DNA of 46,423 nt from an uncultured Pseudanabaenaceae cyanobacterium (GTDB taxonomy: Bacteria > Cyanobacteriota > Cyanobacteriia > PCC-9006 > JAAUQQ01). The translations under genes and the position numbers were made by a program. Shown here in pieces: positions 1 to 46,423 of this stretch. The DNA is taken from positions 1 through 46,423 of the forward strand of contig CALLAT010000032.1 of assembly GCA_938002085.1 (NCBI GenBank), written 5' to 3'. The notes below the pieces were generated by a model, which was not told the DNA's origin, made no database searches, and saw nothing but the letters and a program-made list of their open reading frames with translations. Numbering within the stretch: position 1 is the stretch's first letter; each line of letters opens with the position of its first letter.

Positions 1-32
1 GGCTCAGCCAGGTTCATGAAACTGGCTGAGCC
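1..32. other. Perfect 11-bp hairpin
   Basis: Bases 1-11 and 22-32 are exact reverse complements with a 10-base loop. The hairpin lies about 190 bases beyond the end of the minus-strand menH gene. No T-run follows on the plus strand, and the minus-strand continuation is outside the window. It may be a terminator for a gene to the left or for menH, but this cannot be settled here. Confidence 0.5.
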
Positions 33-221
33 AAAACCTGTTTGAGTATTCACCTCTACTGCTTTCCAAGGAGAAAAATTTGGGTGGGTACAGTCTTGGT
101 GATACTAGGGCTAAGACCCATATCTATATGAGCATAGGTAATCTAGCCAACATTTCTTTTGCAGAAATCATGAGCGTGGCACCTGTGCCTTGTAACTAAA
201 TCGCACCAATTCGTCCCAAAT

Positions 222-1040
222 CTATAGTCTTTCCATCAATCTGCGAATTTCAGTCACAGTCACACTAGAATCCTCTAGAGTTATGTTATGGCCTAACCCA
301 CGTAGCACTCTCAGTTCAAAATCAGTGTTACATTGAGCCATTTTTTGAGAAATTGATACAAATTTAGAATCGAGTGCACCTGCGACGTAGTGCAGTTTTG
401 ATGCTGTAGAGGTCAGTTCTTGCCAGAGATTTGGCTGAGAGCCTAGTCCCATACTTTTGAGAGAGTAACAAATTTCATCCGGGTTATTACGTAGGCGTTG
501 CTCGATAAGACTTTCGACCAATGACGTTTTCCACAAGGATGCAAATAGTGGTTGCTCATACCAGTCTCTTAAAAAAAACTTAAGATCCTTTTTGATCTTT
601 TTACATCTGATCAAATCTAACGCTCGCCTAGCTTCGCGCTCTTTTTTCGTTAACAATCCAGGCGACCCAGAGATAATTTGAGCCTGTGGAAAACTTTGGG
701 GAAAACGTAGGGCCAAGAAGAGAGCCAGTCTTCCCCCCATTGAATAGCCCACGAGCAAATCTGCTCGCTGGGCAGAGGATGAGTCTGACGGTGCCAATGC
801 TTGATGGATTAAGGCTGCACTGCCTTCCATTGTGTACTGGGTGGCATCCAGTCCGAGGCTACGACCGTGACCTGGGAGGTCGACTGCCAAGCAGTGATAG
901 TCAGGAGCTAGAGCTTCCATGATTCCCAGCCAGTCTAGGCTAGAGCCCATAAAGCCATGCAAAAAAACAATGCGTGGACTGTGGCGATCACCCCGTTCGA
1001 TCCAGTGAAGTGCTCCAGAAGCGCGTTGGGCTAATCTCAT
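222..1040 (-). CDS. menH: MenH-like alpha/beta hydrolase (SHCHC synthase)
   Basis: Probable 2-succinyl-6-hydroxy-2,4-cyclohexadiene-1-carboxylate synthase, a step of phylloquinone/menaquinone synthesis; phylloquinone is the photosystem I quinone in cyanobacteria. The 272-residue soluble protein is a single alpha/beta-hydrolase domain of normal MenH length. Visible motifs are the oxyanion segment FLHGFMGS near residues 26-33, the nucleophile elbow GYSMGG with Ser100, and a late GLGHN with the catalytic His near 251. An Asp lies in the GALDSKF stretch. The DLPGHGRS motif follows strand 4 as in MenH. It has no signal peptide. It lies 247 bases downstream of mgtE on the same strand, and no other men genes are in view. 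A generic hydrolase of the same fold is the main alternative. Confidence 0.72.
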   Translation of the reverse strand: MRLAQRASGALHWIERGDRHSPRIVFLHGFMGSSLDWLGIMEALAPDYHCLAVDLPGHGRSLGLDATQYTMEGSAALIHQALAPSDSSSAQRADLLVGYSMGGRLALFLALRFPQSFPQAQIISGSPGLLTKKEREARRALDLIRCKKIKKDLKFFLRDWYEQPLFASLWKTSLVESLIEQRLRNNPDEICYSLKSMGLGSQPNLWQELTSTASKLHYVAGALDSKFVSISQKMAQCNTDFELRVLRGLGHNITLEDSSVTVTEIRRLMERL

Positions 1041-1287
1041 GATTTAAGGAAGACAATAGTTGACGAGCAACGACGGTTCCAGCCCTTAATATGAACTGGA
1101 TCTCAGAGAAATGAGCCTGAAAAGGGCTGTGAGCAGTCTATTGAGAGATAACGCAAGGGTTGAAGGGGTGAATCGATCCCGGCTTACGTATAATTACCTC
1201 TGTATTTGTACTTAGTCATGCGATTTTCAAGATCCCCAGCGGATTCTATTAAATTTGAACAGATCCCAGAGGTGATTAATTCTTGGG

Positions 1288-2670
1288 CTAGTTCAAGATG
1301 ATGGCTCGGGCAACGCTTAAATAAATGAAGACGCCGAGGACATCCACTGCGGTCGTAATAAAAGGAGCAGACATGAGTGCAGGGTCCAAGCCAATCTTTT
1401 GGAAGAGCAAGGGCAAGCTGGAGCCTGCTGTGGAAGCCAGAACGGAGATGGCCGCTAAGCTAATGCCCACAGAGATCGAGACTGAAATATCTCCCTGGAG
1501 CCAATAGGCCCAGACCGCGACGACTGCAGCCAGCATGAGACCTAGGAATAGTCCTGCAGTTGCTTCTCGGGCAATGACTTTGGCGGGGCCCAGGCTGCGG
1601 ATGCGATCGGTGTTGAGGCCTCGGATAACGACGGTGGAGGATTGGGCTCCCACATTGCCGCCTGTCCCAATGAGTAGGGGGATGAAGGCTGTGAGGGCGA
1701 CCACTTCTTGGAGTACATCTTGTTGGGAGCTGATGACAGCACTGGTGCCAGTATTGGTCACGAGGAGGACTAGCAGCCATAGCACCCGGCGGCGAGCGAC
1801 GGTGAGCAGGTTGGTCTGGAAGTAATCGTCGCTATCACCAGTTTGCACACCGCCCTGGGCGTATATATCTTCTGTGGCTTCAGCTTCGATCACGTCCAAG
1901 ATGTCATCGACGGTGACAATGCCCACCAGCCGTTCCTCTCTGTCCACGATGGGCACTGCTAAAAAGTCATAGCGCTGGATGACACGGGCCACTTCTTCTT
2001 GATCAGCATCGGTTTGTAGGGCGACCACATCGCGGGTCATGATCTCGCCGATGGTTTGTTGGGGGCGAGCAACGACGAGGTCGCGTAGGGAGAGGATGCC
2101 TCGCAGCCGCCGGGCCTGGTCAGTGGTGTAGAGATAATAAATAGTCTCTTTCACTTCCGCTAGGCTGCGAATGTAATCCAGAGAGGCTGAGACAGTCATG
2201 CTCTCTTTCAGGGCGATGTACTCCGGGGTCATGATGCGCCCGGCAGTATCGGTTTCATAGCCCAGCATCATTGCGGTGGCTTCCCGCTCTTGTTGGCTCA
2301 TTTGTACGAGCAGTTGACGGACGACTTTGGCTGGGAGTTCGTCGAAGAGACGCACCCGATCATCGGGGGACATGCAATCGACGATATCCAGGACTTCTTG
2401 ACTTTTGAGTTCTTCCAGCAAGCGCTGCTGAATATTCGTATCAATATGTTCGTAGACTTCGATCGCTTCATCCTTAGAAAGCAACCGAAAGGCAATGGCC
2501 TGCTGTTGGCGGGGCAGATCCTCAATGGCATCGGCGATATCGGCAGGCTGAACCGGCACTAGCAGAGCTTTTGCGCCCTCCAGATTATTTTGCTCCAGCA
2601 AGACCTCTAACTGGGCCCGCACAAGGCTACGAATTTCGGTGCGCGATCGCGCTGCCGCAGAATCCATCAA
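1288..2670 (-). CDS. mgtE: Magnesium transporter MgtE
   Basis: MgtE-family Mg2+ channel of the inner membrane, 460 residues, the usual length. Order of domains: an N-terminal MgtE_N superhelical region (about 30-135) with repeated acidic motifs, a pair of CBS domains (about 140-265) that bind Mg2+ and gate the pore, and a C-terminal membrane domain (about 300-458) with five hydrophobic helices. The pore-lining region carries the family signature around GTGGNVGAQSS. The start is the ATG at 2670, after which the reading frame runs without a break. Mg2+ supply matters for chlorophyll and carbon fixation. The 439-base upstream region is divergent with the pentapeptide gene and carries a long palindrome; no M-box riboswitch was recognised there. 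Function is assigned with high certainty on family features. Confidence 0.93.
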   Translation of the reverse strand: MMDSAAARSRTEIRSLVRAQLEVLLEQNNLEGAKALLVPVQPADIADAIEDLPRQQQAIAFRLLSKDEAIEVYEHIDTNIQQRLLEELKSQEVLDIVDCMSPDDRVRLFDELPAKVVRQLLVQMSQQEREATAMMLGYETDTAGRIMTPEYIALKESMTVSASLDYIRSLAEVKETIYYLYTTDQARRLRGILSLRDLVVARPQQTIGEIMTRDVVALQTDADQEEVARVIQRYDFLAVPIVDREERLVGIVTVDDILDVIEAEATEDIYAQGGVQTGDSDDYFQTNLLTVARRRVLWLLVLLVTNTGTSAVISSQQDVLQEVVALTAFIPLLIGTGGNVGAQSSTVVIRGLNTDRIRSLGPAKVIAREATAGLFLGLMLAAVVAVWAYWLQGDISVSISVGISLAAISVLASTAGSSLPLLFQKIGLDPALMSAPFITTAVDVLGVFIYLSVARAIILN

Positions 2671-2894
2671 GCAAGGTCCCGTCGTTGAAAATCAGATATG
2701 GCCACTGATCAGACGCCTAATAATCCTTACGCCATGATGAGATGAGCGTTCCAACTTCCAATCATCGCCTAAGCTGGCGCAAGATGCACTGCACTCCGGT
2801 CACAGTGCTTCGATGGGAAGGAAGTCTCGTTGAGCAGGATCCAGTCTTAAATGAGCTAATTTGAGCGATGGTGATGTTTTGATTCAAATCACTG

Positions 2895-2923
2895 TCTTTT
2901 TTGTGGGATCCCCACAAAAAAGA
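2895..2923. repeat. 13-bp perfect palindrome with 3-base centre
   Basis: The left arm 2895-2907 (T-rich, ending GTGGG) and the right arm 2911-2923 are exact reverse complements around ATC. The T-tract comes first and the A-tract last on both strands, the reverse of an intrinsic terminator, so it is more likely an operator, cruciform or RNA hairpin in the mgtE leader. It lies about 225 bases upstream of mgtE and about 185 bases upstream of the pentapeptide gene. Confidence 0.75.
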
Positions 2924-3095
2924 TCTTTTCTTATTGGAACGCAGTGGTTTGGTGAGCACATTGACTCATTGAGTAAACATTAAATACTTCTTAAGCTTTT
3001 TGTGACTAATTGACTAAAAGGTCGCCTAACTTGTAGGGGAGCAAGACAAGATCTTCCGGTCCGAACAACTGACTTGGAGCCGCAGATCTGATTAA

Positions 3096-3103
3096 AAGGA
3101 GGT
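3096..3103 (+). promoter_or_regulatory. Strong Shine-Dalgarno of pentapeptide gene
   Basis: AAGGAGGT lies six bases before the ATG at 3110. It fixes that start and suggests efficient translation; most genes in the window have weaker sites. Confidence 0.85.
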
Positions 3104-3109
3104 CAGCTT

Positions 3110-4027
3110 ATGGATATGCATGGGCTACTGAATGAATATGCTAATGGTGCGCGCGCCTTTGAAGGTGCCGACCTCCAGGGTGCCAATTTAGAAAACCTGA
3201 CTTTGGTGGGAATTCAGCTCGAAGGAGCGAATCTCATGGGAGGAAACTTTAGCCGCTGCTTTTTGCTTAAGGCGAATTTGCGGGATGCGTTTCTCAATTG
3301 GGTGAACTTGAGCTATGCCAAGCTGAGTGATGCCAACCTGTCTGAAGCTGATATGACGAAGGCCAACCTCACCGGGGTCTTTGCGATCAATGCCAATTTT
3401 CATCGAACGAAGCTGAGCGGTGCTCGACTCCAGGATGCTAATTTGCGTGGCGCAGATTTACGGGGGGCTAACCTTTGTAGTGCTAATTTGCGTGGCGCTA
3501 ATCTACGCAATGCCGATCTACGCCGGGCTAATTTGAACTGGGCCAATCTGGAAGGCACTCGCTTGAGTGGTGCTAACTTAGATGGTGCCTTTCTCAACCA
3601 TGTGAACCTCAAAGGGGCTTATCTCAATGGTTTGGATTTGAGTGGTATTAACCTCGATGGTGTGGATTTGGGGGAAGCGAAGCTCAGCGGGGTAAAGCTT
3701 AACGGGGCTAGGCTGTCGGCCTCTCGACTACAGGCAGTCCAGATGCGTGGAGGTAAGCTCACCGGCGCAAATCTGCAGGGAGCAAATTTGACCGAAGCGC
3801 TGTTGCGCAATGTGGACTTGAAGTGGAGCAATCTTTGCCAAGCTGATTTAAGCGGGGCTGATTTGCGGGGGGCCAACCTGCTCGGTGCCAATATCGAAGG
3901 GGCAATTTTTACGAATGCCCTAGTTTCTACAGCGATGGCTCGCTATCTCAGTTTGATTGCTGCGGGTAAGCCTAGGGTGGGTGAGCGGAGCACGGTAGAA
4001 ACGCTGGAGTCTTGCATTGCTGTATAG
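3110..4027 (+). CDS. Pentapeptide-repeat protein
   Basis: The 305-residue protein is built almost entirely of A(D/N)LXX-type pentapeptide repeats from about residue 15 to 275. These would fold as a right-handed quadrilateral beta-helix with about ten coils. No signal peptide, transmembrane helix or fused catalytic domain is seen, so it is probably cytoplasmic. Cyanobacteria carry many such proteins, and the function of most is unknown; a minority elsewhere (MfpA/Qnr type) mimic DNA, which cannot be inferred here. The start is set by the strong ribosome binding site at 3096-3103. The short tail ending LESCIAV lies outside the repeats. A hairpin terminator at 4134 marks the end of the transcript, so the gene is probably monocistronic. 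Confidence 0.9.
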   Translation: MDMHGLLNEYANGARAFEGADLQGANLENLTLVGIQLEGANLMGGNFSRCFLLKANLRDAFLNWVNLSYAKLSDANLSEADMTKANLTGVFAINANFHRTKLSGARLQDANLRGADLRGANLCSANLRGANLRNADLRRANLNWANLEGTRLSGANLDGAFLNHVNLKGAYLNGLDLSGINLDGVDLGEAKLSGVKLNGARLSASRLQAVQMRGGKLTGANLQGANLTEALLRNVDLKWSNLCQADLSGADLRGANLLGANIEGAIFTNALVSTAMARYLSLIAAGKPRVGERSTVETLESCIAV

Positions 4028-4133
4028 GGCTGAATTCTCGGCTGTTTCGCCTGGCATGGTTTGGGGCCGCATCGCTCCCTTTCTTTCGTGATGGCTAACT
4101 GACGCGAATATAACGAGATATCTCGGAACATCT

Positions 4134-4171
4134 CGGCGCGATCGCAATTGAGCAGCGATCGCGCCGGTTTT
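4134..4171 (+). terminator. Rho-independent terminator with HIP1-built stem
   Basis: The 12-base arms 4134-4145 and 4155-4166 are perfect reverse complements with a 9-base loop, followed at once by GTTTTGTTG. Each arm contains one GCGATCGC octamer. It is placed about 105 bases after the pentapeptide stop. Confidence 0.8.
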
Positions 4172-4281
4172 GTTGCGTAGCAAGATCAGTTGTTGCAGAG
4201 CAAGACGATTCGAGCGGTCTAGACCCTGGGTCTTTGTAGGCTGGGGCTATTGAAATGCATTAGGAAAACTGGGATTGTGCC

Positions 4282-4608
4282 ATGGGCCTCAAAGTCATTG
4301 ATACCTTCGACACGAGCTTTACGCTGACTGCGGAAGCAGAGGAGCTGCTCATGGCCCTATTAAAAGAGCCTAGTTTTGCTCAGAAGGTTGGTGACCATAA
4401 GGGCTGGGTTGAGGCAAAGTTTACTGGGCAGCTGTTTCAGCCTGTGCCTTACAGCAGTAAGACGCCCAAGGGTATGGCGGCAGAGTTTGAGCCGTATCAC
4501 GATGATCCTGAGCATTATGCGATCGTCCATGTGCCCCCACCATTTATGTTTCAGGCCAAGATTTTTAAGCCTAGTCGCCTTTGTGCTGTTTTTCAGAAAG
4601 CGGCTTGA
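4282..4608 (+). CDS. Small conserved-looking protein of unknown function
   Basis: This 108-residue soluble protein starts at an ATG in GCCATGGGC. I do not recognise a family. It has an N-terminal segment with helical character (TAEAEELLMALLKEP), then a run rich in Pro, His, Tyr and Asp (EPYHDDPEHYAIVHVPPPFM), and a short C-terminus with one Cys. There is no signal peptide or membrane segment. The 112 bases to the next gene could permit cotranscription with the GIY-YIG gene. It is called as a gene because of its ordinary amino-acid composition, its plus-strand context between two real genes and the lack of a better frame. No function is proposed. Confidence 0.6.
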   Translation: MGLKVIDTFDTSFTLTAEAEELLMALLKEPSFAQKVGDHKGWVEAKFTGQLFQPVPYSSKTPKGMAAEFEPYHDDPEHYAIVHVPPPFMFQAKIFKPSRLCAVFQKAA

Positions 4609-4720
4609 GGTGATCTTCCACTGCCCTAGGTTTATCTGGGGTCTCTTTTGAATGCATCTGTAACAGCACATTGCTGCAATGTGCTTCGACGCAAGATTCC
4701 TCCTACGCCTAGGATTTCCC

Positions 4721-5290
4721 ATGACTTTTACCCCTGCCGTTCCGAAGGCTGCGATCGCTTTGAGTACTACTCCCTTAGCCCACCTCGACTTCATTGCCTA
4801 TCTCACCGAAGCAGGAGAGATCTTAACGGAGCCTTTTGATGGCAAGGTTGGCATTTATGCGATTTTTGACGAAGCCCAAACCCTTCAATACATAGGATTT
4901 TCTCGCAATGTGTACCTCAGCCTGAAGCAGCACTTAACGCGGCGACCAATGCTCTGTCATTGGGTGAAGTTGCAGACGGTGGATCGACCTAATCGCACGG
5001 CCCTGGCGCAGATGCAGGCGGATTGGATTGCGGAGAATGGTTCGACACCAGCGGGGAATGGCGAGGATGCAGCTGTTTGGGGGCAGGCGATCGATGCCAA
5101 AGCGCAGATCTTGCCCGAAGAGCAGGCGGCCTATGATGCAGCGGATGAAGCGGGGCAGATTAAGGTGCTGAAAAACGTGGCACGGCGAGTGGAGGCGGAG
5201 ATTAAGCAGGTCTTGGAAGAGCGAGGAGTGACGATGAAGTTGCGCTTTGATCCGAAGCTGAAAGAGCAGGGTTTGCTGACGTTGAAATAG
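4721..5290 (+). CDS. GIY-YIG-fold protein, probably catalytically altered
   Basis: The 189-residue protein carries a GIY-YIG superfamily domain: GIY at residues 44-46, YIG at 57-59, an Arg at 62, and the closing Asn at 113 after SENG-like STPAGN. Members normally cut DNA using a Tyr, an Arg and a Glu. Here the helix that should carry the Glu reads ALAQMQADWI, with Gln99 where Glu is expected, so nuclease activity is doubtful. The C-terminal half (115-189) is charged and helical. I chose the ATG at 4721 over an upstream in-frame ATG at 4679 because the residues from MTFTPAV onward look like the natural protein start. It is 62 bases upstream of the ABC ATPase gene on the same strand. The role is unknown. 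Confidence 0.75.
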   Translation: MTFTPAVPKAAIALSTTPLAHLDFIAYLTEAGEILTEPFDGKVGIYAIFDEAQTLQYIGFSRNVYLSLKQHLTRRPMLCHWVKLQTVDRPNRTALAQMQADWIAENGSTPAGNGEDAAVWGQAIDAKAQILPEEQAAYDAADEAGQIKVLKNVARRVEAEIKQVLEERGVTMKLRFDPKLKEQGLLTLK

Positions 5291-5352
5291 AGCAAATAGG
5301 GATGGAGGCTGGGGCGTCATACTGAAATATCAGTCAGGCTTAGCAACTTGCC

Positions 5353-6108
5353 ATGATCGACCTCCAAGCCATCCACGTTACTTTTAACGCCGGTACTCCT
5401 CTAGAATCGCCTGCCCTGCGCGGCATTGATCTTCAGATTCCTGAAGGGCAATTTATTACTGTGATCGGTAGCAACGGTGCTGGTAAGTCCACCTTGCTTA
5501 ACGTGCTGGGCGGCGGCATCATTCCCCAACAGGGCCGAGTCAAAATTGGTGAGCAGGTCGTGACTCGCTGGCCCGTAGCCCAGCGATCGCACCTCGTGTC
5601 CCGTGTATTCCAAAACCCTCTCCTGGGGTCTTGTGCCCACCTCACTGTGGAAGAAAACCTAGCCCTGGCGGATCAACGGGGCAAGCGACGAGGCTTGGGC
5701 GGTGCTTTGAAGAAAGAGCGGCGCGGGCGGTTTCGCCATCGCCTCGCTCAACTGGGCTTAGGTCTAGAAAATCGGTTGGGCGATCGCATGGGCCTACTCT
5801 CCGGTGGCCAGCGCCAGGCCATCTGCTTACTGATGGCCACCCTGGCAGAGCACAAGATTTTGCTGCTCGATGAGCATACCGCTGCCCTAGACCCCAAGAC
5901 TGCTGAGGAAGTGCTGCGCATTACTCGACAGTTAGTGGCGGAGCAAAACCTGACGACGCTGATGGTCACGCACAGTATGGGGCAGGCCTTAGCAGTGGGC
6001 AATCGCACCCTGATGCTGCATGAAGGCCAGATTATTTGGGATGTCGCGGGTTCTGAGCGCAGTCAGTTTTCGGTGGAAGATCTGTTGGGAAAGTTTGGAA
6101 AGCTGTAA
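5353..6108 (+). CDS. ABC transporter ATP-binding protein (COG1101-like)
   Basis: This 251-residue ABC ATPase would power import of a small molecule at the inner membrane. It shows Walker A GSNGAGKST (39-47), a Q-loop Gln near 87, the signature LSGGQRQ (149-155), Walker B ending LLLDEH (169-174) and the switch His207 in MVTHSM. The DEH after Walker B and the overall pattern resemble the PhnK/TrpX-associated group that normally works with a membrane permease and an ABC_sub_bind periplasmic protein. Neither partner is adjacent here. A related ABC_sub_bind domain does occur 20 kb away, fused to GGDEF-EAL (25227-28142). Substrate cannot be predicted. The ATPase assignment is firm and the subgroup is tentative. 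Confidence 0.88.
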   Translation: MIDLQAIHVTFNAGTPLESPALRGIDLQIPEGQFITVIGSNGAGKSTLLNVLGGGIIPQQGRVKIGEQVVTRWPVAQRSHLVSRVFQNPLLGSCAHLTVEENLALADQRGKRRGLGGALKKERRGRFRHRLAQLGLGLENRLGDRMGLLSGGQRQAICLLMATLAEHKILLLDEHTAALDPKTAEEVLRITRQLVAEQNLTTLMVTHSMGQALAVGNRTLMLHEGQIIWDVAGSERSQFSVEDLLGKFGKL

Positions 6109-6462
6109 GTGGTAGGACATAAACTATTAGTGATCTAGATCATTTTTTAGATATTAATCATTCATAACTCAGCTAAATGACTTATGTAATTTGGCTGATT
6201 TGAGTGAAATAGAAAAGGATTTTTTTTGAATTGCGTGCAGCCTCTGACGTTTTGAAAAGATTCTATAAGCTGGGAACTTTGTAGACTAAAAAAACTACGC
6301 TTAAATGCTTGAAAAGCCTATATAGATAAGGTTCTGATTTTTATCCGGATGATTCTAAAACTATTTTCTTAGACTAATCTCTGGATAAAAACTATGTTTA
6401 GTTAAACCATTTCAAAGAGCTCTAACTTAGGGTTTAAAAGTGTTCCTTGAAATGTGTGTTCT
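6109..6462. other. AT-rich intergenic region with nested inverted repeat
   Basis: This 354-base stretch is clearly more AT-rich than its flanks and has no credible gene. TTTTTATCC at 6338-6346 pairs perfectly with 6383-6391, and inside that loop TCTAA pairs with TTAGA. The structure ends about 70 bases before the surface-protein start, so it may lie in its leader. A weak TGATCTAGATCA palindrome followed by six T at 6131-6148 may help end the ABC transcript, but its stem is short. Confidence 0.55.
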
Positions 6463-7509
6463 ATGAAAGTTCTCAGTCGTACTGCGCCACCCGTGATAGC
6501 AGTCACAACATTGCTAATGAGTTGGCCACTGGCCCAGCCTGCGATCGCTGCAAATTTAGGGGTTGCCAATGATTACAACGTGTTTGTTTTTAACGATTAC
6601 ACGCAAACTCCGCACTCTAGCGATGTCTGGGGACGTTTAGCAGTGGGTGGTAATGCAACCGCTCCAGGGGGTGTCAATCTGGTTTCACAACTCCCCAGCT
6701 CGTCTCAATTGTCAGGTTCAAATGCCCCTGCTTTAGTGGTGGGTGGTGATCTGACATTGAGTGCTCAGGTTCGCGGAGATGCCCTCGTGGGCGGGAACCT
6801 GTCTGCGGTGCCGAATCGGGGGACAGGCACGATTACTGGCGCTTTGACCAGTGCGGGCACTGTCGCTGGCGTTAATGTCATGGGAGGGGTAACGAATGAT
6901 CCGACTCTGGTTGGACAGAGCGGCACCCTCAACAGCTTTTTTACAGCTGCTTATAGCGAGTTGGCGACCCTTTCCAGCTCCTTGCAAGGTTTGTCTCCTA
7001 CGGGAACGGTCCAAAACAATTGGGGCAGTCTTCGCTTGGAAGGCTTGAATACCAGTACTAATGTTTTTTCGCTGACGGGCAGTCAATTGACGGGGTTGAA
7101 TAACCTCACGATTGATGCGCCCACAGGCTCCACGGTGGTAGTCAATGTGGATGGCGATGTCACGCTGCAAAACCATGCAATGAATTTGCTTGGGGTGCAA
7201 CGTGAGAATGTCCTGTTCAACCTTGTCAATGCTTCGACTGCGAATATTGGCACCTTGAACGGCGGTTTCTCTTTCCAGGGCAGTCTGCTGGCACCGGATG
7301 TGGATGTCTTTGGCTATAACGGAAACTTCGAAGGAACATTGGTGGCGAATTCATTTACGGGCACCTTGGAAGCGCATAACTATCAGTTTGAGGGAGTTCT
7401 GCCGGGTGACATTAGCCCGGATGCGGCGGTGCCAACGCCTGCTCTCCTGCCGGGCTTGCTGGGGCTTGCTGCGGCGATGCGAAAGCGTCATCAGCAGGCG
7501 GTTGCTTAG
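6463..7509 (+). CDS. Choice-of-anchor A family exported protein with PTPA-CTERM signal
   Basis: A secreted surface or matrix protein. From the ATG at 6463 it has a signal peptide of about 30 residues ending near QPAIAAN. A choice-of-anchor A domain follows (LGVANDYNVFVFNDYTQ and later VVGGDLTLSAQVRGDALVGG), predicted to be beta-rich with many Gly, Asn, Ser and Thr. The C-terminus has PTPALLPG, a hydrophobic stretch and a basic AMRKR tail. That tripartite tail is the cyanobacterial PTPA-CTERM sorting signal, cut by an exosortase and coupled to export to the envelope or beyond. No exosortase is in this window. A second in-frame ATG at 6454 is possible. An AT-rich structured region precedes it. 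Confidence 0.85.
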   Translation: MKVLSRTAPPVIAVTTLLMSWPLAQPAIAANLGVANDYNVFVFNDYTQTPHSSDVWGRLAVGGNATAPGGVNLVSQLPSSSQLSGSNAPALVVGGDLTLSAQVRGDALVGGNLSAVPNRGTGTITGALTSAGTVAGVNVMGGVTNDPTLVGQSGTLNSFFTAAYSELATLSSSLQGLSPTGTVQNNWGSLRLEGLNTSTNVFSLTGSQLTGLNNLTIDAPTGSTVVVNVDGDVTLQNHAMNLLGVQRENVLFNLVNASTANIGTLNGGFSFQGSLLAPDVDVFGYNGNFEGTLVANSFTGTLEAHNYQFEGVLPGDISPDAAVPTPALLPGLLGLAAAMRKRHQQAVA

Positions 7510-7758
7510 TTGTGTAACCTGCGTCTGGCTTATGTTTTGGGAGCTTGATACCGATTTGCATCAGCGAATGGAACGTTGCAATCGCCCTGGGGACGCTTGA
7601 TCTAGCGATCGCAACATCATCTTTCACAGAACGGTATGGGTCTCATCAATGTCTGAAAGCCTACGCGAAAGCGGTTTGGAGTCCCGTGGGTTTCCCATTT
7701 TCTCGATGAGAAACCTTTGGAATACTAATAGAGGAATGAGCCTCTAACGACTCTGCCC

Positions 7759-8877
7759 TTGGCAGAAATACTTTCTGTGGATGAGCGAGCATCGTTGCCG
7801 GCGCTTAAGCGTGAAGCTAGGCTCAGGTTAATGGATACGGTGACAGGCCTATTGATTGTCACCATGGCTGTGTTGACCTTGGCTCGTGCTTGGGCTGGCG
7901 CACCGCTGAACAATGTTGTTGTGCTGGCTGAAGGGTCTTACAGCTTGGTTCTGTTGGCTAGCTTGGGGCTAGCCCGCCGGTCCCGCTCCTTGGTGCTGTC
8001 GGCCTGGGTTCTTGTGATCGGCCTGTTGTTGACGATTCTGGTTGCTGCTTATCAGGCCGGTGGGTTAAATGCTCCTGTGCTGGTGGCTTTACCCTTTGTG
8101 CCGATGTTGGCAGCGCTGTTGTTGGGGCGGCGCTTTCTGCCCATCTTGACGGTGCTTGTGATTTCGCTTTTGCTGGGACTTTATGGCTTGCAATACCAAG
8201 GCTTGATTGAACCTCAGCCTCTGGATGAGGAAACCCGCAGCCTGTGCCAGTTCATCATGGTTCTATTGATCGTCTGGCTTTGCACCTGGTTGGGATACTA
8301 CTGCGATCGCCAGAATGATCAAATGTACGAACAGCTCTCGCTGTGGGCCCATACTGACGGTCTGACGGGAGTGGCCAATCGACGCTTTTTTGATGAGCGC
8401 TTAACCCAGGAGTGGTTACGGAATCAGCGGGTAAGGCGACCGTTGGCGTTGTTGTTGGTGGATATTGATCACTTCAAGCGCTACAACGATTCCTATGGCC
8501 ATGTGGAAGGCGATCGCTGTCTTCGGGCCATTGCCCAAACTCTGTTTATGCACTGCCGTCGTTCGGGAGAGCTGGTGGCTCGCTATGGCGGTGAGGAATT
8601 TGCGTTGATCTTGCCCAATGTTGACCTGCCGGAAGCGGCGGCGATCGCGGACAGCTTGCGCTTAAAAATTGAGAAGCTCCATGCTGCGGGACATCCTGAT
8701 CTACAAGAGAGAGTGACCGTCAGTATTGGGTTTTCGAGTATGGTGCCCCATGAATTTACGCCCCAGGAGCGCTTCGTTGTGCAAGCGGATCAGGCACTCT
8801 ATCGAGCCAAGCGATCCGGGCGCAATCAGTCTGTGGGGGCGGTTGGGCCAAGCGGGCGAGTCAATGCCACGAGTTAG
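7759..8877 (+). CDS. Membrane diguanylate cyclase (GGDEF)
   Basis: This 372-residue inner-membrane enzyme would make cyclic di-GMP from two GTP. Five or six hydrophobic helices span about residues 27-182, followed by a GGDEF domain (about 195-360). The active-site loop is intact as GGEEF (277-281), with the metal-binding VDIDHFKRYND upstream. The product-inhibition I-site, normally RxxD five residues before the loop, reads RSGE (268-271), so feedback control may be weakened. The start is uncertain: the longest frame begins with TTG at 7759 without a good ribosome site, and GTG 7777 or ATG 7831, just before the first helix, are alternatives. The gene ends 17 bases from the convergent MBOAT gene. 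Confidence 0.88.
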   Translation: MAEILSVDERASLPALKREARLRLMDTVTGLLIVTMAVLTLARAWAGAPLNNVVVLAEGSYSLVLLASLGLARRSRSLVLSAWVLVIGLLLTILVAAYQAGGLNAPVLVALPFVPMLAALLLGRRFLPILTVLVISLLLGLYGLQYQGLIEPQPLDEETRSLCQFIMVLLIVWLCTWLGYYCDRQNDQMYEQLSLWAHTDGLTGVANRRFFDERLTQEWLRNQRVRRPLALLLVDIDHFKRYNDSYGHVEGDRCLRAIAQTLFMHCRRSGELVARYGGEEFALILPNVDLPEAAAIADSLRLKIEKLHAAGHPDLQERVTVSIGFSSMVPHEFTPQERFVVQADQALYRAKRSGRNQSVGAVGPSGRVNATS

Positions 8878-8894
8878 CGAGCTGCGGGGAAAGC

Positions 8895-10424
8895 CTAAAA
8901 ATTGAAGTAGATGTAAGGAGTCGCACCTTCTTTGCCCAGTTGCCAAACGCCATAAAGCAGGAGAGGTACGAGGCTCAGCTTAATAGGCCAGTTGAGGTCA
9001 ACTTTAATGGAGCGCTTGATGCCGTACAGCGACGCCATAGCCCCGGAGATCATGGCAAGCAGTAAGCCAATTTGCCCCCGGCTGAGGCCTGTCACCTCGA
9101 CATAGACCTTCTCAGCAAATTGGGCATCGGCGCTGTGGCCAAACAGATGCATTAGGGCCATCCAGGCTTGGGAAACTTCTGGAAGGCGGAAGAATAGCCA
9201 GGAGAAAAAGACTAGGAGTTGAGTGATACCCCAAGCACTGATGATGCCAGGCGTGCTCTCCCACCAGGCCTGTAGAGCTGGGCGTTGCTTGCTCAACTCT
9301 GCGGTGAGGCGATGAACAACCAATGCAGCACCATGGATAGCGCCCCAGACGACAAATCCCCAGCTCGCATCATGCCAAATCCCTGCGATGACCATGATGA
9401 TCATGAGGTTGATGCAGGTGCGCTGCAAGCTCTTGCGCGATCCCCCTAGGGGAAAGTAAAGATAGTTGCGTAGCCAATCTCCCAGGGTCATGTGCCAGCG
9501 CCGCCAAAAGTCTGCAATGCTGGCGCTGAAGTAGGGGCTATTGAAGTTTTCGGGAAGCTCTAGACCCAAGAGCTTGGCGCTGCCTCGGGCAATGTCGACG
9601 TAACCGCTGAAATCTAGATAGAGCTGGAGGCCATAGCCCAGGGTGAGCATCCAAATATCGATGCTGCCTGCCCGTGCCAGGTTGTCAAAGCCGAGGCGAA
9701 CAATCATTTCCAGCTGATCTGCGAGGATCGCTTTCTTGGCGGCACCCCGGGCGATTAGCCAGAGCGCATCGGTGATCTGTTCGGCATTGGGAAAAACGCG
9801 ATCGCGCCATTGGGGGCTCAGGCTGTGGTACCGGGTAATGGGACCGGAGACCAGCTTGGCAAAAAACAGCTTGTAAGTGGTGAAGCGAAGCAGGCTGGGC
9901 GTGGCTGGTTTGCCGCGATAGACATCAACTAGATAAGCAATGCTCTCAAAGGTGAAGTAGCTGATGCCTAGTGGGACTAAGAGGCTACTGCTAACGGTCT
10001 CAGCGTTGGCTAGAAGACTAGGCTGCTGTAGCAATTCGCCCAGGCTCTTGAGCACAAAAGGAACGTACTTAAAGCCGAACAGCACCACGACGTTCAGCAC
10101 GATTCCCGCGATGAGATACCAGCGCCGCTTCTCATTCCAAAGGGTTTGGGCAGATTGCCAAGCCTCATTGGAGAGATCTTTGTCTCCGGCATGTTCTGGC
10201 AGAACAACCTTTTGATCTAAGGCACGACCAAAATAGAAGTTGACTGCGGTACTGATGAGGAAGAGTGGCAGATAGACTGCCATGGCTCCCTTGCCCTGCG
10301 TTGCAAAGAAGACAACGCTGGCCCCCAATAGAACGATCAGGCGCAGCCGCTCCTGCTCACAGATCCAGTAGAGCAGTAGAACAATTAAGAGGAATAGGGC
10401 GTAGGAGAGGGAGACAAAGGCCAT
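8895..10424 (-). CDS. MBOAT-family O-acyltransferase (AlgI/DltB-like)
   Basis: A 509-residue polytopic membrane protein of the MBOAT family, which moves acetyl or other acyl groups across or onto exported polymers, as AlgI does in alginate acetylation. About ten hydrophobic helices are visible. Conserved features are LVSGPITRYH (192-200), DFWRRWHMTLGDWLRNYLYF with His311, and GIWHDASWGFVVWGAIHG with His351 and His364. AlgI-like systems usually pair with a periplasmic SGNH/AlgJ-type partner. None is adjacent, so the acceptor is unknown; exopolysaccharide is plausible given the cellulose operon in the same window. It lies 187 bases downstream of the Pro/Ala-rich lipoprotein gene on the same strand. 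Confidence 0.88.
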   Translation of the reverse strand: MAFVSLSYALFLLIVLLLYWICEQERLRLIVLLGASVVFFATQGKGAMAVYLPLFLISTAVNFYFGRALDQKVVLPEHAGDKDLSNEAWQSAQTLWNEKRRWYLIAGIVLNVVVLFGFKYVPFVLKSLGELLQQPSLLANAETVSSSLLVPLGISYFTFESIAYLVDVYRGKPATPSLLRFTTYKLFFAKLVSGPITRYHSLSPQWRDRVFPNAEQITDALWLIARGAAKKAILADQLEMIVRLGFDNLARAGSIDIWMLTLGYGLQLYLDFSGYVDIARGSAKLLGLELPENFNSPYFSASIADFWRRWHMTLGDWLRNYLYFPLGGSRKSLQRTCINLMIIMVIAGIWHDASWGFVVWGAIHGAALVVHRLTAELSKQRPALQAWWESTPGIISAWGITQLLVFFSWLFFRLPEVSQAWMALMHLFGHSADAQFAEKVYVEVTGLSRGQIGLLLAMISGAMASLYGIKRSIKVDLNWPIKLSLVPLLLYGVWQLGKEGATPYIYFNF

Positions 10425-10611
10425 TCCGCAACCAAGCTACATCAACACAAATGCCTTGCATCTTACCCCATTGGGGGTTGGGGCCTAGCGTGACATTGAG
10501 CTGAGACCAGGCTGAGACGAGGGGAGGCTGGAATTCACAGGTCGGACTGATTGAACCTGCCCTGACTCGCCCCGTTGTGGATCCAACTGGTGGGTTGTGA
10601 GCCGGTGTGAT

Positions 10612-11442
10612 TTAGGGCTGGACGAGCAGCTGCCATTCGCTGCGATCGCCATTCCAATGGGGCAGCGATGTTTTTCCCACAACATAGGGACCCCAATAGC
10701 GCTGGGAGCCATCCTGGGCAAAGGCGACGATGACGTCTCCATCCTGAAGGGCAAGATCTCCCTCGGGCAGGGCCAGCAGCAGCCCATCGCGCCCACCCTC
10801 ATCAGGAGCGAAGTCCCAATGGAAGGGGGCTCGAATGGTCTGGCTGTCTGGGCTTGCGGTTTCTGGGCTCTCAGTATCCTGGCTGTTGGTTGCGGGACTA
10901 TTAATTTCAGGACTGTTGGCTGCGATCGCCGCTTCAGGAGAGGGTTCAACATCTGTGGGTGTCTCACCCTGGGCTAGAAAGGCGATGCGTAGCGGATGTT
11001 CTGTTTGGTTGCCAATGCGCAGAGGGCCTTGGTTTGTGCCCGATGTTGAGGCGGGAAATAGCTCGCTATTGGCCGTGCTAGAAGCCTGGCTCATGAGCTG
11101 CGGGATCACTTGGCTGGGCTCAGGGGGCTCGGCAGGAGTATCAGCCGGAGTCTCAATCTTATCCCTGGCTTTGACGGCGGCGGGCTCTGGGATGGCTGCT
11201 GGGGTTTGCTCGGCCGCTTGAGCTGGGGTGGTTCGGTGTTGAGGCGGGGCGGCAATCTGTTCGAGGTTACAGCTTGTGGTTAGGGTCGCCAGAAGCATTG
11301 AGCAAGCGAAGGCACAGCGACGCCAGTGGGTAACGACCGGGTTAGCTTGGGGAGCAATTGCCCCTGGGGTGATCCCCGCGCTTGGGTTAGGCTGCTGCGA
11401 TGGACAGTCAGATGGGCTGGGAGGGCATTGATGCAGACTCAT
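10612..11442 (-). CDS. Pro/Ala/Thr-rich putative lipoprotein
   Basis: The 276-residue protein has no family I recognise. After a 40-residue low-complexity N-terminus there is a signal-like segment (WRRCAFACSMLLATLTTSC) ending in a possible lipobox Cys near residue 58. A long disordered Pro/Ala/Glu/Ser region follows, including imperfect repeats of the type NSPxTNSQDTESPETASP around 180-205. A compact C-terminal part of about 70 residues (APFHWDFAPDEGGRDG to the end) is rich in Trp, Asp and Gly and may be the only folded domain. If it is a lipoprotein, the true start may be closer to the signal segment than the ATG at 11442, but no good internal start was found. It is probably exported to the envelope. 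Confidence 0.6.
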   Translation of the reverse strand: MSLHQCPPSPSDCPSQQPNPSAGITPGAIAPQANPVVTHWRRCAFACSMLLATLTTSCNLEQIAAPPQHRTTPAQAAEQTPAAIPEPAAVKARDKIETPADTPAEPPEPSQVIPQLMSQASSTANSELFPASTSGTNQGPLRIGNQTEHPLRIAFLAQGETPTDVEPSPEAAIAANSPEINSPATNSQDTESPETASPDSQTIRAPFHWDFAPDEGGRDGLLLALPEGDLALQDGDVIVAFAQDGSQRYWGPYVVGKTSLPHWNGDRSEWQLLVQP

Positions 11443-11723
11443 GTTGATTTTGAGCTAGATGCTGACGTGGGAGGTGGGTCACTGGAGAGAGGCGTTCGAG
11501 AGGCAAGGCGATGGTTTAGCTGGGCTGTGGAGATACTGAACGGATAAGGCGAGTGCTGAGTTGCCGATCGCCTATGCTGGAAAGGTCACAGCTTTATTAC
11601 CATGTCATCGTTTAAGGTAATGCGGAGCGATGATATTTGTTTTATTTTTAGTCAAAATTTATACATTTTTTGATCCCCTTCATAGCTTCCTTTTATTGAA
11701 GTCACCGCTTGGTTCAACCCCCC

Positions 11724-12047
11724 ATGCAAGACACTCGCCTGACCCGAATTTTAGAGAGTTCTGCCGATCGCCTCGGAGCTTGGTTTAGTAATCCCTGGCG
11801 TAAGCTCTCGGCCCAGATTATTAGCCTGTTGGGTGGCTTTTTTATTGGGAGTGCTTTGGCGGCGATCGCAGGTCAGGCAGCGGTTTGGGATACCCAGGTG
11901 GCGGCGATTCTAGTGGCGTTGATTGAGCTGATCAATTGGTTGATGGCAAAGACGAAGCCTCGGCCTTTGGGGTTGGAGCTGATTAATTACGCCAAGATTG
12001 GCTTTATCTATTGTTTGTTCCTGGAAGCGTTTAAGTTGGGCTCTTAG
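11724..12047 (+). CDS. Ycf20-like membrane protein (DUF565)
   Basis: This 107-residue protein matches the Ycf20/DUF565 family of cyanobacteria and chloroplasts. The family pattern is visible: WFSNPWRKLSAQIISLLGGF, then GSALAAIAGQAAVWDTQVAA, then a second hydrophobic stretch and IGFIYCLFLEAFKLG. Three hydrophobic segments suggest a thylakoid or inner-membrane location. In plants and algae Ycf20-like proteins are linked to photoprotective energy dissipation, but the molecular role is not established. The ATG at 11724 is chosen over an in-frame upstream TTG at 11709. The gene has its own 281-base upstream region shared with the divergent lipoprotein gene. Confidence 0.8.
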   Translation: MQDTRLTRILESSADRLGAWFSNPWRKLSAQIISLLGGFFIGSALAAIAGQAAVWDTQVAAILVALIELINWLMAKTKPRPLGLELINYAKIGFIYCLFLEAFKLGS

Positions 12048-12250
12048 GTCGGGCTTTGTAATGAAGGCTTCAGTTCTGGGATCGCTTGGAATGAGATGTT
12101 TGGGGCTTGGCGACTTCGGAATGAGGATTCAGTTCCGCTGTTAGGCATCCCACCCGATGGGGGATATGACATGGCTAGTTTCCTACGTGCTAACAGGCCT
12201 GATTACAGTTCCATTCTGTTGAGATCGCTGGTCTTTTCTTTTCTTTCACT

Positions 12251-13327
12251 ATGCTGTCTCTTACTCCCGAAGACTGGCAATGTCTGGAGCAGGTTGCGAT
12301 GGGCAAGGTTGCTGAGCGGTCATTGAGCGATCGCCTTGTGGTTGCGGAAGGTGAGGATCAAGCTCGTTGCCAGGCTTTAATCTCAGGGGGAGATCTGAAT
12401 GAGGCTGTTGAGCAGCGGCTGATGTGGCTACAACGCAGCTATGGCGATGTTGTGGGTTGGGCCAGCTTGAAAGGCATCGCGGATCCTTTGCCGTTGCTGT
12501 GGCAGTTGTGGTTGCCTTTGGCTCAGCAGTTGGTGGAGCAACGTAAGCGGCTGGGGCGTCCGCTGATTCAGGGGCTGTTGGGGATGCAGGGGGCGGGGAA
12601 GACAACGCTGGGGGAGATTTTGACGCTGCTGTTGGGGCAGATGGGCTGTCGGACGCTGAGTTTTTCGATTGATGATTTGTATAAGACTTACGCTGAGCGA
12701 CAGCAGCTCTTGCAGGATGATCCCCGGTTGATTTGGCGAGGGCCACCGGGTACCCATGATGTGGATTTGGGGATCGCGGTGTTGGAGCAGTTACGGCAGG
12801 GGCGGGTGGCGGAAGTGCCCCAGTTTGATAAGGCGTTGCAGGGGGGGCAGGGCGATCGCGTGGGCTCTAAAACAGTCGAAGGTGTGGATATTGTGATCTT
12901 CGAGGGTTGGTTTTTGGGGGTGCAGCCGGTGGGGCTGGAGCGGTTTAAGGCTGGGGCTGATTTGCCGGAGCCGCTTCCAGAGCCAATTGTCACGGAGGCA
13001 GATCGGCGGTTTTCGCGGGATTGCAATGGGCGGTTGGGGGAGTATTTGCCGCTGTGGGAGATGTGCGATCGCTTGATGGTGCTATCCCTGACGGATTATC
13101 GCTTGAGTAAGCGGTGGCGGGTGGCTGCGGAGCAGCGGCTGCGGGCTGAGGGGCGCGGGGGGATGACGGATGCTGAGGTGGGGGCGTTTGTGGATTATTA
13201 CTGGAAGGCGTTACATCCTGGGTTGTTTGTGCAACCTTTGGTGCAGAAGGGGGCAGAGGGGACTGTTGCGGATTTGGTTGTGGAGATTGGGGAGGGGCAT
13301 GGTTTGGAGCGGGTTTATGCGCCTTAG
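12251..13327 (+). CDS. glyK: Plant-type D-glycerate 3-kinase
   Basis: Phosphorylates D-glycerate to 3-phosphoglycerate, the last step of the photorespiratory glycolate pathway that returns carbon to the Calvin cycle. The 358-residue soluble protein has the P-loop GMQGAGKTT (111-119), FSIDDLY (138-144), the signature RGPPGTHD (163-170), PQFDK (190-194) and Walker-B-like IVIFEGWFLG (214-223). This pattern is that of the GLYK/UdgK-like P-loop kinases, not the bacterial GarK type. Residues 1-95 form a helical N-terminal extension usual in cyanobacterial members. Third-position G is very frequent in the latter half. No other photorespiratory genes are adjacent. A related P-loop kinase of unknown substrate is the only alternative. 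Confidence 0.87.
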   Translation: MLSLTPEDWQCLEQVAMGKVAERSLSDRLVVAEGEDQARCQALISGGDLNEAVEQRLMWLQRSYGDVVGWASLKGIADPLPLLWQLWLPLAQQLVEQRKRLGRPLIQGLLGMQGAGKTTLGEILTLLLGQMGCRTLSFSIDDLYKTYAERQQLLQDDPRLIWRGPPGTHDVDLGIAVLEQLRQGRVAEVPQFDKALQGGQGDRVGSKTVEGVDIVIFEGWFLGVQPVGLERFKAGADLPEPLPEPIVTEADRRFSRDCNGRLGEYLPLWEMCDRLMVLSLTDYRLSKRWRVAAEQRLRAEGRGGMTDAEVGAFVDYYWKALHPGLFVQPLVQKGAEGTVADLVVEIGEGHGLERVYAP

Positions 13328-13565
13328 CGTTGCATAGGTTTGGTCTGTGGCAGGACTGTTTGTATGGGGGCTTGAGGCGATCGCTCGATTAGGAATTAAG
13401 GCTAAGGCAGAGCTCAACCTCGTCAGCGTTTGAATACATGGTAAAAAATGTAACTTTACTGTGCGTAGGGTTGTGGGTAAATTCTAAGTGTTTGGTTGCT
13501 GGCTTAGTCTTGCTTTTAACTCAGTAACCCTGTTTCTCTAGCCTTTGTGCTTCAACCTTTGCATT

Positions 13566-14090
13566 ATGAATTCGACTTCTGCCAGTGAAATGATCAATGC
13601 TGCCATGATTAATGTGAGTGGGCGGCAGAGAATGCTGTCTCAGCGGGCAGCGATGCTGAGTCTCATGTTGACCCATGGATCGGAGCTTTCAGAGCCGGGG
13701 CAATTGCGAGAAGAGCTGCAGTTGGTGATTGATTTGTTGCAAGAAGCACATCAAGGGTTGCTGCGGGGGAGTGCTCGGCTCAATTTGCCGGGGAATCCAT
13801 CGGCAGCGGCTAAAGCGCTTTATTTTGACCCCCCGTTTCAGGTTGATCAGCGTCTGCAGGACTATATTGCAGGGCTTCATGCTGTGCTGGAGCAGCATCG
13901 GCAGAATGCGCTATTGCCGGGTGATCCTTTGTTGAGGGCTGTGACGGATGCGGCTTTGAATCATCTTCTGCCGGGGTTTGATGCGATTGTGACTCAGTAT
14001 CAAATGGAGAGTGATGTTCAGCAGGCGGCGATCGAACAGCAATGTCGTGAGGTAGCTAAAAAAGAAGGCTCGCTGTTACAGCAAGCTTAA
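13566..14090 (+). CDS. Free-standing PilJ-type N-terminal sensor domain protein
   Basis: The 174-residue protein is essentially one domain of the PilJ/NarX-type four-helix sensor family found at the N-terminus of type IV pilus chemoreceptors. The hallmark NVSGRQRMLSQR lies at residues 16-27. The rest is helical, ending in charged residues. Such domains normally sit in the periplasm between two membrane helices of a receptor. Here no signal peptide, membrane helix or output domain is present, so it is probably cytoplasmic and could act as a detached sensor or scaffold. The ATG at 13566 is preferred to an in-frame TTG at 13545. It converges with the RelE-like toxin gene, separated by 17 bases. 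Confidence 0.78.
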   Translation: MNSTSASEMINAAMINVSGRQRMLSQRAAMLSLMLTHGSELSEPGQLREELQLVIDLLQEAHQGLLRGSARLNLPGNPSAAAKALYFDPPFQVDQRLQDYIAGLHAVLEQHRQNALLPGDPLLRAVTDAALNHLLPGFDAIVTQYQMESDVQQAAIEQQCREVAKKEGSLLQQA

Positions 14091-14107
14091 GCAATGAGTG
14101 CGGAACC

Positions 14108-14482
14108 TCAGCTTTCTTGCTCAGAGGACTCGTCAACTTCGTTGAAGGCGTCAATGATTTTTTTGATTTCGCGGGCGGCGATGGTGCTTTCGTCTGATTT
14201 TGAGTAGAGGGTGAGGAGCAATACACAGATATTGTCGCGGCGTTGGTAGATGACGCGGTAGCCACCGCTTTTGCCTTTTTTGATGTCGTTATTTTTGACG
14301 CGAACTTTGAAGACGGTGTAGGTGGTGCCGGAGATCTGGTCGCCTGGGCAGTTGCCGTTTTCGAGTTCGTCGAGGAGTGGTTGTAGGTCTTTGCGGAGGC
14401 TGCGGTAGCGTTTGGATAGCCGCCGAAGTTGTTTTTGAAAGTCTGGGGTGAAGCGGATCTGGATGGGGGAGGGGTCAGTCAT
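14108..14482 (-). CDS. RelE/ParE-superfamily toxin
   Basis: This 124-residue basic protein is probably the toxin of a type II toxin-antitoxin pair; relatives cleave ribosome-bound mRNA or poison gyrase. The fold is indicated by IQIRFTPDFQKQLRRLSKRY at the start, a central FKVRV segment, and GYRVIYQ followed by a hydrophobic strand VLLLTLYSKSD and a closing helix. The key C-terminal pattern is closer to RelE/HigB than to ParE, but exact activity cannot be assigned. The first eight bases overlap the end of the antitoxin gene (ATGACTGA), a usual arrangement. It is the last gene of the five-gene array starting with VapB. Confidence 0.85.
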   Translation of the reverse strand: MTDPSPIQIRFTPDFQKQLRRLSKRYRSLRKDLQPLLDELENGNCPGDQISGTTYTVFKVRVKNNDIKKGKSGGYRVIYQRRDNICVLLLTLYSKSDESTIAAREIKKIIDAFNEVDESSEQES

Positions 14483-14777
14483 TGATGCCGTCCCAGAGTT
14501 CAGAGACGGGTTTGGTTTGGCCTTGTTTGGCTTCTTGGAGGGAGATGCGGAGGTGGGCGTGGATGAGTTCTTCGGGGGTGTCGTCGGGGGCTGTGGGTGG
14601 GGTGAGGACGTTTCGGTCTAGGAGGATTTGGTAGAAGTCATCGACGTCGATGTTGATGAGTTGGGCGGCTTGTTCGATTAGGAGGGCTTGCTGTTGAAAG
14701 AGGGCGATTGCTACCTCAGTACGGATTGCGGTTTCGTTGAGGGATAGGTTGTCGGGGAGGTCGATGGTGATTTGCAT
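14475..14777 (-). CDS. Antitoxin partner of the RelE-like toxin
   Basis: The 100-residue acidic protein is the likely antitoxin. Its N-terminus (MQITIDLPDNLSLNET) resembles the UPF0175/RHH-like strand-helix start common in cyanobacterial antitoxins. A helical stretch (IRTEVAIALFQQQALLIEQAAQLINI) follows that looks like a helix-turn-helix core, then a Pro-rich flexible tail ending VSELWDGIND. Such a tail would wrap the toxin. It starts three bases after the NACHT stop codon and overlaps the toxin by eight bases, so all three are very probably on one mRNA. No own promoter space exists, unlike most autoregulated antitoxin operons, although an internal promoter inside the NACHT gene cannot be excluded. 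Confidence 0.8.
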   Translation of the reverse strand: MQITIDLPDNLSLNETAIRTEVAIALFQQQALLIEQAAQLINIDVDDFYQILLDRNVLTPPTAPDDTPEELIHAHLRISLQEAKQGQTKPVSELWDGIND

Positions 14778-14780
14778 GGT

Positions 14781-17663
14781 TTAGGCTCCTTGATCGGGTG
14801 TTTCGCTGAGTTTGTCGAAGTAGGTGATGGCGGCGATGGCGAAGGGATTGGTTTCAAGCTGCTGCTTGGCGACTTCGACGATGGTGGCTTTGAAGGCTTG
14901 GGCGTGGCGTTCGGGGTTGAGGAGTTGTTGGCGGAGGTTTTTGAGGCGGTGGTTTGGGGTGGTTTGGATTTCGGTGAATTCGGCGTCGATGATGGCTAGG
15001 GCTTCGGTTTCGTTGGTGATGTTGGGGTTTTGGGTTTGGAGGATGTTGAGGAATTCTTGGAGTTGGGTGATTGTGGATTGAATTTCGGGATTGGTGGTGT
15101 AGTTGCTTTGGATGCCGACTTGATTGCCTTGGATGGTAACGTCGCTTGTATTAAGGTTGCCGACTGAGCCGATGTGGAAAATGGGTTGGTTATTTGATTG
15201 CTGCATTTTAGAGATAGTTATACTGGTTTGAGTAGATAGAGGAAGCCTATTTCCTCTAAGTGATGCTGAAGCATCTATTGATGATTGCTGGCTTAGCTGG
15301 GATTGGGCTCGCTGATTCTTGAATATTTTGTAGCTGTAAAATTTGCAATTTTCTTGGATAGTGGCTATAGATTTCATGATGGCTGCGACCTCATTCTGGC
15401 CTTTTTCTGAACTTAAGTGGTCATATAAAAAATCTATAGATTTCGGAATGCAAAATTGTTCGATTGCTGCGATAAGTACAGTTGTGTTTGCAGTGTCATC
15501 ATGCTCTATGAGACTCTCTATAAATGCAAGAGCTTCGGAGTCTTTAGTTGTCCCCAATGCCCTGATAATCATAGAACATACGTATACAGAATGATCTGAT
15601 GATTTTTGTTCTTTCTTAAAAGCAGAAATGAGTGATGGAACGACTAGTGGATCATCAATTTTGGCTAGTCTAGTTGCTGCATGAGCTCGCACATCAAAAT
15701 GTGAATTTTTCAGTGCTCTATCTAGCAAAGATACTGCTCTGTGATGCTTTATCTCAGCCAAAGCCTTAACGCTCTGAATACGTAGCTTAGTACTTGCGTG
15801 ATCAATTAGTAGACCCATAAAATCTAGTAATTCATCTGACTCTGCCATTGGCATTTCTATATTAAGGCATGACAAATCTCGTTTTAGTGTGTCTATTGCC
15901 TCGGTGGAGATTGACTGCTTTATTGTGATTTTTTGTGGTGATGAATCTATATCAATGATATTTCTATTAGAATTTTTTTGAATCCTGATTAATTCTTTTT
16001 TCGCAAATTGTCGCACATGAAAAAGAGGGTGCTCTACAGATATTGCTTGTAGATGCTGAATAATATTGCTATTAGGAATTTCCCCTAATGCTTCAATGAC
16101 ATACGTATAGATGGATTCGCTATAGGTTAAATTAGTGGAGATAATATTAACAAGAACTTGAATAGATTTTTCTGTGCCAAGTACTCTCAAAGCCTCAATA
16201 ACATGATGGAATAAATCTTTTCTCTTGAGCAACTCTTCTAAAATTACTAGTGTTTGATTAGAGCCAGTTTCGCCAAGGAATTGGATGTACAGCTTCTTCG
16301 AGAAATTAAAATGAGACAGCACTTCTATGATTTTTTTTAAAAAATCAGGATGCACTTCCCCAGTCAACCGCGCCCCAAGCATAAAATCTACGTTTAAAGC
16401 CTGCTTTACTATCTTGACAACTTGTTTCTCATTCGCCATCAACGAAAGCCCGATTGCTACGCTCTCTGTCCACTTCAAATAATTCAAATAGTAATGCTGG
16501 AATTTCTCTGAATCCATCACATCTGAATGCCTGTTGTTAAACATTTCTAGCAATTCTTTTGCTGCATAATATTCCTGGAATAATTGATGATGAAATTCAA
16601 CTTTTCCTGGCTCTGCTGCATCTTGTAAAAGGTGATAATTGATGAGATCTTTAACCCAAAGCGCAGCTTTCGTTGGTGCATCTGTCATACCTCGACTGCG
16701 TAGCCAATCTTCCAAAATTTCTACTGCACGATCGTGTGGGAAGCTATACCATGCTTCAGTTGGCTTATCTAGATCTGCTTGAATCGTTGCAAAAGCTAGA
16801 TGCTGAAGGATCTGTGCCTTGAACAACCAGAAATTCTCTGAAACAGGAACATACTCAACCCCTTTTTTGATGCGCTCGTAGTCCCAGTCAAACCACTGGA
16901 ACAGTTCACCCTTGCTCTGCGGTAGCTCCCCTCTAGACTCAAATACATCACACAACATCTTTAGTAACAACGGCGTTTCGGCGATTTCACGCAACCTATC
17001 TCGCAACTGCCCTAATAACCGATCACCCTTCTCCCCCAAATAATTCCCTACAAACTTCTGCAACTGTGGCTCTGACAAAGGCTGCATCTCCAGCCGCTTC
17101 CCAATCCCCAAATCCCCACCCAAGCTCACATCCCGCGTCGTAAAAATCATTGCTACTGTCGAGTTCTCTTCCCGAAACAGCGCCAATTCTCGTCGCAACT
17201 CATCCGTCGGAACTTCATTCACCCCATCGAGCAGCAAGACCAAGCGATCTGCTAGCAGCCAATCCTCAATCTGCTCATCTGTTATCCGTTCCTTGGCTCT
17301 AGCTCGAAACTCCGCCTTAATCAGTTGCGGAACCGTCCGATTACCTTTTAATTGCACCAATACTGGAACTAGCCCATCCGCTGCCAAAGCCACCACTAGC
17401 TGCCGCAATACCGTCGATTTCCCCGAACCTGGCCGTCCTGCAAGCAACACATGTTCCCGCTTTTCTCCCAGTGCATACTTCCGCAACCCCTTCAGCACTG
17501 GAAGCTTCTCTACCTGCCGTATCTTGCCTTCTTGCTTCTGACGATGTATCGACTGCACTTTCAACGGCAATAATGCGTCCGTCGGAGTGTAGAACGAAGC
17601 ATTCTTAGAATAGTGAATGGCGATCGCATCTAAATATTGTTGAAACTCAACAGATGAATCCAT
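14781..17663 (-). CDS. NACHT NTPase with HEAT-like repeats (bacterial NLR-like)
   Basis: A 960-residue STAND-class ATPase. Numbering from the ATG at 17663, a short N-terminal region (1-65) leads into a NACHT domain with Walker A GRPGSGKST (76-84) and Walker B LVLLLDGVNE (141-150). A winged-helix-type region follows, including AETPLLLKMLCDVF. A long alpha-solenoid (about 420-820) contains HEAT-like units such as HFDVRAHAATRLAKIDDPLVV. The C-terminal 130 residues carry a GNxVGIQSNY segment and a helical tail. NACHT proteins of this build include bacterial antiphage NLRs, in which the repeats sense an invader. No classical N-terminal effector domain is seen, so the effector may be supplied in trans. 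The frame stays open upstream to an ATG at 17816 that overlaps VapC. The solenoid part is distinctly AT-rich. Confidence 0.87.
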   Translation of the reverse strand: MDSSVEFQQYLDAIAIHYSKNASFYTPTDALLPLKVQSIHRQKQEGKIRQVEKLPVLKGLRKYALGEKREHVLLAGRPGSGKSTVLRQLVVALAADGLVPVLVQLKGNRTVPQLIKAEFRARAKERITDEQIEDWLLADRLVLLLDGVNEVPTDELRRELALFREENSTVAMIFTTRDVSLGGDLGIGKRLEMQPLSEPQLQKFVGNYLGEKGDRLLGQLRDRLREIAETPLLLKMLCDVFESRGELPQSKGELFQWFDWDYERIKKGVEYVPVSENFWLFKAQILQHLAFATIQADLDKPTEAWYSFPHDRAVEILEDWLRSRGMTDAPTKAALWVKDLINYHLLQDAAEPGKVEFHHQLFQEYYAAKELLEMFNNRHSDVMDSEKFQHYYLNYLKWTESVAIGLSLMANEKQVVKIVKQALNVDFMLGARLTGEVHPDFLKKIIEVLSHFNFSKKLYIQFLGETGSNQTLVILEELLKRKDLFHHVIEALRVLGTEKSIQVLVNIISTNLTYSESIYTYVIEALGEIPNSNIIQHLQAISVEHPLFHVRQFAKKELIRIQKNSNRNIIDIDSSPQKITIKQSISTEAIDTLKRDLSCLNIEMPMAESDELLDFMGLLIDHASTKLRIQSVKALAEIKHHRAVSLLDRALKNSHFDVRAHAATRLAKIDDPLVVPSLISAFKKEQKSSDHSVYVCSMIIRALGTTKDSEALAFIESLIEHDDTANTTVLIAAIEQFCIPKSIDFLYDHLSSEKGQNEVAAIMKSIATIQENCKFYSYKIFKNQRAQSQLSQQSSIDASASLRGNRLPLSTQTSITISKMQQSNNQPIFHIGSVGNLNTSDVTIQGNQVGIQSNYTTNPEIQSTITQLQEFLNILQTQNPNITNETEALAIIDAEFTEIQTTPNHRLKNLRQQLLNPERHAQAFKATIVEVAKQQLETNPFAIAAITYFDKLSETPDQGA

Positions 17664-17755
17664 TGCCACGCAAAAGCTACTGCCAAAACTTATCTCATCA
17701 TAGCTATCGCACTTCGAACTGGTGAGATTGTCATACGCACTGATATAAAACTCGC

Positions 17756-18163
17756 CTAGCCAAACCAATTCTCCAGCTTTAGCCCCACAAAATTGGCAAA
17801 ATCGCTCACATTCCACGTCACCAAAACCAAGTCATTCACCGCCGCGATCGCCGCAATCTGCCCATCTGGATAAGACGGCGACTGCCCAATTCCAGCCAAC
17901 CTCGCCCGCTCAACAGCAAACCACTCAGCCGCTTGCCGCTCAAAGGACAAAATCACAAAATTGGTCTCCCGCAGATACTGCTCTAGCTGCTGCTTCCGCC
18001 GCGAACTCGCCATACGATTCAAGCCATACAGCAACTCATGCCAGGTGATGGAAGCGATCGCCACCTCATCAGCATGAGCCTGAAGCTGAGACATCACCTG
18101 AGCATCCGGTGCAGGTTTGAAAGGCTCCGAAATAATATTGGTATCTGCGAGATAGCGCACCAT
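17756..18163 (-). CDS. vapC: VapC-type PIN-domain toxin
   Basis: The 135-residue PIN ribonuclease is the likely toxin of a VapBC pair; family members cut tRNA or rRNA. From the ATG at 18163 the acidic residues expected at the metal site are Asp7 in YLADTNIISE, Glu43 in SITWHELLYG, Asp100 in SYPDGQIAAIA and Asp121 in VTWNVSDF. The usual VTRN is VTWN here, a small deviation. The start ATG overlaps the VapB stop as TAATG; a TTG two codons upstream is also in frame. A gap of 92 bases separates it from the NACHT start, but the NACHT frame itself extends into this gene, so coupling is possible. Confidence 0.9.
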   Translation of the reverse strand: MVRYLADTNIISEPFKPAPDAQVMSQLQAHADEVAIASITWHELLYGLNRMASSRRKQQLEQYLRETNFVILSFERQAAEWFAVERARLAGIGQSPSYPDGQIAAIAAVNDLVLVTWNVSDFANFVGLKLENWFG

Positions 18164-18441
18164 TACCAACGCGCGTCCAGCGGTGCCGGAGTTTGGTCCC
18201 TCACATCCGCAAAAATATCTTCGTCTTCTAGCAGCATCTCTTCTGAGTCAATTTGCGATCGCAGTAGCTGAATCGCCTCACCCAAGGAGCGCTTACCTGA
18301 GCCATCCTGCACAGGCGTTGAAATTGTCTTGCTGCCGCCTAGCCGCTCAACCAGAACCTCCACGAACCGCAGCACCTCCCGCAACATCCCTTCAGGAAGT
18401 AGCCGGAGACGTTCAAGAATTTGATCTTGGGTGCTTTGCAT
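18163..18441 (-). CDS. vapB: VapB-like antitoxin
   Basis: This 92-residue acidic protein precedes VapC and overlaps it by one base. The N-terminal helix region (ILERLRLLPEGMLREVLRFV) resembles the DUF2281/VapB-type antitoxins of cyanobacteria, where one helix pair mediates dimerisation. The C-terminal tail is strongly acidic (DSEEMLLEDEDIFADV) and would bind the toxin. It is the first gene of the five-gene array. The operon promoter should lie in the 165-base region shared with the divergent GTPase gene, and autoregulation by VapBC of that promoter would control the NACHT gene as well; this is inference. Confidence 0.82.
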   Translation of the reverse strand: MQSTQDQILERLRLLPEGMLREVLRFVEVLVERLGGSKTISTPVQDGSGKRSLGEAIQLLRSQIDSEEMLLEDEDIFADVRDQTPAPLDARW

Positions 18442-18606
18442 CAGCTCTATGACAACGCAGTTTTAGCTCGTACTCGTGCTTTGATTCTACTCGCTCTCCC
18501 ATTGCCATGGGTTGTAACCAGCCTCGACATCAAGAACCAACCCTAGAGCAGCCAATTCCCCGGAACTCCCGCGCTAGACTGCTAAAGCCCCCCATCCCTC
18601 ACCCCC

Positions 18607-20550
18607 ATGCTGCGCCTCCAACGCTGGCAACTCGCCGTCCTGGCCCTGCCCCTGGTCTTCGTCATCGGCTTCATCCTCATCGCCGCCGGTAGCCAAATCC
18701 ACGCATGGGGCGTCAGCTGGATCTGGGCCATCTTCACCATCGCCCTCGTTGGCTGGCGCTTCCTCCTCGTCAAATGGACCAAATCCCCCTTCGCCGAAAT
18801 GGAAGCCGCCATTCAAGAAGTCAGCCAAGACCTCGAAGACGCTGCCGACGAAATGGCCGCCCTCCCCGCCGGAGAAGCCAGCAACAACATTGAACAAGCT
18901 CTCCAAACCATCCTCCAAGACAGCCAAGACGATCCCCCCGTCTGGGAAGACTTCGCTCTCTTCGCCCAACGCTGCCAAGCCGTCGTCACCGAGGTCTCCC
19001 GCGTCTACCACCCCGAAGTCAAATACCCCCTGCTCAACATCTACATCCCCCAGGCCTACAGTCTCATTCGCGGCACCACCGACGACATGGATCAGTGGAT
19101 GCAAAAGCTCTCCCCCGTGCTCAACCGCATGACCGTGGGCCAGGCTTACGAGGGCTACCAGATGTATCGCAAACTAGAGCCCTCCGCCCGCAAGCTCTGG
19201 AAAGCCTGGCGCTGGGCCCAATGGGCCTTTAACCCCGCTGCGGCAGTGGCGAGAACTGCCAGTAGCAAGTACAACAGTCAGGCCAATCAGCAACTGGTGG
19301 GCAACCTCAGCAATCTATTGCGAGAAGCGGCCTTGCGGAACCTGTGCCAGCAAGCGATCGCCCTCTACAGCGGCGATGCCCTCCCCATCGAAACCTTCGC
19401 CCCGCCAACCCAAAGCCTGCCCGAAGCCAAAACCCAAACCCTCCAACAAATCCTCGACCAAGCCGACCCCGTCGAAGCCGTCGTCCAAAAGCCCATTAGC
19501 ATTCTCCTCGTGGGTCGCACGGGCGCGGGCAAAAGCAGCCTAATCAACACCCTCTTCCAAGCCGACAAAGCCGAAGTGGATGTCCTGCCCAGCACCGATC
19601 GCATCCAAAGCTACGACTGGCAGATCCCCAGCGGCGAAGGCCTTACCCTCTGGGACACACCGGGCTACGAGCAAGTGGAGCGCGGCGAACTGCGGGAGCT
19701 AGTGCTGGACTACGCCGCCAATGCCGATCTGCTGCTCCTGGTCACCCCCGCCATGGATCCGGCATTGCAGATGGATCTGGACTTCTTGACCGATCTGAAA
19801 GAGACCGTGGATGATTTGCCTGCGATTGCGATCGTCACCCAAGTGGATCGCCTCCGCCCCATCCGCGAATGGCAGCCCCCCTACAACTGGCAATGGGGCG
19901 AGCGACCCAAAGAGAAATCTATCCGCGAAGCCACAAACTATCGAGTGGAGCAACTGGGCAAGCAATGCGACGGCGTCCTCCCCGTCGTTACTGGCGACGC
20001 CACCGGAGATGAGATCCGCACCCCCTGGAATATCGACAACCTCTCCCTTGCCCTGGTCGAAAACCTCAGCCCCGCCAAGCAACTCCGCCTCGCCCGCTTC
20101 CTGCGCAACCAAGAAGCCCGCGCCGCCGCCGCCGCCAAAATCATCGACCGCTACACCCTACAAATGGCAACTACTCAAGGCCTCACCGCTCTCCTCAAAA
20201 GCCCAGTGCTCCAGTTCGTTTCCACTATGACTACCGGCTCCCCTGCTCTCGCCATGGTGCTGGCCCAACAAGTCCCCGTCGAGCAACTGCCTGTTGTCCT
20301 CGGAAAATTGCAAATGGCCTATGACCTCTTCACCTTGCTCCGTCCCGAAGCAAACCCCCTCCAGTTCGAGCTGATTCAAATCTGGCCTTTGCTACTGGTT
20401 GATGCGCTAACAACTGATGAAGATGAACCCAAGCCTAATGTGGTGAACAGTGCCTGGGCTTTCGGTCATTCCCTCGTTGAATATTGGACTCAGGATTTGA
20501 CTGTAGCCGAGCTCCAGGGACGTTTTGAAGATTATCTGGCCCAGCGATGA
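18607..20550 (+). CDS. Membrane-anchored Era-like GTPase
   Basis: The 647-residue protein has two transmembrane helices at its N-terminus (about 8-29 and 34-56). A long helical region (60-290) is followed by a TRAFAC GTPase domain: G1 GRTGAGKSS (303-311), G3 DTPG (350-353) and G4 TQVD (411-414) instead of NKxD. A helical C-terminus follows. Similar cyanobacterial proteins are annotated as DUF697/YcjF-like or 50S-binding GTPases, but the function is unknown; a role in membrane remodelling or stress is possible. The start at 18607 gives the first helix right after a short basic segment. The gene is strikingly rich in C at third positions compared with its minus-strand neighbours, and it diverges from the VapB promoter region. 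Confidence 0.82.
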   Translation: MLRLQRWQLAVLALPLVFVIGFILIAAGSQIHAWGVSWIWAIFTIALVGWRFLLVKWTKSPFAEMEAAIQEVSQDLEDAADEMAALPAGEASNNIEQALQTILQDSQDDPPVWEDFALFAQRCQAVVTEVSRVYHPEVKYPLLNIYIPQAYSLIRGTTDDMDQWMQKLSPVLNRMTVGQAYEGYQMYRKLEPSARKLWKAWRWAQWAFNPAAAVARTASSKYNSQANQQLVGNLSNLLREAALRNLCQQAIALYSGDALPIETFAPPTQSLPEAKTQTLQQILDQADPVEAVVQKPISILLVGRTGAGKSSLINTLFQADKAEVDVLPSTDRIQSYDWQIPSGEGLTLWDTPGYEQVERGELRELVLDYAANADLLLLVTPAMDPALQMDLDFLTDLKETVDDLPAIAIVTQVDRLRPIREWQPPYNWQWGERPKEKSIREATNYRVEQLGKQCDGVLPVVTGDATGDEIRTPWNIDNLSLALVENLSPAKQLRLARFLRNQEARAAAAAKIIDRYTLQMATTQGLTALLKSPVLQFVSTMTTGSPALAMVLAQQVPVEQLPVVLGKLQMAYDLFTLLRPEANPLQFELIQIWPLLLVDALTTDEDEPKPNVVNSAWAFGHSLVEYWTQDLTVAELQGRFEDYLAQR

Positions 20551-20592
20551 TGGACCAGGGATTTCACTGTCGCTCAGTCTGAGTCATTGGCG

Positions 20593-21864
20593 TTAGAACG
20601 ATGGTGCGGAGGGGGTATAGAGCTGAATGCGATTACGTCCTAATTGCTTGGCCTGGTATAGGGCGCGATCGGCGGTCTCGATCAAACTTGTTTCCGGGAT
20701 ATCAACCTGGGGAATCAGCCATGAAATGCCTGCACTGATCGTGACTGCAGGACTAATCGAAGAGGATTCATGGGGAATGCCTAAGGCTTCCACGGCTTGA
20801 ATGATTGCGGAGGCAACCTGACAGGCCCCCTGGGAGGGAGTATCTGGCAAGATCACTGCAAATTCTTCACCGCCATAGCGTGCGACTAAATCCTTGGTGC
20901 GATTAGCAGTTTGGGCGATCGTCTGAGCGATCTTTTGTAAGCATTCATCGCCCGCAAGATGACCATAGCGGTCGTTGTATCCTTTGAAGTAATCCACATC
21001 CAGAAGAATTAACCCCAAGGGTTTTTGGCTGCAGCTGAGTTGGCTCCATTGCTGGCTGAGGTAGTCATCAAAACAGCGTCGGTTCGCCACTTGGGTGAGA
21101 CCATCGAGTTTCGCCAGACGATGCAGTTGAGCATTACTGTGCTGGAGTGCAGCAGTGCGCTCCGACACCTTGAGTTCAAGACTGTGGGTGTAGGCCTTTA
21201 GTTCTGTCTGCAATTGTTCGAGCTGCCCAAGGGTTGTTTCCAGCTCGGCTCGTTGGTTTTCGATGGTGAGAATGTCACGATAGGAGCGCAGGGCCATGAT
21301 GATCGTTGTCAGCAGGCGTTGGCGGCTGAGGTCAAGCTTGACCTGATAATCATTGATGTCGTAGTCCAGCATGATCGAGGCTTCAGGTGCCTCACCGGGT
21401 TGGCCCGTGCGTAGGACGATGCGAGACTTCTGATTTCCTAAATCTTCACGGATCTGCTGGGCGAGTGTCAGACCCGCATTGGAGGTTTCCATGACCACAT
21501 CCAACAGTACGACGGCAATGTCGCTGTGGGCGAGCATGAGCTGGTGGCCTTCTCTGGCCGAATAGGCCGAGAGAAACTTGAGGGGGAGGGTTTCAAACTG
21601 GAAGCTATTTAGGGCCAAGCGGGTAGCGCTGTGAACATCTGGATCATCATCGACGATCAGAATTTTCCACTCCTGGGATTCGTCGGAGACTTTCTGCAGG
21701 TTGTCCTCGCTGGGGGAATTCGCTGAGTCAGTGTCTTCTTCCAGCCAAATGATTTCATCATCCTCGCTAATCAAATTAGCGCTGAGCCCGCTAATTTGAT
21801 TAGCGCCGAGCCCGCTGATGTCATCAGTAGAAATATCTTGTAGAGGTAGAGCCTGATCGTTCAT
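20593..21864 (-). CDS. Response regulator with GGDEF output (REC-GGDEF)
   Basis: The 423-residue cytoplasmic protein is a phosphorylation-controlled diguanylate cyclase. Residues 1-65 are a low-complexity acidic extension containing a small peptide repeat (SGLGANQI/SGLSANLI). A REC domain follows (67-195) with acidic pocket VDDD (71-74), phosphoacceptor Asp122 and Lys176; its IVLRTGQPG and YDINDY pattern matches a REC subgroup seen with GGDEF or EAL outputs. A coiled coil (205-245) leads to GGDEF (250-415) with active GGEEF (331-335) and an intact I-site RTKD (322-325), so product inhibition is expected. The histidine kinase gene 176 bases upstream is the obvious cognate kinase. The gene converges on the GTPase gene. 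Confidence 0.92.
   Translation of the reverse strand: MNDQALPLQDISTDDISGLGANQISGLSANLISEDDEIIWLEEDTDSANSPSEDNLQKVSDESQEWKILIVDDDPDVHSATRLALNSFQFETLPLKFLSAYSAREGHQLMLAHSDIAVVLLDVVMETSNAGLTLAQQIREDLGNQKSRIVLRTGQPGEAPEASIMLDYDINDYQVKLDLSRQRLLTTIIMALRSYRDILTIENQRAELETTLGQLEQLQTELKAYTHSLELKVSERTAALQHSNAQLHRLAKLDGLTQVANRRCFDDYLSQQWSQLSCSQKPLGLILLDVDYFKGYNDRYGHLAGDECLQKIAQTIAQTANRTKDLVARYGGEEFAVILPDTPSQGACQVASAIIQAVEALGIPHESSSISPAVTISAGISWLIPQVDIPETSLIETADRALYQAKQLGRNRIQLYTPSAPSF
21766..21804. repeat. Paired 15-base palindromes inside REC-GGDEF gene
   Basis: GCTAATCAAATTAGC at 21766-21780 and its exact reverse complement at 21790-21804 are separated by nine bases, and each 15-mer is itself an inverted repeat (GCTAAT/ATTAGC). 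They encode the repeated peptide near residues 17-33 of the cyclase, 60-100 bases after its start codon. Confidence 0.85.
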
Positions 21865-22040
21865 TAGCGGTTGCCTGTCTTGAGGGCGACAGTAAAATAG
21901 CCTGGAATAGTAGATCTGCAGCTAGGAGCCGTGGCGGTTGGTCTTAGTTTGGGCTCACTTGCATGGCTCGAAGTTTGTTGGTTCAGTGGGTCTATATATT
22001 TGAGGTTTCCCAAATCCCCTAGAGGCGGGTCTCATAGGGA

Positions 22041-23105
22041 TTACGGAATTGTTGTCGTCGTGGGCTCTGGCGGAATGGGAAACTGAATGATGAAGTGGGT
22101 GCCTCGGCCCAAATCGCTTTGAACCTGGATTTGACCCTGCAGATGCTGGGTGATGATGTTGTGGAGAATATGCAGGCCTAGGCCGGTGCCGCCCTGGTTG
22201 CGCTTGGTGGTGAAGAAGGGCTCGTAGATCCGATTGAGTAGTGCTGGCGCTATACCTCGACCATCATCGCCATAGCACAGTTCCACTTCGCTGCTATTTC
22301 GTTGGGTAATGGTGAGGTGGAGCTGGCCTGGCTCATTGGGTCCATAGGCATGGGCGAGAGAATTGGTAATTAGGTTGGTTAGGATCTGGGCCAGCAGGCC
22401 AGGGTAGCTATGGAGAACAATTTCATCACCTGTCACTTCCCATTGGTGATGGTGGAGTTTGGGGGATAAGCTTTGGAACACTTTTTCGCTGTAAGCCTTA
22501 AGTTCAAAACAGCGCTGTTTCAAGCTGGCTTGGTCAACGCTCACTTGTTTAAAATTTTGGACGAGGTTGCCGGCGCGTTGCAAGTTACTGAGAAGGAGTT
22601 GGGCGCTGTCCTGGGCGATCGCCAGATATTGCGTTAACTGAGATTTTCGCAGCGGCCCGCTATTTAACGCAGTTGTAAACTGCTCGGTTTCGTCGGCTAA
22701 GGTCGATGCGAGGGTAATGCTCGTGCCCACAGGTGTGTTGATCTCATGGGCGACTCCGGCAACGAGTTGTCCGAGGGCAGATAGCTTTTCCGTTTCTATC
22801 AATCGCTCCTGGGCTTTGCGGAGTTGGTCTAGGGTGGCTTCTAAAGTATTGCTTTTTCGCTCTAGTCCTGCGCGCGAGTCTTGGAGTTCGCTGATGACGG
22901 TTTTGAGCAAAGACTCTTGGTTGCGCTTGGTGTCTTCTATATGGCGGAGGTTTTCATGGGCGCGCTCCAGTTTTTTGCGGAGAATTCGATTCTCTTTGGT
23001 CAGTGCTTTGATGGTGGCTGCGCTGTCATTGCTATCTTGGACAGGCTGCAGCCCTCGCGGCTCACGGTCATACTCTGGAGTCTGGGGGAGATGAGTTGTC
23101 ACCAT
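22041..23105 (-). CDS. Soluble sensor histidine kinase
   Basis: This 354-residue kinase lacks any membrane helix or recognised input domain. It has a long N-terminal coiled coil (about 30-110), an HisKA-type dimerisation helix with His120 in VAGVAHEINTPVG, and a HATPase_c domain with N-box NLITNSLAHAY (about 244-254), G1 GDDGRG (279-284), the F-box EPFFTTK and G2 GGTGLGL (305-311). It autophosphorylates and should pass phosphate to the REC-GGDEF protein encoded next. Its ATG follows the FIST stop codon without a base between (TAAATG), so translation is coupled. Lacking its own sensor, it probably takes its signal from the FIST protein. A short Pro/Thr-rich C-terminus ends the protein. Confidence 0.93.
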   Translation of the reverse strand: MVTTHLPQTPEYDREPRGLQPVQDSNDSAATIKALTKENRILRKKLERAHENLRHIEDTKRNQESLLKTVISELQDSRAGLERKSNTLEATLDQLRKAQERLIETEKLSALGQLVAGVAHEINTPVGTSITLASTLADETEQFTTALNSGPLRKSQLTQYLAIAQDSAQLLLSNLQRAGNLVQNFKQVSVDQASLKQRCFELKAYSEKVFQSLSPKLHHHQWEVTGDEIVLHSYPGLLAQILTNLITNSLAHAYGPNEPGQLHLTITQRNSSEVELCYGDDGRGIAPALLNRIYEPFFTTKRNQGGTGLGLHILHNIITQHLQGQIQVQSDLGRGTHFIIQFPIPPEPTTTTIP

Positions 23106-24254
23106 TTATTCGGTCCCCAGGACTAAGGAAACGAAGGTGGTGTTGTGGAATGAGGCAGCGCTATAGTCTCGCAGGGGAACGATTTCACCAAAGGTATAGA
23201 AGCCACTGTAGGGAATTGGAATATCGAGGAATTCAGCGATCGCCTGTTCCTCCGCTGCGGTTTTTTGCCCCAGCACCCAGCGGCGCCAAGCGCAGGAAAA
23301 AAATAAGGCAGCTGCTGGTTCTCGCCCTGGATAGCCCTGCCAAGCTTGGGCGAGGCTGTCCTTTGCAGCGTTGATAATGTTGTCTTGGCTGGCTTCTGTG
23401 ATTTGGACTTGGGAATGGAGAGGAACATTTCCCCCTAGGGTGAGGCTGCCTTGGTCGGGGTCATGGGCAATGGCTCCCCGTAGAAAGAACCGTTCCTCCC
23501 CAGGGGCAAAGACGGCTAGGGGATAGGCAGCATCCGGTGAGAAATTCTTGAAATAATGCTGATAAAAGGCTAAGGCTGGCTGATGATCAATCTCATAGAC
23601 CACATTGTCTTTGACCCGCGTGACCTGGCCGCTGCGGCCAATGGGTTGCCAGCCGCTTGCGAAGCCATGGGAGAGGAGCAGTTCCCCAGAAAATAGCAGC
23701 AGGGGGACAGCATCGCTGAGCAGTTCGTTTTTGTAGAACTGGTAGGTTTGCTCCGACTTGGGTCCCTCCGCTGCCACCCCGCCCAGAATCGGCATGGGGT
23801 CCAACTGCTGATTGAGCGCCTCCAGAACATTGGAAGGACTCACGGTTAATCCTTCAGGAATGGTAAGGCCTAACTTCAGCGGAGCCGTGAGAGGGGCTTT
23901 GGCCTGGGTGACGGCTTGCTCCACCGCAGCAGCAATATCCTGAGAGGCCTGACGCCCGACCCCGGCATGCATCTGCACATTGTCGCTGGTGAACAGGGTC
24001 AGGTTGACAGAGTCTTGCTGGAAGCCTTCCACGGAGGATAGCTCGCCATCAGTTGTACCACCAATTAGCTCCAGCCCTGGATAGCGCTCCATAATGCGGT
24101 CGAGCAGGATTTGATGTTCAAAATCAATCGCTGCGAACAATAACCCTGCCTGGGGGATTTTGCCCTGGAGCTGTTCGTCACATTGTTCAAAAATTTCAGC
24201 GATCGCTTCGGCGGCATCGGGATCGTAGCTATGGCCCACAGCAACAGATAACAT
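23106..24254 (-). CDS. FIST-domain sensor protein
   Basis: The 382-residue protein has FIST_N (about 20-215) and FIST_C (about 220-365) domains, a sensory module thought to bind small ligands such as amino acids and commonly linked to signal transduction. Indicative segments are the N-terminal SVAVGHSYDPDAAEAI, LIGGTTDGELSS and the late FFSCAWRRWVLGQKTAAEE, whose Cys and Arg are typical of FIST_C. There is no signal peptide. The ATG at 24254 is chosen because AAGGAG (24259-24264 on the minus strand) lies just upstream; an in-frame TTG at 24272 overlaps that site. It abuts the histidine kinase with zero spacing, so it is probably the kinase's input subunit. Confidence 0.9.
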   Translation of the reverse strand: MLSVAVGHSYDPDAAEAIAEIFEQCDEQLQGKIPQAGLLFAAIDFEHQILLDRIMERYPGLELIGGTTDGELSSVEGFQQDSVNLTLFTSDNVQMHAGVGRQASQDIAAAVEQAVTQAKAPLTAPLKLGLTIPEGLTVSPSNVLEALNQQLDPMPILGGVAAEGPKSEQTYQFYKNELLSDAVPLLLFSGELLLSHGFASGWQPIGRSGQVTRVKDNVVYEIDHQPALAFYQHYFKNFSPDAAYPLAVFAPGEERFFLRGAIAHDPDQGSLTLGGNVPLHSQVQITEASQDNIINAAKDSLAQAWQGYPGREPAAALFFSCAWRRWVLGQKTAAEEQAIAEFLDIPIPYSGFYTFGEIVPLRDYSAASFHNTTFVSLVLGTE

Positions 24255-24366
24255 GGCACTCCTTCTGCTCAATCGAGCCGGTCTGTAGTAAGACCTCTAT
24301 GGATACCCTAGGTTTCCCTGGGGACAGCGCAAAGATGCAGGGGTTGGTGCTGTGCTGCTAGACTTG

Positions 24367-24630
24367 CTAGTCGTTCGAAGACTGGGTTTGGAGCTGCTGA
24401 TGGGCTTGTTTCATTTCAGCCAGCATGCCGCTGTCCCGGGCTAGCTTGGGAAAGACTAGGATAAAAAAGCCCATCCAGGCCAGCATGGGCAGAGAAACCA
24501 AGCCGGTGAGCCAGTAGCGATGGAAGAGAAACCAACTTCCTCCCATGACGCTGCAACCGGTGAGCAAAATGCTCCAGGGCTGACACCACCAGGGCTTGTA
24601 TGTCCAGACGCTGTCGTTACCGTTGTCCAT
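24367..24630 (-). CDS. Small membrane protein (DUF6737-like)
   Basis: This 87-residue protein has two hydrophobic helices (about 18-36 and 42-62) preceded by a WTYKPWWCQPWSI segment and followed by a charged Gln-rich tail. The YKPWWCQPWSI pattern is one I associate with a cyanobacteria-specific family, probably DUF6737, with no known function. It lies between the MEKHLA gene (79 bases) and the FIST gene (112 bases), on the same strand, so it may be cotranscribed with the signalling genes, though that may be chance. Inner or thylakoid membrane is likely. The family name is given from memory and is less certain than the gene call. Confidence 0.7.
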   Translation of the reverse strand: MDNGNDSVWTYKPWWCQPWSILLTGCSVMGGSWFLFHRYWLTGLVSLPMLAWMGFFILVFPKLARDSGMLAEMKQAHQQLQTQSSND

Positions 24631-24709
24631 GAAGTAAAACCTCTATGCCCTAGCCAGATTGAGTCAATGCTGTTGCAGGTCTCGGATTTTGATCTGCACT
24701 GTAGATGCG

Positions 24710-25195
24710 CTACAGGAAATGGTACTGGGAAAAGGTGGCGGCTTGCCCCCAAATTGTTTGGGTTGTATCAGCTACTGTCCAGATGATGCCATCTTCCATG
24801 CGGAAGTGCTGACCGTTACTCGTTGTGCGATCGCCCACATAGCCTTCAAAGTATCCCTGGGCTTTGGCTTGGGCTAACATCTCTGCTCGTTCGGGGCGTT
24901 CGCTATCTTGGGCGCTCTTTCGAGACGGCAATTGAGTAAAAGCCTCCCAGCTCAACTCCCAAAGGTCTAGAGCTAGGGCATTGCCATAGTTGAAAATGGG
25001 ATCTGCTTCCGTTCCATGGGAGACCACCACAAAGGGGGCTTCAAAGAGTTGTTTGGCCTGGGCTTGGATGTCTGCTGAGGCATCTAACCCAGCCTCTAGC
25101 TCGGGCAAAAGAGGACGACCGAGGGCATGACGAAAGCTGTGTAGCAATCGTTGGCTGTGGTGGATGATAGCGTCAGTTTCCCAAGGTTGTGGCAT
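24710..25195 (-). CDS. MEKHLA-domain protein
   Basis: The 161-residue soluble protein is a single MEKHLA domain, a PAS-related module found alone in cyanobacteria and fused to plant HD-ZIP III transcription factors. The diagnostic core is FNYGNALALDLWELSWEAF followed by TQLPSRKSA and a late YFEGYVGDRTTSNGQ. It may bind a ligand or redox cofactor, but its role in cyanobacteria is unknown. It begins 31 bases after the GGDEF-EAL receptor gene ends, so the two are very probably cotranscribed. The ATG at 25195 gives a normal family length. Confidence 0.88.
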   Translation of the reverse strand: MPQPWETDAIIHHSQRLLHSFRHALGRPLLPELEAGLDASADIQAQAKQLFEAPFVVVSHGTEADPIFNYGNALALDLWELSWEAFTQLPSRKSAQDSERPERAEMLAQAKAQGYFEGYVGDRTTSNGQHFRMEDGIIWTVADTTQTIWGQAATFSQYHFL

Positions 25196-25226
25196 GGACC
25201 CGTTTTACATCGGCTGCCCTGTGATC

Positions 25227-28142
25227 TTACCTCGTTGTCATAAGGCTGAAATCCAGAGGTTCTGGCTTGCCAATGCTGTAGCCCTGGGCGTAGTCCACGC
25301 CCATTTCTTCTAAGCAGCGCAGAATCTGATCATTTTCGACAAATTCAGCGATGGTTTCCATGCCCATCATGTGGGCGATGTCGTTGATTAAAGCAACAAT
25401 GGCGCGATCGCAGGGGTCCAAATGTATCTTCTTAACCAAGCTGCCATCAATCTTGAGAAAGTCCACCGGTAGCTCTCGCAGATAGCCAAAAGAAGAGAGC
25501 CCGCTTCCAAAGTCATCTAAGGCAAACTTGACCCCGACATCCTTCATCGCATAGATGAAGGACTTCGCTTGATCTAAGTGAGAGATGGCTGCGGTTTCTG
25601 TAATCTCGAAGCAAATGTAGTTAGGTGCGAGGGGAGAAGCATCGATCCAATCCAGTGCCTCAATCAAGAAGCGCTCATCATTGATGCTGGCCCCGGATAG
25701 GTTGACGGAAATCAGATCGCCGGGTTGGTGACAAAACGCAGCCCCACGCTGCAGAACAGTTTGCAGCACCCAGCGGTCAATAATGCCGATTACGCCGTAG
25801 CGTTCTGCCTCAGGAATAAATAATCCTGGGGAAACGGAACGACCCCGCTCATCCCGCAGACGCAGTAATACCTCAAAGTGAGTCGCGCTGCGGAGTTTGC
25901 CCGGATGGACGATCGCCTGCTCTGCTCCTGTAACTTGCCCCGGCTTGGTTATGGGAACAACTGCCTGAATGGGTTGCTGCATCAGGTAAAAACGATTGTC
26001 TTCAATGGCGCGAGGAACGTTGGCGAGGTGCACCATTTGGGTTTGCCGAGTGGTCAAGGCAATATCTTGGCCCGTAGTGCTGTAGATTCGACCCCGGCCT
26101 AAATCTTTTGCTTTATAGCAGGCTAGGTCAGCGCGACTCAGCAAAGCAACGGCATCGGAGCCGTCAGCCTGGATCGGGATAATGCCAATACTGACGCCAA
26201 CCTGGAACTTGCGATTCTCCCAGCGAAAACGATAGGCTCGTACCCGCTCAATAATGTTTTCGCAGATTTGATTTGCTTGGGAGACGCTGCACCCTTCTAG
26301 GAGCAAACCAAATTCGTCCCCCCCCAAGCGACCCAAGTCATCCGCGCCACGAACTGATTGTTGGATGACCTGAGCTAGTTCTGCCAGCAACTGATCGCCA
26401 ACGAGATGTCCTGCTGTATCGTTGACGATCTTGAACTGATCCAGATCTAAATAGCAAAGAACAATTTGGGTGCCGTAGCGCTGAACCCGTTGCACAGCTG
26501 TTTTGAGTCGCAGATCAAATTCCTGGCGATTGATCAGTCCTGTGAGGGAGTCATAGGTAGCTTGATAGGCCAGGGTTTCTGCGAGGTAGAGCTGTTCGGT
26601 GATTTCTCGCTTCACCCCACGGTAGCCTTGGAATTGCTCTCGACTATCAAAAATGGGTTTGCCTGAGATCTGGAAAACACGGATTGCCTTGGCTGTTTGA
26701 TGGGCACGAAAGGTGAAGTTGTACAGCGGTTGGCGCTCTTCAAAGGCTTCTACAAAACCATCCCAGTCGAAGTCAAGGCGAGGGTGGTGAGCAACAACGC
26801 TTTCCAGGGGCTGTCCGATTAGCTGGTCTGGGCTCAGGCCGTTGAAGGCGCTGGTGTCGCCCGAAGCGTAGGTGAACTTCATCTCTGCATCGATTTCCCA
26901 GAAGACCGTTGCGCCTAGGCTGGCGATGTCTTCATAGCGCTGATGGCTGGCTTCGAGGGTGCGGGCAGCGATCGCTCGACGACGGATGACCTCGATCAGC
27001 AGCAAAATAATTGTTGTTGCTGCGGTTAGGGCTGCGACGTTAAGCCAAATTAGCCCCCGATGTGCTTGATAAAAAGAGGTGGGGTTATTAATGAGCACTG
27101 CGCCTGCGGGCAGGTCTTGAAGATTGATATTTAGCCGTTTTAGCTCTTGGGCGTCAAATGTCCAAGTGTTTTCGGCTTGTGTAATGGGTGGCAGGGATTC
27201 AATGGATTGGCCCGAAAGGATTTGACGGACTAGCCCGACGGCTTGTTTCGCGTGATGTTCGCCATTGAGGATCTTGCCGCCCACCGCTCCATTGCCTAAG
27301 TGCATAAAGCTGGAACTATAGATCGGGTTTTTGATTTGCTCTTGCAGCATCCTTGAAGATTGTTCAAAGCCAATCAGAGATCTTTCAGGGGTGTTTTGAC
27401 GAAGTTGCCCAACGATGACAACGGGCCAATTTTCCGGATAGGGAGCGAATGCCGTTTTGATCTTGTCGGGAGTTATATCTGCGACTACGGCCATTTGGCC
27501 GAAGTCGCTAGAGACTTTCTGTAGGCCTTCTGTATGCGATTTTCCTGAGGAACTGGAGTCGGAGACGACAATGACTCCATCAGCTTGGGTTTGGCGTATA
27601 GCCTCGAGCACTGTTTCCTTTTCTGCATGGGATTCAAACACTCCCGTTGCATTGGGTAAATTGAGTAATTCAGGACTGACCTGGTTGATGCCTAAAAAGA
27701 CGAGGGGTATATCTGGGAAATAGGTTTCTCGCTCACTGAGAACCGCATTAAGTCCGGGATCATCGGACACCATGATGAGATCTAAGTCGGTGTCGGAGTA
27801 TTTCTCCTGGAGCTGCTGGAAAAAAGTGGTTTTGTGTTTGAGGTGGGGATAGCGTTTGGCATCGAGAAATTCATGCCACAGCGTAACTTCGTTCTTGTTG
27901 CTAGTCTCCTCGTTGATGGGAGGTGTTGCTCCAAGATCCTTGTCCATCATTGATAGCTCTGATAAGAATGCTTGATCCATGCCTCGCTTGAGAGCGGCTG
28001 TCCAAGATAGTTCAGGATGGTAAGAATGGATAATCAGCACATTCTGCTTAGCCTCGGCGACAGTTGCCCAGGCTAAGAGAGGTATGAAAGTTCCGAGGAT
28101 CGCTCCAAAGAGGGGATAGCGACCGGAGCTAATCCAATTCAT
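25227..28142 (-). CDS. ABC_sub_bind-PAS-GGDEF-EAL transmembrane receptor
   Basis: The 971-residue receptor has a signal anchor (about 10-30) and a periplasmic ABC_sub_bind-type domain (33-320, beginning NVLIIHSYHPELSW). A transmembrane helix (365-388), a PAS domain (about 400-515), GGDEF (525-690) and EAL (705-965) follow. GGDEF has GGDEF intact (607-611) and I-site RGAD (598-601). The EAL site is also complete: Glu757 in FEVLLR, Asn814, Glu846, Asp876/Asp877 in DDFG, Lys897, Glu933 and Gln953. It can therefore in principle make or break cyclic di-GMP, with periplasmic ligand binding choosing. Substrate-binding domains of this type usually serve ABC importers. It heads a six-gene same-strand array. 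Confidence 0.93.
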   Translation of the reverse strand: MNWISSGRYPLFGAILGTFIPLLAWATVAEAKQNVLIIHSYHPELSWTAALKRGMDQAFLSELSMMDKDLGATPPINEETSNKNEVTLWHEFLDAKRYPHLKHKTTFFQQLQEKYSDTDLDLIMVSDDPGLNAVLSERETYFPDIPLVFLGINQVSPELLNLPNATGVFESHAEKETVLEAIRQTQADGVIVVSDSSSSGKSHTEGLQKVSSDFGQMAVVADITPDKIKTAFAPYPENWPVVIVGQLRQNTPERSLIGFEQSSRMLQEQIKNPIYSSSFMHLGNGAVGGKILNGEHHAKQAVGLVRQILSGQSIESLPPITQAENTWTFDAQELKRLNINLQDLPAGAVLINNPTSFYQAHRGLIWLNVAALTAATTIILLLIEVIRRRAIAARTLEASHQRYEDIASLGATVFWEIDAEMKFTYASGDTSAFNGLSPDQLIGQPLESVVAHHPRLDFDWDGFVEAFEERQPLYNFTFRAHQTAKAIRVFQISGKPIFDSREQFQGYRGVKREITEQLYLAETLAYQATYDSLTGLINRQEFDLRLKTAVQRVQRYGTQIVLCYLDLDQFKIVNDTAGHLVGDQLLAELAQVIQQSVRGADDLGRLGGDEFGLLLEGCSVSQANQICENIIERVRAYRFRWENRKFQVGVSIGIIPIQADGSDAVALLSRADLACYKAKDLGRGRIYSTTGQDIALTTRQTQMVHLANVPRAIEDNRFYLMQQPIQAVVPITKPGQVTGAEQAIVHPGKLRSATHFEVLLRLRDERGRSVSPGLFIPEAERYGVIGIIDRWVLQTVLQRGAAFCHQPGDLISVNLSGASINDERFLIEALDWIDASPLAPNYICFEITETAAISHLDQAKSFIYAMKDVGVKFALDDFGSGLSSFGYLRELPVDFLKIDGSLVKKIHLDPCDRAIVALINDIAHMMGMETIAEFVENDQILRCLEEMGVDYAQGYSIGKPEPLDFSLMTTR

Positions 28143-28348
28143 TAATGCTGTACTTAGACGATCGTGTGACTGTCTACAGAATGCCCAAGAATTGCTTTAG
28201 ATCTGGTTCATAGACGTTAGATTTTTATTCTTTTTTCGACTTCCTAGCTCGCCTCTGTGAGCTCGTATCCATGGAGCTCATGCTGTGGTGCCAGCGACTA
28301 GATTTTTGTCGGGGGTCCAGTTAGGGGGGAGCTAGGTATGGGGGCTAT

Positions 28349-29323
28349 TCAGCGAATTGCAAACTTTGCAATTGCTTGGGCTACTTTCCTTGGCTGTTCC
28401 AAGTGGGGGACATGGCCGCTGTTTTCGATCCAGCGCAGTTGGGCATTGGGGAGGGCGGCGGTGAGGCGAGTCGCATCTTTAGTGCCGAGGATTCGATCCT
28501 GTTTGCCCCAGAGGACTAGGGTTGGGGCTGCAACCTTGGGGAGGCGATCGCGCAGTTTGGGATAGCCCCCACTCTTCGTAAAGGCTTTGAGGGCATTGTC
28601 CCAATTAGGCATGAGTAGGTGCAGCGCTGCACAGCATTCCGCATCCGGGGTGACGAGGCGATCCGGGTTGGCATAGGCATTGCAGCTAATGCGACGCCGG
28701 ACGCCGGGCTTGCGCAGAATTTCTACGGCCCATTGATCCACAGGAGGGAAGAGGTATTTACCGATAATGGGTCCGTTTTGGTAACCCGCGCTGTCCAGTA
28801 GGACCAGCTGTTCTACCCGTTCAGGATGGCTGGTGGCAAAGTCGATAGCGGCTGCTCCACCCATGGAAGCACCGACTAGCATGACGGGGCGCTGGATATT
28901 GGCTTGGCAGAAGGCGAGGAGGTGGGCTTTGATGGCCTCAGGGCTAAAGGGCAGATCGGGGGAGCGATCGCTAAAGCCAAAGCCCAGTAGGTCAATCAAC
29001 CAGACTTCTCGTTGGGGTTGTTCATCTACTGGAGCAGTCAGCAGAGGATAGAGACGGCGAAACTCTAGTAGAGAGCTGTCAAAGCCGTGGAGGATCAAGA
29101 TAGGGGGGAGAGTGGAGGCGTCGTTCGATGCGCTGCTGGCTGTCTCATTGCCTGCATTGGTGACGAAGGCTGTAGGGATGGGAGCCTCGCGCAGCGGGGT
29201 CTGTAAATCTTGGATGCAAACCTTCTCAAACAGAGACTGAGAGGTCGATTCGCTGAGCTGCTGAGCTAATTGGGTAACAGCGCGAGGCAGTGAAATTGCG
29301 GAGGGGGAAGACAGGCGAGACAT
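28349..29323 (-). CDS. Alpha/beta hydrolase
   Basis: The 324-residue hydrolase has an unusual 70-residue N-terminal extension rich in Ser, Thr and Ala before the core begins at PPILILHGF (73-81). The nucleophile is Ser153 in GASMGG, an Asp lies in WGKQDRILG near 277, and the His is 304 in NSGHVPH. DLLGFGFSDR (111-120) is typical of epoxide-hydrolase/haloperoxidase-like members. There is no clear signal peptide. Cyanobacterial relatives have no firm substrate. The divergent gene is a secreted peptidoglycan-binding protein, and 206 bases separate the stop from the GGDEF-EAL gene, so it is probably a separate unit. A second, shorter hydrolase (222-1040) differs in lacking the extension. Confidence 0.88.
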   Translation of the reverse strand: MSRLSSPSAISLPRAVTQLAQQLSESTSQSLFEKVCIQDLQTPLREAPIPTAFVTNAGNETASSASNDASTLPPILILHGFDSSLLEFRRLYPLLTAPVDEQPQREVWLIDLLGFGFSDRSPDLPFSPEAIKAHLLAFCQANIQRPVMLVGASMGGAAAIDFATSHPERVEQLVLLDSAGYQNGPIIGKYLFPPVDQWAVEILRKPGVRRRISCNAYANPDRLVTPDAECCAALHLLMPNWDNALKAFTKSGGYPKLRDRLPKVAAPTLVLWGKQDRILGTKDATRLTAALPNAQLRWIENSGHVPHLEQPRKVAQAIAKFAIR

Positions 29324-29520
29324 ACAGATGCTGCTAAAATGCGCGGTGATAGCCCAGGAAACGAGCCATGGGAAGGGTTGCCGTTAACCCAGACCCCGTT
29401 TGTTGGTTTCATCATTGTATGGGACTGTCTCTTTCTAGGACGGTGGTTGTGCAGCTGTGTCAATGCTGCTCCATCCCCAAGTTGTCGTTCCCCATCCCCA
29501 TCCCAATAGGAATAGAGTCC

Positions 29521-30339
29521 ATGGCAGGCAGGTTCACGTTGGCCCAGGTCCGAGCAGTTCGATGCGGGGCAGTTCAGACTGCATTAGCGCTGTGCCTGGC
29601 TCCCATGCTATCGACTCTGCTTTGGGCTGATTCGTCTGGGGCTCAGGCTGATTCGAATACTGGGGCTCCTACATCTACGATCAATCCTGCACCACCTTCG
29701 GTGCGTCGTCCCGATCTGGAGCTAGGTCGTCAGGGCGGTGCTGTGGCAGAACTCCAAGGGGTGCTGAAGTTGCTGGGGTTCTACCTCGGTGACGTTAACG
29801 GGATTTATGACGAAGCCACGAGCCTGGCAGTAGTTCGCTTCCAAGCTGCAGCGAAGTTACCCCAAACCGGACGAGTCGCCACGAATACCTGGAATGCCCT
29901 GTTCCCACTGGATACTCCAAGCCCCGCGATTGCTACAGCTCCCCCTGCTCCCACTTCCCCAGCATCAGCGCCTCAGCCACCCACACCTCCAGCGCCCCAG
30001 TCCGCTCCTGCCGCGCCAACTGCCAGGCCTGCTCCAGCGGCACCTGTAACGTCTCAACCAGCGGCACCTACGCCCGCTGCACCTCAACCTACCGCTGCAC
30101 CTACACCTGCTCAGCCATCAGCGAAGCCTAATCCTTACCCCACGCTCAAGCTGGGTGAGAAAGGAGATGCCGTGGTGCGTCTTCAGCGTCAACTCAATAA
30201 GAAGGGCTTTTTAGATGGTCAGCCCGATGGTGCCTTTGGTCCGATGACAGAGGCAGCGGTGAAAGCAGCCCAGGAAGCTCTGGATCTAGAAGTAGATGGA
30301 GTCGTTGGTCCAGCAACTTGGCAAGCTCTGTTGAAATAG
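29521..30339 (+). CDS. Secreted protein with two peptidoglycan-binding domains
   Basis: A 272-residue exported protein with two PG_binding_1 domains and no catalytic domain. From the ATG at 29521, preceded by AGGAA at 29508, there is a signal peptide ending near SGAQA. The first repeat domain (LELGRQGGAVAELQGVLKLL and following) is followed by a linker of about 75 residues made almost wholly of Pro, Ala, Thr and Ser, and then a second domain (LKLGEKGDAVVRLQRQL) that closes the protein. Both domains keep the G-x-V-x-x-L-Q-x-x-L pattern and the GxxTxxAV turn. It should sit on the cell wall as a spacer or anchor. An upstream in-frame ATG at 29368 would add 51 residues and bury the signal peptide, so it is not used. 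Confidence 0.87.
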   Translation: MAGRFTLAQVRAVRCGAVQTALALCLAPMLSTLLWADSSGAQADSNTGAPTSTINPAPPSVRRPDLELGRQGGAVAELQGVLKLLGFYLGDVNGIYDEATSLAVVRFQAAAKLPQTGRVATNTWNALFPLDTPSPAIATAPPAPTSPASAPQPPTPPAPQSAPAAPTARPAPAAPVTSQPAAPTPAAPQPTAAPTPAQPSAKPNPYPTLKLGEKGDAVVRLQRQLNKKGFLDGQPDGAFGPMTEAAVKAAQEALDLEVDGVVGPATWQALLK

Positions 30340-30429
30340 CCACCGTTTACGCCAGGCGATGGTTGAAGTCACTCAGCCTGGCCTGCTACGATCGCCTCTA
30401 TCCCCTTGTGGCCTCGTAGCCCTTGCCCC

Positions 30430-31698
30430 ATGGCCCCAGCCCACGAACCCCTTACCGATCCCAAGGACCTACGCCACAACAAGCTGCGGGAGAGCGATCG
30501 TGCCTTCCATGATTGGTATCGCTTTGTCCTCTCCTATCCACCTCACCTTGTTCGTAGTTATTTTGAGAAGTTCGAGCTAGGAAGTGATGCGGTGGTACTG
30601 GATCCTTTCTCTGGTACGGGGACGACGGTGGTTGAGGCCAAGAAGAATGGCATGGCAGCAGTGGGGGTTGAAGCCACACCGATCTCATTTTTAGCTTCTC
30701 GCTTAAAAAGTAATTGGAATGTTGATGCAACTCAGCTGGAGTTGTCAGCAGATCGAGTTATGGCTCGATTGGAGAAGACTGCTGAGGGAGACTTGCTGGG
30801 GCTGAATGATGAGCAGCAAGCATTGATCCTCAAAAATTCAATTTGTGAGTTGCCGTTACATAAATGTTTGGCGCTGGTTGAGGCGATCGCTCAGGAACCC
30901 GATGAACTTCTGCGAGACGTCATGCGTCTTGCCCTGGCCTACACTGCGGTTTACAACGCCAGTAACCTCAAATTTGGTCCAGAGGTGGGGGTCAGTCGCC
31001 GCAAGAAAGAAGATGCGCCAGTTCGCGCAGCCTGGCGAGCCAAAGTCACTCAAATGGCGGACGATCTTGCCGCAGTAGAGCAGCTAGACTATCCCCAGAC
31101 TCAAGTATTTCAGCAGGACTCACGCTTTGTAGGGGCAGTACTCCAGCCCAATTCGATTGATGCAGTCATTACCTCGCCGCCCTATCCCAATGAGAAGGAC
31201 TACACCCGCACGACCCGATTGGAATCTGTGCTGCTGGGATACCTCAAGACGAAGGCTGACCTCCGAGCGTTGAAGCAGGGCTTGATGCGTTCTAACTCCC
31301 GCAATGTCTATAGCGTGGACGAGGATGACAAGCTGATCACACCTGGTAGTGCCGTTGATCTTGTGGCCAGTGAGATTGAACAAAAGCGCTTAGATTTGGG
31401 CAAAACCTCTGGCTTTGAGCGGCAGTACCACCGCGTTACCCGCCTTTACTTTGGCGGTATGCAGCGCCATTTGAAAAACCTGCAACCTGCTCTTAAGCCC
31501 GGTGCTCGTTTGGCTTACGTTGTGGGAGATCAGGCATCGTTCTTGCGCGTCATGATCCGGACGGGAGAGCTATTAGCTGAGATGGCCGAGGGAGTGGGCT
31601 ATGAGGTAGAGAACATTGATCTGTTTCGCACCCGAGTTTCGACCGCGACGGGGGAGCAGTTGCGAGAAGAGGTGCTGTTGCTGCGTTGGAAGGGATGA
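30430..31698 (+). CDS. Orphan DNA methyltransferase (N4-C/N6-A type)
   Basis: The 422-residue protein is an amino-methylating DNA methyltransferase. The AdoMet-binding motif I is DPFSGTGTT (58-66), followed by VGVE. The catalytic motif IV TSPPY is at about 248-252, placed after motif I. TSPPY favours N4-cytosine over N6-adenine methylation but does not prove it. The 180-residue spacer between the motifs probably holds the target-recognition region. No restriction endonuclease is adjacent, so it looks solitary and could serve regulation, replication or repair. The ATG at 30430 is chosen over an upstream TTG at 30406. It lies 90 bases after the peptidoglycan-binding gene. Target sequence unknown. 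Confidence 0.85.
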   Translation: MAPAHEPLTDPKDLRHNKLRESDRAFHDWYRFVLSYPPHLVRSYFEKFELGSDAVVLDPFSGTGTTVVEAKKNGMAAVGVEATPISFLASRLKSNWNVDATQLELSADRVMARLEKTAEGDLLGLNDEQQALILKNSICELPLHKCLALVEAIAQEPDELLRDVMRLALAYTAVYNASNLKFGPEVGVSRRKKEDAPVRAAWRAKVTQMADDLAAVEQLDYPQTQVFQQDSRFVGAVLQPNSIDAVITSPPYPNEKDYTRTTRLESVLLGYLKTKADLRALKQGLMRSNSRNVYSVDEDDKLITPGSAVDLVASEIEQKRLDLGKTSGFERQYHRVTRLYFGGMQRHLKNLQPALKPGARLAYVVGDQASFLRVMIRTGELLAEMAEGVGYEVENIDLFRTRVSTATGEQLREEVLLLRWKG

Positions 31699-31955
31699 AG
31701 CTTGGAACGCCCTCAATAGAAGGATTTATGATCAAGGTCAGGGTATTTCTGTGATGTCATCTACGTAGATACATTTCTTTACTCTGCCTTGACGCTCTAC
31801 CTCTATTTATTCGTCATTCCTAAACATATATGTCCTATTCCTGGCGTTAATCTATTGCTAGGAGAATAAAATAAACCTCCTTACATAAGTGCGATTGAAA
31901 TAGGAATCACAGCAATTCGACCAGCCATTGCATCTGTTGTGTTCCGGTTTCTACA

Positions 31956-32354
31956 ATGACTTTTCTTAGATCAGTTTACGTTTCGCTAATTGTTTCAGGA
32001 TGCTGCGTCACTATCGCGGGCCTATCTTCTCCATCTTTAGCGGGAGAGCCTGACTTAGAGGTCGATTTCTCGGGTGTTATGCCAGAGCCTTTAGTCAATC
32101 CACTTTTGCTGGGATTGACTTCGGGAACTTGTTTAGGACTGATGGCTCGATTGAAGGCTGTCAAACGTCAATGTGATTCACTTCAGGTGCAAGCTGCTGC
32201 TCAGGAGCAGTCCTGGAATACGATGCTTCAAACATCTATTGAGCCAGAATTTTCTGAATCTGATTTGAGCCAGCTGGGATTAGATTCATTCTTAGAAGCT
32301 GAATTGAGCCAACCTGCTGAGGATCCAAAATTCTCAGTAAGCATTATGGCTTGA
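31956..32354 (+). CDS. Small exported protein of unknown function
   Basis: The 132-residue protein has a signal peptide (about 1-30, ending PSLAGE), then a short segment with PLLLGLTSGTCLGLMARLK, which could be a membrane helix, and an acidic, Gln/Ser-rich C-terminus with two similar motifs, SDLSQLGLDSFLEAELSQP. I do not recognise a family. It would be in the periplasm or attached to the inner membrane. It is an isolated gene: 257 bases of AT-rich sequence precede it and 514 bases separate it from the cellulose operon. The codon and residue composition look normal. No function is proposed. Confidence 0.6.
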   Translation: MTFLRSVYVSLIVSGCCVTIAGLSSPSLAGEPDLEVDFSGVMPEPLVNPLLLGLTSGTCLGLMARLKAVKRQCDSLQVQAAAQEQSWNTMLQTSIEPEFSESDLSQLGLDSFLEAELSQPAEDPKFSVSIMA

Positions 32355-32868
32355 TATGCTTTTTTTATAGGGTTAAAACTGTCATTTTCCCATTCGATTA
32401 ATGCTGAAAATTTTATTCTGAAAATTCAGGATGAATGGAGGCTTAGACCCGATTATAATTGCTTCATACTGAATTCTCTGTGGACTTATGCTCATGTGTA
32501 CCTGGGTGCATATGCTGAGAAATAGAGGGAATTTAGTGGGATTGGGTCTGACATGATTCTCTGCATCAAGATTGAGATTATTTCGAGTTTCTCAATCTGT
32601 AATCTTTGAGAATTTTATGTGGAAAAAGTATATAGGCATGAAGAGGGCTTAAAGCTGGAACTATGCCTAGGTCAGGTTGTCAATCTATATAACGCAATTG
32701 GCTGGCGTTTTGTTGGACTTCCTAAGGAAAGAGCTTCGGTTGGATTCGCTATTGTGATTGAACTCTAAATTCTGGGTCTCTATCTCTATTTCGAGAACTT
32801 GATTGTGATCGTATTTCTACTTCCCTCGTTCACCTCAAGAAAATAATGATTTTGATCACTTTGTCAGT
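32355..32868. promoter_or_regulatory. 514-base AT-rich leader of the cellulose operon
   Basis: No gene is supported here. It contains a direct repeat CTGAAAATT near 32403-32425 and the overlapping hairpins at 32569-32605. It must hold the promoter of the four-gene operon, whose first start codon is a GTG at 32869 or an ATG at 32890. The long AT-rich stretch would fit a regulated promoter with a long leader. Confidence 0.5.
32569..32605. promoter_or_regulatory. Overlapping alternative hairpins in cellulose leader
   Basis: AGATTGAGA (32569-32577) pairs with TCTCAATCT (32590-32598). AGATTA (32575-32580) can instead pair with TAATCT (32600-32605), sharing three bases with the first arm. The two helices are mutually exclusive, as in attenuators, but no protein or ligand is implied by sequence alone. 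Confidence 0.45.
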
Positions 32869-34074
32869 GTGAATAAATCTGAGAAAACTATGATTAATGT
32901 CTCTAAACTGTCCTTGACGTTTTCCTACTATAGGCTGGTCTTTCGATGGCCTAACAATTGCGATCGCTTAAATCATCTGCGAGCCCAGACACTCCTGTCT
33001 TGCACGGCGATGGTACTTTTCATGGCCCCTGCTGCCCAAGCGGAACCATTGCCGACTCCCGCAACTTGTGCCTGTGAGGATAGTGATGCTAAGCCCGCCT
33101 CAATCCTTCAAGTGCAGGGCACTTATATTCAGCAGGGTGATGAAGTCACCGGCCAGGCTCGTGCTTCGGTGAGTTACCCCATCACGGATTATTCAGAAAT
33201 CAGTGGTGCTGTGGAGTTCACCCAGGGGAACGCCCTTTCCAATTCTGCTGAGGATCTGCGGATTCAAGAGCTGTATTACAACGCTCAATTGCCCGGTCAG
33301 TCCAATGTCAATTTGACGGTTGGCAAGACGGACTTGACATCCCATTTTGATCGCAACAGTTTTGCCAAAGATGGCACGACCCATTTCTTTAACTCTGCTC
33401 TGCAATCCAATCCAGCTTTGGTGAGTGCAGGCATGGCCAGCCGCCCTGCTGCGGTGGCGCGGTGGCGCGCATCAGATGGCGTGATGGTGAAGGGGGCGGT
33501 GTTCTCCTCGGATCCAGAGCTGACTGAGCTGGGCGCTAATGGTGCAGCGGCGGAGGTGGGAATCTGGCAGGGCAATACCCTGGTGCGCGCTACCTATGTT
33601 ACGGGGGAGGATCGTGGGGCAGAAACGAGCTTTCAAGAGGCTTATAGTTTGCCCCGTGGTGGCGGTCAAACGGGAGTGAAACCGGGCGATCGCGAACATG
33701 CCCTGGGCCTCAATGCCGAAACCTATTTCCCTGGGAAAAAAGTTGGAGCGTTTGCTCGATATGGTTGGTATCACAATAGCGGCTTGGGTGAGTCGGCCCA
33801 GACCTATAGCGCTGGCATCAATGCCTTGGATGTTTGGCGCGATCGGGATCGCCTCGGGGTGGCCTATGGCCGTGACCTATCCAACGAGCAACTGCGTAAG
33901 CAGCAGGGTCAGTCAATTCCCGACGTGGCTGAAGTTTTCTATGACGCCCCGATCACGAAAAATGTCCGTGCTGGCATCACGCTCCAGCAGCGCAATGGAT
34001 TTTCAGAAACCGTGGTTGGATTCCGTGTTAAAGCCCAGTTTATGGCATCCCCGATTGAGAGGTTATTCCAGTGA
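32869..34074 (+). CDS. OprB-like outer-membrane porin, putative BcsC barrel substitute
   Basis: The 401-residue protein has a long N-terminal region and a signal peptide ending PAAQAEP. After it comes a predicted beta-barrel of OprB (carbohydrate-selective porin) type. VTVGKTDLTSHFDRN-like text (NLTVGKTDLTSHFDRNSFA) and FNSALQSNPA fit that family's conserved middle. No SLH or OmpA domain is present. It is first in the operon and its TGA overlaps the GTG start of the TPR gene by four bases (GTGA), so it is made with it. BcsC-type exporters combine TPRs with an outer-membrane barrel; here the barrel would be a separate chain. The start may be GTG 32869 or ATG 32890. Function in glucan export is inferred from position. 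Confidence 0.75.
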   Translation: MNKSEKTMINVSKLSLTFSYYRLVFRWPNNCDRLNHLRAQTLLSCTAMVLFMAPAAQAEPLPTPATCACEDSDAKPASILQVQGTYIQQGDEVTGQARASVSYPITDYSEISGAVEFTQGNALSNSAEDLRIQELYYNAQLPGQSNVNLTVGKTDLTSHFDRNSFAKDGTTHFFNSALQSNPALVSAGMASRPAAVARWRASDGVMVKGAVFSSDPELTELGANGAAAEVGIWQGNTLVRATYVTGEDRGAETSFQEAYSLPRGGGQTGVKPGDREHALGLNAETYFPGKKVGAFARYGWYHNSGLGESAQTYSAGINALDVWRDRDRLGVAYGRDLSNEQLRKQQGQSIPDVAEVFYDAPITKNVRAGITLQQRNGFSETVVGFRVKAQFMASPIERLFQ

Positions 34075-35924
34075 AACAGACTCAGAAACCGCTACATAGT
34101 CTGACCAGCCGTTTAGGGCAAGGATTGAGCATTCTCTGTTTTGTGGTGCTGCCAGGCCTGCTGGCTCCGCAATTGGTGTTGCCCGCCGCTGCGGCTCAAT
34201 CGTCAGCAATCTCCGTGAAGACAGGCTATGAGCTATTAGAAAAGGGCTGGGCCAATGCGGCGATCGAGTCCTTTCGTGAGGCGTTGAGCCTGTCCCCTAA
34301 GTCGGTGGAAGCGACCTTGGGATTGGCGATCGCTCACCAACGCAATGGCCAGATCGATTTGGCCTGGCAAGGCTATCAGCAAGTGATCTCCCTAGACCCC
34401 AATCAAAGGGATGCTCTGAAAGCGATCGGCACCGTGGCAAGCTTTCGGCTCGAATGGCAAGAAGTGGGTTTGGCTGCTCTAGATCAGATGTTGGAGCAAC
34501 AGCCGGATGATTGGCAGTCGCGACGACAGCGGGCCTTGCTACGCTTCTACCAAGGCCAGCTTGATGGAGCCTTGGTTGACTATGAGCAGTTGCTGGCCGC
34601 AGAAACTGATGCGCAGCAATTAGAGGGAGATAATCTGCTGGGTGCTGCCCAGGTGTTGGCCTATCGCGATCGCCCCGCCCAAGCACTGGAACTCTTCGAG
34701 CGCTACCAGCAACAGGCTGGCGACATTCCCTCGGAGCCTGGGTTGGCCTATGCCCAGGCGCTGTACAAGACGGGCCAGGCTGATTCAGCGATTCCCATTT
34801 TTCTCACGGCCTTGGAGACAGCCACTCCAGAGCGGGAAACCCCGCTGCGGTTGGATCTGGTGCGAGCCTACTTGGCCAATCAACAGCCGGAGCTTGCGCT
34901 GATGGTATTATCTCCGTTGAGGAGCCAAGCTGAGACCCCGTCCCATGAACCTTTGGCTGTGGCTCGCTTGCTGACTCAAACTGTTGGGCAGTTGGGGATG
35001 AGTTGGGAGCAAGACCCGGCGATCTCCACCGATATTGCCCGGTTCTACAGGCAAGGACTTGATCAAACCGACTCCCCCAGCGTGGCCTTACGGACAGAAG
35101 TTGCCGATATCCTCGCCAATCTGACTGGAGAAGAGACCTATGCTTTGACCCTCTATCAGGCTTTGCTGGACTCTGAGTTGCAACTGCAAGAATCGCTCCA
35201 GCTTCCCCTGCGCGTGAAGTCTTTGGCCTTGGCCCAGAAACTAGGCCGGATTTGTTCCGTAGACGTATGGCAAGAGCTGCGACCCTATCTGAGTGAAGCC
35301 CCTGCTACTGCCATAGAACAGAAAGCCCTCGCCCAGGCCCTGATTCCGTTGGAGCCCGATGCTGAATTTCTCGGTCTCTATCAGACCTTGATGGCTGGGG
35401 ATGTGGATGTGGATGCAGATTTTCTCCACTTTCGCATTGCCCAGATGCAGGCTCAACAGGGTGACTTAGCCGAAGCTCGCCAGTCCCTAGAGCGCTATGC
35501 CGCCGCTAAGCCTGGAGACCCCAACTTCACTACGGCTCTGTTCCAAGCTGAACTCCATCGCCGTCAAGGCAACTTTTCTGAGAGTCAGAAGATCTACGAT
35601 CGCATCTTGGTCCAGGCTCCCAATAATTTGGCAGCTCGTTCCGGTTTAGGTGGCTTAGTGCTTCAGCAACAAGAGCTTGCCCTGGCTCAGCAGCAGTTTG
35701 CCCAGGTCTTGCTGGAAGATCCCGATAATCTCACTGCCCAGGCCAGTCTGGCGGAAATCAAGGCGGCCCAAGGTAAGCCGATCACGGCCCTGCGGGAGCT
35801 AGAGCAACTGGCCCAGCAGCCCTGTAGCCCCGGAGAGCACTGTGATTTGCAGCGGCGATCGCGCCAAATTCGTCAGCGCCTGCATCGCCAACGGGGCTTT
35901 CAACCGTTCTGGGAGCGCTACTAA
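34071..35924 (+). CDS. TPR periplasmic protein, BcsC-like helical part
   Basis: The 617-residue protein begins with a signal peptide (about 1-44, ending PAAAAQ) and continues as tandem TPRs from about 50 to the C-terminus. Examples are GYELLEKGWANAAIESFREA and AARSGLGGLVLQQQELALAQ. There is no terminal beta-barrel, unlike E. coli BcsC, which joins TPRs to a barrel. It would sit in the periplasm and link BcsB to the outer-membrane porin. It starts four bases inside the porin gene and ends 96 bases before bcsB. The last 30 residues are Arg-rich. A generic TPR scaffold is the alternative, but the gene order argues for a glucan-export role. Confidence 0.8.
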   Translation: MKQTQKPLHSLTSRLGQGLSILCFVVLPGLLAPQLVLPAAAAQSSAISVKTGYELLEKGWANAAIESFREALSLSPKSVEATLGLAIAHQRNGQIDLAWQGYQQVISLDPNQRDALKAIGTVASFRLEWQEVGLAALDQMLEQQPDDWQSRRQRALLRFYQGQLDGALVDYEQLLAAETDAQQLEGDNLLGAAQVLAYRDRPAQALELFERYQQQAGDIPSEPGLAYAQALYKTGQADSAIPIFLTALETATPERETPLRLDLVRAYLANQQPELALMVLSPLRSQAETPSHEPLAVARLLTQTVGQLGMSWEQDPAISTDIARFYRQGLDQTDSPSVALRTEVADILANLTGEETYALTLYQALLDSELQLQESLQLPLRVKSLALAQKLGRICSVDVWQELRPYLSEAPATAIEQKALAQALIPLEPDAEFLGLYQTLMAGDVDVDADFLHFRIAQMQAQQGDLAEARQSLERYAAAKPGDPNFTTALFQAELHRRQGNFSESQKIYDRILVQAPNNLAARSGLGGLVLQQQELALAQQQFAQVLLEDPDNLTAQASLAEIKAAQGKPITALRELEQLAQQPCSPGEHCDLQRRSRQIRQRLHRQRGFQPFWERY

Positions 35925-36020
35925 CGCTGCTCCGATCTGATCTTTCGAGTCCGCTGAACGGTGGTGATTCCCCATCGTTCGTTTTCCCCTGTGTTGTTCT
36001 CTGTAACCCCCCTACCTCCC

Positions 36021-38315
36021 ATGAACTCTAAAATCTCTTCCCTGGTTGGTTTTGCATTTCTGCTGACCACCCTCAGTTCTGGCATGACTCCCCCCGTGAT
36101 GGCTGCTGCTGAAGCCCTCAGTCCTGTGTTTCAGCCTCAGCTTAAGGATGAAGGAGGAGGGGAATATCGCCTGAAATTTAAGGACTTGCCGGGGGAGGGC
36201 GATCGCCTGCGCCTCCAGGGTCTCCTCACAGAAACCAACCTCGAATTTCCTAAACCTCGCAGTTGGTCCCCCAACAAAGTCAAGGCCGAAATCCACTTCC
36301 GTGCCTCCTCTGCCCTCGTCAAAGGCTCCTTCCTCACCCTGCAAGTCAACGGCACCAATGTGGGCAGCGTTCCCCTCAATGTTGGGGAAGGCAAGGTTCA
36401 AAAAGTGGCGTTTGATATTCCGGCTGATGTGATCAAGGATTTCAACGAGGTCAAACTCAGAGCCCAGCAAAAGATCGATGAGGAATGCATCGATCCCATG
36501 GACCCGACGCTGTGGACGGAGATCTTGCCTGAGTCTAGTTTCTCCTTCAACTATGAGCTGGCGCCCGTGGCCCTGGACTTTAGCCAATATCCCTATCCCT
36601 TTTTGGATAACCTCAGCCTTCAGCCGAATCAGATTGCCTACTTGCAGCCCAAGGCGATCGCGGCTGACTGGCTAACCTCCGCCTCACGGCTCCAGGCTTC
36701 CGTAGCTCGCTTGGCAAACTTTCAGCCTCTCCAAACCCGAGTGGTGGTCTCCACCGATGCGGTCAAAGGGGAAGAGTCCCTGGTCATCATCGGTACGGCC
36801 CAGCAGCAGCCGGACCTGGCTAAGCTCAAGCTTCCTTTCACGCTTAAGGGACATCAGTGGCTGGATGAAGCGGGTAAGCCCATTGCTCCAGAGTCTGGCA
36901 TTCTTATGCTGACGACGACGCCCAATGGTCAAGCGCCAGTGTTGGTGGCGACTGGGAATGGTGCTGAAGGGGTGGCTAAGGCAACGCAGTTTTTGGCCCA
37001 AAGCCGCGATCGCGACCTCGCTACCAGCCATGCTCTGATCGTGGATGACCTCCCGGCAGCAACAACGCCGGACCGTCGCGATTGGCCCCGCCACCTCCCT
37101 GCTGATAGCCGTTTCCAGCTCAAGGATTTGACCCTCCAGGAAACGCGGGACTTCGAAGATGTGACGGTGCGCGGGGCGTTCTCCTCGCCCGTGGCATTCG
37201 ACTTCCGTGCCCTGCCCGACGATCGTTTCCTGCCCGGCAGCCAGATGAAGCTGGCCTATAGCTATGGTCCCCAGGTCAACCCTCGCACTTCCACCGTGGA
37301 AGTTCTGCTGGATGGGGTGGCCATTGCCGGGGAGGATCTCAGCGACCAAAAAGGTGGTATCCGCGAAACGCTCAACGTGGAGCTGCCCGCCGATCGCATC
37401 ACCCCCACCTCAAAGCTCCAGGTGGCTTTCCGCCTCAAGCCTGGAGAAGCCGGAGCCTGCCGCCGCACCAGTGACGACCACCTCTGGGGCACGCTCCATG
37501 GGGAAACGACCTTTAATTTGAAACGAGATACAGTGGTCAGTCTGCCGGACCTACAGCTCATGCATGTGGGCTTCCCCTTCGGTGCCCCCCAGGATTTGTC
37601 TGATACCGTGGTGGTGGTACCCGATCAGCCCAGCGCGACGGATTTGGAAACCCTGCTGGTGGTGAGCGATCGCCTCGGTCGCTTGAGCCGTGCCGAAGGC
37701 CTAGAGCTGGTGGCCCAGCGCTCCGCAGACCTGACCGAAGCCCAGCGCCAGCAGGCAAATCTCATTGCCATCGGCACTCAGGAAAACTTCCCCCTGGCTG
37801 AGCAGTTGCCGCAGCAATCCTTAAAGCTGCGCGGCGCGAATGTTCGCCAGTGGGGCGAGGCTAATGGCCAGATCCATAGCATTCGTGACCAGCAGGGTGT
37901 GATCAGCGAGATGATTTCTCCTTGGAACCGCGAACGGGTCATTCTCAGCCTCAGCGCCCAGTCCGAGGCGGGGCTCCAGCATATTCAGAATGTGTTTCGC
38001 GAAGATGATCTGTTTTTCCAGCTGCAATCAGACACGGCCTTAGTCACCCCAAAAGTTGCTAATGCAAAACTGACTCCTGGAGACATTGATGAGGATGACT
38101 ATGAACTCAAGTTCCTCAATCAACAAAAAACACGCCAAATTGAAAAGGTGAATCCGGTGCGCAAAGTCTCTTATTGGATGCAGGGCAATTGGATGACGGT
38201 TCCCATCGGTTTACTTATGGTGGGCTTGGGCTCCTATGGTCTGTCCTCGGGCTATCTGTACAAATCCTCCCCCAAATCTACTCAGAAATCTGGTGACCAA
38301 GAGGAGCGTAAATAA
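36021..38315 (+). CDS. bcsB: Cellulose synthase subunit BcsB
   Basis: The 764-residue periplasmic subunit guides the glucan chain leaving BcsA. From the ATG at 36021 there is a signal peptide ending VMAAAEA. A BcsB-type body follows with alternating carbohydrate-binding-like and flavodoxin-like parts. The pattern EIHFRASSAL...LTLQVNGTNVGS appears near 90-115 and a similar repeat FDFRALPDDRFLPG...VEVLLDGV near 395-445. The protein ends with one transmembrane helix (about 720-745) and a charged tail, which would anchor it beside BcsA. An upstream GTG at 35961 is in frame but less likely. Its stop overlaps the BcsA start by one base (TAATG), so the two are made in equal amounts. Confidence 0.92.
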   Translation: MNSKISSLVGFAFLLTTLSSGMTPPVMAAAEALSPVFQPQLKDEGGGEYRLKFKDLPGEGDRLRLQGLLTETNLEFPKPRSWSPNKVKAEIHFRASSALVKGSFLTLQVNGTNVGSVPLNVGEGKVQKVAFDIPADVIKDFNEVKLRAQQKIDEECIDPMDPTLWTEILPESSFSFNYELAPVALDFSQYPYPFLDNLSLQPNQIAYLQPKAIAADWLTSASRLQASVARLANFQPLQTRVVVSTDAVKGEESLVIIGTAQQQPDLAKLKLPFTLKGHQWLDEAGKPIAPESGILMLTTTPNGQAPVLVATGNGAEGVAKATQFLAQSRDRDLATSHALIVDDLPAATTPDRRDWPRHLPADSRFQLKDLTLQETRDFEDVTVRGAFSSPVAFDFRALPDDRFLPGSQMKLAYSYGPQVNPRTSTVEVLLDGVAIAGEDLSDQKGGIRETLNVELPADRITPTSKLQVAFRLKPGEAGACRRTSDDHLWGTLHGETTFNLKRDTVVSLPDLQLMHVGFPFGAPQDLSDTVVVVPDQPSATDLETLLVVSDRLGRLSRAEGLELVAQRSADLTEAQRQQANLIAIGTQENFPLAEQLPQQSLKLRGANVRQWGEANGQIHSIRDQQGVISEMISPWNRERVILSLSAQSEAGLQHIQNVFREDDLFFQLQSDTALVTPKVANAKLTPGDIDEDDYELKFLNQQKTRQIEKVNPVRKVSYWMQGNWMTVPIGLLMVGLGSYGLSSGYLYKSSPKSTQKSGDQEERK

Positions 38316-40903
38316 TGCATCAGCAACATCCCATCCAAGCCTTCAGCCACTGGCTTACGGCCACCCTGCCCCAGCAATTCCAAACCCGCTGGACAACCTT
38401 TGGGACCATCCAGAGCCTGCTGGCGATCGCCCTACTCCTGGCCATGTCCTGGCAGCTCATCGTTACGCCCCTGGAAATTTGGCAGCAGGGCTGTACCGCG
38501 ATCGCTCTTATCCTCGTCGGTCTCTGTGTGGTCAAGGCCGAACAGCTCCAACCCAAGCAGTCTCAGGTCAGCGACTTCCTCCATCTATTTTTGATGTGGC
38601 TCAGTCTGATCACCACCCTGCGCTACCTCTACTACCGCACCCAATACACCCTCAATTTGGATAGCTGGGTAAATGGGGCCTTTAGCCTGATGCTCTATGG
38701 CGCAGAATGCTACGCCATCTTCACGCTGCTGTTGACCTACTTCCAGACCCTGCAAATTAAAACCCGCCGCCCCGTTGATCTGTCCCTGATTCCCCAGGCT
38801 GCTTGGCCTGATGTGGACATCTATATTCCCACCTATAACGAGGAAGTGGAGATTGTTCGTAAAACGATTGTGGCGGCGCTGGCGATCGACTACCCCTCGG
38901 CTAAAAAGTCGGTCTACGTGCTGGATGATGGACGAGCTGAGAAGTATCGCGATCGCCGCCAGCAGCTCCGCCAAGTTTGCGAAGAATTGGGCTGTGGCTT
39001 CCTCACCCGCGACAACAACGACCATGCCAAAGCGGGCAACATTAACACCGCCCTCAAGCGCACAGGCGGCGAGCTGGTTTTGATCTTGGACTGCGACCAC
39101 ATTCCCACCCGTTCCATCCTCCAGGAAACCGTTGGCTTCTTCCGCGATGGCAAAGTGGCCCTGGTGCAAACGCCCCATTGGTTCTATAACCCTGATCCCT
39201 TCGAGCGCAACTTGATGACCCAGGGCCGCGTTCCCGTGGGCAATGAGCTGTTCTACAAGGTGTTGCAAAAGGGCAACGACCATTGGAATGCAGCCTTCTT
39301 CTGTGGCTCTGCTGCGGTGATTCGGCGGGCGCAATTGCTGGAGGTGGGCGGCATTGCCACCGAGACCGTGACGGAAGACTGCCACACCTCCCTGCGGCTC
39401 CATTCCCAGGGCTATAAATCGGTCTATTACGACAAGATTATGGTGGCGGGCCTAGCCCCCGAGACTTTCTCCTCCTATGTAGGCCAGCAGGTTCGCTGGG
39501 CGCGGGGCATGGCCCAGATTTTGCGCCTGGAAAACCCGCTGTTCAACCGCAAGCTTAACCTCTCCTTGGCCCAGCGCATCTGCTACTTCAGCGCCACCTC
39601 TCACTTCTTCTTTGGCTTTCCGCGTTTGATGTATGCGATCGCCCCCACGCTCTTCCTGCTCTTCCGCCTTAATCCCATCCGAGGCATTGGCATTGAAACT
39701 GTTGTGTACGCACTTCCCCACATTATGTTGGCCATGCAAGCCAACTATATCCCCTATAAAAACGTCCGCTTCTCCTTTTGGAATGAGCTATTTGAATTCG
39801 CCCTCTCCTTCCAGGCGGGCCTGGTCACGCTAATGGCGGTGATCAATCCTAATTTGGGCAGCTTCAACGTGACCGATAAGGGCCTGATGGTAGAAAAGCG
39901 TCAATTTGACTGGCGATCGGTGAGCCATCTCCTAGTGATCATTGGCTTAATCGTGGCCTCCCTCGCCATGGGGCCAGTGTGGCTCAAACTCCACCCAGAA
40001 GAGGCGGAGTCGGTTCTGGTGAATATGGCCTGGTGCCTCTTCAACTTGGTTCTGCTGATTGCAGCCAGCTTGGTTGCCCTAGAGCAGCCCCAGCAGCGCA
40101 AAGCCCACCGCCTACAGCATCGCCTGCAGGCCAACCTCTGGGCGCAATCGACGGTGAGGAAAGGCATCACCCAAAATATTAGTGAGACCGGGGCTGCAAT
40201 CCTGGTGGATCACTGGTCCCAAATGCATGAGCAAGTTGAGCTGGAGGTCTTCGGTGAATCGGGCGCCAGCGTTCGCTTGATGGCCAATGTGCTGCGCGTT
40301 GAACTGGTCAATGATGTCCAGTCCCGAGTGGTCGTTGAGTATGAACCCCTCTCGACTGGCCAGGCCGATGAACTGACGCTGATCCTCTATTCCGATGTGC
40401 AGGAGTGGTATGGCCAAAACCGTTCCGCGGCCGATAATCCGCTGGATTCGCTCAAGTTCGTCACCCTCAGCCTCCGGCGAGCCCTGCGACGCTATCGACC
40501 TGCACCCCACATACAATTTCGCCAAGCGATCCGCACGCCAGTGCAACTGTTTTGGGATGGACATTTTTATCAGGCCTGGGGCACGGCCATCCATCGCCAG
40601 GGCTTGCGATTAGAAATGGAAATTGATCCCCATTTCCAGGCCAAACTGGCCCTGGCCAAACAGTCTGAACAGCCTGCTTTAGTGGGTTTGATCGTTGATC
40701 AATTTGAGGGGGAGTTGCCGTCCCGGCGATTGGTAGGACAGATTCTGGCGGTAAAGCCCCAAGCATCGAGCCGTTCAGAGCATGGGACCTCCTCTAAGTT
40801 GCTCTTGGAGATTGGCTTGCCCCAAGCCCTAGCCCAGCGGCAGCGCCCGGTGATGCAATCGCTTTTGCAAAAGCTTCCAGTCAGCCCGGGAGTGACCCCA
40901 TAG
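38315..40903 (+). CDS. bcsA: Cellulose synthase catalytic subunit BcsA with PilZ domain
   Basis: The 862-residue inner-membrane GT2 synthase polymerises UDP-glucose into beta-1,4-glucan. Visible motifs: LDDG (203-206), DCD (259-261), TED (353-355) and QQVRW (391-395), the D,D,D,QxxRW set; and the gating-loop FNVTDK (517-522), matching FxVTxK. About eight hydrophobic helices flank them. The C-terminal PilZ domain starts near 595 with R599xxxR603 and N621xS623xxG626, the cyclic di-GMP-binding set, so activation by that molecule is expected. A further 150 residues follow the PilZ core. No bcsZ or bcsQ lies nearby. Whether the product is plain cellulose is unproven. Confidence 0.95.
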   Translation: MHQQHPIQAFSHWLTATLPQQFQTRWTTFGTIQSLLAIALLLAMSWQLIVTPLEIWQQGCTAIALILVGLCVVKAEQLQPKQSQVSDFLHLFLMWLSLITTLRYLYYRTQYTLNLDSWVNGAFSLMLYGAECYAIFTLLLTYFQTLQIKTRRPVDLSLIPQAAWPDVDIYIPTYNEEVEIVRKTIVAALAIDYPSAKKSVYVLDDGRAEKYRDRRQQLRQVCEELGCGFLTRDNNDHAKAGNINTALKRTGGELVLILDCDHIPTRSILQETVGFFRDGKVALVQTPHWFYNPDPFERNLMTQGRVPVGNELFYKVLQKGNDHWNAAFFCGSAAVIRRAQLLEVGGIATETVTEDCHTSLRLHSQGYKSVYYDKIMVAGLAPETFSSYVGQQVRWARGMAQILRLENPLFNRKLNLSLAQRICYFSATSHFFFGFPRLMYAIAPTLFLLFRLNPIRGIGIETVVYALPHIMLAMQANYIPYKNVRFSFWNELFEFALSFQAGLVTLMAVINPNLGSFNVTDKGLMVEKRQFDWRSVSHLLVIIGLIVASLAMGPVWLKLHPEEAESVLVNMAWCLFNLVLLIAASLVALEQPQQRKAHRLQHRLQANLWAQSTVRKGITQNISETGAAILVDHWSQMHEQVELEVFGESGASVRLMANVLRVELVNDVQSRVVVEYEPLSTGQADELTLILYSDVQEWYGQNRSAADNPLDSLKFVTLSLRRALRRYRPAPHIQFRQAIRTPVQLFWDGHFYQAWGTAIHRQGLRLEMEIDPHFQAKLALAKQSEQPALVGLIVDQFEGELPSRRLVGQILAVKPQASSRSEHGTSSKLLLEIGLPQALAQRQRPVMQSLLQKLPVSPGVTP

Positions 40904-40966
40904 TGGGTCGCCATGTTTGGGATTTAGGGTAATGATGGAGTTTTAATCTTTATCGTCTTCCCTGCA

Positions 40967-41773
40967 ATGACCAACCACGTATTGATTACCGGTGCCTCCC
41001 AGGGGGCGGGAAAAGCGACAGCGCTACGTTTTGCCAGGGAAGGCTGGGACGTGACCTTAGCAGCGCGGGAAGGCGATCGCCTTACTGCCGTGGCCCAACA
41101 AATCCGTGCCCTCGGCCGTCAGGCCGTCGCGGTCCCCACAGACATTGGCAATGAAGCCCAGGTTACTGCGCTGGTGGAAGAATCGGTCCAGGTCCTGGGT
41201 GAAGTGGATGTGCTGATCAACAATGCTGGTATTTGCCTAACAGGGCCAGCAGTGAACACCAGCTTGGAAGACTGGAAGCGAATCTTGGATACGAACCTCT
41301 GGGGTTGCATCTATACCATTCATGCTTTGCTGCCCGCCATGCTCCGCCGAGGCAAGGGCACGATCGTCAATGTCGGCTCCTTCGGCGGCAAGATGCCCCT
41401 GCCGGAGATGACGGCCTACTGCACCAGCAAATATGCTCTGACCGGCCTAACGGAATCCTTGCGATTGGAGCTTGCTCCCAAGGGCATCCATGTGGGCATT
41501 GTTCACCCCGGCGTGATCAACAGTGACTTCCTGGAGCGAGCCCAGTTTCGCGGCAAGGACGATACCGATGCCAACCAGCGTCAGCGGCAAATGGCTGAGA
41601 CGTTAAAAGCGGGCTGGGTGAGTCAGCCGGAAGATATTGCCAATGCCGTTTGGAAGGCGGTGGAGCAGCAGCAGGCTGAGGTTGTGGTGGGTCCAGCAGC
41701 GATCGCCACAGAACTCAATCGCCTCTTCCCGCAACTCACCCAATGGGCCTTGGGTAGAAGCCTGGGAGGCTAA
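40967..41773 (+). CDS. Short-chain dehydrogenase/reductase
   Basis: The 268-residue soluble NAD(P)-dependent oxidoreductase is a classical SDR. The cofactor motif is TGASQGAGKA (8-17), the structural NNAG is at 85-88, and the catalytic Ser138, Tyr151 and Lys155 are in place (YCTSK). An Arg at 24 and AAREGD (32-37) suggest preference for NADPH. The AGKA text deviates slightly from the common GIGxA. Substrate is not predictable. It starts 63 bases after bcsA on the same strand, so read-through from the cellulose operon is possible. It converges with the LolA-like gene with 30 bases between stops. Confidence 0.92.
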   Translation: MTNHVLITGASQGAGKATALRFAREGWDVTLAAREGDRLTAVAQQIRALGRQAVAVPTDIGNEAQVTALVEESVQVLGEVDVLINNAGICLTGPAVNTSLEDWKRILDTNLWGCIYTIHALLPAMLRRGKGTIVNVGSFGGKMPLPEMTAYCTSKYALTGLTESLRLELAPKGIHVGIVHPGVINSDFLERAQFRGKDDTDANQRQRQMAETLKAGWVSQPEDIANAVWKAVEQQQAEVVVGPAAIATELNRLFPQLTQWALGRSLGG

Positions 41774-41803
41774 TCCAGCCTGGCTGAACTCAGTGCTCGC
41801 GGT

Positions 41804-42712
41804 CTACCAAATGTTTAGCGCCAGGGGGTCAAGGCTGGGTTGGCTATTGGCAGGAGGGGCAAAGGTAAAGGTGTCAGCTGTAACTTGGGATAATGCAACG
41901 CGACTATCGATGGTTTCTGACATCTTTAATGATGTCTCAGGAGCGGTCGCTGTTGTGAGAATAGCCAGCAAGTCTGCGGTCTGAGGAGCAAACTGAAACG
42001 TGAATTTCAGTCCATCTGGATTGCCGGGGTTGCAGTGGACTGTAATTGTTTTGCTGGTTTGATTACCCAGGATTTGCTCTCCAAAGGTAATGTCACTGTA
42101 GGCATGAGACGGGTTGTTGAATAACTTGGCTTTGACAACTTCTGTGGATATCGTTTGCATCTCTGCTGGGGTATATCCGAGGTCGTCACGCATGAGTAAC
42201 AGCATGTTGGGTAATGTAATCTTGTTGAGGAAGCCAACATCTAGGTCATAGAACTCCTCGGTACTCATGACCCAGTATTGATTGCGATCGCGATCCAGGA
42301 TAGATGTCGTCTCACCATCAGAGACTAATAAATAAGAGTTTCCTAGATTGCCGTTACGCCACAGCATCAGCTCTGTGCGAAACTGATCTGATTTCCCAGT
42401 AATGGTATTGCTGTGCAGGATTGCTGATGATGTTTCCCCGTCGTTCTCAAGACTGAAATAAGTCCGTAATTGGGTCTGATAATAATTAGAGCCAAAATGC
42501 TTTTGAAGCGCCTTTGTCAGAAATTGATAATCGGGCTTAGTGGGAATAGGATGGCTATCAATCGCTGTGGAGACGGAATTTTTTGATCCAATGACAATGT
42601 TTGCAATAGCCGGAGCTTGAGGGGATGCAATTGCTAAAAAAGCGGCTAACGGTATCGCTACAGTGATTGAAAAGATGCTGGAAACGAACAGGCTAGAGAA
42701 AGGTAGATTCAC
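41804..42712 (-). CDS. Exported LolA/DUF2092-like protein
   Basis: The 302-residue protein has a signal peptide (about 1-38, ending APAIAN) and a body resembling the LolA-fold DUF2092 family of periplasmic proteins: repeated strands such as KSDQFRTELMLWRNGN and SDGETTSILDRDRNQYWV, and a closing TADTFTFAPPANSQ. That closing motif is the clearest link. LolA-fold proteins bind lipids or lipid-like ligands in the periplasm. No operon partner is seen, and it converges on the SDR gene. Its function is unknown; the fold assignment is moderately secure. Confidence 0.65.
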   Translation of the reverse strand: MNLPFSSLFVSSIFSITVAIPLAAFLAIASPQAPAIANIVIGSKNSVSTAIDSHPIPTKPDYQFLTKALQKHFGSNYYQTQLRTYFSLENDGETSSAILHSNTITGKSDQFRTELMLWRNGNLGNSYLLVSDGETTSILDRDRNQYWVMSTEEFYDLDVGFLNKITLPNMLLLMRDDLGYTPAEMQTISTEVVKAKLFNNPSHAYSDITFGEQILGNQTSKTITVHCNPGNPDGLKFTFQFAPQTADLLAILTTATAPETSLKMSETIDSRVALSQVTADTFTFAPPANSQPSLDPLALNIW

Positions 42713-43047
42713 AGATTTTCGTAATGATTAGGTTCAATCTCTGAAGCTGCTTGGGCTCGTTATCGAGCCAGCTTGTGAATTAACTTCAGCTTTCGTCAGA
42801 GGTTTTACGTAAATTTTCGGATTCTGCTTTGCCTAGGTAAGTCTTGGTAGGGTCTTTCCGTCCATTCATTGTGGAAGGCTGTGGAGCAATTGCGATCAAT
42901 TGAAGCAGCCAGCTTATGACGGGCTGCGCAGAGCTTACGGAGTCCGCAGAAGACCCCAACCGTCGTCTCTCCCGCAACGGAATGCAATCGATTCTGGAGA
43001 GGACGGTGGGGATCTCTGAGTTAGCAGACGATCACGCTCAGGGATGC
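42713..43047. other. Intergenic region without a supported gene
   Basis: These 335 bases lie between two minus-strand exported-protein genes and should hold the promoter of the LolA-like gene. Two short minus-strand frames (60-63 codons, 42786-42987) overlap each other in different frames and show no recognisable motif. No hairpin of note was seen. Confidence 0.5.
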
Positions 43048-43707
43048 CTAGCTGGCTGGGTGGAGATCAGAGAGCTTGACCCAGCCTCGGGTGGTGCGAT
43101 CGCTGCCAAACTCTGCATCCACCCAGTCTCCTCGGGTTTCATAGATTTTGAGGATATCTCCAGCGATGACGTAGGACTTTGTCTGGGTTGCTTCGCTGGG
43201 CTGGCGATGGAAATAGGCTCGCTGATTGGCAACGGTGCGAACGGAGGTCCAATGCCCAGCTTGGGAGAGGAAAAGCTGGCTGCCTTCACCTTCAAAGTTG
43301 TGGGCATTCCCGCATCCGCCGTGGTTTTCTTCCAGTTGTAAATGCAGTGCTTGTTTGTTGTTTTGGTTTGTGAAGCTTAAGCTGCCTGCAGTGCTGTCTT
43401 GCTCCTGGCCTGGGTACCAAGAGGTGATTTGATAGCGATCGCCATTGCGTTCACCCGAGAAGTAGAAGATGCAGCTAAAGGCAGAAGTCTGTAAGTTGTC
43501 GTCCCAGCCGGTGTTGCTCTCGTAGTAGCCCGTGATGCGATCTCCCGAGCCTGAAATTCCCACGGTCATGAAGATGTATTCACCCGATTGGCCGAGGGGG
43601 GACAGTTGGGCTTGGGTGTTGGTGAATCGAGAAGCTAGGCCGAGGCTGGCAAATAGGCCGAGGCTCGCTAAGAGACCGAAGCGGCGCAGAAGGTTAGGGG
43701 AGTTCAT
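43048..43707 (-). CDS. Exported protein with C-terminal SH3b domain
   Basis: The 219-residue protein has a signal peptide with a repeated hydrophobic core (LLASLGLFASLGLAS) ending near NTQAQ. A beta-rich middle region (about 35-150) has several Gly, Cys and Trp, including two Cys that could form a disulphide. A C-terminal bacterial SH3-type domain (about 155-215) contains VRTVANQRAYFHRQPSE, a TKSYVIAGD core and DWVDAEF...TRGWVKLSDL. SH3b domains of exported proteins often bind cell-wall peptides. There is no catalytic domain. It is a single gene, with the LolA-like gene 335 bases further on. The function is unknown beyond probable wall or periplasmic binding. Confidence 0.8.
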   Translation of the reverse strand: MNSPNLLRRFGLLASLGLFASLGLASRFTNTQAQLSPLGQSGEYIFMTVGISGSGDRITGYYESNTGWDDNLQTSAFSCIFYFSGERNGDRYQITSWYPGQEQDSTAGSLSFTNQNNKQALHLQLEENHGGCGNAHNFEGEGSQLFLSQAGHWTSVRTVANQRAYFHRQPSEATQTKSYVIAGDILKIYETRGDWVDAEFGSDRTTRGWVKLSDLHPAS

Positions 43708-44191
43708 AGGGAATAAGTCGCTAGATATAGTGATTGGAAATAAGCGCAGAGGGACTGGGGTGCAACTTTCTTAAAGCTAGGCTGGAGCAGTTTGAGCAGA
43801 TCTACTGGAGACCCTTCTAGAGAAACAGGAAGAATGGGAGGGCTTTCGGGAAGCTGAGGTCAAACGTAGACATGTTGATAGCCCATCGGAGAGTAGGGCT
43901 TTGGAATAAAGATATCGATGCCGTTGATGCTGTGGCGACTGCGGCTTTTGACCTGGCTGACTATGGGGCCGTGATTTCCACTAAACCTGTCTCCGTAGAT
44001 TGGCGGATTGATTGGGGGGCGGACATGATGCTTTCTCCCTGGTTGATCACATTTTGCTTTGGCTACGATCAAAGCCTGTTCATCCGCAACGCCCAGGCCT
44101 TTCAGTATTCGTTCTGCCACTCCGTAAACTGGCACGGCATCTCTGGGGAAGCCCAAAAAACTGCGCCATCTTAGAAAGGAGGTGAGGCGTT
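43708..44191. other. Region of uncertain coding status
   Basis: About 480 bases with two opposed open frames: minus 43860-44396, which runs into the hydrolase gene, and plus 43872-44174 (100 codons). Neither shows a known motif, signal peptide or clear ribosome site. The lower part of the minus frame (about 44115-43860, ending GYQHVYV) reads more like ordinary protein than the plus frame, but I would not annotate either without homologues. Gene remnants are a possibility. Confidence 0.35.
44175..44185 (+). promoter_or_regulatory. Very strong Shine-Dalgarno sequence
   Basis: AAAGGAGGTGA matches the 16S anti-SD almost completely. AGGAGG ends nine bases before the GTG at 44192, a good spacing, but about 80 bases before the hydrolase ATG, so it cannot serve that start directly. 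Confidence 0.75.
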
Positions 44192-44272
44192 GTGTCGATG
44201 TCCTTTGACCTGTGGAGCGATCGCTGTGATTGCGAGCCCAACCAAGAGAACTTGATCCCCCATGCTTTGTAA
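44192..44272 (+). CDS. Possible 26-codon leader peptide
   Basis: GTG at 44192 (or ATG at 44198) opens a 26-codon frame that ends in TAA at 44270-44272. It overlaps the ATG of the hydrolase gene (44262) by 11 bases in another frame. The peptide (MSMSFDLWSDRCDCEPN and nine more) has two Cys close together and no membrane segment. The strong ribosome site and the stop-start overlap suggest translational coupling to the hydrolase. It could instead be a chance frame. Confidence 0.4.
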   Translation: MSMSFDLWSDRCDCEPNQENLIPHAL

Positions 44273-45188
44273 CCAAACCCGTCAGTTCAGACATTGCGAA
44301 GGTTGGCGTGCGGGCGTTGGCAATGTGAGTCTTTATTTCCAGCGCTGGCATCCTGCCCAGAAGCAGCCCACCGCAGCGACGATGGTCATTGTCCATGGTC
44401 TAGGTTCCCACAGCGGTTTATTTCAACCCTTGGTGAATCGTCTGCTGACTCAAAACTATTGTGTTTATGCCTTTGATTTACGAGGTCATGGGCGATCTGA
44501 AGGTCAGCGGGGGTATATCAACCGCTGGGATGAGTACCGTGATGATGTCCAGCAATTCGTTAATTGGGTGCAGTGGCAGGAAGGCGATCGCCCCTGCTAC
44601 TTGATGGGGAATAGCTTAGGGGCGGCGATCGCCCTGGACTATAGTTTGCAATTTCCGGATGTGATTAGTGGGTTGATCCTTTCTGCACCCGCGCTCAGTA
44701 CCCAGGGCATTTCGCCTCTTAAGCTCAAAGCGGGCAAACTGCTTTCGGTGGTGCATCCGCACTTTAGCCTCAGTACTGGCTTTAAGAAAAAGCAGCCTTC
44801 TACCCGTGATGCTGCGGTGAATGAGGCCTATGCCAATGATCCCTTGCGACATAGCCGGGGCACAGCGCGCCTGTCCACAGAATTCTTAAAGACCAATCAG
44901 CAGACTTGGCAGAATATTGGCGAGTTGGAACTGCCAACGCTGATTCTTCAAGGGTCTGATGATGCTGTTGCTCCGGTTGCGGTAACGCGACAGTTCTTTG
45001 GCCGAATGCCGGGGGAGAATAAGCGCCTTTATGTTTACCCCGGTGGCTATCACGACATCTGCAATGACATTAACCGAGAGCAGGTGATTGGTGATGTGAC
45101 GCATTGGTTGGAGGAGCAACAGGTTGGGAGAGCAAGAGTAAATTCTGGGATGATGCTATCTTCCGGTGAAGTTAGAGTGCTTAGTTAG
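44262..45188 (+). CDS. Lysophospholipase / monoacylglycerol lipase-like hydrolase
   Basis: The 308-residue soluble alpha/beta hydrolase belongs to the Hydrolase_4 group (PldB/monoglyceride-lipase-like), which cleaves acyl esters of glycerolipids. Motifs: VIVHGLGSHS (42-51), FDLRGHGRSEGQRGY (71-85), the nucleophile Ser118 in GNSLGA, an Asp in LQGSDDAVAP, and the His in GGYHDICND. The GHGRSEGQRG text is typical of the group. The start codon has only a weak ribosome site of its own; the leader frame at 44192-44272 may help by coupling. The next plus-strand gene, after 431 bases, is an acyl-activating enzyme, so both could belong to fatty-acid turnover. Confidence 0.88.
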   Translation: MLCNQTRQFRHCEGWRAGVGNVSLYFQRWHPAQKQPTAATMVIVHGLGSHSGLFQPLVNRLLTQNYCVYAFDLRGHGRSEGQRGYINRWDEYRDDVQQFVNWVQWQEGDRPCYLMGNSLGAAIALDYSLQFPDVISGLILSAPALSTQGISPLKLKAGKLLSVVHPHFSLSTGFKKKQPSTRDAAVNEAYANDPLRHSRGTARLSTEFLKTNQQTWQNIGELELPTLILQGSDDAVAPVAVTRQFFGRMPGENKRLYVYPGGYHDICNDINREQVIGDVTHWLEEQQVGRARVNSGMMLSSGEVRVLS

Positions 45189-45619
45189 TATCTGTTTCAC
45201 AGGTGGATTTCTGTCTTGCTAGACATGATTGGCTCCATTGCTGAGGAATGACTGGTCACACCGACTTGTAGAAATATATCGCTCTGTTCTGTTTTATGTG
45301 TGGCTGTCTCTTTTTACAAGCCTGCTCTAAGGATCACAGGCTATCTTGGAGATAAGCCAAACTAACGGCAAATTTATTAAATCCCTCAACTAATTCGGAT
45401 TAATTGAGGTGATACAACTCTCTTGTGAGATCGCTGTTATTGGCTCTATTCCTCTTGGCTTTGGAATAGTTAGTCGTTCAGCAGAACTTTCTTTGACTGA
45501 ATTGTAATACCCCCATCTAAAACCGTGGTGTTTTCATCGGGGATTGGGATTCTTTCCTCGTGAATTGAAGAAAAGGGCGCTGGCTTTGCTAACAAGTTAA
45601 GTCTTAGCGGGAGCGGAGT
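45189..45619. other. AT-rich intergenic region with short hairpins
   Basis: These 431 bases contain no credible gene. CTATTCC (45446-45452) pairs perfectly with GGAATAG (45463-45469) across ten bases. A less perfect hairpin, GGCTATCTT with AGATAAGCC, lies near 45340-45359. Neither is followed by a strong T-run. The region should hold the promoter of the acyl-activating enzyme. Confidence 0.5.
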
Positions 45620-46423
45620 GTGAAAAACACTTCGACTTTGTGCATGTCTGTTTTAGCTCGGTTATATGGCGAGTTACTCAAGTCTCCTAAACCCCAGGAG
45701 CCTGAGCAGCCCATTTTAGGCAAGACGCTTCCAGAGTTGCTCGATGAAGCTTGCGATCGCCGTCCCAACCCCAACGCTTTTAATCAGTTTCGCAAAGGCC
45801 AATGGCAGCCTTGGTCTAACCATGCTTTTCGAGTGGCCACAGAAGAAATTGCCCAGGGGCTATTCGGGCTGGGATTGGAGAAAGGCGATCGCGTTGCCTT
45901 CTTGATGCACAGCAACTTGCAGTTTGCCATTGCTGATGTGGCCTGTGCTCGGGCAGGGTTGGCAAGCGTTCCAATTACACTGACGGAAACCCTGGCCAAT
46001 ATCACTTTTATTCTCAAACATTCTGAGGCCAAAGTCCTCTTTGTTTCCAATTTGGATCTGCTTTATCAGGTTGTGCCTCAGCTCTGGGAAACCGAGCCAT
46101 TGCAGACCGTTGTGGTGGTGGATGTACCTCAGAATTGGCTTGAAGAGCGTCAGCAGAAACTGCACTGTTCGCTGGGCTATGAGGTGGATGCTGAGGCCTG
46201 CCCCAGTCCGGGAGATTGTCTCTGTATACCAACCTTTGTGGAGAAGGCGGAGACAGAACGGAATTGTCCGATTTTTCCTCAATGTATTCGCGTGTTTTCC
46301 TGGGCTGAATTGCAGGCCCAAGCAAAGGAGAGCAATGCGGTCTTGCCGGTTGATCTTTCCCCCCAGGATTTGGCCACGATCCTCTATACCCCAGTGGAGT
46401 CGGGGGAATTGAAGGGAGTGATG
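45620..46423 (+). CDS. AMP-binding acyl-activating enzyme, N-terminal part
   Basis: An unbroken frame from GTG 45620 (ATG 45644 is an alternative) runs off the window after 268 codons. It is the N-terminal half of an ANL-superfamily long-chain acyl-CoA or acyl-ACP ligase. Supporting text is TLPELLDEACDRRPN, GLGLEKGDRVAFLMHSN and ACARAGLASVPITLTETL, all usual before the AMP-binding loop. That loop should read YTSGTTGxPKGV, but here it reads YTPVESGELKGVM: the Ser/Thr/Gly-rich phosphate-binding core is changed while the LKGVM end is kept. Residues 175-235 are an insertion rich in Cys. The enzyme may therefore be impaired or have a different role. Its C-terminal half is outside the window. Confidence 0.8.
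   Translation, partial: MKNTSTLCMSVLARLYGELLKSPKPQEPEQPILGKTLPELLDEACDRRPNPNAFNQFRKGQWQPWSNHAFRVATEEIAQGLFGLGLEKGDRVAFLMHSNLQFAIADVACARAGLASVPITLTETLANITFILKHSEAKVLFVSNLDLLYQVVPQLWETEPLQTVVVVDVPQNWLEERQQKLHCSLGYEVDAEACPSPGDCLCIPTFVEKAETERNCPIFPQCIRVFSWAELQAQAKESNAVLPVDLSPQDLATILYTPVESGELKGVM

What the first reader, a model, noticed from the sequence alone, without database searches (positions are those of the whole stretch)
14108..18441. NACHT ATPase enclosed between two toxin-antitoxin pairs in one array
Five minus-strand genes run VapB, VapC, NACHT-HEAT, antitoxin, RelE-like toxin. Junctions are TAATG overlap, 92 bases (with the NACHT frame open into VapC), 3 bases, and an 8-base overlap. 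NACHT proteins of bacteria are known antiphage NLRs, and toxins are known effectors. The NACHT protein shows no obvious N-terminal effector, so a trans-acting toxin released on sensing is a testable idea. Joint control by VapBC autoregulation is also possible.
Basis: partly seen in the sequence, partly recalled or inferred. Interest (0 to 1): 0.82.

Follow-up and report, generated by a model that had tools for sequence, protein, structure and literature searches.

The report
NACHT receptor operon with swappable toxin-antitoxin cassettes
A cyanobacterial immune-receptor-like gene belongs to a widespread gene family whose members repeatedly carry, in the same operon, one of about ten unrelated toxin-antitoxin pairs and a small partner protein that shares a matching short motif with the receptor's tail, which makes receptor-partner signalling and toxin recruitment in bacteria directly testable.

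Summary
The five genes are present at the stated coordinates. The downstream antitoxin-toxin pair (UPF0175/RelN-RelE) next to NACHT is a real, recurrent association; the upstream VapBC pair is at background level. Across 135 related cyanobacterial NACHT-HEAT genes with readable downstream sequence, 46 have a toxin-antitoxin (TA) gene in the same-strand run just downstream, against 2 of 153 upstream and 3 of 104 random genes. All 17 UPF0175 genes downstream in 20 whole genomes lie on the same strand; 8 loci have one where 0.11 are expected. The TA family changes at least 25 times on the NACHT tree and does not follow NACHT descent: it is an exchangeable cassette. The constant partner is a C-terminal helical domain (CTD), fused here but separate in 40 relatives; 14 loci carry TA genes nested between NACHT and CTD. 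When separate, NACHT's tail and the CTD's head carry matching ~27-residue motifs (permutation p<5e-5); fused proteins keep one copy (30 of 31). This resembles paired amyloid-signalling motifs of NLR-effector systems, with the layout inverted. Most relatives lack TA, so the toxin is probably an accessory arm. Anti-phage function and mechanism are untested.

The parts
18163..18441 (-). VapB-like antitoxin, 92 aa (upstream pair; probably a chance neighbour)
   Evidence: Sub-threshold DUF2281 17.3 bits and NCBIfam VapB 16.5 bits; upstream TA at background frequency
17756..18163 (-). VapC PIN-domain toxin, 135 aa; start overlaps the vapB stop (TAATG)
   Evidence: PIN 45.4 bits; closest solved proteins are tRNA(fMet)-specific VapC, E 9e-10
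14781..17663 (-). NACHT-HEAT-CTD protein, 960 aa (ATG 17663)
   Evidence: NACHT 31.0 bits, HEAT_2 81.5 bits; start set by the relatives; AlphaFold model matches NLRC4/NOD2/Avs4
17412..17438 (-). Walker A, GRPGSGKST
   Evidence: PGSGKS among the invariant columns over 20 relatives
17214..17243 (-). Walker B region, LVLLLDGVNE
   Evidence: D, G, N and E invariant in relatives
15339..16301 (-). HEAT-repeat region (presumed sensor), fast-evolving
   Evidence: Pfam HEAT_2; best relative only 26% identical against 61% for the NACHT part
15102..15182 (-). Motif IFHIGSVGNLNTSDVTIQGNQVGIQSN, single copy in this fused protein; disordered in the models
   Evidence: Homologous to the paired tail/head motifs of split loci; pLDDT 22-36
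14805..15089 (-). C-terminal helical domain (CTD); a separate gene in many relatives
   Evidence: Five helices; 17 of 19 CTD hits in 20 genomes lie at this NACHT subfamily's loci
14786..14791 (-). Shine-Dalgarno-like AAGGAG for RelN inside the NACHT 3' end
   Evidence: Read directly from the sequence
14475..14777 (-). Antitoxin, 100 aa: UPF0175 N-terminal part plus RelN C-terminal part
   Evidence: UPF0175 30.3 bits, RelN E 5.5e-13
14108..14482 (-). RelE/HigB-type toxin, 124 aa, overlapping RelN by 8 nt
   Evidence: ParE_toxin 29.9 bits; HigB-2 is the closest solved family
14068..14086 (-). Terminator-like hairpin after the toxin gene
   Evidence: 8-pair stem followed by a T-rich run

Best explanation
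This is one member of a cyanobacterial NLR-like defence operon with a constant core and an exchangeable cassette. The constant core is a NACHT-HEAT receptor plus a motif-linked helical partner domain (CTD), fused to the receptor here. When the two are separate proteins, a matching short motif on the receptor's tail and the partner's head probably recruits or templates one onto the other. The cassette is a type II (sometimes type VII) toxin-antitoxin pair translated from the same operon, directly after the receptor or nested between receptor and partner; here it is UPF0175/RelN-RelE. Inferred mechanism: the HEAT repeats sense an invader, NACHT oligomerises and clusters the motif-CTD units, which signal or execute. 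The TA toxin is a co-expressed second arm (growth arrest, or stabilisation of the locus) that is triggered by loss of its labile antitoxin rather than being the receptor's obligate effector. The upstream VapBC is an incidental neighbour. Shown by comparison: operon-like association, cassette exchange, CTD partnership, motif pairing. Inferred: sensing, oligomerisation, amyloid-like pairing, toxin role.
For: TA genes make up 99 of 199 operonic downstream genes (46 of 135 loci) against 2 of 153 loci upstream, 3 of 104 random anchors and 3 of 128 far-flank anchors. An independent Pfam test in 20 whole genomes: 8 of 26 subfamily loci have UPF0175 downstream against 0.11 expected; 17 of 17 genes same strand. 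Cassette families are seen; presence changes at least 29 times and class at least 25 times on the tree. NACHT and RelE identities are uncorrelated over 9 loci (rho 0.21, p 0.21). CTD: 17 of 19 hits at subfamily NACHT loci; fused/split changes at least 24 times. TA nested between NACHT and CTD in 14 loci, with the toxin stop overlapping the CTD start by 4 nt in 6 loci with RelE, ParE or PIN toxins. Motif pairing: own-pair score 65.5 against 31.1 between loci, 0 of 20000 permutations; motif conserved over the linker in four of five classes, and synonymous sites near saturation (51% same codon, 42% expected); single copy in 30 of 31 fused proteins. NLR fold: best matches NLRC4 and NOD2.
Against: 85 of 131 scorable NACHT relatives have no TA gene in the run, mostly in heterocystous cyanobacteria and Moorena, so the core works without it. 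The TA profiles were seeded from downstream genes, which inflates the contrast (avoid that bias). A few other NACHTs also have TA neighbours (4 of 99 for UPF0175; 2 of 22). No anti-phage activity, transcript or protein interaction has been measured. The window genome is a 62.6%-complete draft. The CTD has no fold match.
Confidence: 0.6

Rival explanations
1. The TA toxin is the receptor's trans-acting effector: NACHT activation, through its motif-CTD unit, removes or inactivates the antitoxin and frees the toxin to stop translation.
For: Tight coupling (gaps of -4 to about 50 nt) and nesting of TA between receptor and partner. No N-terminal effector: the model shows only about 60 residues before the NACHT core. 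Precedent: MaOC1 caspase cleaves the antitoxin encoded just downstream (PMC7935541).
Against: Most relatives lack TA. About ten unrelated antitoxin families would all have to be recognised. TA and NACHT lineages are discordant. No protease domain was found in NACHT or CTD.
Confidence: 0.25
2. TA pairs are addiction cassettes or selfish passengers that insert downstream of this receptor because loss of the locus is then punished, or because the HEAT-motif-CTD end is a recombination hot spot; they take no part in defence.
For: Frequent exchange and multi-TA arrays (L095, L112, L138). TA pairs are very abundant in cyanobacteria (69 in Synechocystis 6803, PMC4963859). A compositional break at the CTD-RelN-RelE segment of the window gene suggests a recombined 3' end.
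Against: Strict same-strand, operonic placement with translational coupling in at least six cyanobacterial families; far higher than the local background in the same flanks; reading frames preserved around nested pairs.
Confidence: 0.25
3. The five-gene array is a chance juxtaposition of unrelated genes.
For: Fits the upstream VapBC pair.
Against: Excluded for the downstream pair and the CTD.
Confidence: 0.03
4. The tail/head motif match is only a relic of duplication of the CTD linker when TA pairs inserted, with no pairing function.
For: Truncated CTD copies occur in arrays (L091, L095).
Against: Synonymous sites are near saturation; motifs are usually better conserved than the adjacent linker (not in class v, 0.76 against 0.71); split loci without any TA between also carry the pair (L232, L190, L107, L148); fused proteins keep a single copy.
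Confidence: 0.15

Closest known systems
Bacterial NACHT / NLR-related antiphage proteins (bNACHT, Avs)
   Same: Central NACHT ATPase with Walker A/B, C-terminal repeat region; model matches NLRC4, NOD2 and Avs4
   Different: No known N-terminal effector; C-terminal motif-CTD module; exchangeable TA pair in the operon; defence not tested
BASS / BELL amyloid NLR signalosomes (review PMC7889193; PMC8086366)
   Same: Adjacent genes for an NLR and a small helical protein that share a short motif; cyanobacteria included; several motif classes
   Different: There the motif is at the NLR N-terminus and the effector C-terminus; here it is at the NLR C-terminus and the partner N-terminus, or fused. No obvious membrane helix in the CTD by eye; amyloid formation untested
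MaOC1 orthocaspase with its downstream ParDE-like TA pair, Microcystis (PMC7935541)
   Same: Cyanobacterial cell-death-type gene followed on the same strand by a RelE/ParE-family TA pair; functional link shown in E. coli
   Different: Protease instead of NACHT; 152-bp direct repeats flank that TA pair, none were found here
RelNEs (ssr1114/slr0664) of Synechocystis 6803 (listed in PMC4963859)
   Same: RelN-type antitoxin C-terminus and RelE/HigB-type toxin
   Different: Antitoxin N-terminus is UPF0175-like; co-operonic with NACHT
VapBC, tRNA(fMet)-specific VapC
   Same: PIN toxin, overlapping antitoxin gene
   Different: VapB only sub-threshold; a same-strand neighbour of NACHT in this genome only

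Membership tests
NACHT / NLR-related protein | NACHT domain over the curated cut-off | tested here: met
   31.0 against 26.7 bits
NACHT / NLR-related protein | Intact Walker A and B | tested here: met
   GRPGSGKST; LLLDGVNE
NACHT / NLR-related protein | C-terminal repeat sensor region and NLR fold | tested here: met
   HEAT repeats; Foldseek NLRC4 E 2.5e-10, whole-chain TM-score only about 0.3
NACHT / NLR-related protein | Protects against phage | not testable with these tools
   Needs phage challenge
UPF0175/RelN-RelE type II TA pair | Antitoxin gene overlapping or adjacent to a RelE/ParE-fold toxin gene | tested here: met
   8-nt overlap; UPF0175 30.3 and ParE_toxin 29.9 bits, over cut-offs
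RelN family antitoxin (NF050107) | Score over NCBIfam's cut-off of 70 bits | tested here: not met
   49.3 bits, C-terminal half only; the N-terminal half is UPF0175
VapBC | PIN toxin with VapB antitoxin over cut-off | tested here: inconclusive
   PIN met (45.4 against 23.6); VapB/DUF2281 below cut-off
BASS amyloid NLR signalosome | Shared motif in adjacent NLR and helical partner | tested here: met
   36 split loci, permutation p<5e-5; the window's own protein is the fused form
BASS amyloid NLR signalosome | Motif at NLR N-terminus and effector C-terminus | tested here: not met
   Motif is at the NLR C-terminus and partner N-terminus
BASS amyloid NLR signalosome | Motif forms seeding amyloid | not testable with these tools
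   Needs fibril and seeding assays; BASS profiles not held
MaOC1-like protease-controlled TA | Protease domain in the linked gene | tested here: not met
   No protease family in Pfam

The most novel reading that the evidence does not exclude
A bacterial NLR signalling system of inverted layout: the receptor's C-terminal motif templates a matching N-terminal motif on a separate helical partner, and this switch controls a plug-in toxin-antitoxin cassette nested between them, so that unrelated toxins (RelE, PIN, ParE, HEPN and others) can serve the same receptor.
Probability: 0.2. Interest if true: 0.93.

Novelty: new variant of a known kind. Interest (0 to 1): 0.74.

Why it matters
If right, it links three separate fields: bacterial NLRs, short-motif (possibly amyloid) signalling, and toxin-antitoxin pairs whose cellular role is debated. 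It gives a natural series of closely related receptors carrying different toxins, a natural split/fused series for testing motif pairing, and a genomic context that predicts which of the many cyanobacterial TA pairs work in defence.

Tried and rejected
(1) VapBC as a conserved upstream partner: rejected, background frequency. (2) CTD as a known domain: no meaningful Pfam hit, no PDB fold match; a link to TRADD-N was considered from PMC8195603 but not supported. (3) N-terminal effector on NACHT: none found. (4) Direct repeats flanking the TA pair, as at MaOC1: none in the window. (5) Plasmid carriage: one plasmid relative only, Calothrix PCC 6303. (6) CTD presence as predictor of TA presence: raw counts agree (37 of 80 with CTD against 9 of 51 without) but phylogenetically independent pairs are inconclusive, median p 0.125. 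(7) Recent duplication as the source of the motif match: rejected on codon identity.

Full report
What is there. The contig belongs to a cyanobacterial draft genome (176 contigs, 62.6% complete) whose close NACHT relatives are named Leptolyngbyaceae, Pantanalinema and Alkalinema. Five minus-strand genes run VapB, VapC, NACHT-HEAT, UPF0175/RelN antitoxin and RelE-type toxin. The NACHT start that fits the relatives is ATG 17663; the longer frame into VapC is incidental. The RelN ribosome-binding site (AAGGAG, 14786-14791) lies inside the NACHT 3' end. A terminator-like hairpin follows RelE. The VapC acidic residues and the NACHT Walker A and B motifs are intact by inspection.

Is the neighbourhood more than chance? 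I collected 155 distinct NACHT genes of this subfamily from two searches that used only the NACHT domain. Unbiased clustering of neighbours showed that the families recurring mainly downstream on the same strand are the HEAT/CTD cluster, UPF0175 and RelE, plus several smaller TA-like families. Pfam and NCBIfam scans of 135 downstream run genes gave UPF0175 17, DUF3368 10, RelN 10, DUF2281/VapB 9, ParE 9, PIN 6, ParD 3, TumA 2, TumE 2, MntA 2. The same Pfam scan of 99 upstream genes gave Trypco1 10 and few TA families. With broad TA profiles, 46 of 135 downstream runs hold a TA gene, against 2 of 153 upstream, 3 of 104 random genes, 3 of 128 genes in far flanks and 2 of 22 other NACHTs (Fisher p 4e-15, 3e-10, 2e-12 and 0.02 in that order). 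Those profiles were seeded from downstream genes, so I rely also on an independent test. Pfam UPF0175 searched in 20 whole genomes gives 79 genes; 17 of them lie within 7 kb downstream of 8 of the 26 subfamily NACHTs, all 17 on the same strand, where 0.11 loci are expected. Other NACHTs show 4 of 99.

The cassette is exchangeable. Families at the position include UPF0175-DUF3368, UPF0175/RelN-RelE, ParDE, DUF2281-PIN, ribbon-helix-helix-PIN, DUF433-DUF5615, MNT-HEPN, TumA-TumE and XisH-XisI (names partly by Pfam or NCBIfam tallies, partly by my reading of the sequences). On a tree of 155 NACHTs, TA presence changes at least 29 times and TA class at least 25 times; near neighbours such as L094 and L224 (tree distance 0.17) carry MNT-HEPN and UPF0175-PIN. 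Over nine loci NACHT identity does not predict RelE identity: the window's NACHT is 61% identical to L166 but their RelE only 46%, while its RelE is 63-67% identical to those of L151, L146, L095 and L116, whose NACHTs are 40-45% identical. A compositional break inside the window gene fits this: the CTD-RelN-RelE segment is C-rich on the coding strand, the HEAT part is AT-rich and the NACHT part G-rich.

The constant partner. The last ~140 residues of the window protein form a module of their own: a disordered motif and a five-helix domain. In 20 genomes 17 of 19 CTD matches lie at this NACHT subfamily's loci. The CTD is fused in 42 loci, a separate downstream gene in 40, and the state changes at least 24 times. 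In 14 loci TA genes lie between NACHT and a separate CTD gene; in six of these the toxin stop overlaps the CTD start by 4 nt, with toxins of the RelE, ParE and PIN types.

Matching motifs. In split loci the NACHT tail and the CTD head share a motif of about 27 residues, 56% identical. The motif falls into several classes, such as GNxNTGDVTIxGDQxG, FPNAxxVxIFExV, QIIExNxGxVIG, GNVEGDMI and VxGDNIxTQNN. Own pairs score 65.5 on average against 31.1 for pairs across loci, with none of 20000 permutations as high. Shuffled tails score 22.6 and control segments 20.1. Motifs are better conserved than the preceding linker in four of five classes (the exception, class v, comes from close relatives), and synonymous codons are close to random, so the match is not a recent duplication. 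Of 31 fused proteins checked, 30 have a single copy; L184, the exception, looks like a read-through fusion of a split pair. A motif kept on both partners when they are separate, but once when they are fused, points to receptor-partner recruitment.

Comparison with what is known. NLRs and partner proteins sharing amyloid-signalling motifs are described in fungi and, as BASS/BELL pairs, in actinobacteria and cyanobacteria, with the motif at the NLR N-terminus and the effector C-terminus (PMC7889193, PMC8086366, PMC12261475). Here the layout is inverted and amyloid behaviour is untested, so it works like such a pair but is not filed as one. A cyanobacterial orthocaspase that cleaves the antitoxin of the TA pair just downstream (PMC7935541) is the nearest precedent for a cell-death protein controlling a neighbouring TA pair. 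My literature searches found no description of NACHT-TA operons; the library lacks most subscription journals, so this is not proof of absence.

Judgement. The downstream association is real and general; the VapBC flank is not part of it. Whether the toxin is the receptor's effector, an independent second arm, or a stabilising passenger is open. I favour the accessory second arm because the core exists without TA in most relatives (85 of 131) and because the cassettes are unrelated and travel independently.

Noticed in passing
L208:13325-13867: By eye a DUF4062-type (TIR-like NADase) gene follows a TA-less NACHT relative by 36 nt; DUF4062 was recently described as an antiphage NADase (abstract of PMC13174449). 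An alternative effector in the cassette position? Not confirmed by a family search.
   Followed up: no
upstream genes in alignment A4, for example L085:12143-12403: Trypco1-domain genes lie in the same-strand run upstream of this NACHT in about 10 loci; possibly another conflict-system component.
   Followed up: partly
L116 (G210:C1), 6216-12218: A second NACHT enclosed by TA pairs: UPF0175-DUF3368 upstream; UPF0175/RelN-RelE, RelN and UPF0175-DUF3368 downstream.
   Followed up: partly
L051:3716-6253, L052:2055-4760, L053:3791-7798: Weak CTD-like C-termini, at least one with a similar GDQIG-type motif, also end an LRR-Roc-like protein, a SNF2-type helicase and a large STAND-like protein: the motif-CTD tail may be a general cyanobacterial conflict-system module.
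   Followed up: no
L104:1041-1579 and L110:7626-8362: XisH/XisI genes occupy the TA position, which suggests that they may form a TA-like pair.
   Followed up: no
L044:4677-8573: A NACHT relative interrupted by one in-frame stop codon (G056:C53), with CTD, UPF0175 and PIN genes still following.
   Followed up: no
window 16224-17663 against 15195-16223: The HEAT part diverges far faster (best 26% identity) than the NACHT part (61%), as expected of a sensor region.
   Followed up: partly

Follow-up and report, generated by a model that had tools for sequence, protein, structure and literature searches.

In the 46,423-nucleotide stretch of DNA from an uncultured Pseudanabaenaceae cyanobacterium (GCA_938002085.1 CALLAT010000032.1:1-46423), referred to here as the window, ORF reading delimited an operon of four genes at positions 32869 to 40903, all on the + strand. 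They encode, in this order, an outer membrane barrel (porin), a tetratricopeptide repeat (TPR) protein, BcsB, and a BcsA cellulose synthase with a PilZ domain (Table 1). The gene order and the tight junctions described in an initial annotation of the sequence were confirmed. The barrel and TPR genes share four bases (GTGA, 34071 to 34074), the BcsB and BcsA genes overlap by one base (TAATG), and the TPR and BcsB genes are separated by 96 bases with the ATG at 36021 as the BcsB start and by 36 bases with the GTG at 35961.

Table 1. Genes and features of the operon, in positions of the window
Feature	Position	Strand	Remarks
Barrel (porin) gene	32869..34074	+	401 aa; GTG start, alternative ATG at 32890; ORF
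Barrel near-invariant segment G152-L184	33322..33420	+	between predicted strands 5 and 6
TPR protein gene	34071..35924	+	617 aa; signal peptide; Pfam TPR models
TPR protein free C-terminal tail RGFQPFWERY	35892..35921	+	proposed docking peptide
BcsB gene	35961..38315	+	784 aa from GTG; probable ATG at 36021; PF03170
BcsA cellulose synthase gene	38315..40903	+	862 aa; TIGR03030; motifs from translation
PilZ domain of BcsA	40091..40387	+	PF07238, E = 3.4e-9

The identity of BcsA and BcsB was judged by the CelA equivalog domain, the BcsB family, and a PilZ domain with cyclic di-GMP (c-di-GMP) motifs, all of which were found. The window BcsA reached 717.8 bits against TIGR03030 (CelA; equivalog cut-off, 699.1), and its translation contains the DDG, DCD, TED, and QQVRW (QxxRW) motifs as well as, in PilZ, the c-di-GMP motifs RxxxR (RKAHR) and NxSxxG (NISETG). 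BcsB, a periplasmic co-polymerase with a C-terminal transmembrane anchor, matched PF03170 with an E value of 3e-95. The operon carries no GH8 (BcsZ) gene; the single GH8 gene of this genome, which is 62.6% complete, is located on a different contig with no bcs genes beside it. No Rfam RNA was found in the window, and none of the nine window proteins scanned (those of the operon plus the flanking genes) had HlyD-like matches. The XcsA-XcsB(HlyD)-TolC systems of Thermosynechococcus and Synechococcus elongatus likewise include a cyanobacterial cellulose synthase with PilZ, but they have a HlyD-like protein and no BcsB, whereas the bcs operon lacks HlyD and encodes BcsB, the TPR protein, the porin, and, in most cases, GH8.

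The product of the first gene consists of a signal peptide followed by a barrel of ca. 340 amino acids. Its sequence had no match in Pfam, NCBIfam, or the PDB, so that standard scans gave no basis for the term "OprB-like"; a profile of the family (A2) also retrieved nothing real from the PDB sequences. An AF2 model based on an alignment of 24 homologues (A3, from which the loop figures below were also taken) contained 16 long strands (pLDDT, 80.9; pTM, 0.80), and the first-ranked solved structure in Foldseek was OprB of Pseudomonas putida (4gey; E = 5.3e-13; TM, 0.62). At the family level, hhalign gave 97.2% (E = 4e-11) for the barrel profile against cyanobacterial SLH-OprB porins, versus 0.4% against the Escherichia coli BcsC barrel and 0.3% against a BCSC_C-like barrel of the Nostocaceae. 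Together, the fold match and the family-level profile comparison support the carbohydrate-porin affinity that had been proposed initially, and we regard the barrel as a probable OprB-lineage porin, as judged from modeling and profile similarity.

Operon barrels share with OprB porins (PF04966, including the cyanobacterial SLH-OprB proteins) the fold and a distant sequence similarity that extends to the strand 5-6 loop. They differ in being tied to bcs operons, in having no SLH domain in any of the members scanned, and in scoring mostly below the Pfam OprB cut-off (22.9). Among the full-length members scanned, only a divergent one (L104) passed, with 26.6 bits, and the window protein gave no match. 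Alginate_exp (PF13372) matched neither the window barrel nor the members scanned. Weak matches to the barrel profile elsewhere in the phylum were SLH-OprB porins in two of the four cases scanned, and none was a bcs component by score. Two of the barrel members close with a terminal aromatic residue (...RLRAQF and ...RLRADW), which is the usual ending of outer membrane barrels.

Conservation within the barrel was highest in the strand 5-6 loop (pattern, DLTS.FDRNSFAKD..THFFN...NPAL), with a mean majority frequency of 0.87 in A3, versus 0.73 for the strands and 0.60 for the other loops. As many as 18 of the 44 residues that are invariant among the 24 sequences fall in or beside this segment. In general porins, the constriction loop L3 sits between strands 5 and 6.

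The second protein matched many Pfam TPR models and had no barrel, as the initial annotation had stated, so that the TPR protein and the porin encoded ahead of it are indeed separate. Visual inspection of the signal region of its translation revealed no lipobox. The AF2 model is an all-helical solenoid (pLDDT, 90.5), for which a fold search returned generic TPR solenoids only and did not tell BcsC, PgaA, and AlgK apart. Conservation was found in the N-terminal part and in a near-invariant C-terminal tail, RG[F/Y]QPxWE, where R566, G567, Q569, P570, and W572 (numbering of alignment A4) were invariant in 22 of 22 sequences. The tail pattern was present in 68 of 76 TPR ORFs from the named genomes described below; the other eight were seven incomplete ORFs and one variant. 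The single-chain model is least confident in this tail (pLDDT, 61), as would befit a peptide that becomes folded upon binding its partner. A TPR-type scaffold and a porin working as two proteins in synthase-dependent secretion are known from alginate (AlgK/AlgE). However, AlgK is a lipoprotein and AlgE is an 18-stranded barrel, whereas in the cyanobacterial operons no lipobox is visible in the TPR protein, the barrel is predicted to be 16-stranded and OprB-like, and the lipoprotein belongs to a third, separate family (see below).

A TPR-only periplasmic protein within a bcs operon is also reminiscent of BcsK, which replaces BcsC in type III systems with a periplasmic scaffolding role (PMC11470070). 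By analogy, the TPR protein could be only a scaffold, with the barrel being a structural or peptidoglycan-anchoring element rather than a conduit. The long forms of the barrel protein, which bear large Pro/Gln-rich extensions that are probably periplasmic, would suit such a role (the window barrel is a short form without the extension). Nevertheless, the highest conservation lies in the loop at the pore constriction position, which is not expected of a purely structural barrel. Type III systems have been described without a BcsC-type barrel; in the cyanobacterial operon, the TPR gene is coupled to a gene for a barrel. We consider a scaffold-only role the least probable of the explanations weighed here, and a highly improbable one.

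Homologues were searched by profile in 386 cyanobacterial genomes, spread evenly over the phylum. Strong barrel homologues were found in 16 of them, and the genomes with strong BcsB homologues were these 16 and a single one from another class. If the two distributions were independent, the probability of identical sets of size 16 would be near 1e-28, although, because the genomes are related, the real probability is less extreme. A lipoprotein family encoded beside the operon and divergently transcribed had nearly the same distribution (15 of the 16 carriers). Within the family of the window, the barrel was encoded in all five of the other genomes searched, and the order was barrel-TPR-(GH8)-BcsB-BcsA wherever the contig extended far enough. 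Whole genomes of the survey showed this order as well.

A second set consisted of named GTDB genomes, in which 204 relatives were found and 80 were kept, all cyanobacterial by title. These loci were retrieved with peptide patterns from the conserved strand 5-6 loop and are therefore biased for its conservation. The TPR gene directly followed the barrel gene in 79 of the 80 loci, the exception being a contig end, and the exact 4-base overlap recurred in 37 of these 79 pairs. Farther downstream, the usual succession was GH8 (BcsZ), BcsB, and BcsA. The conservation in 79 of 80 named loci and the shared occurrence of barrel and BcsB (16 of 386 genomes, apart from the one BcsB genome of another class) exclude a chance origin of the arrangement. 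The initial annotation was right in its guess of a cyanobacterial architecture: the arrangement occurs widely within the class, where BcsB-containing genomes have it as a rule.

There were, however, some departures from this rule. One barrel-TPR pair of Moorena, still together, is hundreds of kilobases away from either bcsB, and one Moorena bcsBA has neither a barrel nor a TPR gene adjoining. One of the operons of genome G016 (L102) consists of TPR-BcsB-BcsA with no adjoining barrel. A porin away from bcsAB, which the initial annotation had named as a finding that would refute its reading, does occur, but rarely (Moorena), and its TPR partner remains alongside. These exceptions point to a barrel able to act in trans and to a TPR partner that usually moves with it. 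Two other candidates did not stand up to scrutiny. In genomes G010 and G123, barrel and BcsB only seemed to be separated, because the contigs break off between the TPR gene and the GH8 gene, and open frames of ca. 1,000 amino acids in relatives, taken as possible fused barrel-TPR genes, were barrel genes whose extra length is a Pro/Gln/Ala-rich low-complexity N-terminal extension with no Pfam domain.

The distribution also bears on whether the barrel is an ordinary OprB-type porin for sugar uptake, e.g., of oligosaccharides released by BcsZ, with the glucan leaving the cell elsewhere, for instance through TolC. Both the fold and the homology of the barrel are of OprB type, most of the operons include the GH8 enzyme, and export via TolC has been suggested for the cyanobacterial XcsA/HlyD systems (PMC12430437). 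Against this, the barrel is retained in operons that have no GH8 gene, including that of the window, it adjoins (and is often translationally coupled to) the TPR gene, and its distribution among genomes tracks that of BcsB. Nor was a HlyD-like protein detected among the operon and flanking products scanned. An uptake function alone is therefore unlikely in our opinion, if somewhat less so than the other alternatives.

The initial annotation had viewed the locus as a BcsC function split into two proteins. In a phylum-wide study, Pereira et al. (2015) detected the BcsC_C domain in none of the cyanobacteria examined and suggested that different proteins act as the exporter (PMC4594306), while Simm et al. 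(2015) listed BcsC-type barrels in five strains (PMC4365693). In our data set, PF05420 (BCSC_C) exceeded its cut-off in 2 of the 386 genomes, neither of them among the 16 carriers, several of which are single-contig assemblies. It had no match in the genome of the window either, where 62.6% completeness makes absences weak evidence. A full BcsC elsewhere, which would have spoken against the proposed split, was thus found neither in the 16 carriers nor in the genome of the window. BCSC_C-like barrels in Nostocaceae-type genomes (L076, L079, and L080) are unlinked to bcs genes and unrelated in profile to the operon barrel.

The E. coli-type (type II) BcsC likewise combines a periplasmic TPR solenoid with a 16-stranded outer membrane barrel and is encoded together with bcsA, bcsB, and bcsZ, and, according to Pereira et al. 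(PMC4594306), it unites the functions of AlgK and AlgE. The pair could accordingly be imagined as the product of a break in an ancestral BcsC gene, one half keeping the TPRs and the other the barrel, followed by a swap of their order, since the pair contains both components of BcsC. Yet BcsC is one chain with the barrel at the C terminus, whereas in all 79 named pairs the barrel gene comes first, the reverse of the BcsC domain order. The window barrel has no PF05420 match, the barrel family has no profile similarity to the BcsC barrel, as opposed to its hhalign match with OprB, and no ORF with both barrel and TPR domains, i.e., no fused intermediate, was detected among the 80 named loci. We consider fission very unlikely. 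Of the original claim, the presence of two separate proteins stands, but a split is not supported: the OprB affinity of the barrel and the constant barrel-first order favor recruitment, or replacement by a porin of another lineage, which fits the sequence data better. Probably, the barrel was recruited from the OprB porins that are common in cyanobacteria.

Taking these results together, we think it likely that the locus is a c-di-GMP-responsive operon for cellulose (beta-1,4-glucan) in which a two-protein module serves for export instead of BcsC. BcsA-PilZ would make and extrude the chain, and BcsB would take it in the periplasm, both being established roles of their families. The TPR solenoid would span the periplasm, with its N-terminal repeats bound to BcsB and its tail, RGFQPxWE, docked noncovalently to the separate barrel. 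The predicted 16-stranded barrel of OprB lineage, with its near-invariant strand 5-6 loop, may then be the exit pore in the outer membrane. Most operons add BcsZ (GH8) and the divergently transcribed lipoprotein to this set. General porins of the OprB-type fold are diffusion channels, which counts against export through the barrel. The G016 operon without an adjacent barrel (L102) and the Moorena bcsBA without either partner were counted in the same direction. In E. coli, the first TPR of BcsC, at the N terminus, binds BcsB, and the C-terminal side joins the barrel flexibly (PMC11379886). This layout works for a two-part exporter if the tail replaces the covalent link between TPR and barrel.

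A 2025 review (PMC12430437) describes cyanobacterial operons as typically having no bcsB and the export route as unresolved, and the passages considered contain no description of a barrel-TPR-bcsBA operon; earlier notice in other sources is possible, our coverage of the literature being partial. The system reported here is a real and widespread variant of Bcs secretion and provides a strong candidate for the missing exporter. On balance, with moderate confidence, we lean toward a more specific reading, namely, that an OprB-lineage porin, a TPR bridge docking by its conserved C-terminal peptide, and a lipoprotein that is dedicated to the system and belongs to no known family form a distinct, non-homologous glucan-export module, the missing outer membrane exporter of BcsB-containing cyanobacteria. 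The BcsB-containing type of cyanobacterial operon now has a conserved candidate pore and a candidate bridge, both with specific motifs (the strand 5-6 loop and RGFQPxWE). The arrangement suggests that a porin of sugar-uptake type can become a polysaccharide exporter and that the covalent link between TPR and barrel in BcsC is not essential. If the more specific reading is true, the module would represent a separate, non-homologous solution to the problem solved by BcsC.

Within the barrel family, the window protein is a divergent, long-branch member, apart from the barrels of its genus-mates, and its pore properties could differ for this reason. The operon as a whole, with no GH8 gene, a short barrel, and a short TPR protein, resembles the second operon of genome G002 (L013).

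Adjoining the barrel gene in relatives of the window is a divergently transcribed gene for a lipoprotein of ca. 260 amino acids, and 73 of the 106 loci examined have it on the upstream side of the barrel gene. The lipoprotein had no Pfam match, and its lipobox cysteine was invariant in all 10 aligned sequences. Among the 386 sampled cyanobacterial genomes, it was present in 15 of the 16 with both barrel and BcsB homologues, and outside these 16 there was a single weak match (G043). It was not found in the window's own, incomplete genome. This lipoprotein is probably a further component of the barrel/TPR/Bcs system.

Among the barrel proteins of loci L009, L011, and L083 to L104, most had an N-terminal extension of ca. 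170 to 900 amino acids, located between the signal peptide and the barrel and enriched in Pro, Ala, Gln, and Ser; those of the window and locus L013 had none. Short barrels resembling the canonical BcsC model (BCSC_C), of 366 to 455 amino acids and without TPRs, were also seen at L076, L079, and L080, all from genomes of one family, apparently Nostocaceae, and not adjoined by bcs genes.

Divergent BcsB-like proteins (645 to 654 amino acids) were encoded at L107 and L109, which were examined, and at L108 and L110, known from matches only. Directly 3' of each lies a gene for a protein of 764 to 769 amino acids with weak similarity to BcsA, whose N terminus resembles the N-domain of type II secretion ATPases. 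This pair would be another glucan-synthase arrangement, in small-genome cyanobacteria. Locus L105, from a genome (G348) of another class of the phylum, had two BcsB-like genes in tandem, and the 20 kb examined there contained neither a BcsA-like nor a barrel gene.

A 132-amino-acid open reading frame of the window was without a homologue at those loci of relatives with which it was compared. Also in the window, three GGDEF-type genes, one of them GGDEF-EAL, occur near the PilZ-containing cellulose synthase, as judged from translations.

Coordinates of genes in the window and in other loci
Feature	Location	Remark
Lipoprotein gene	L009:13338-14126	
Lipoprotein gene	L193:2223-3002	
Lipoprotein gene	L095:4494-5315	
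Tandem BcsB-like genes	L105:6195-10936	
132-aa ORF	window 31956-32354	signal-like N terminus; between methylase and barrel genes
GGDEF-type gene	window 7759-8877	
GGDEF-type gene	window 20593-21864	
GGDEF-type gene	window 25227-28142
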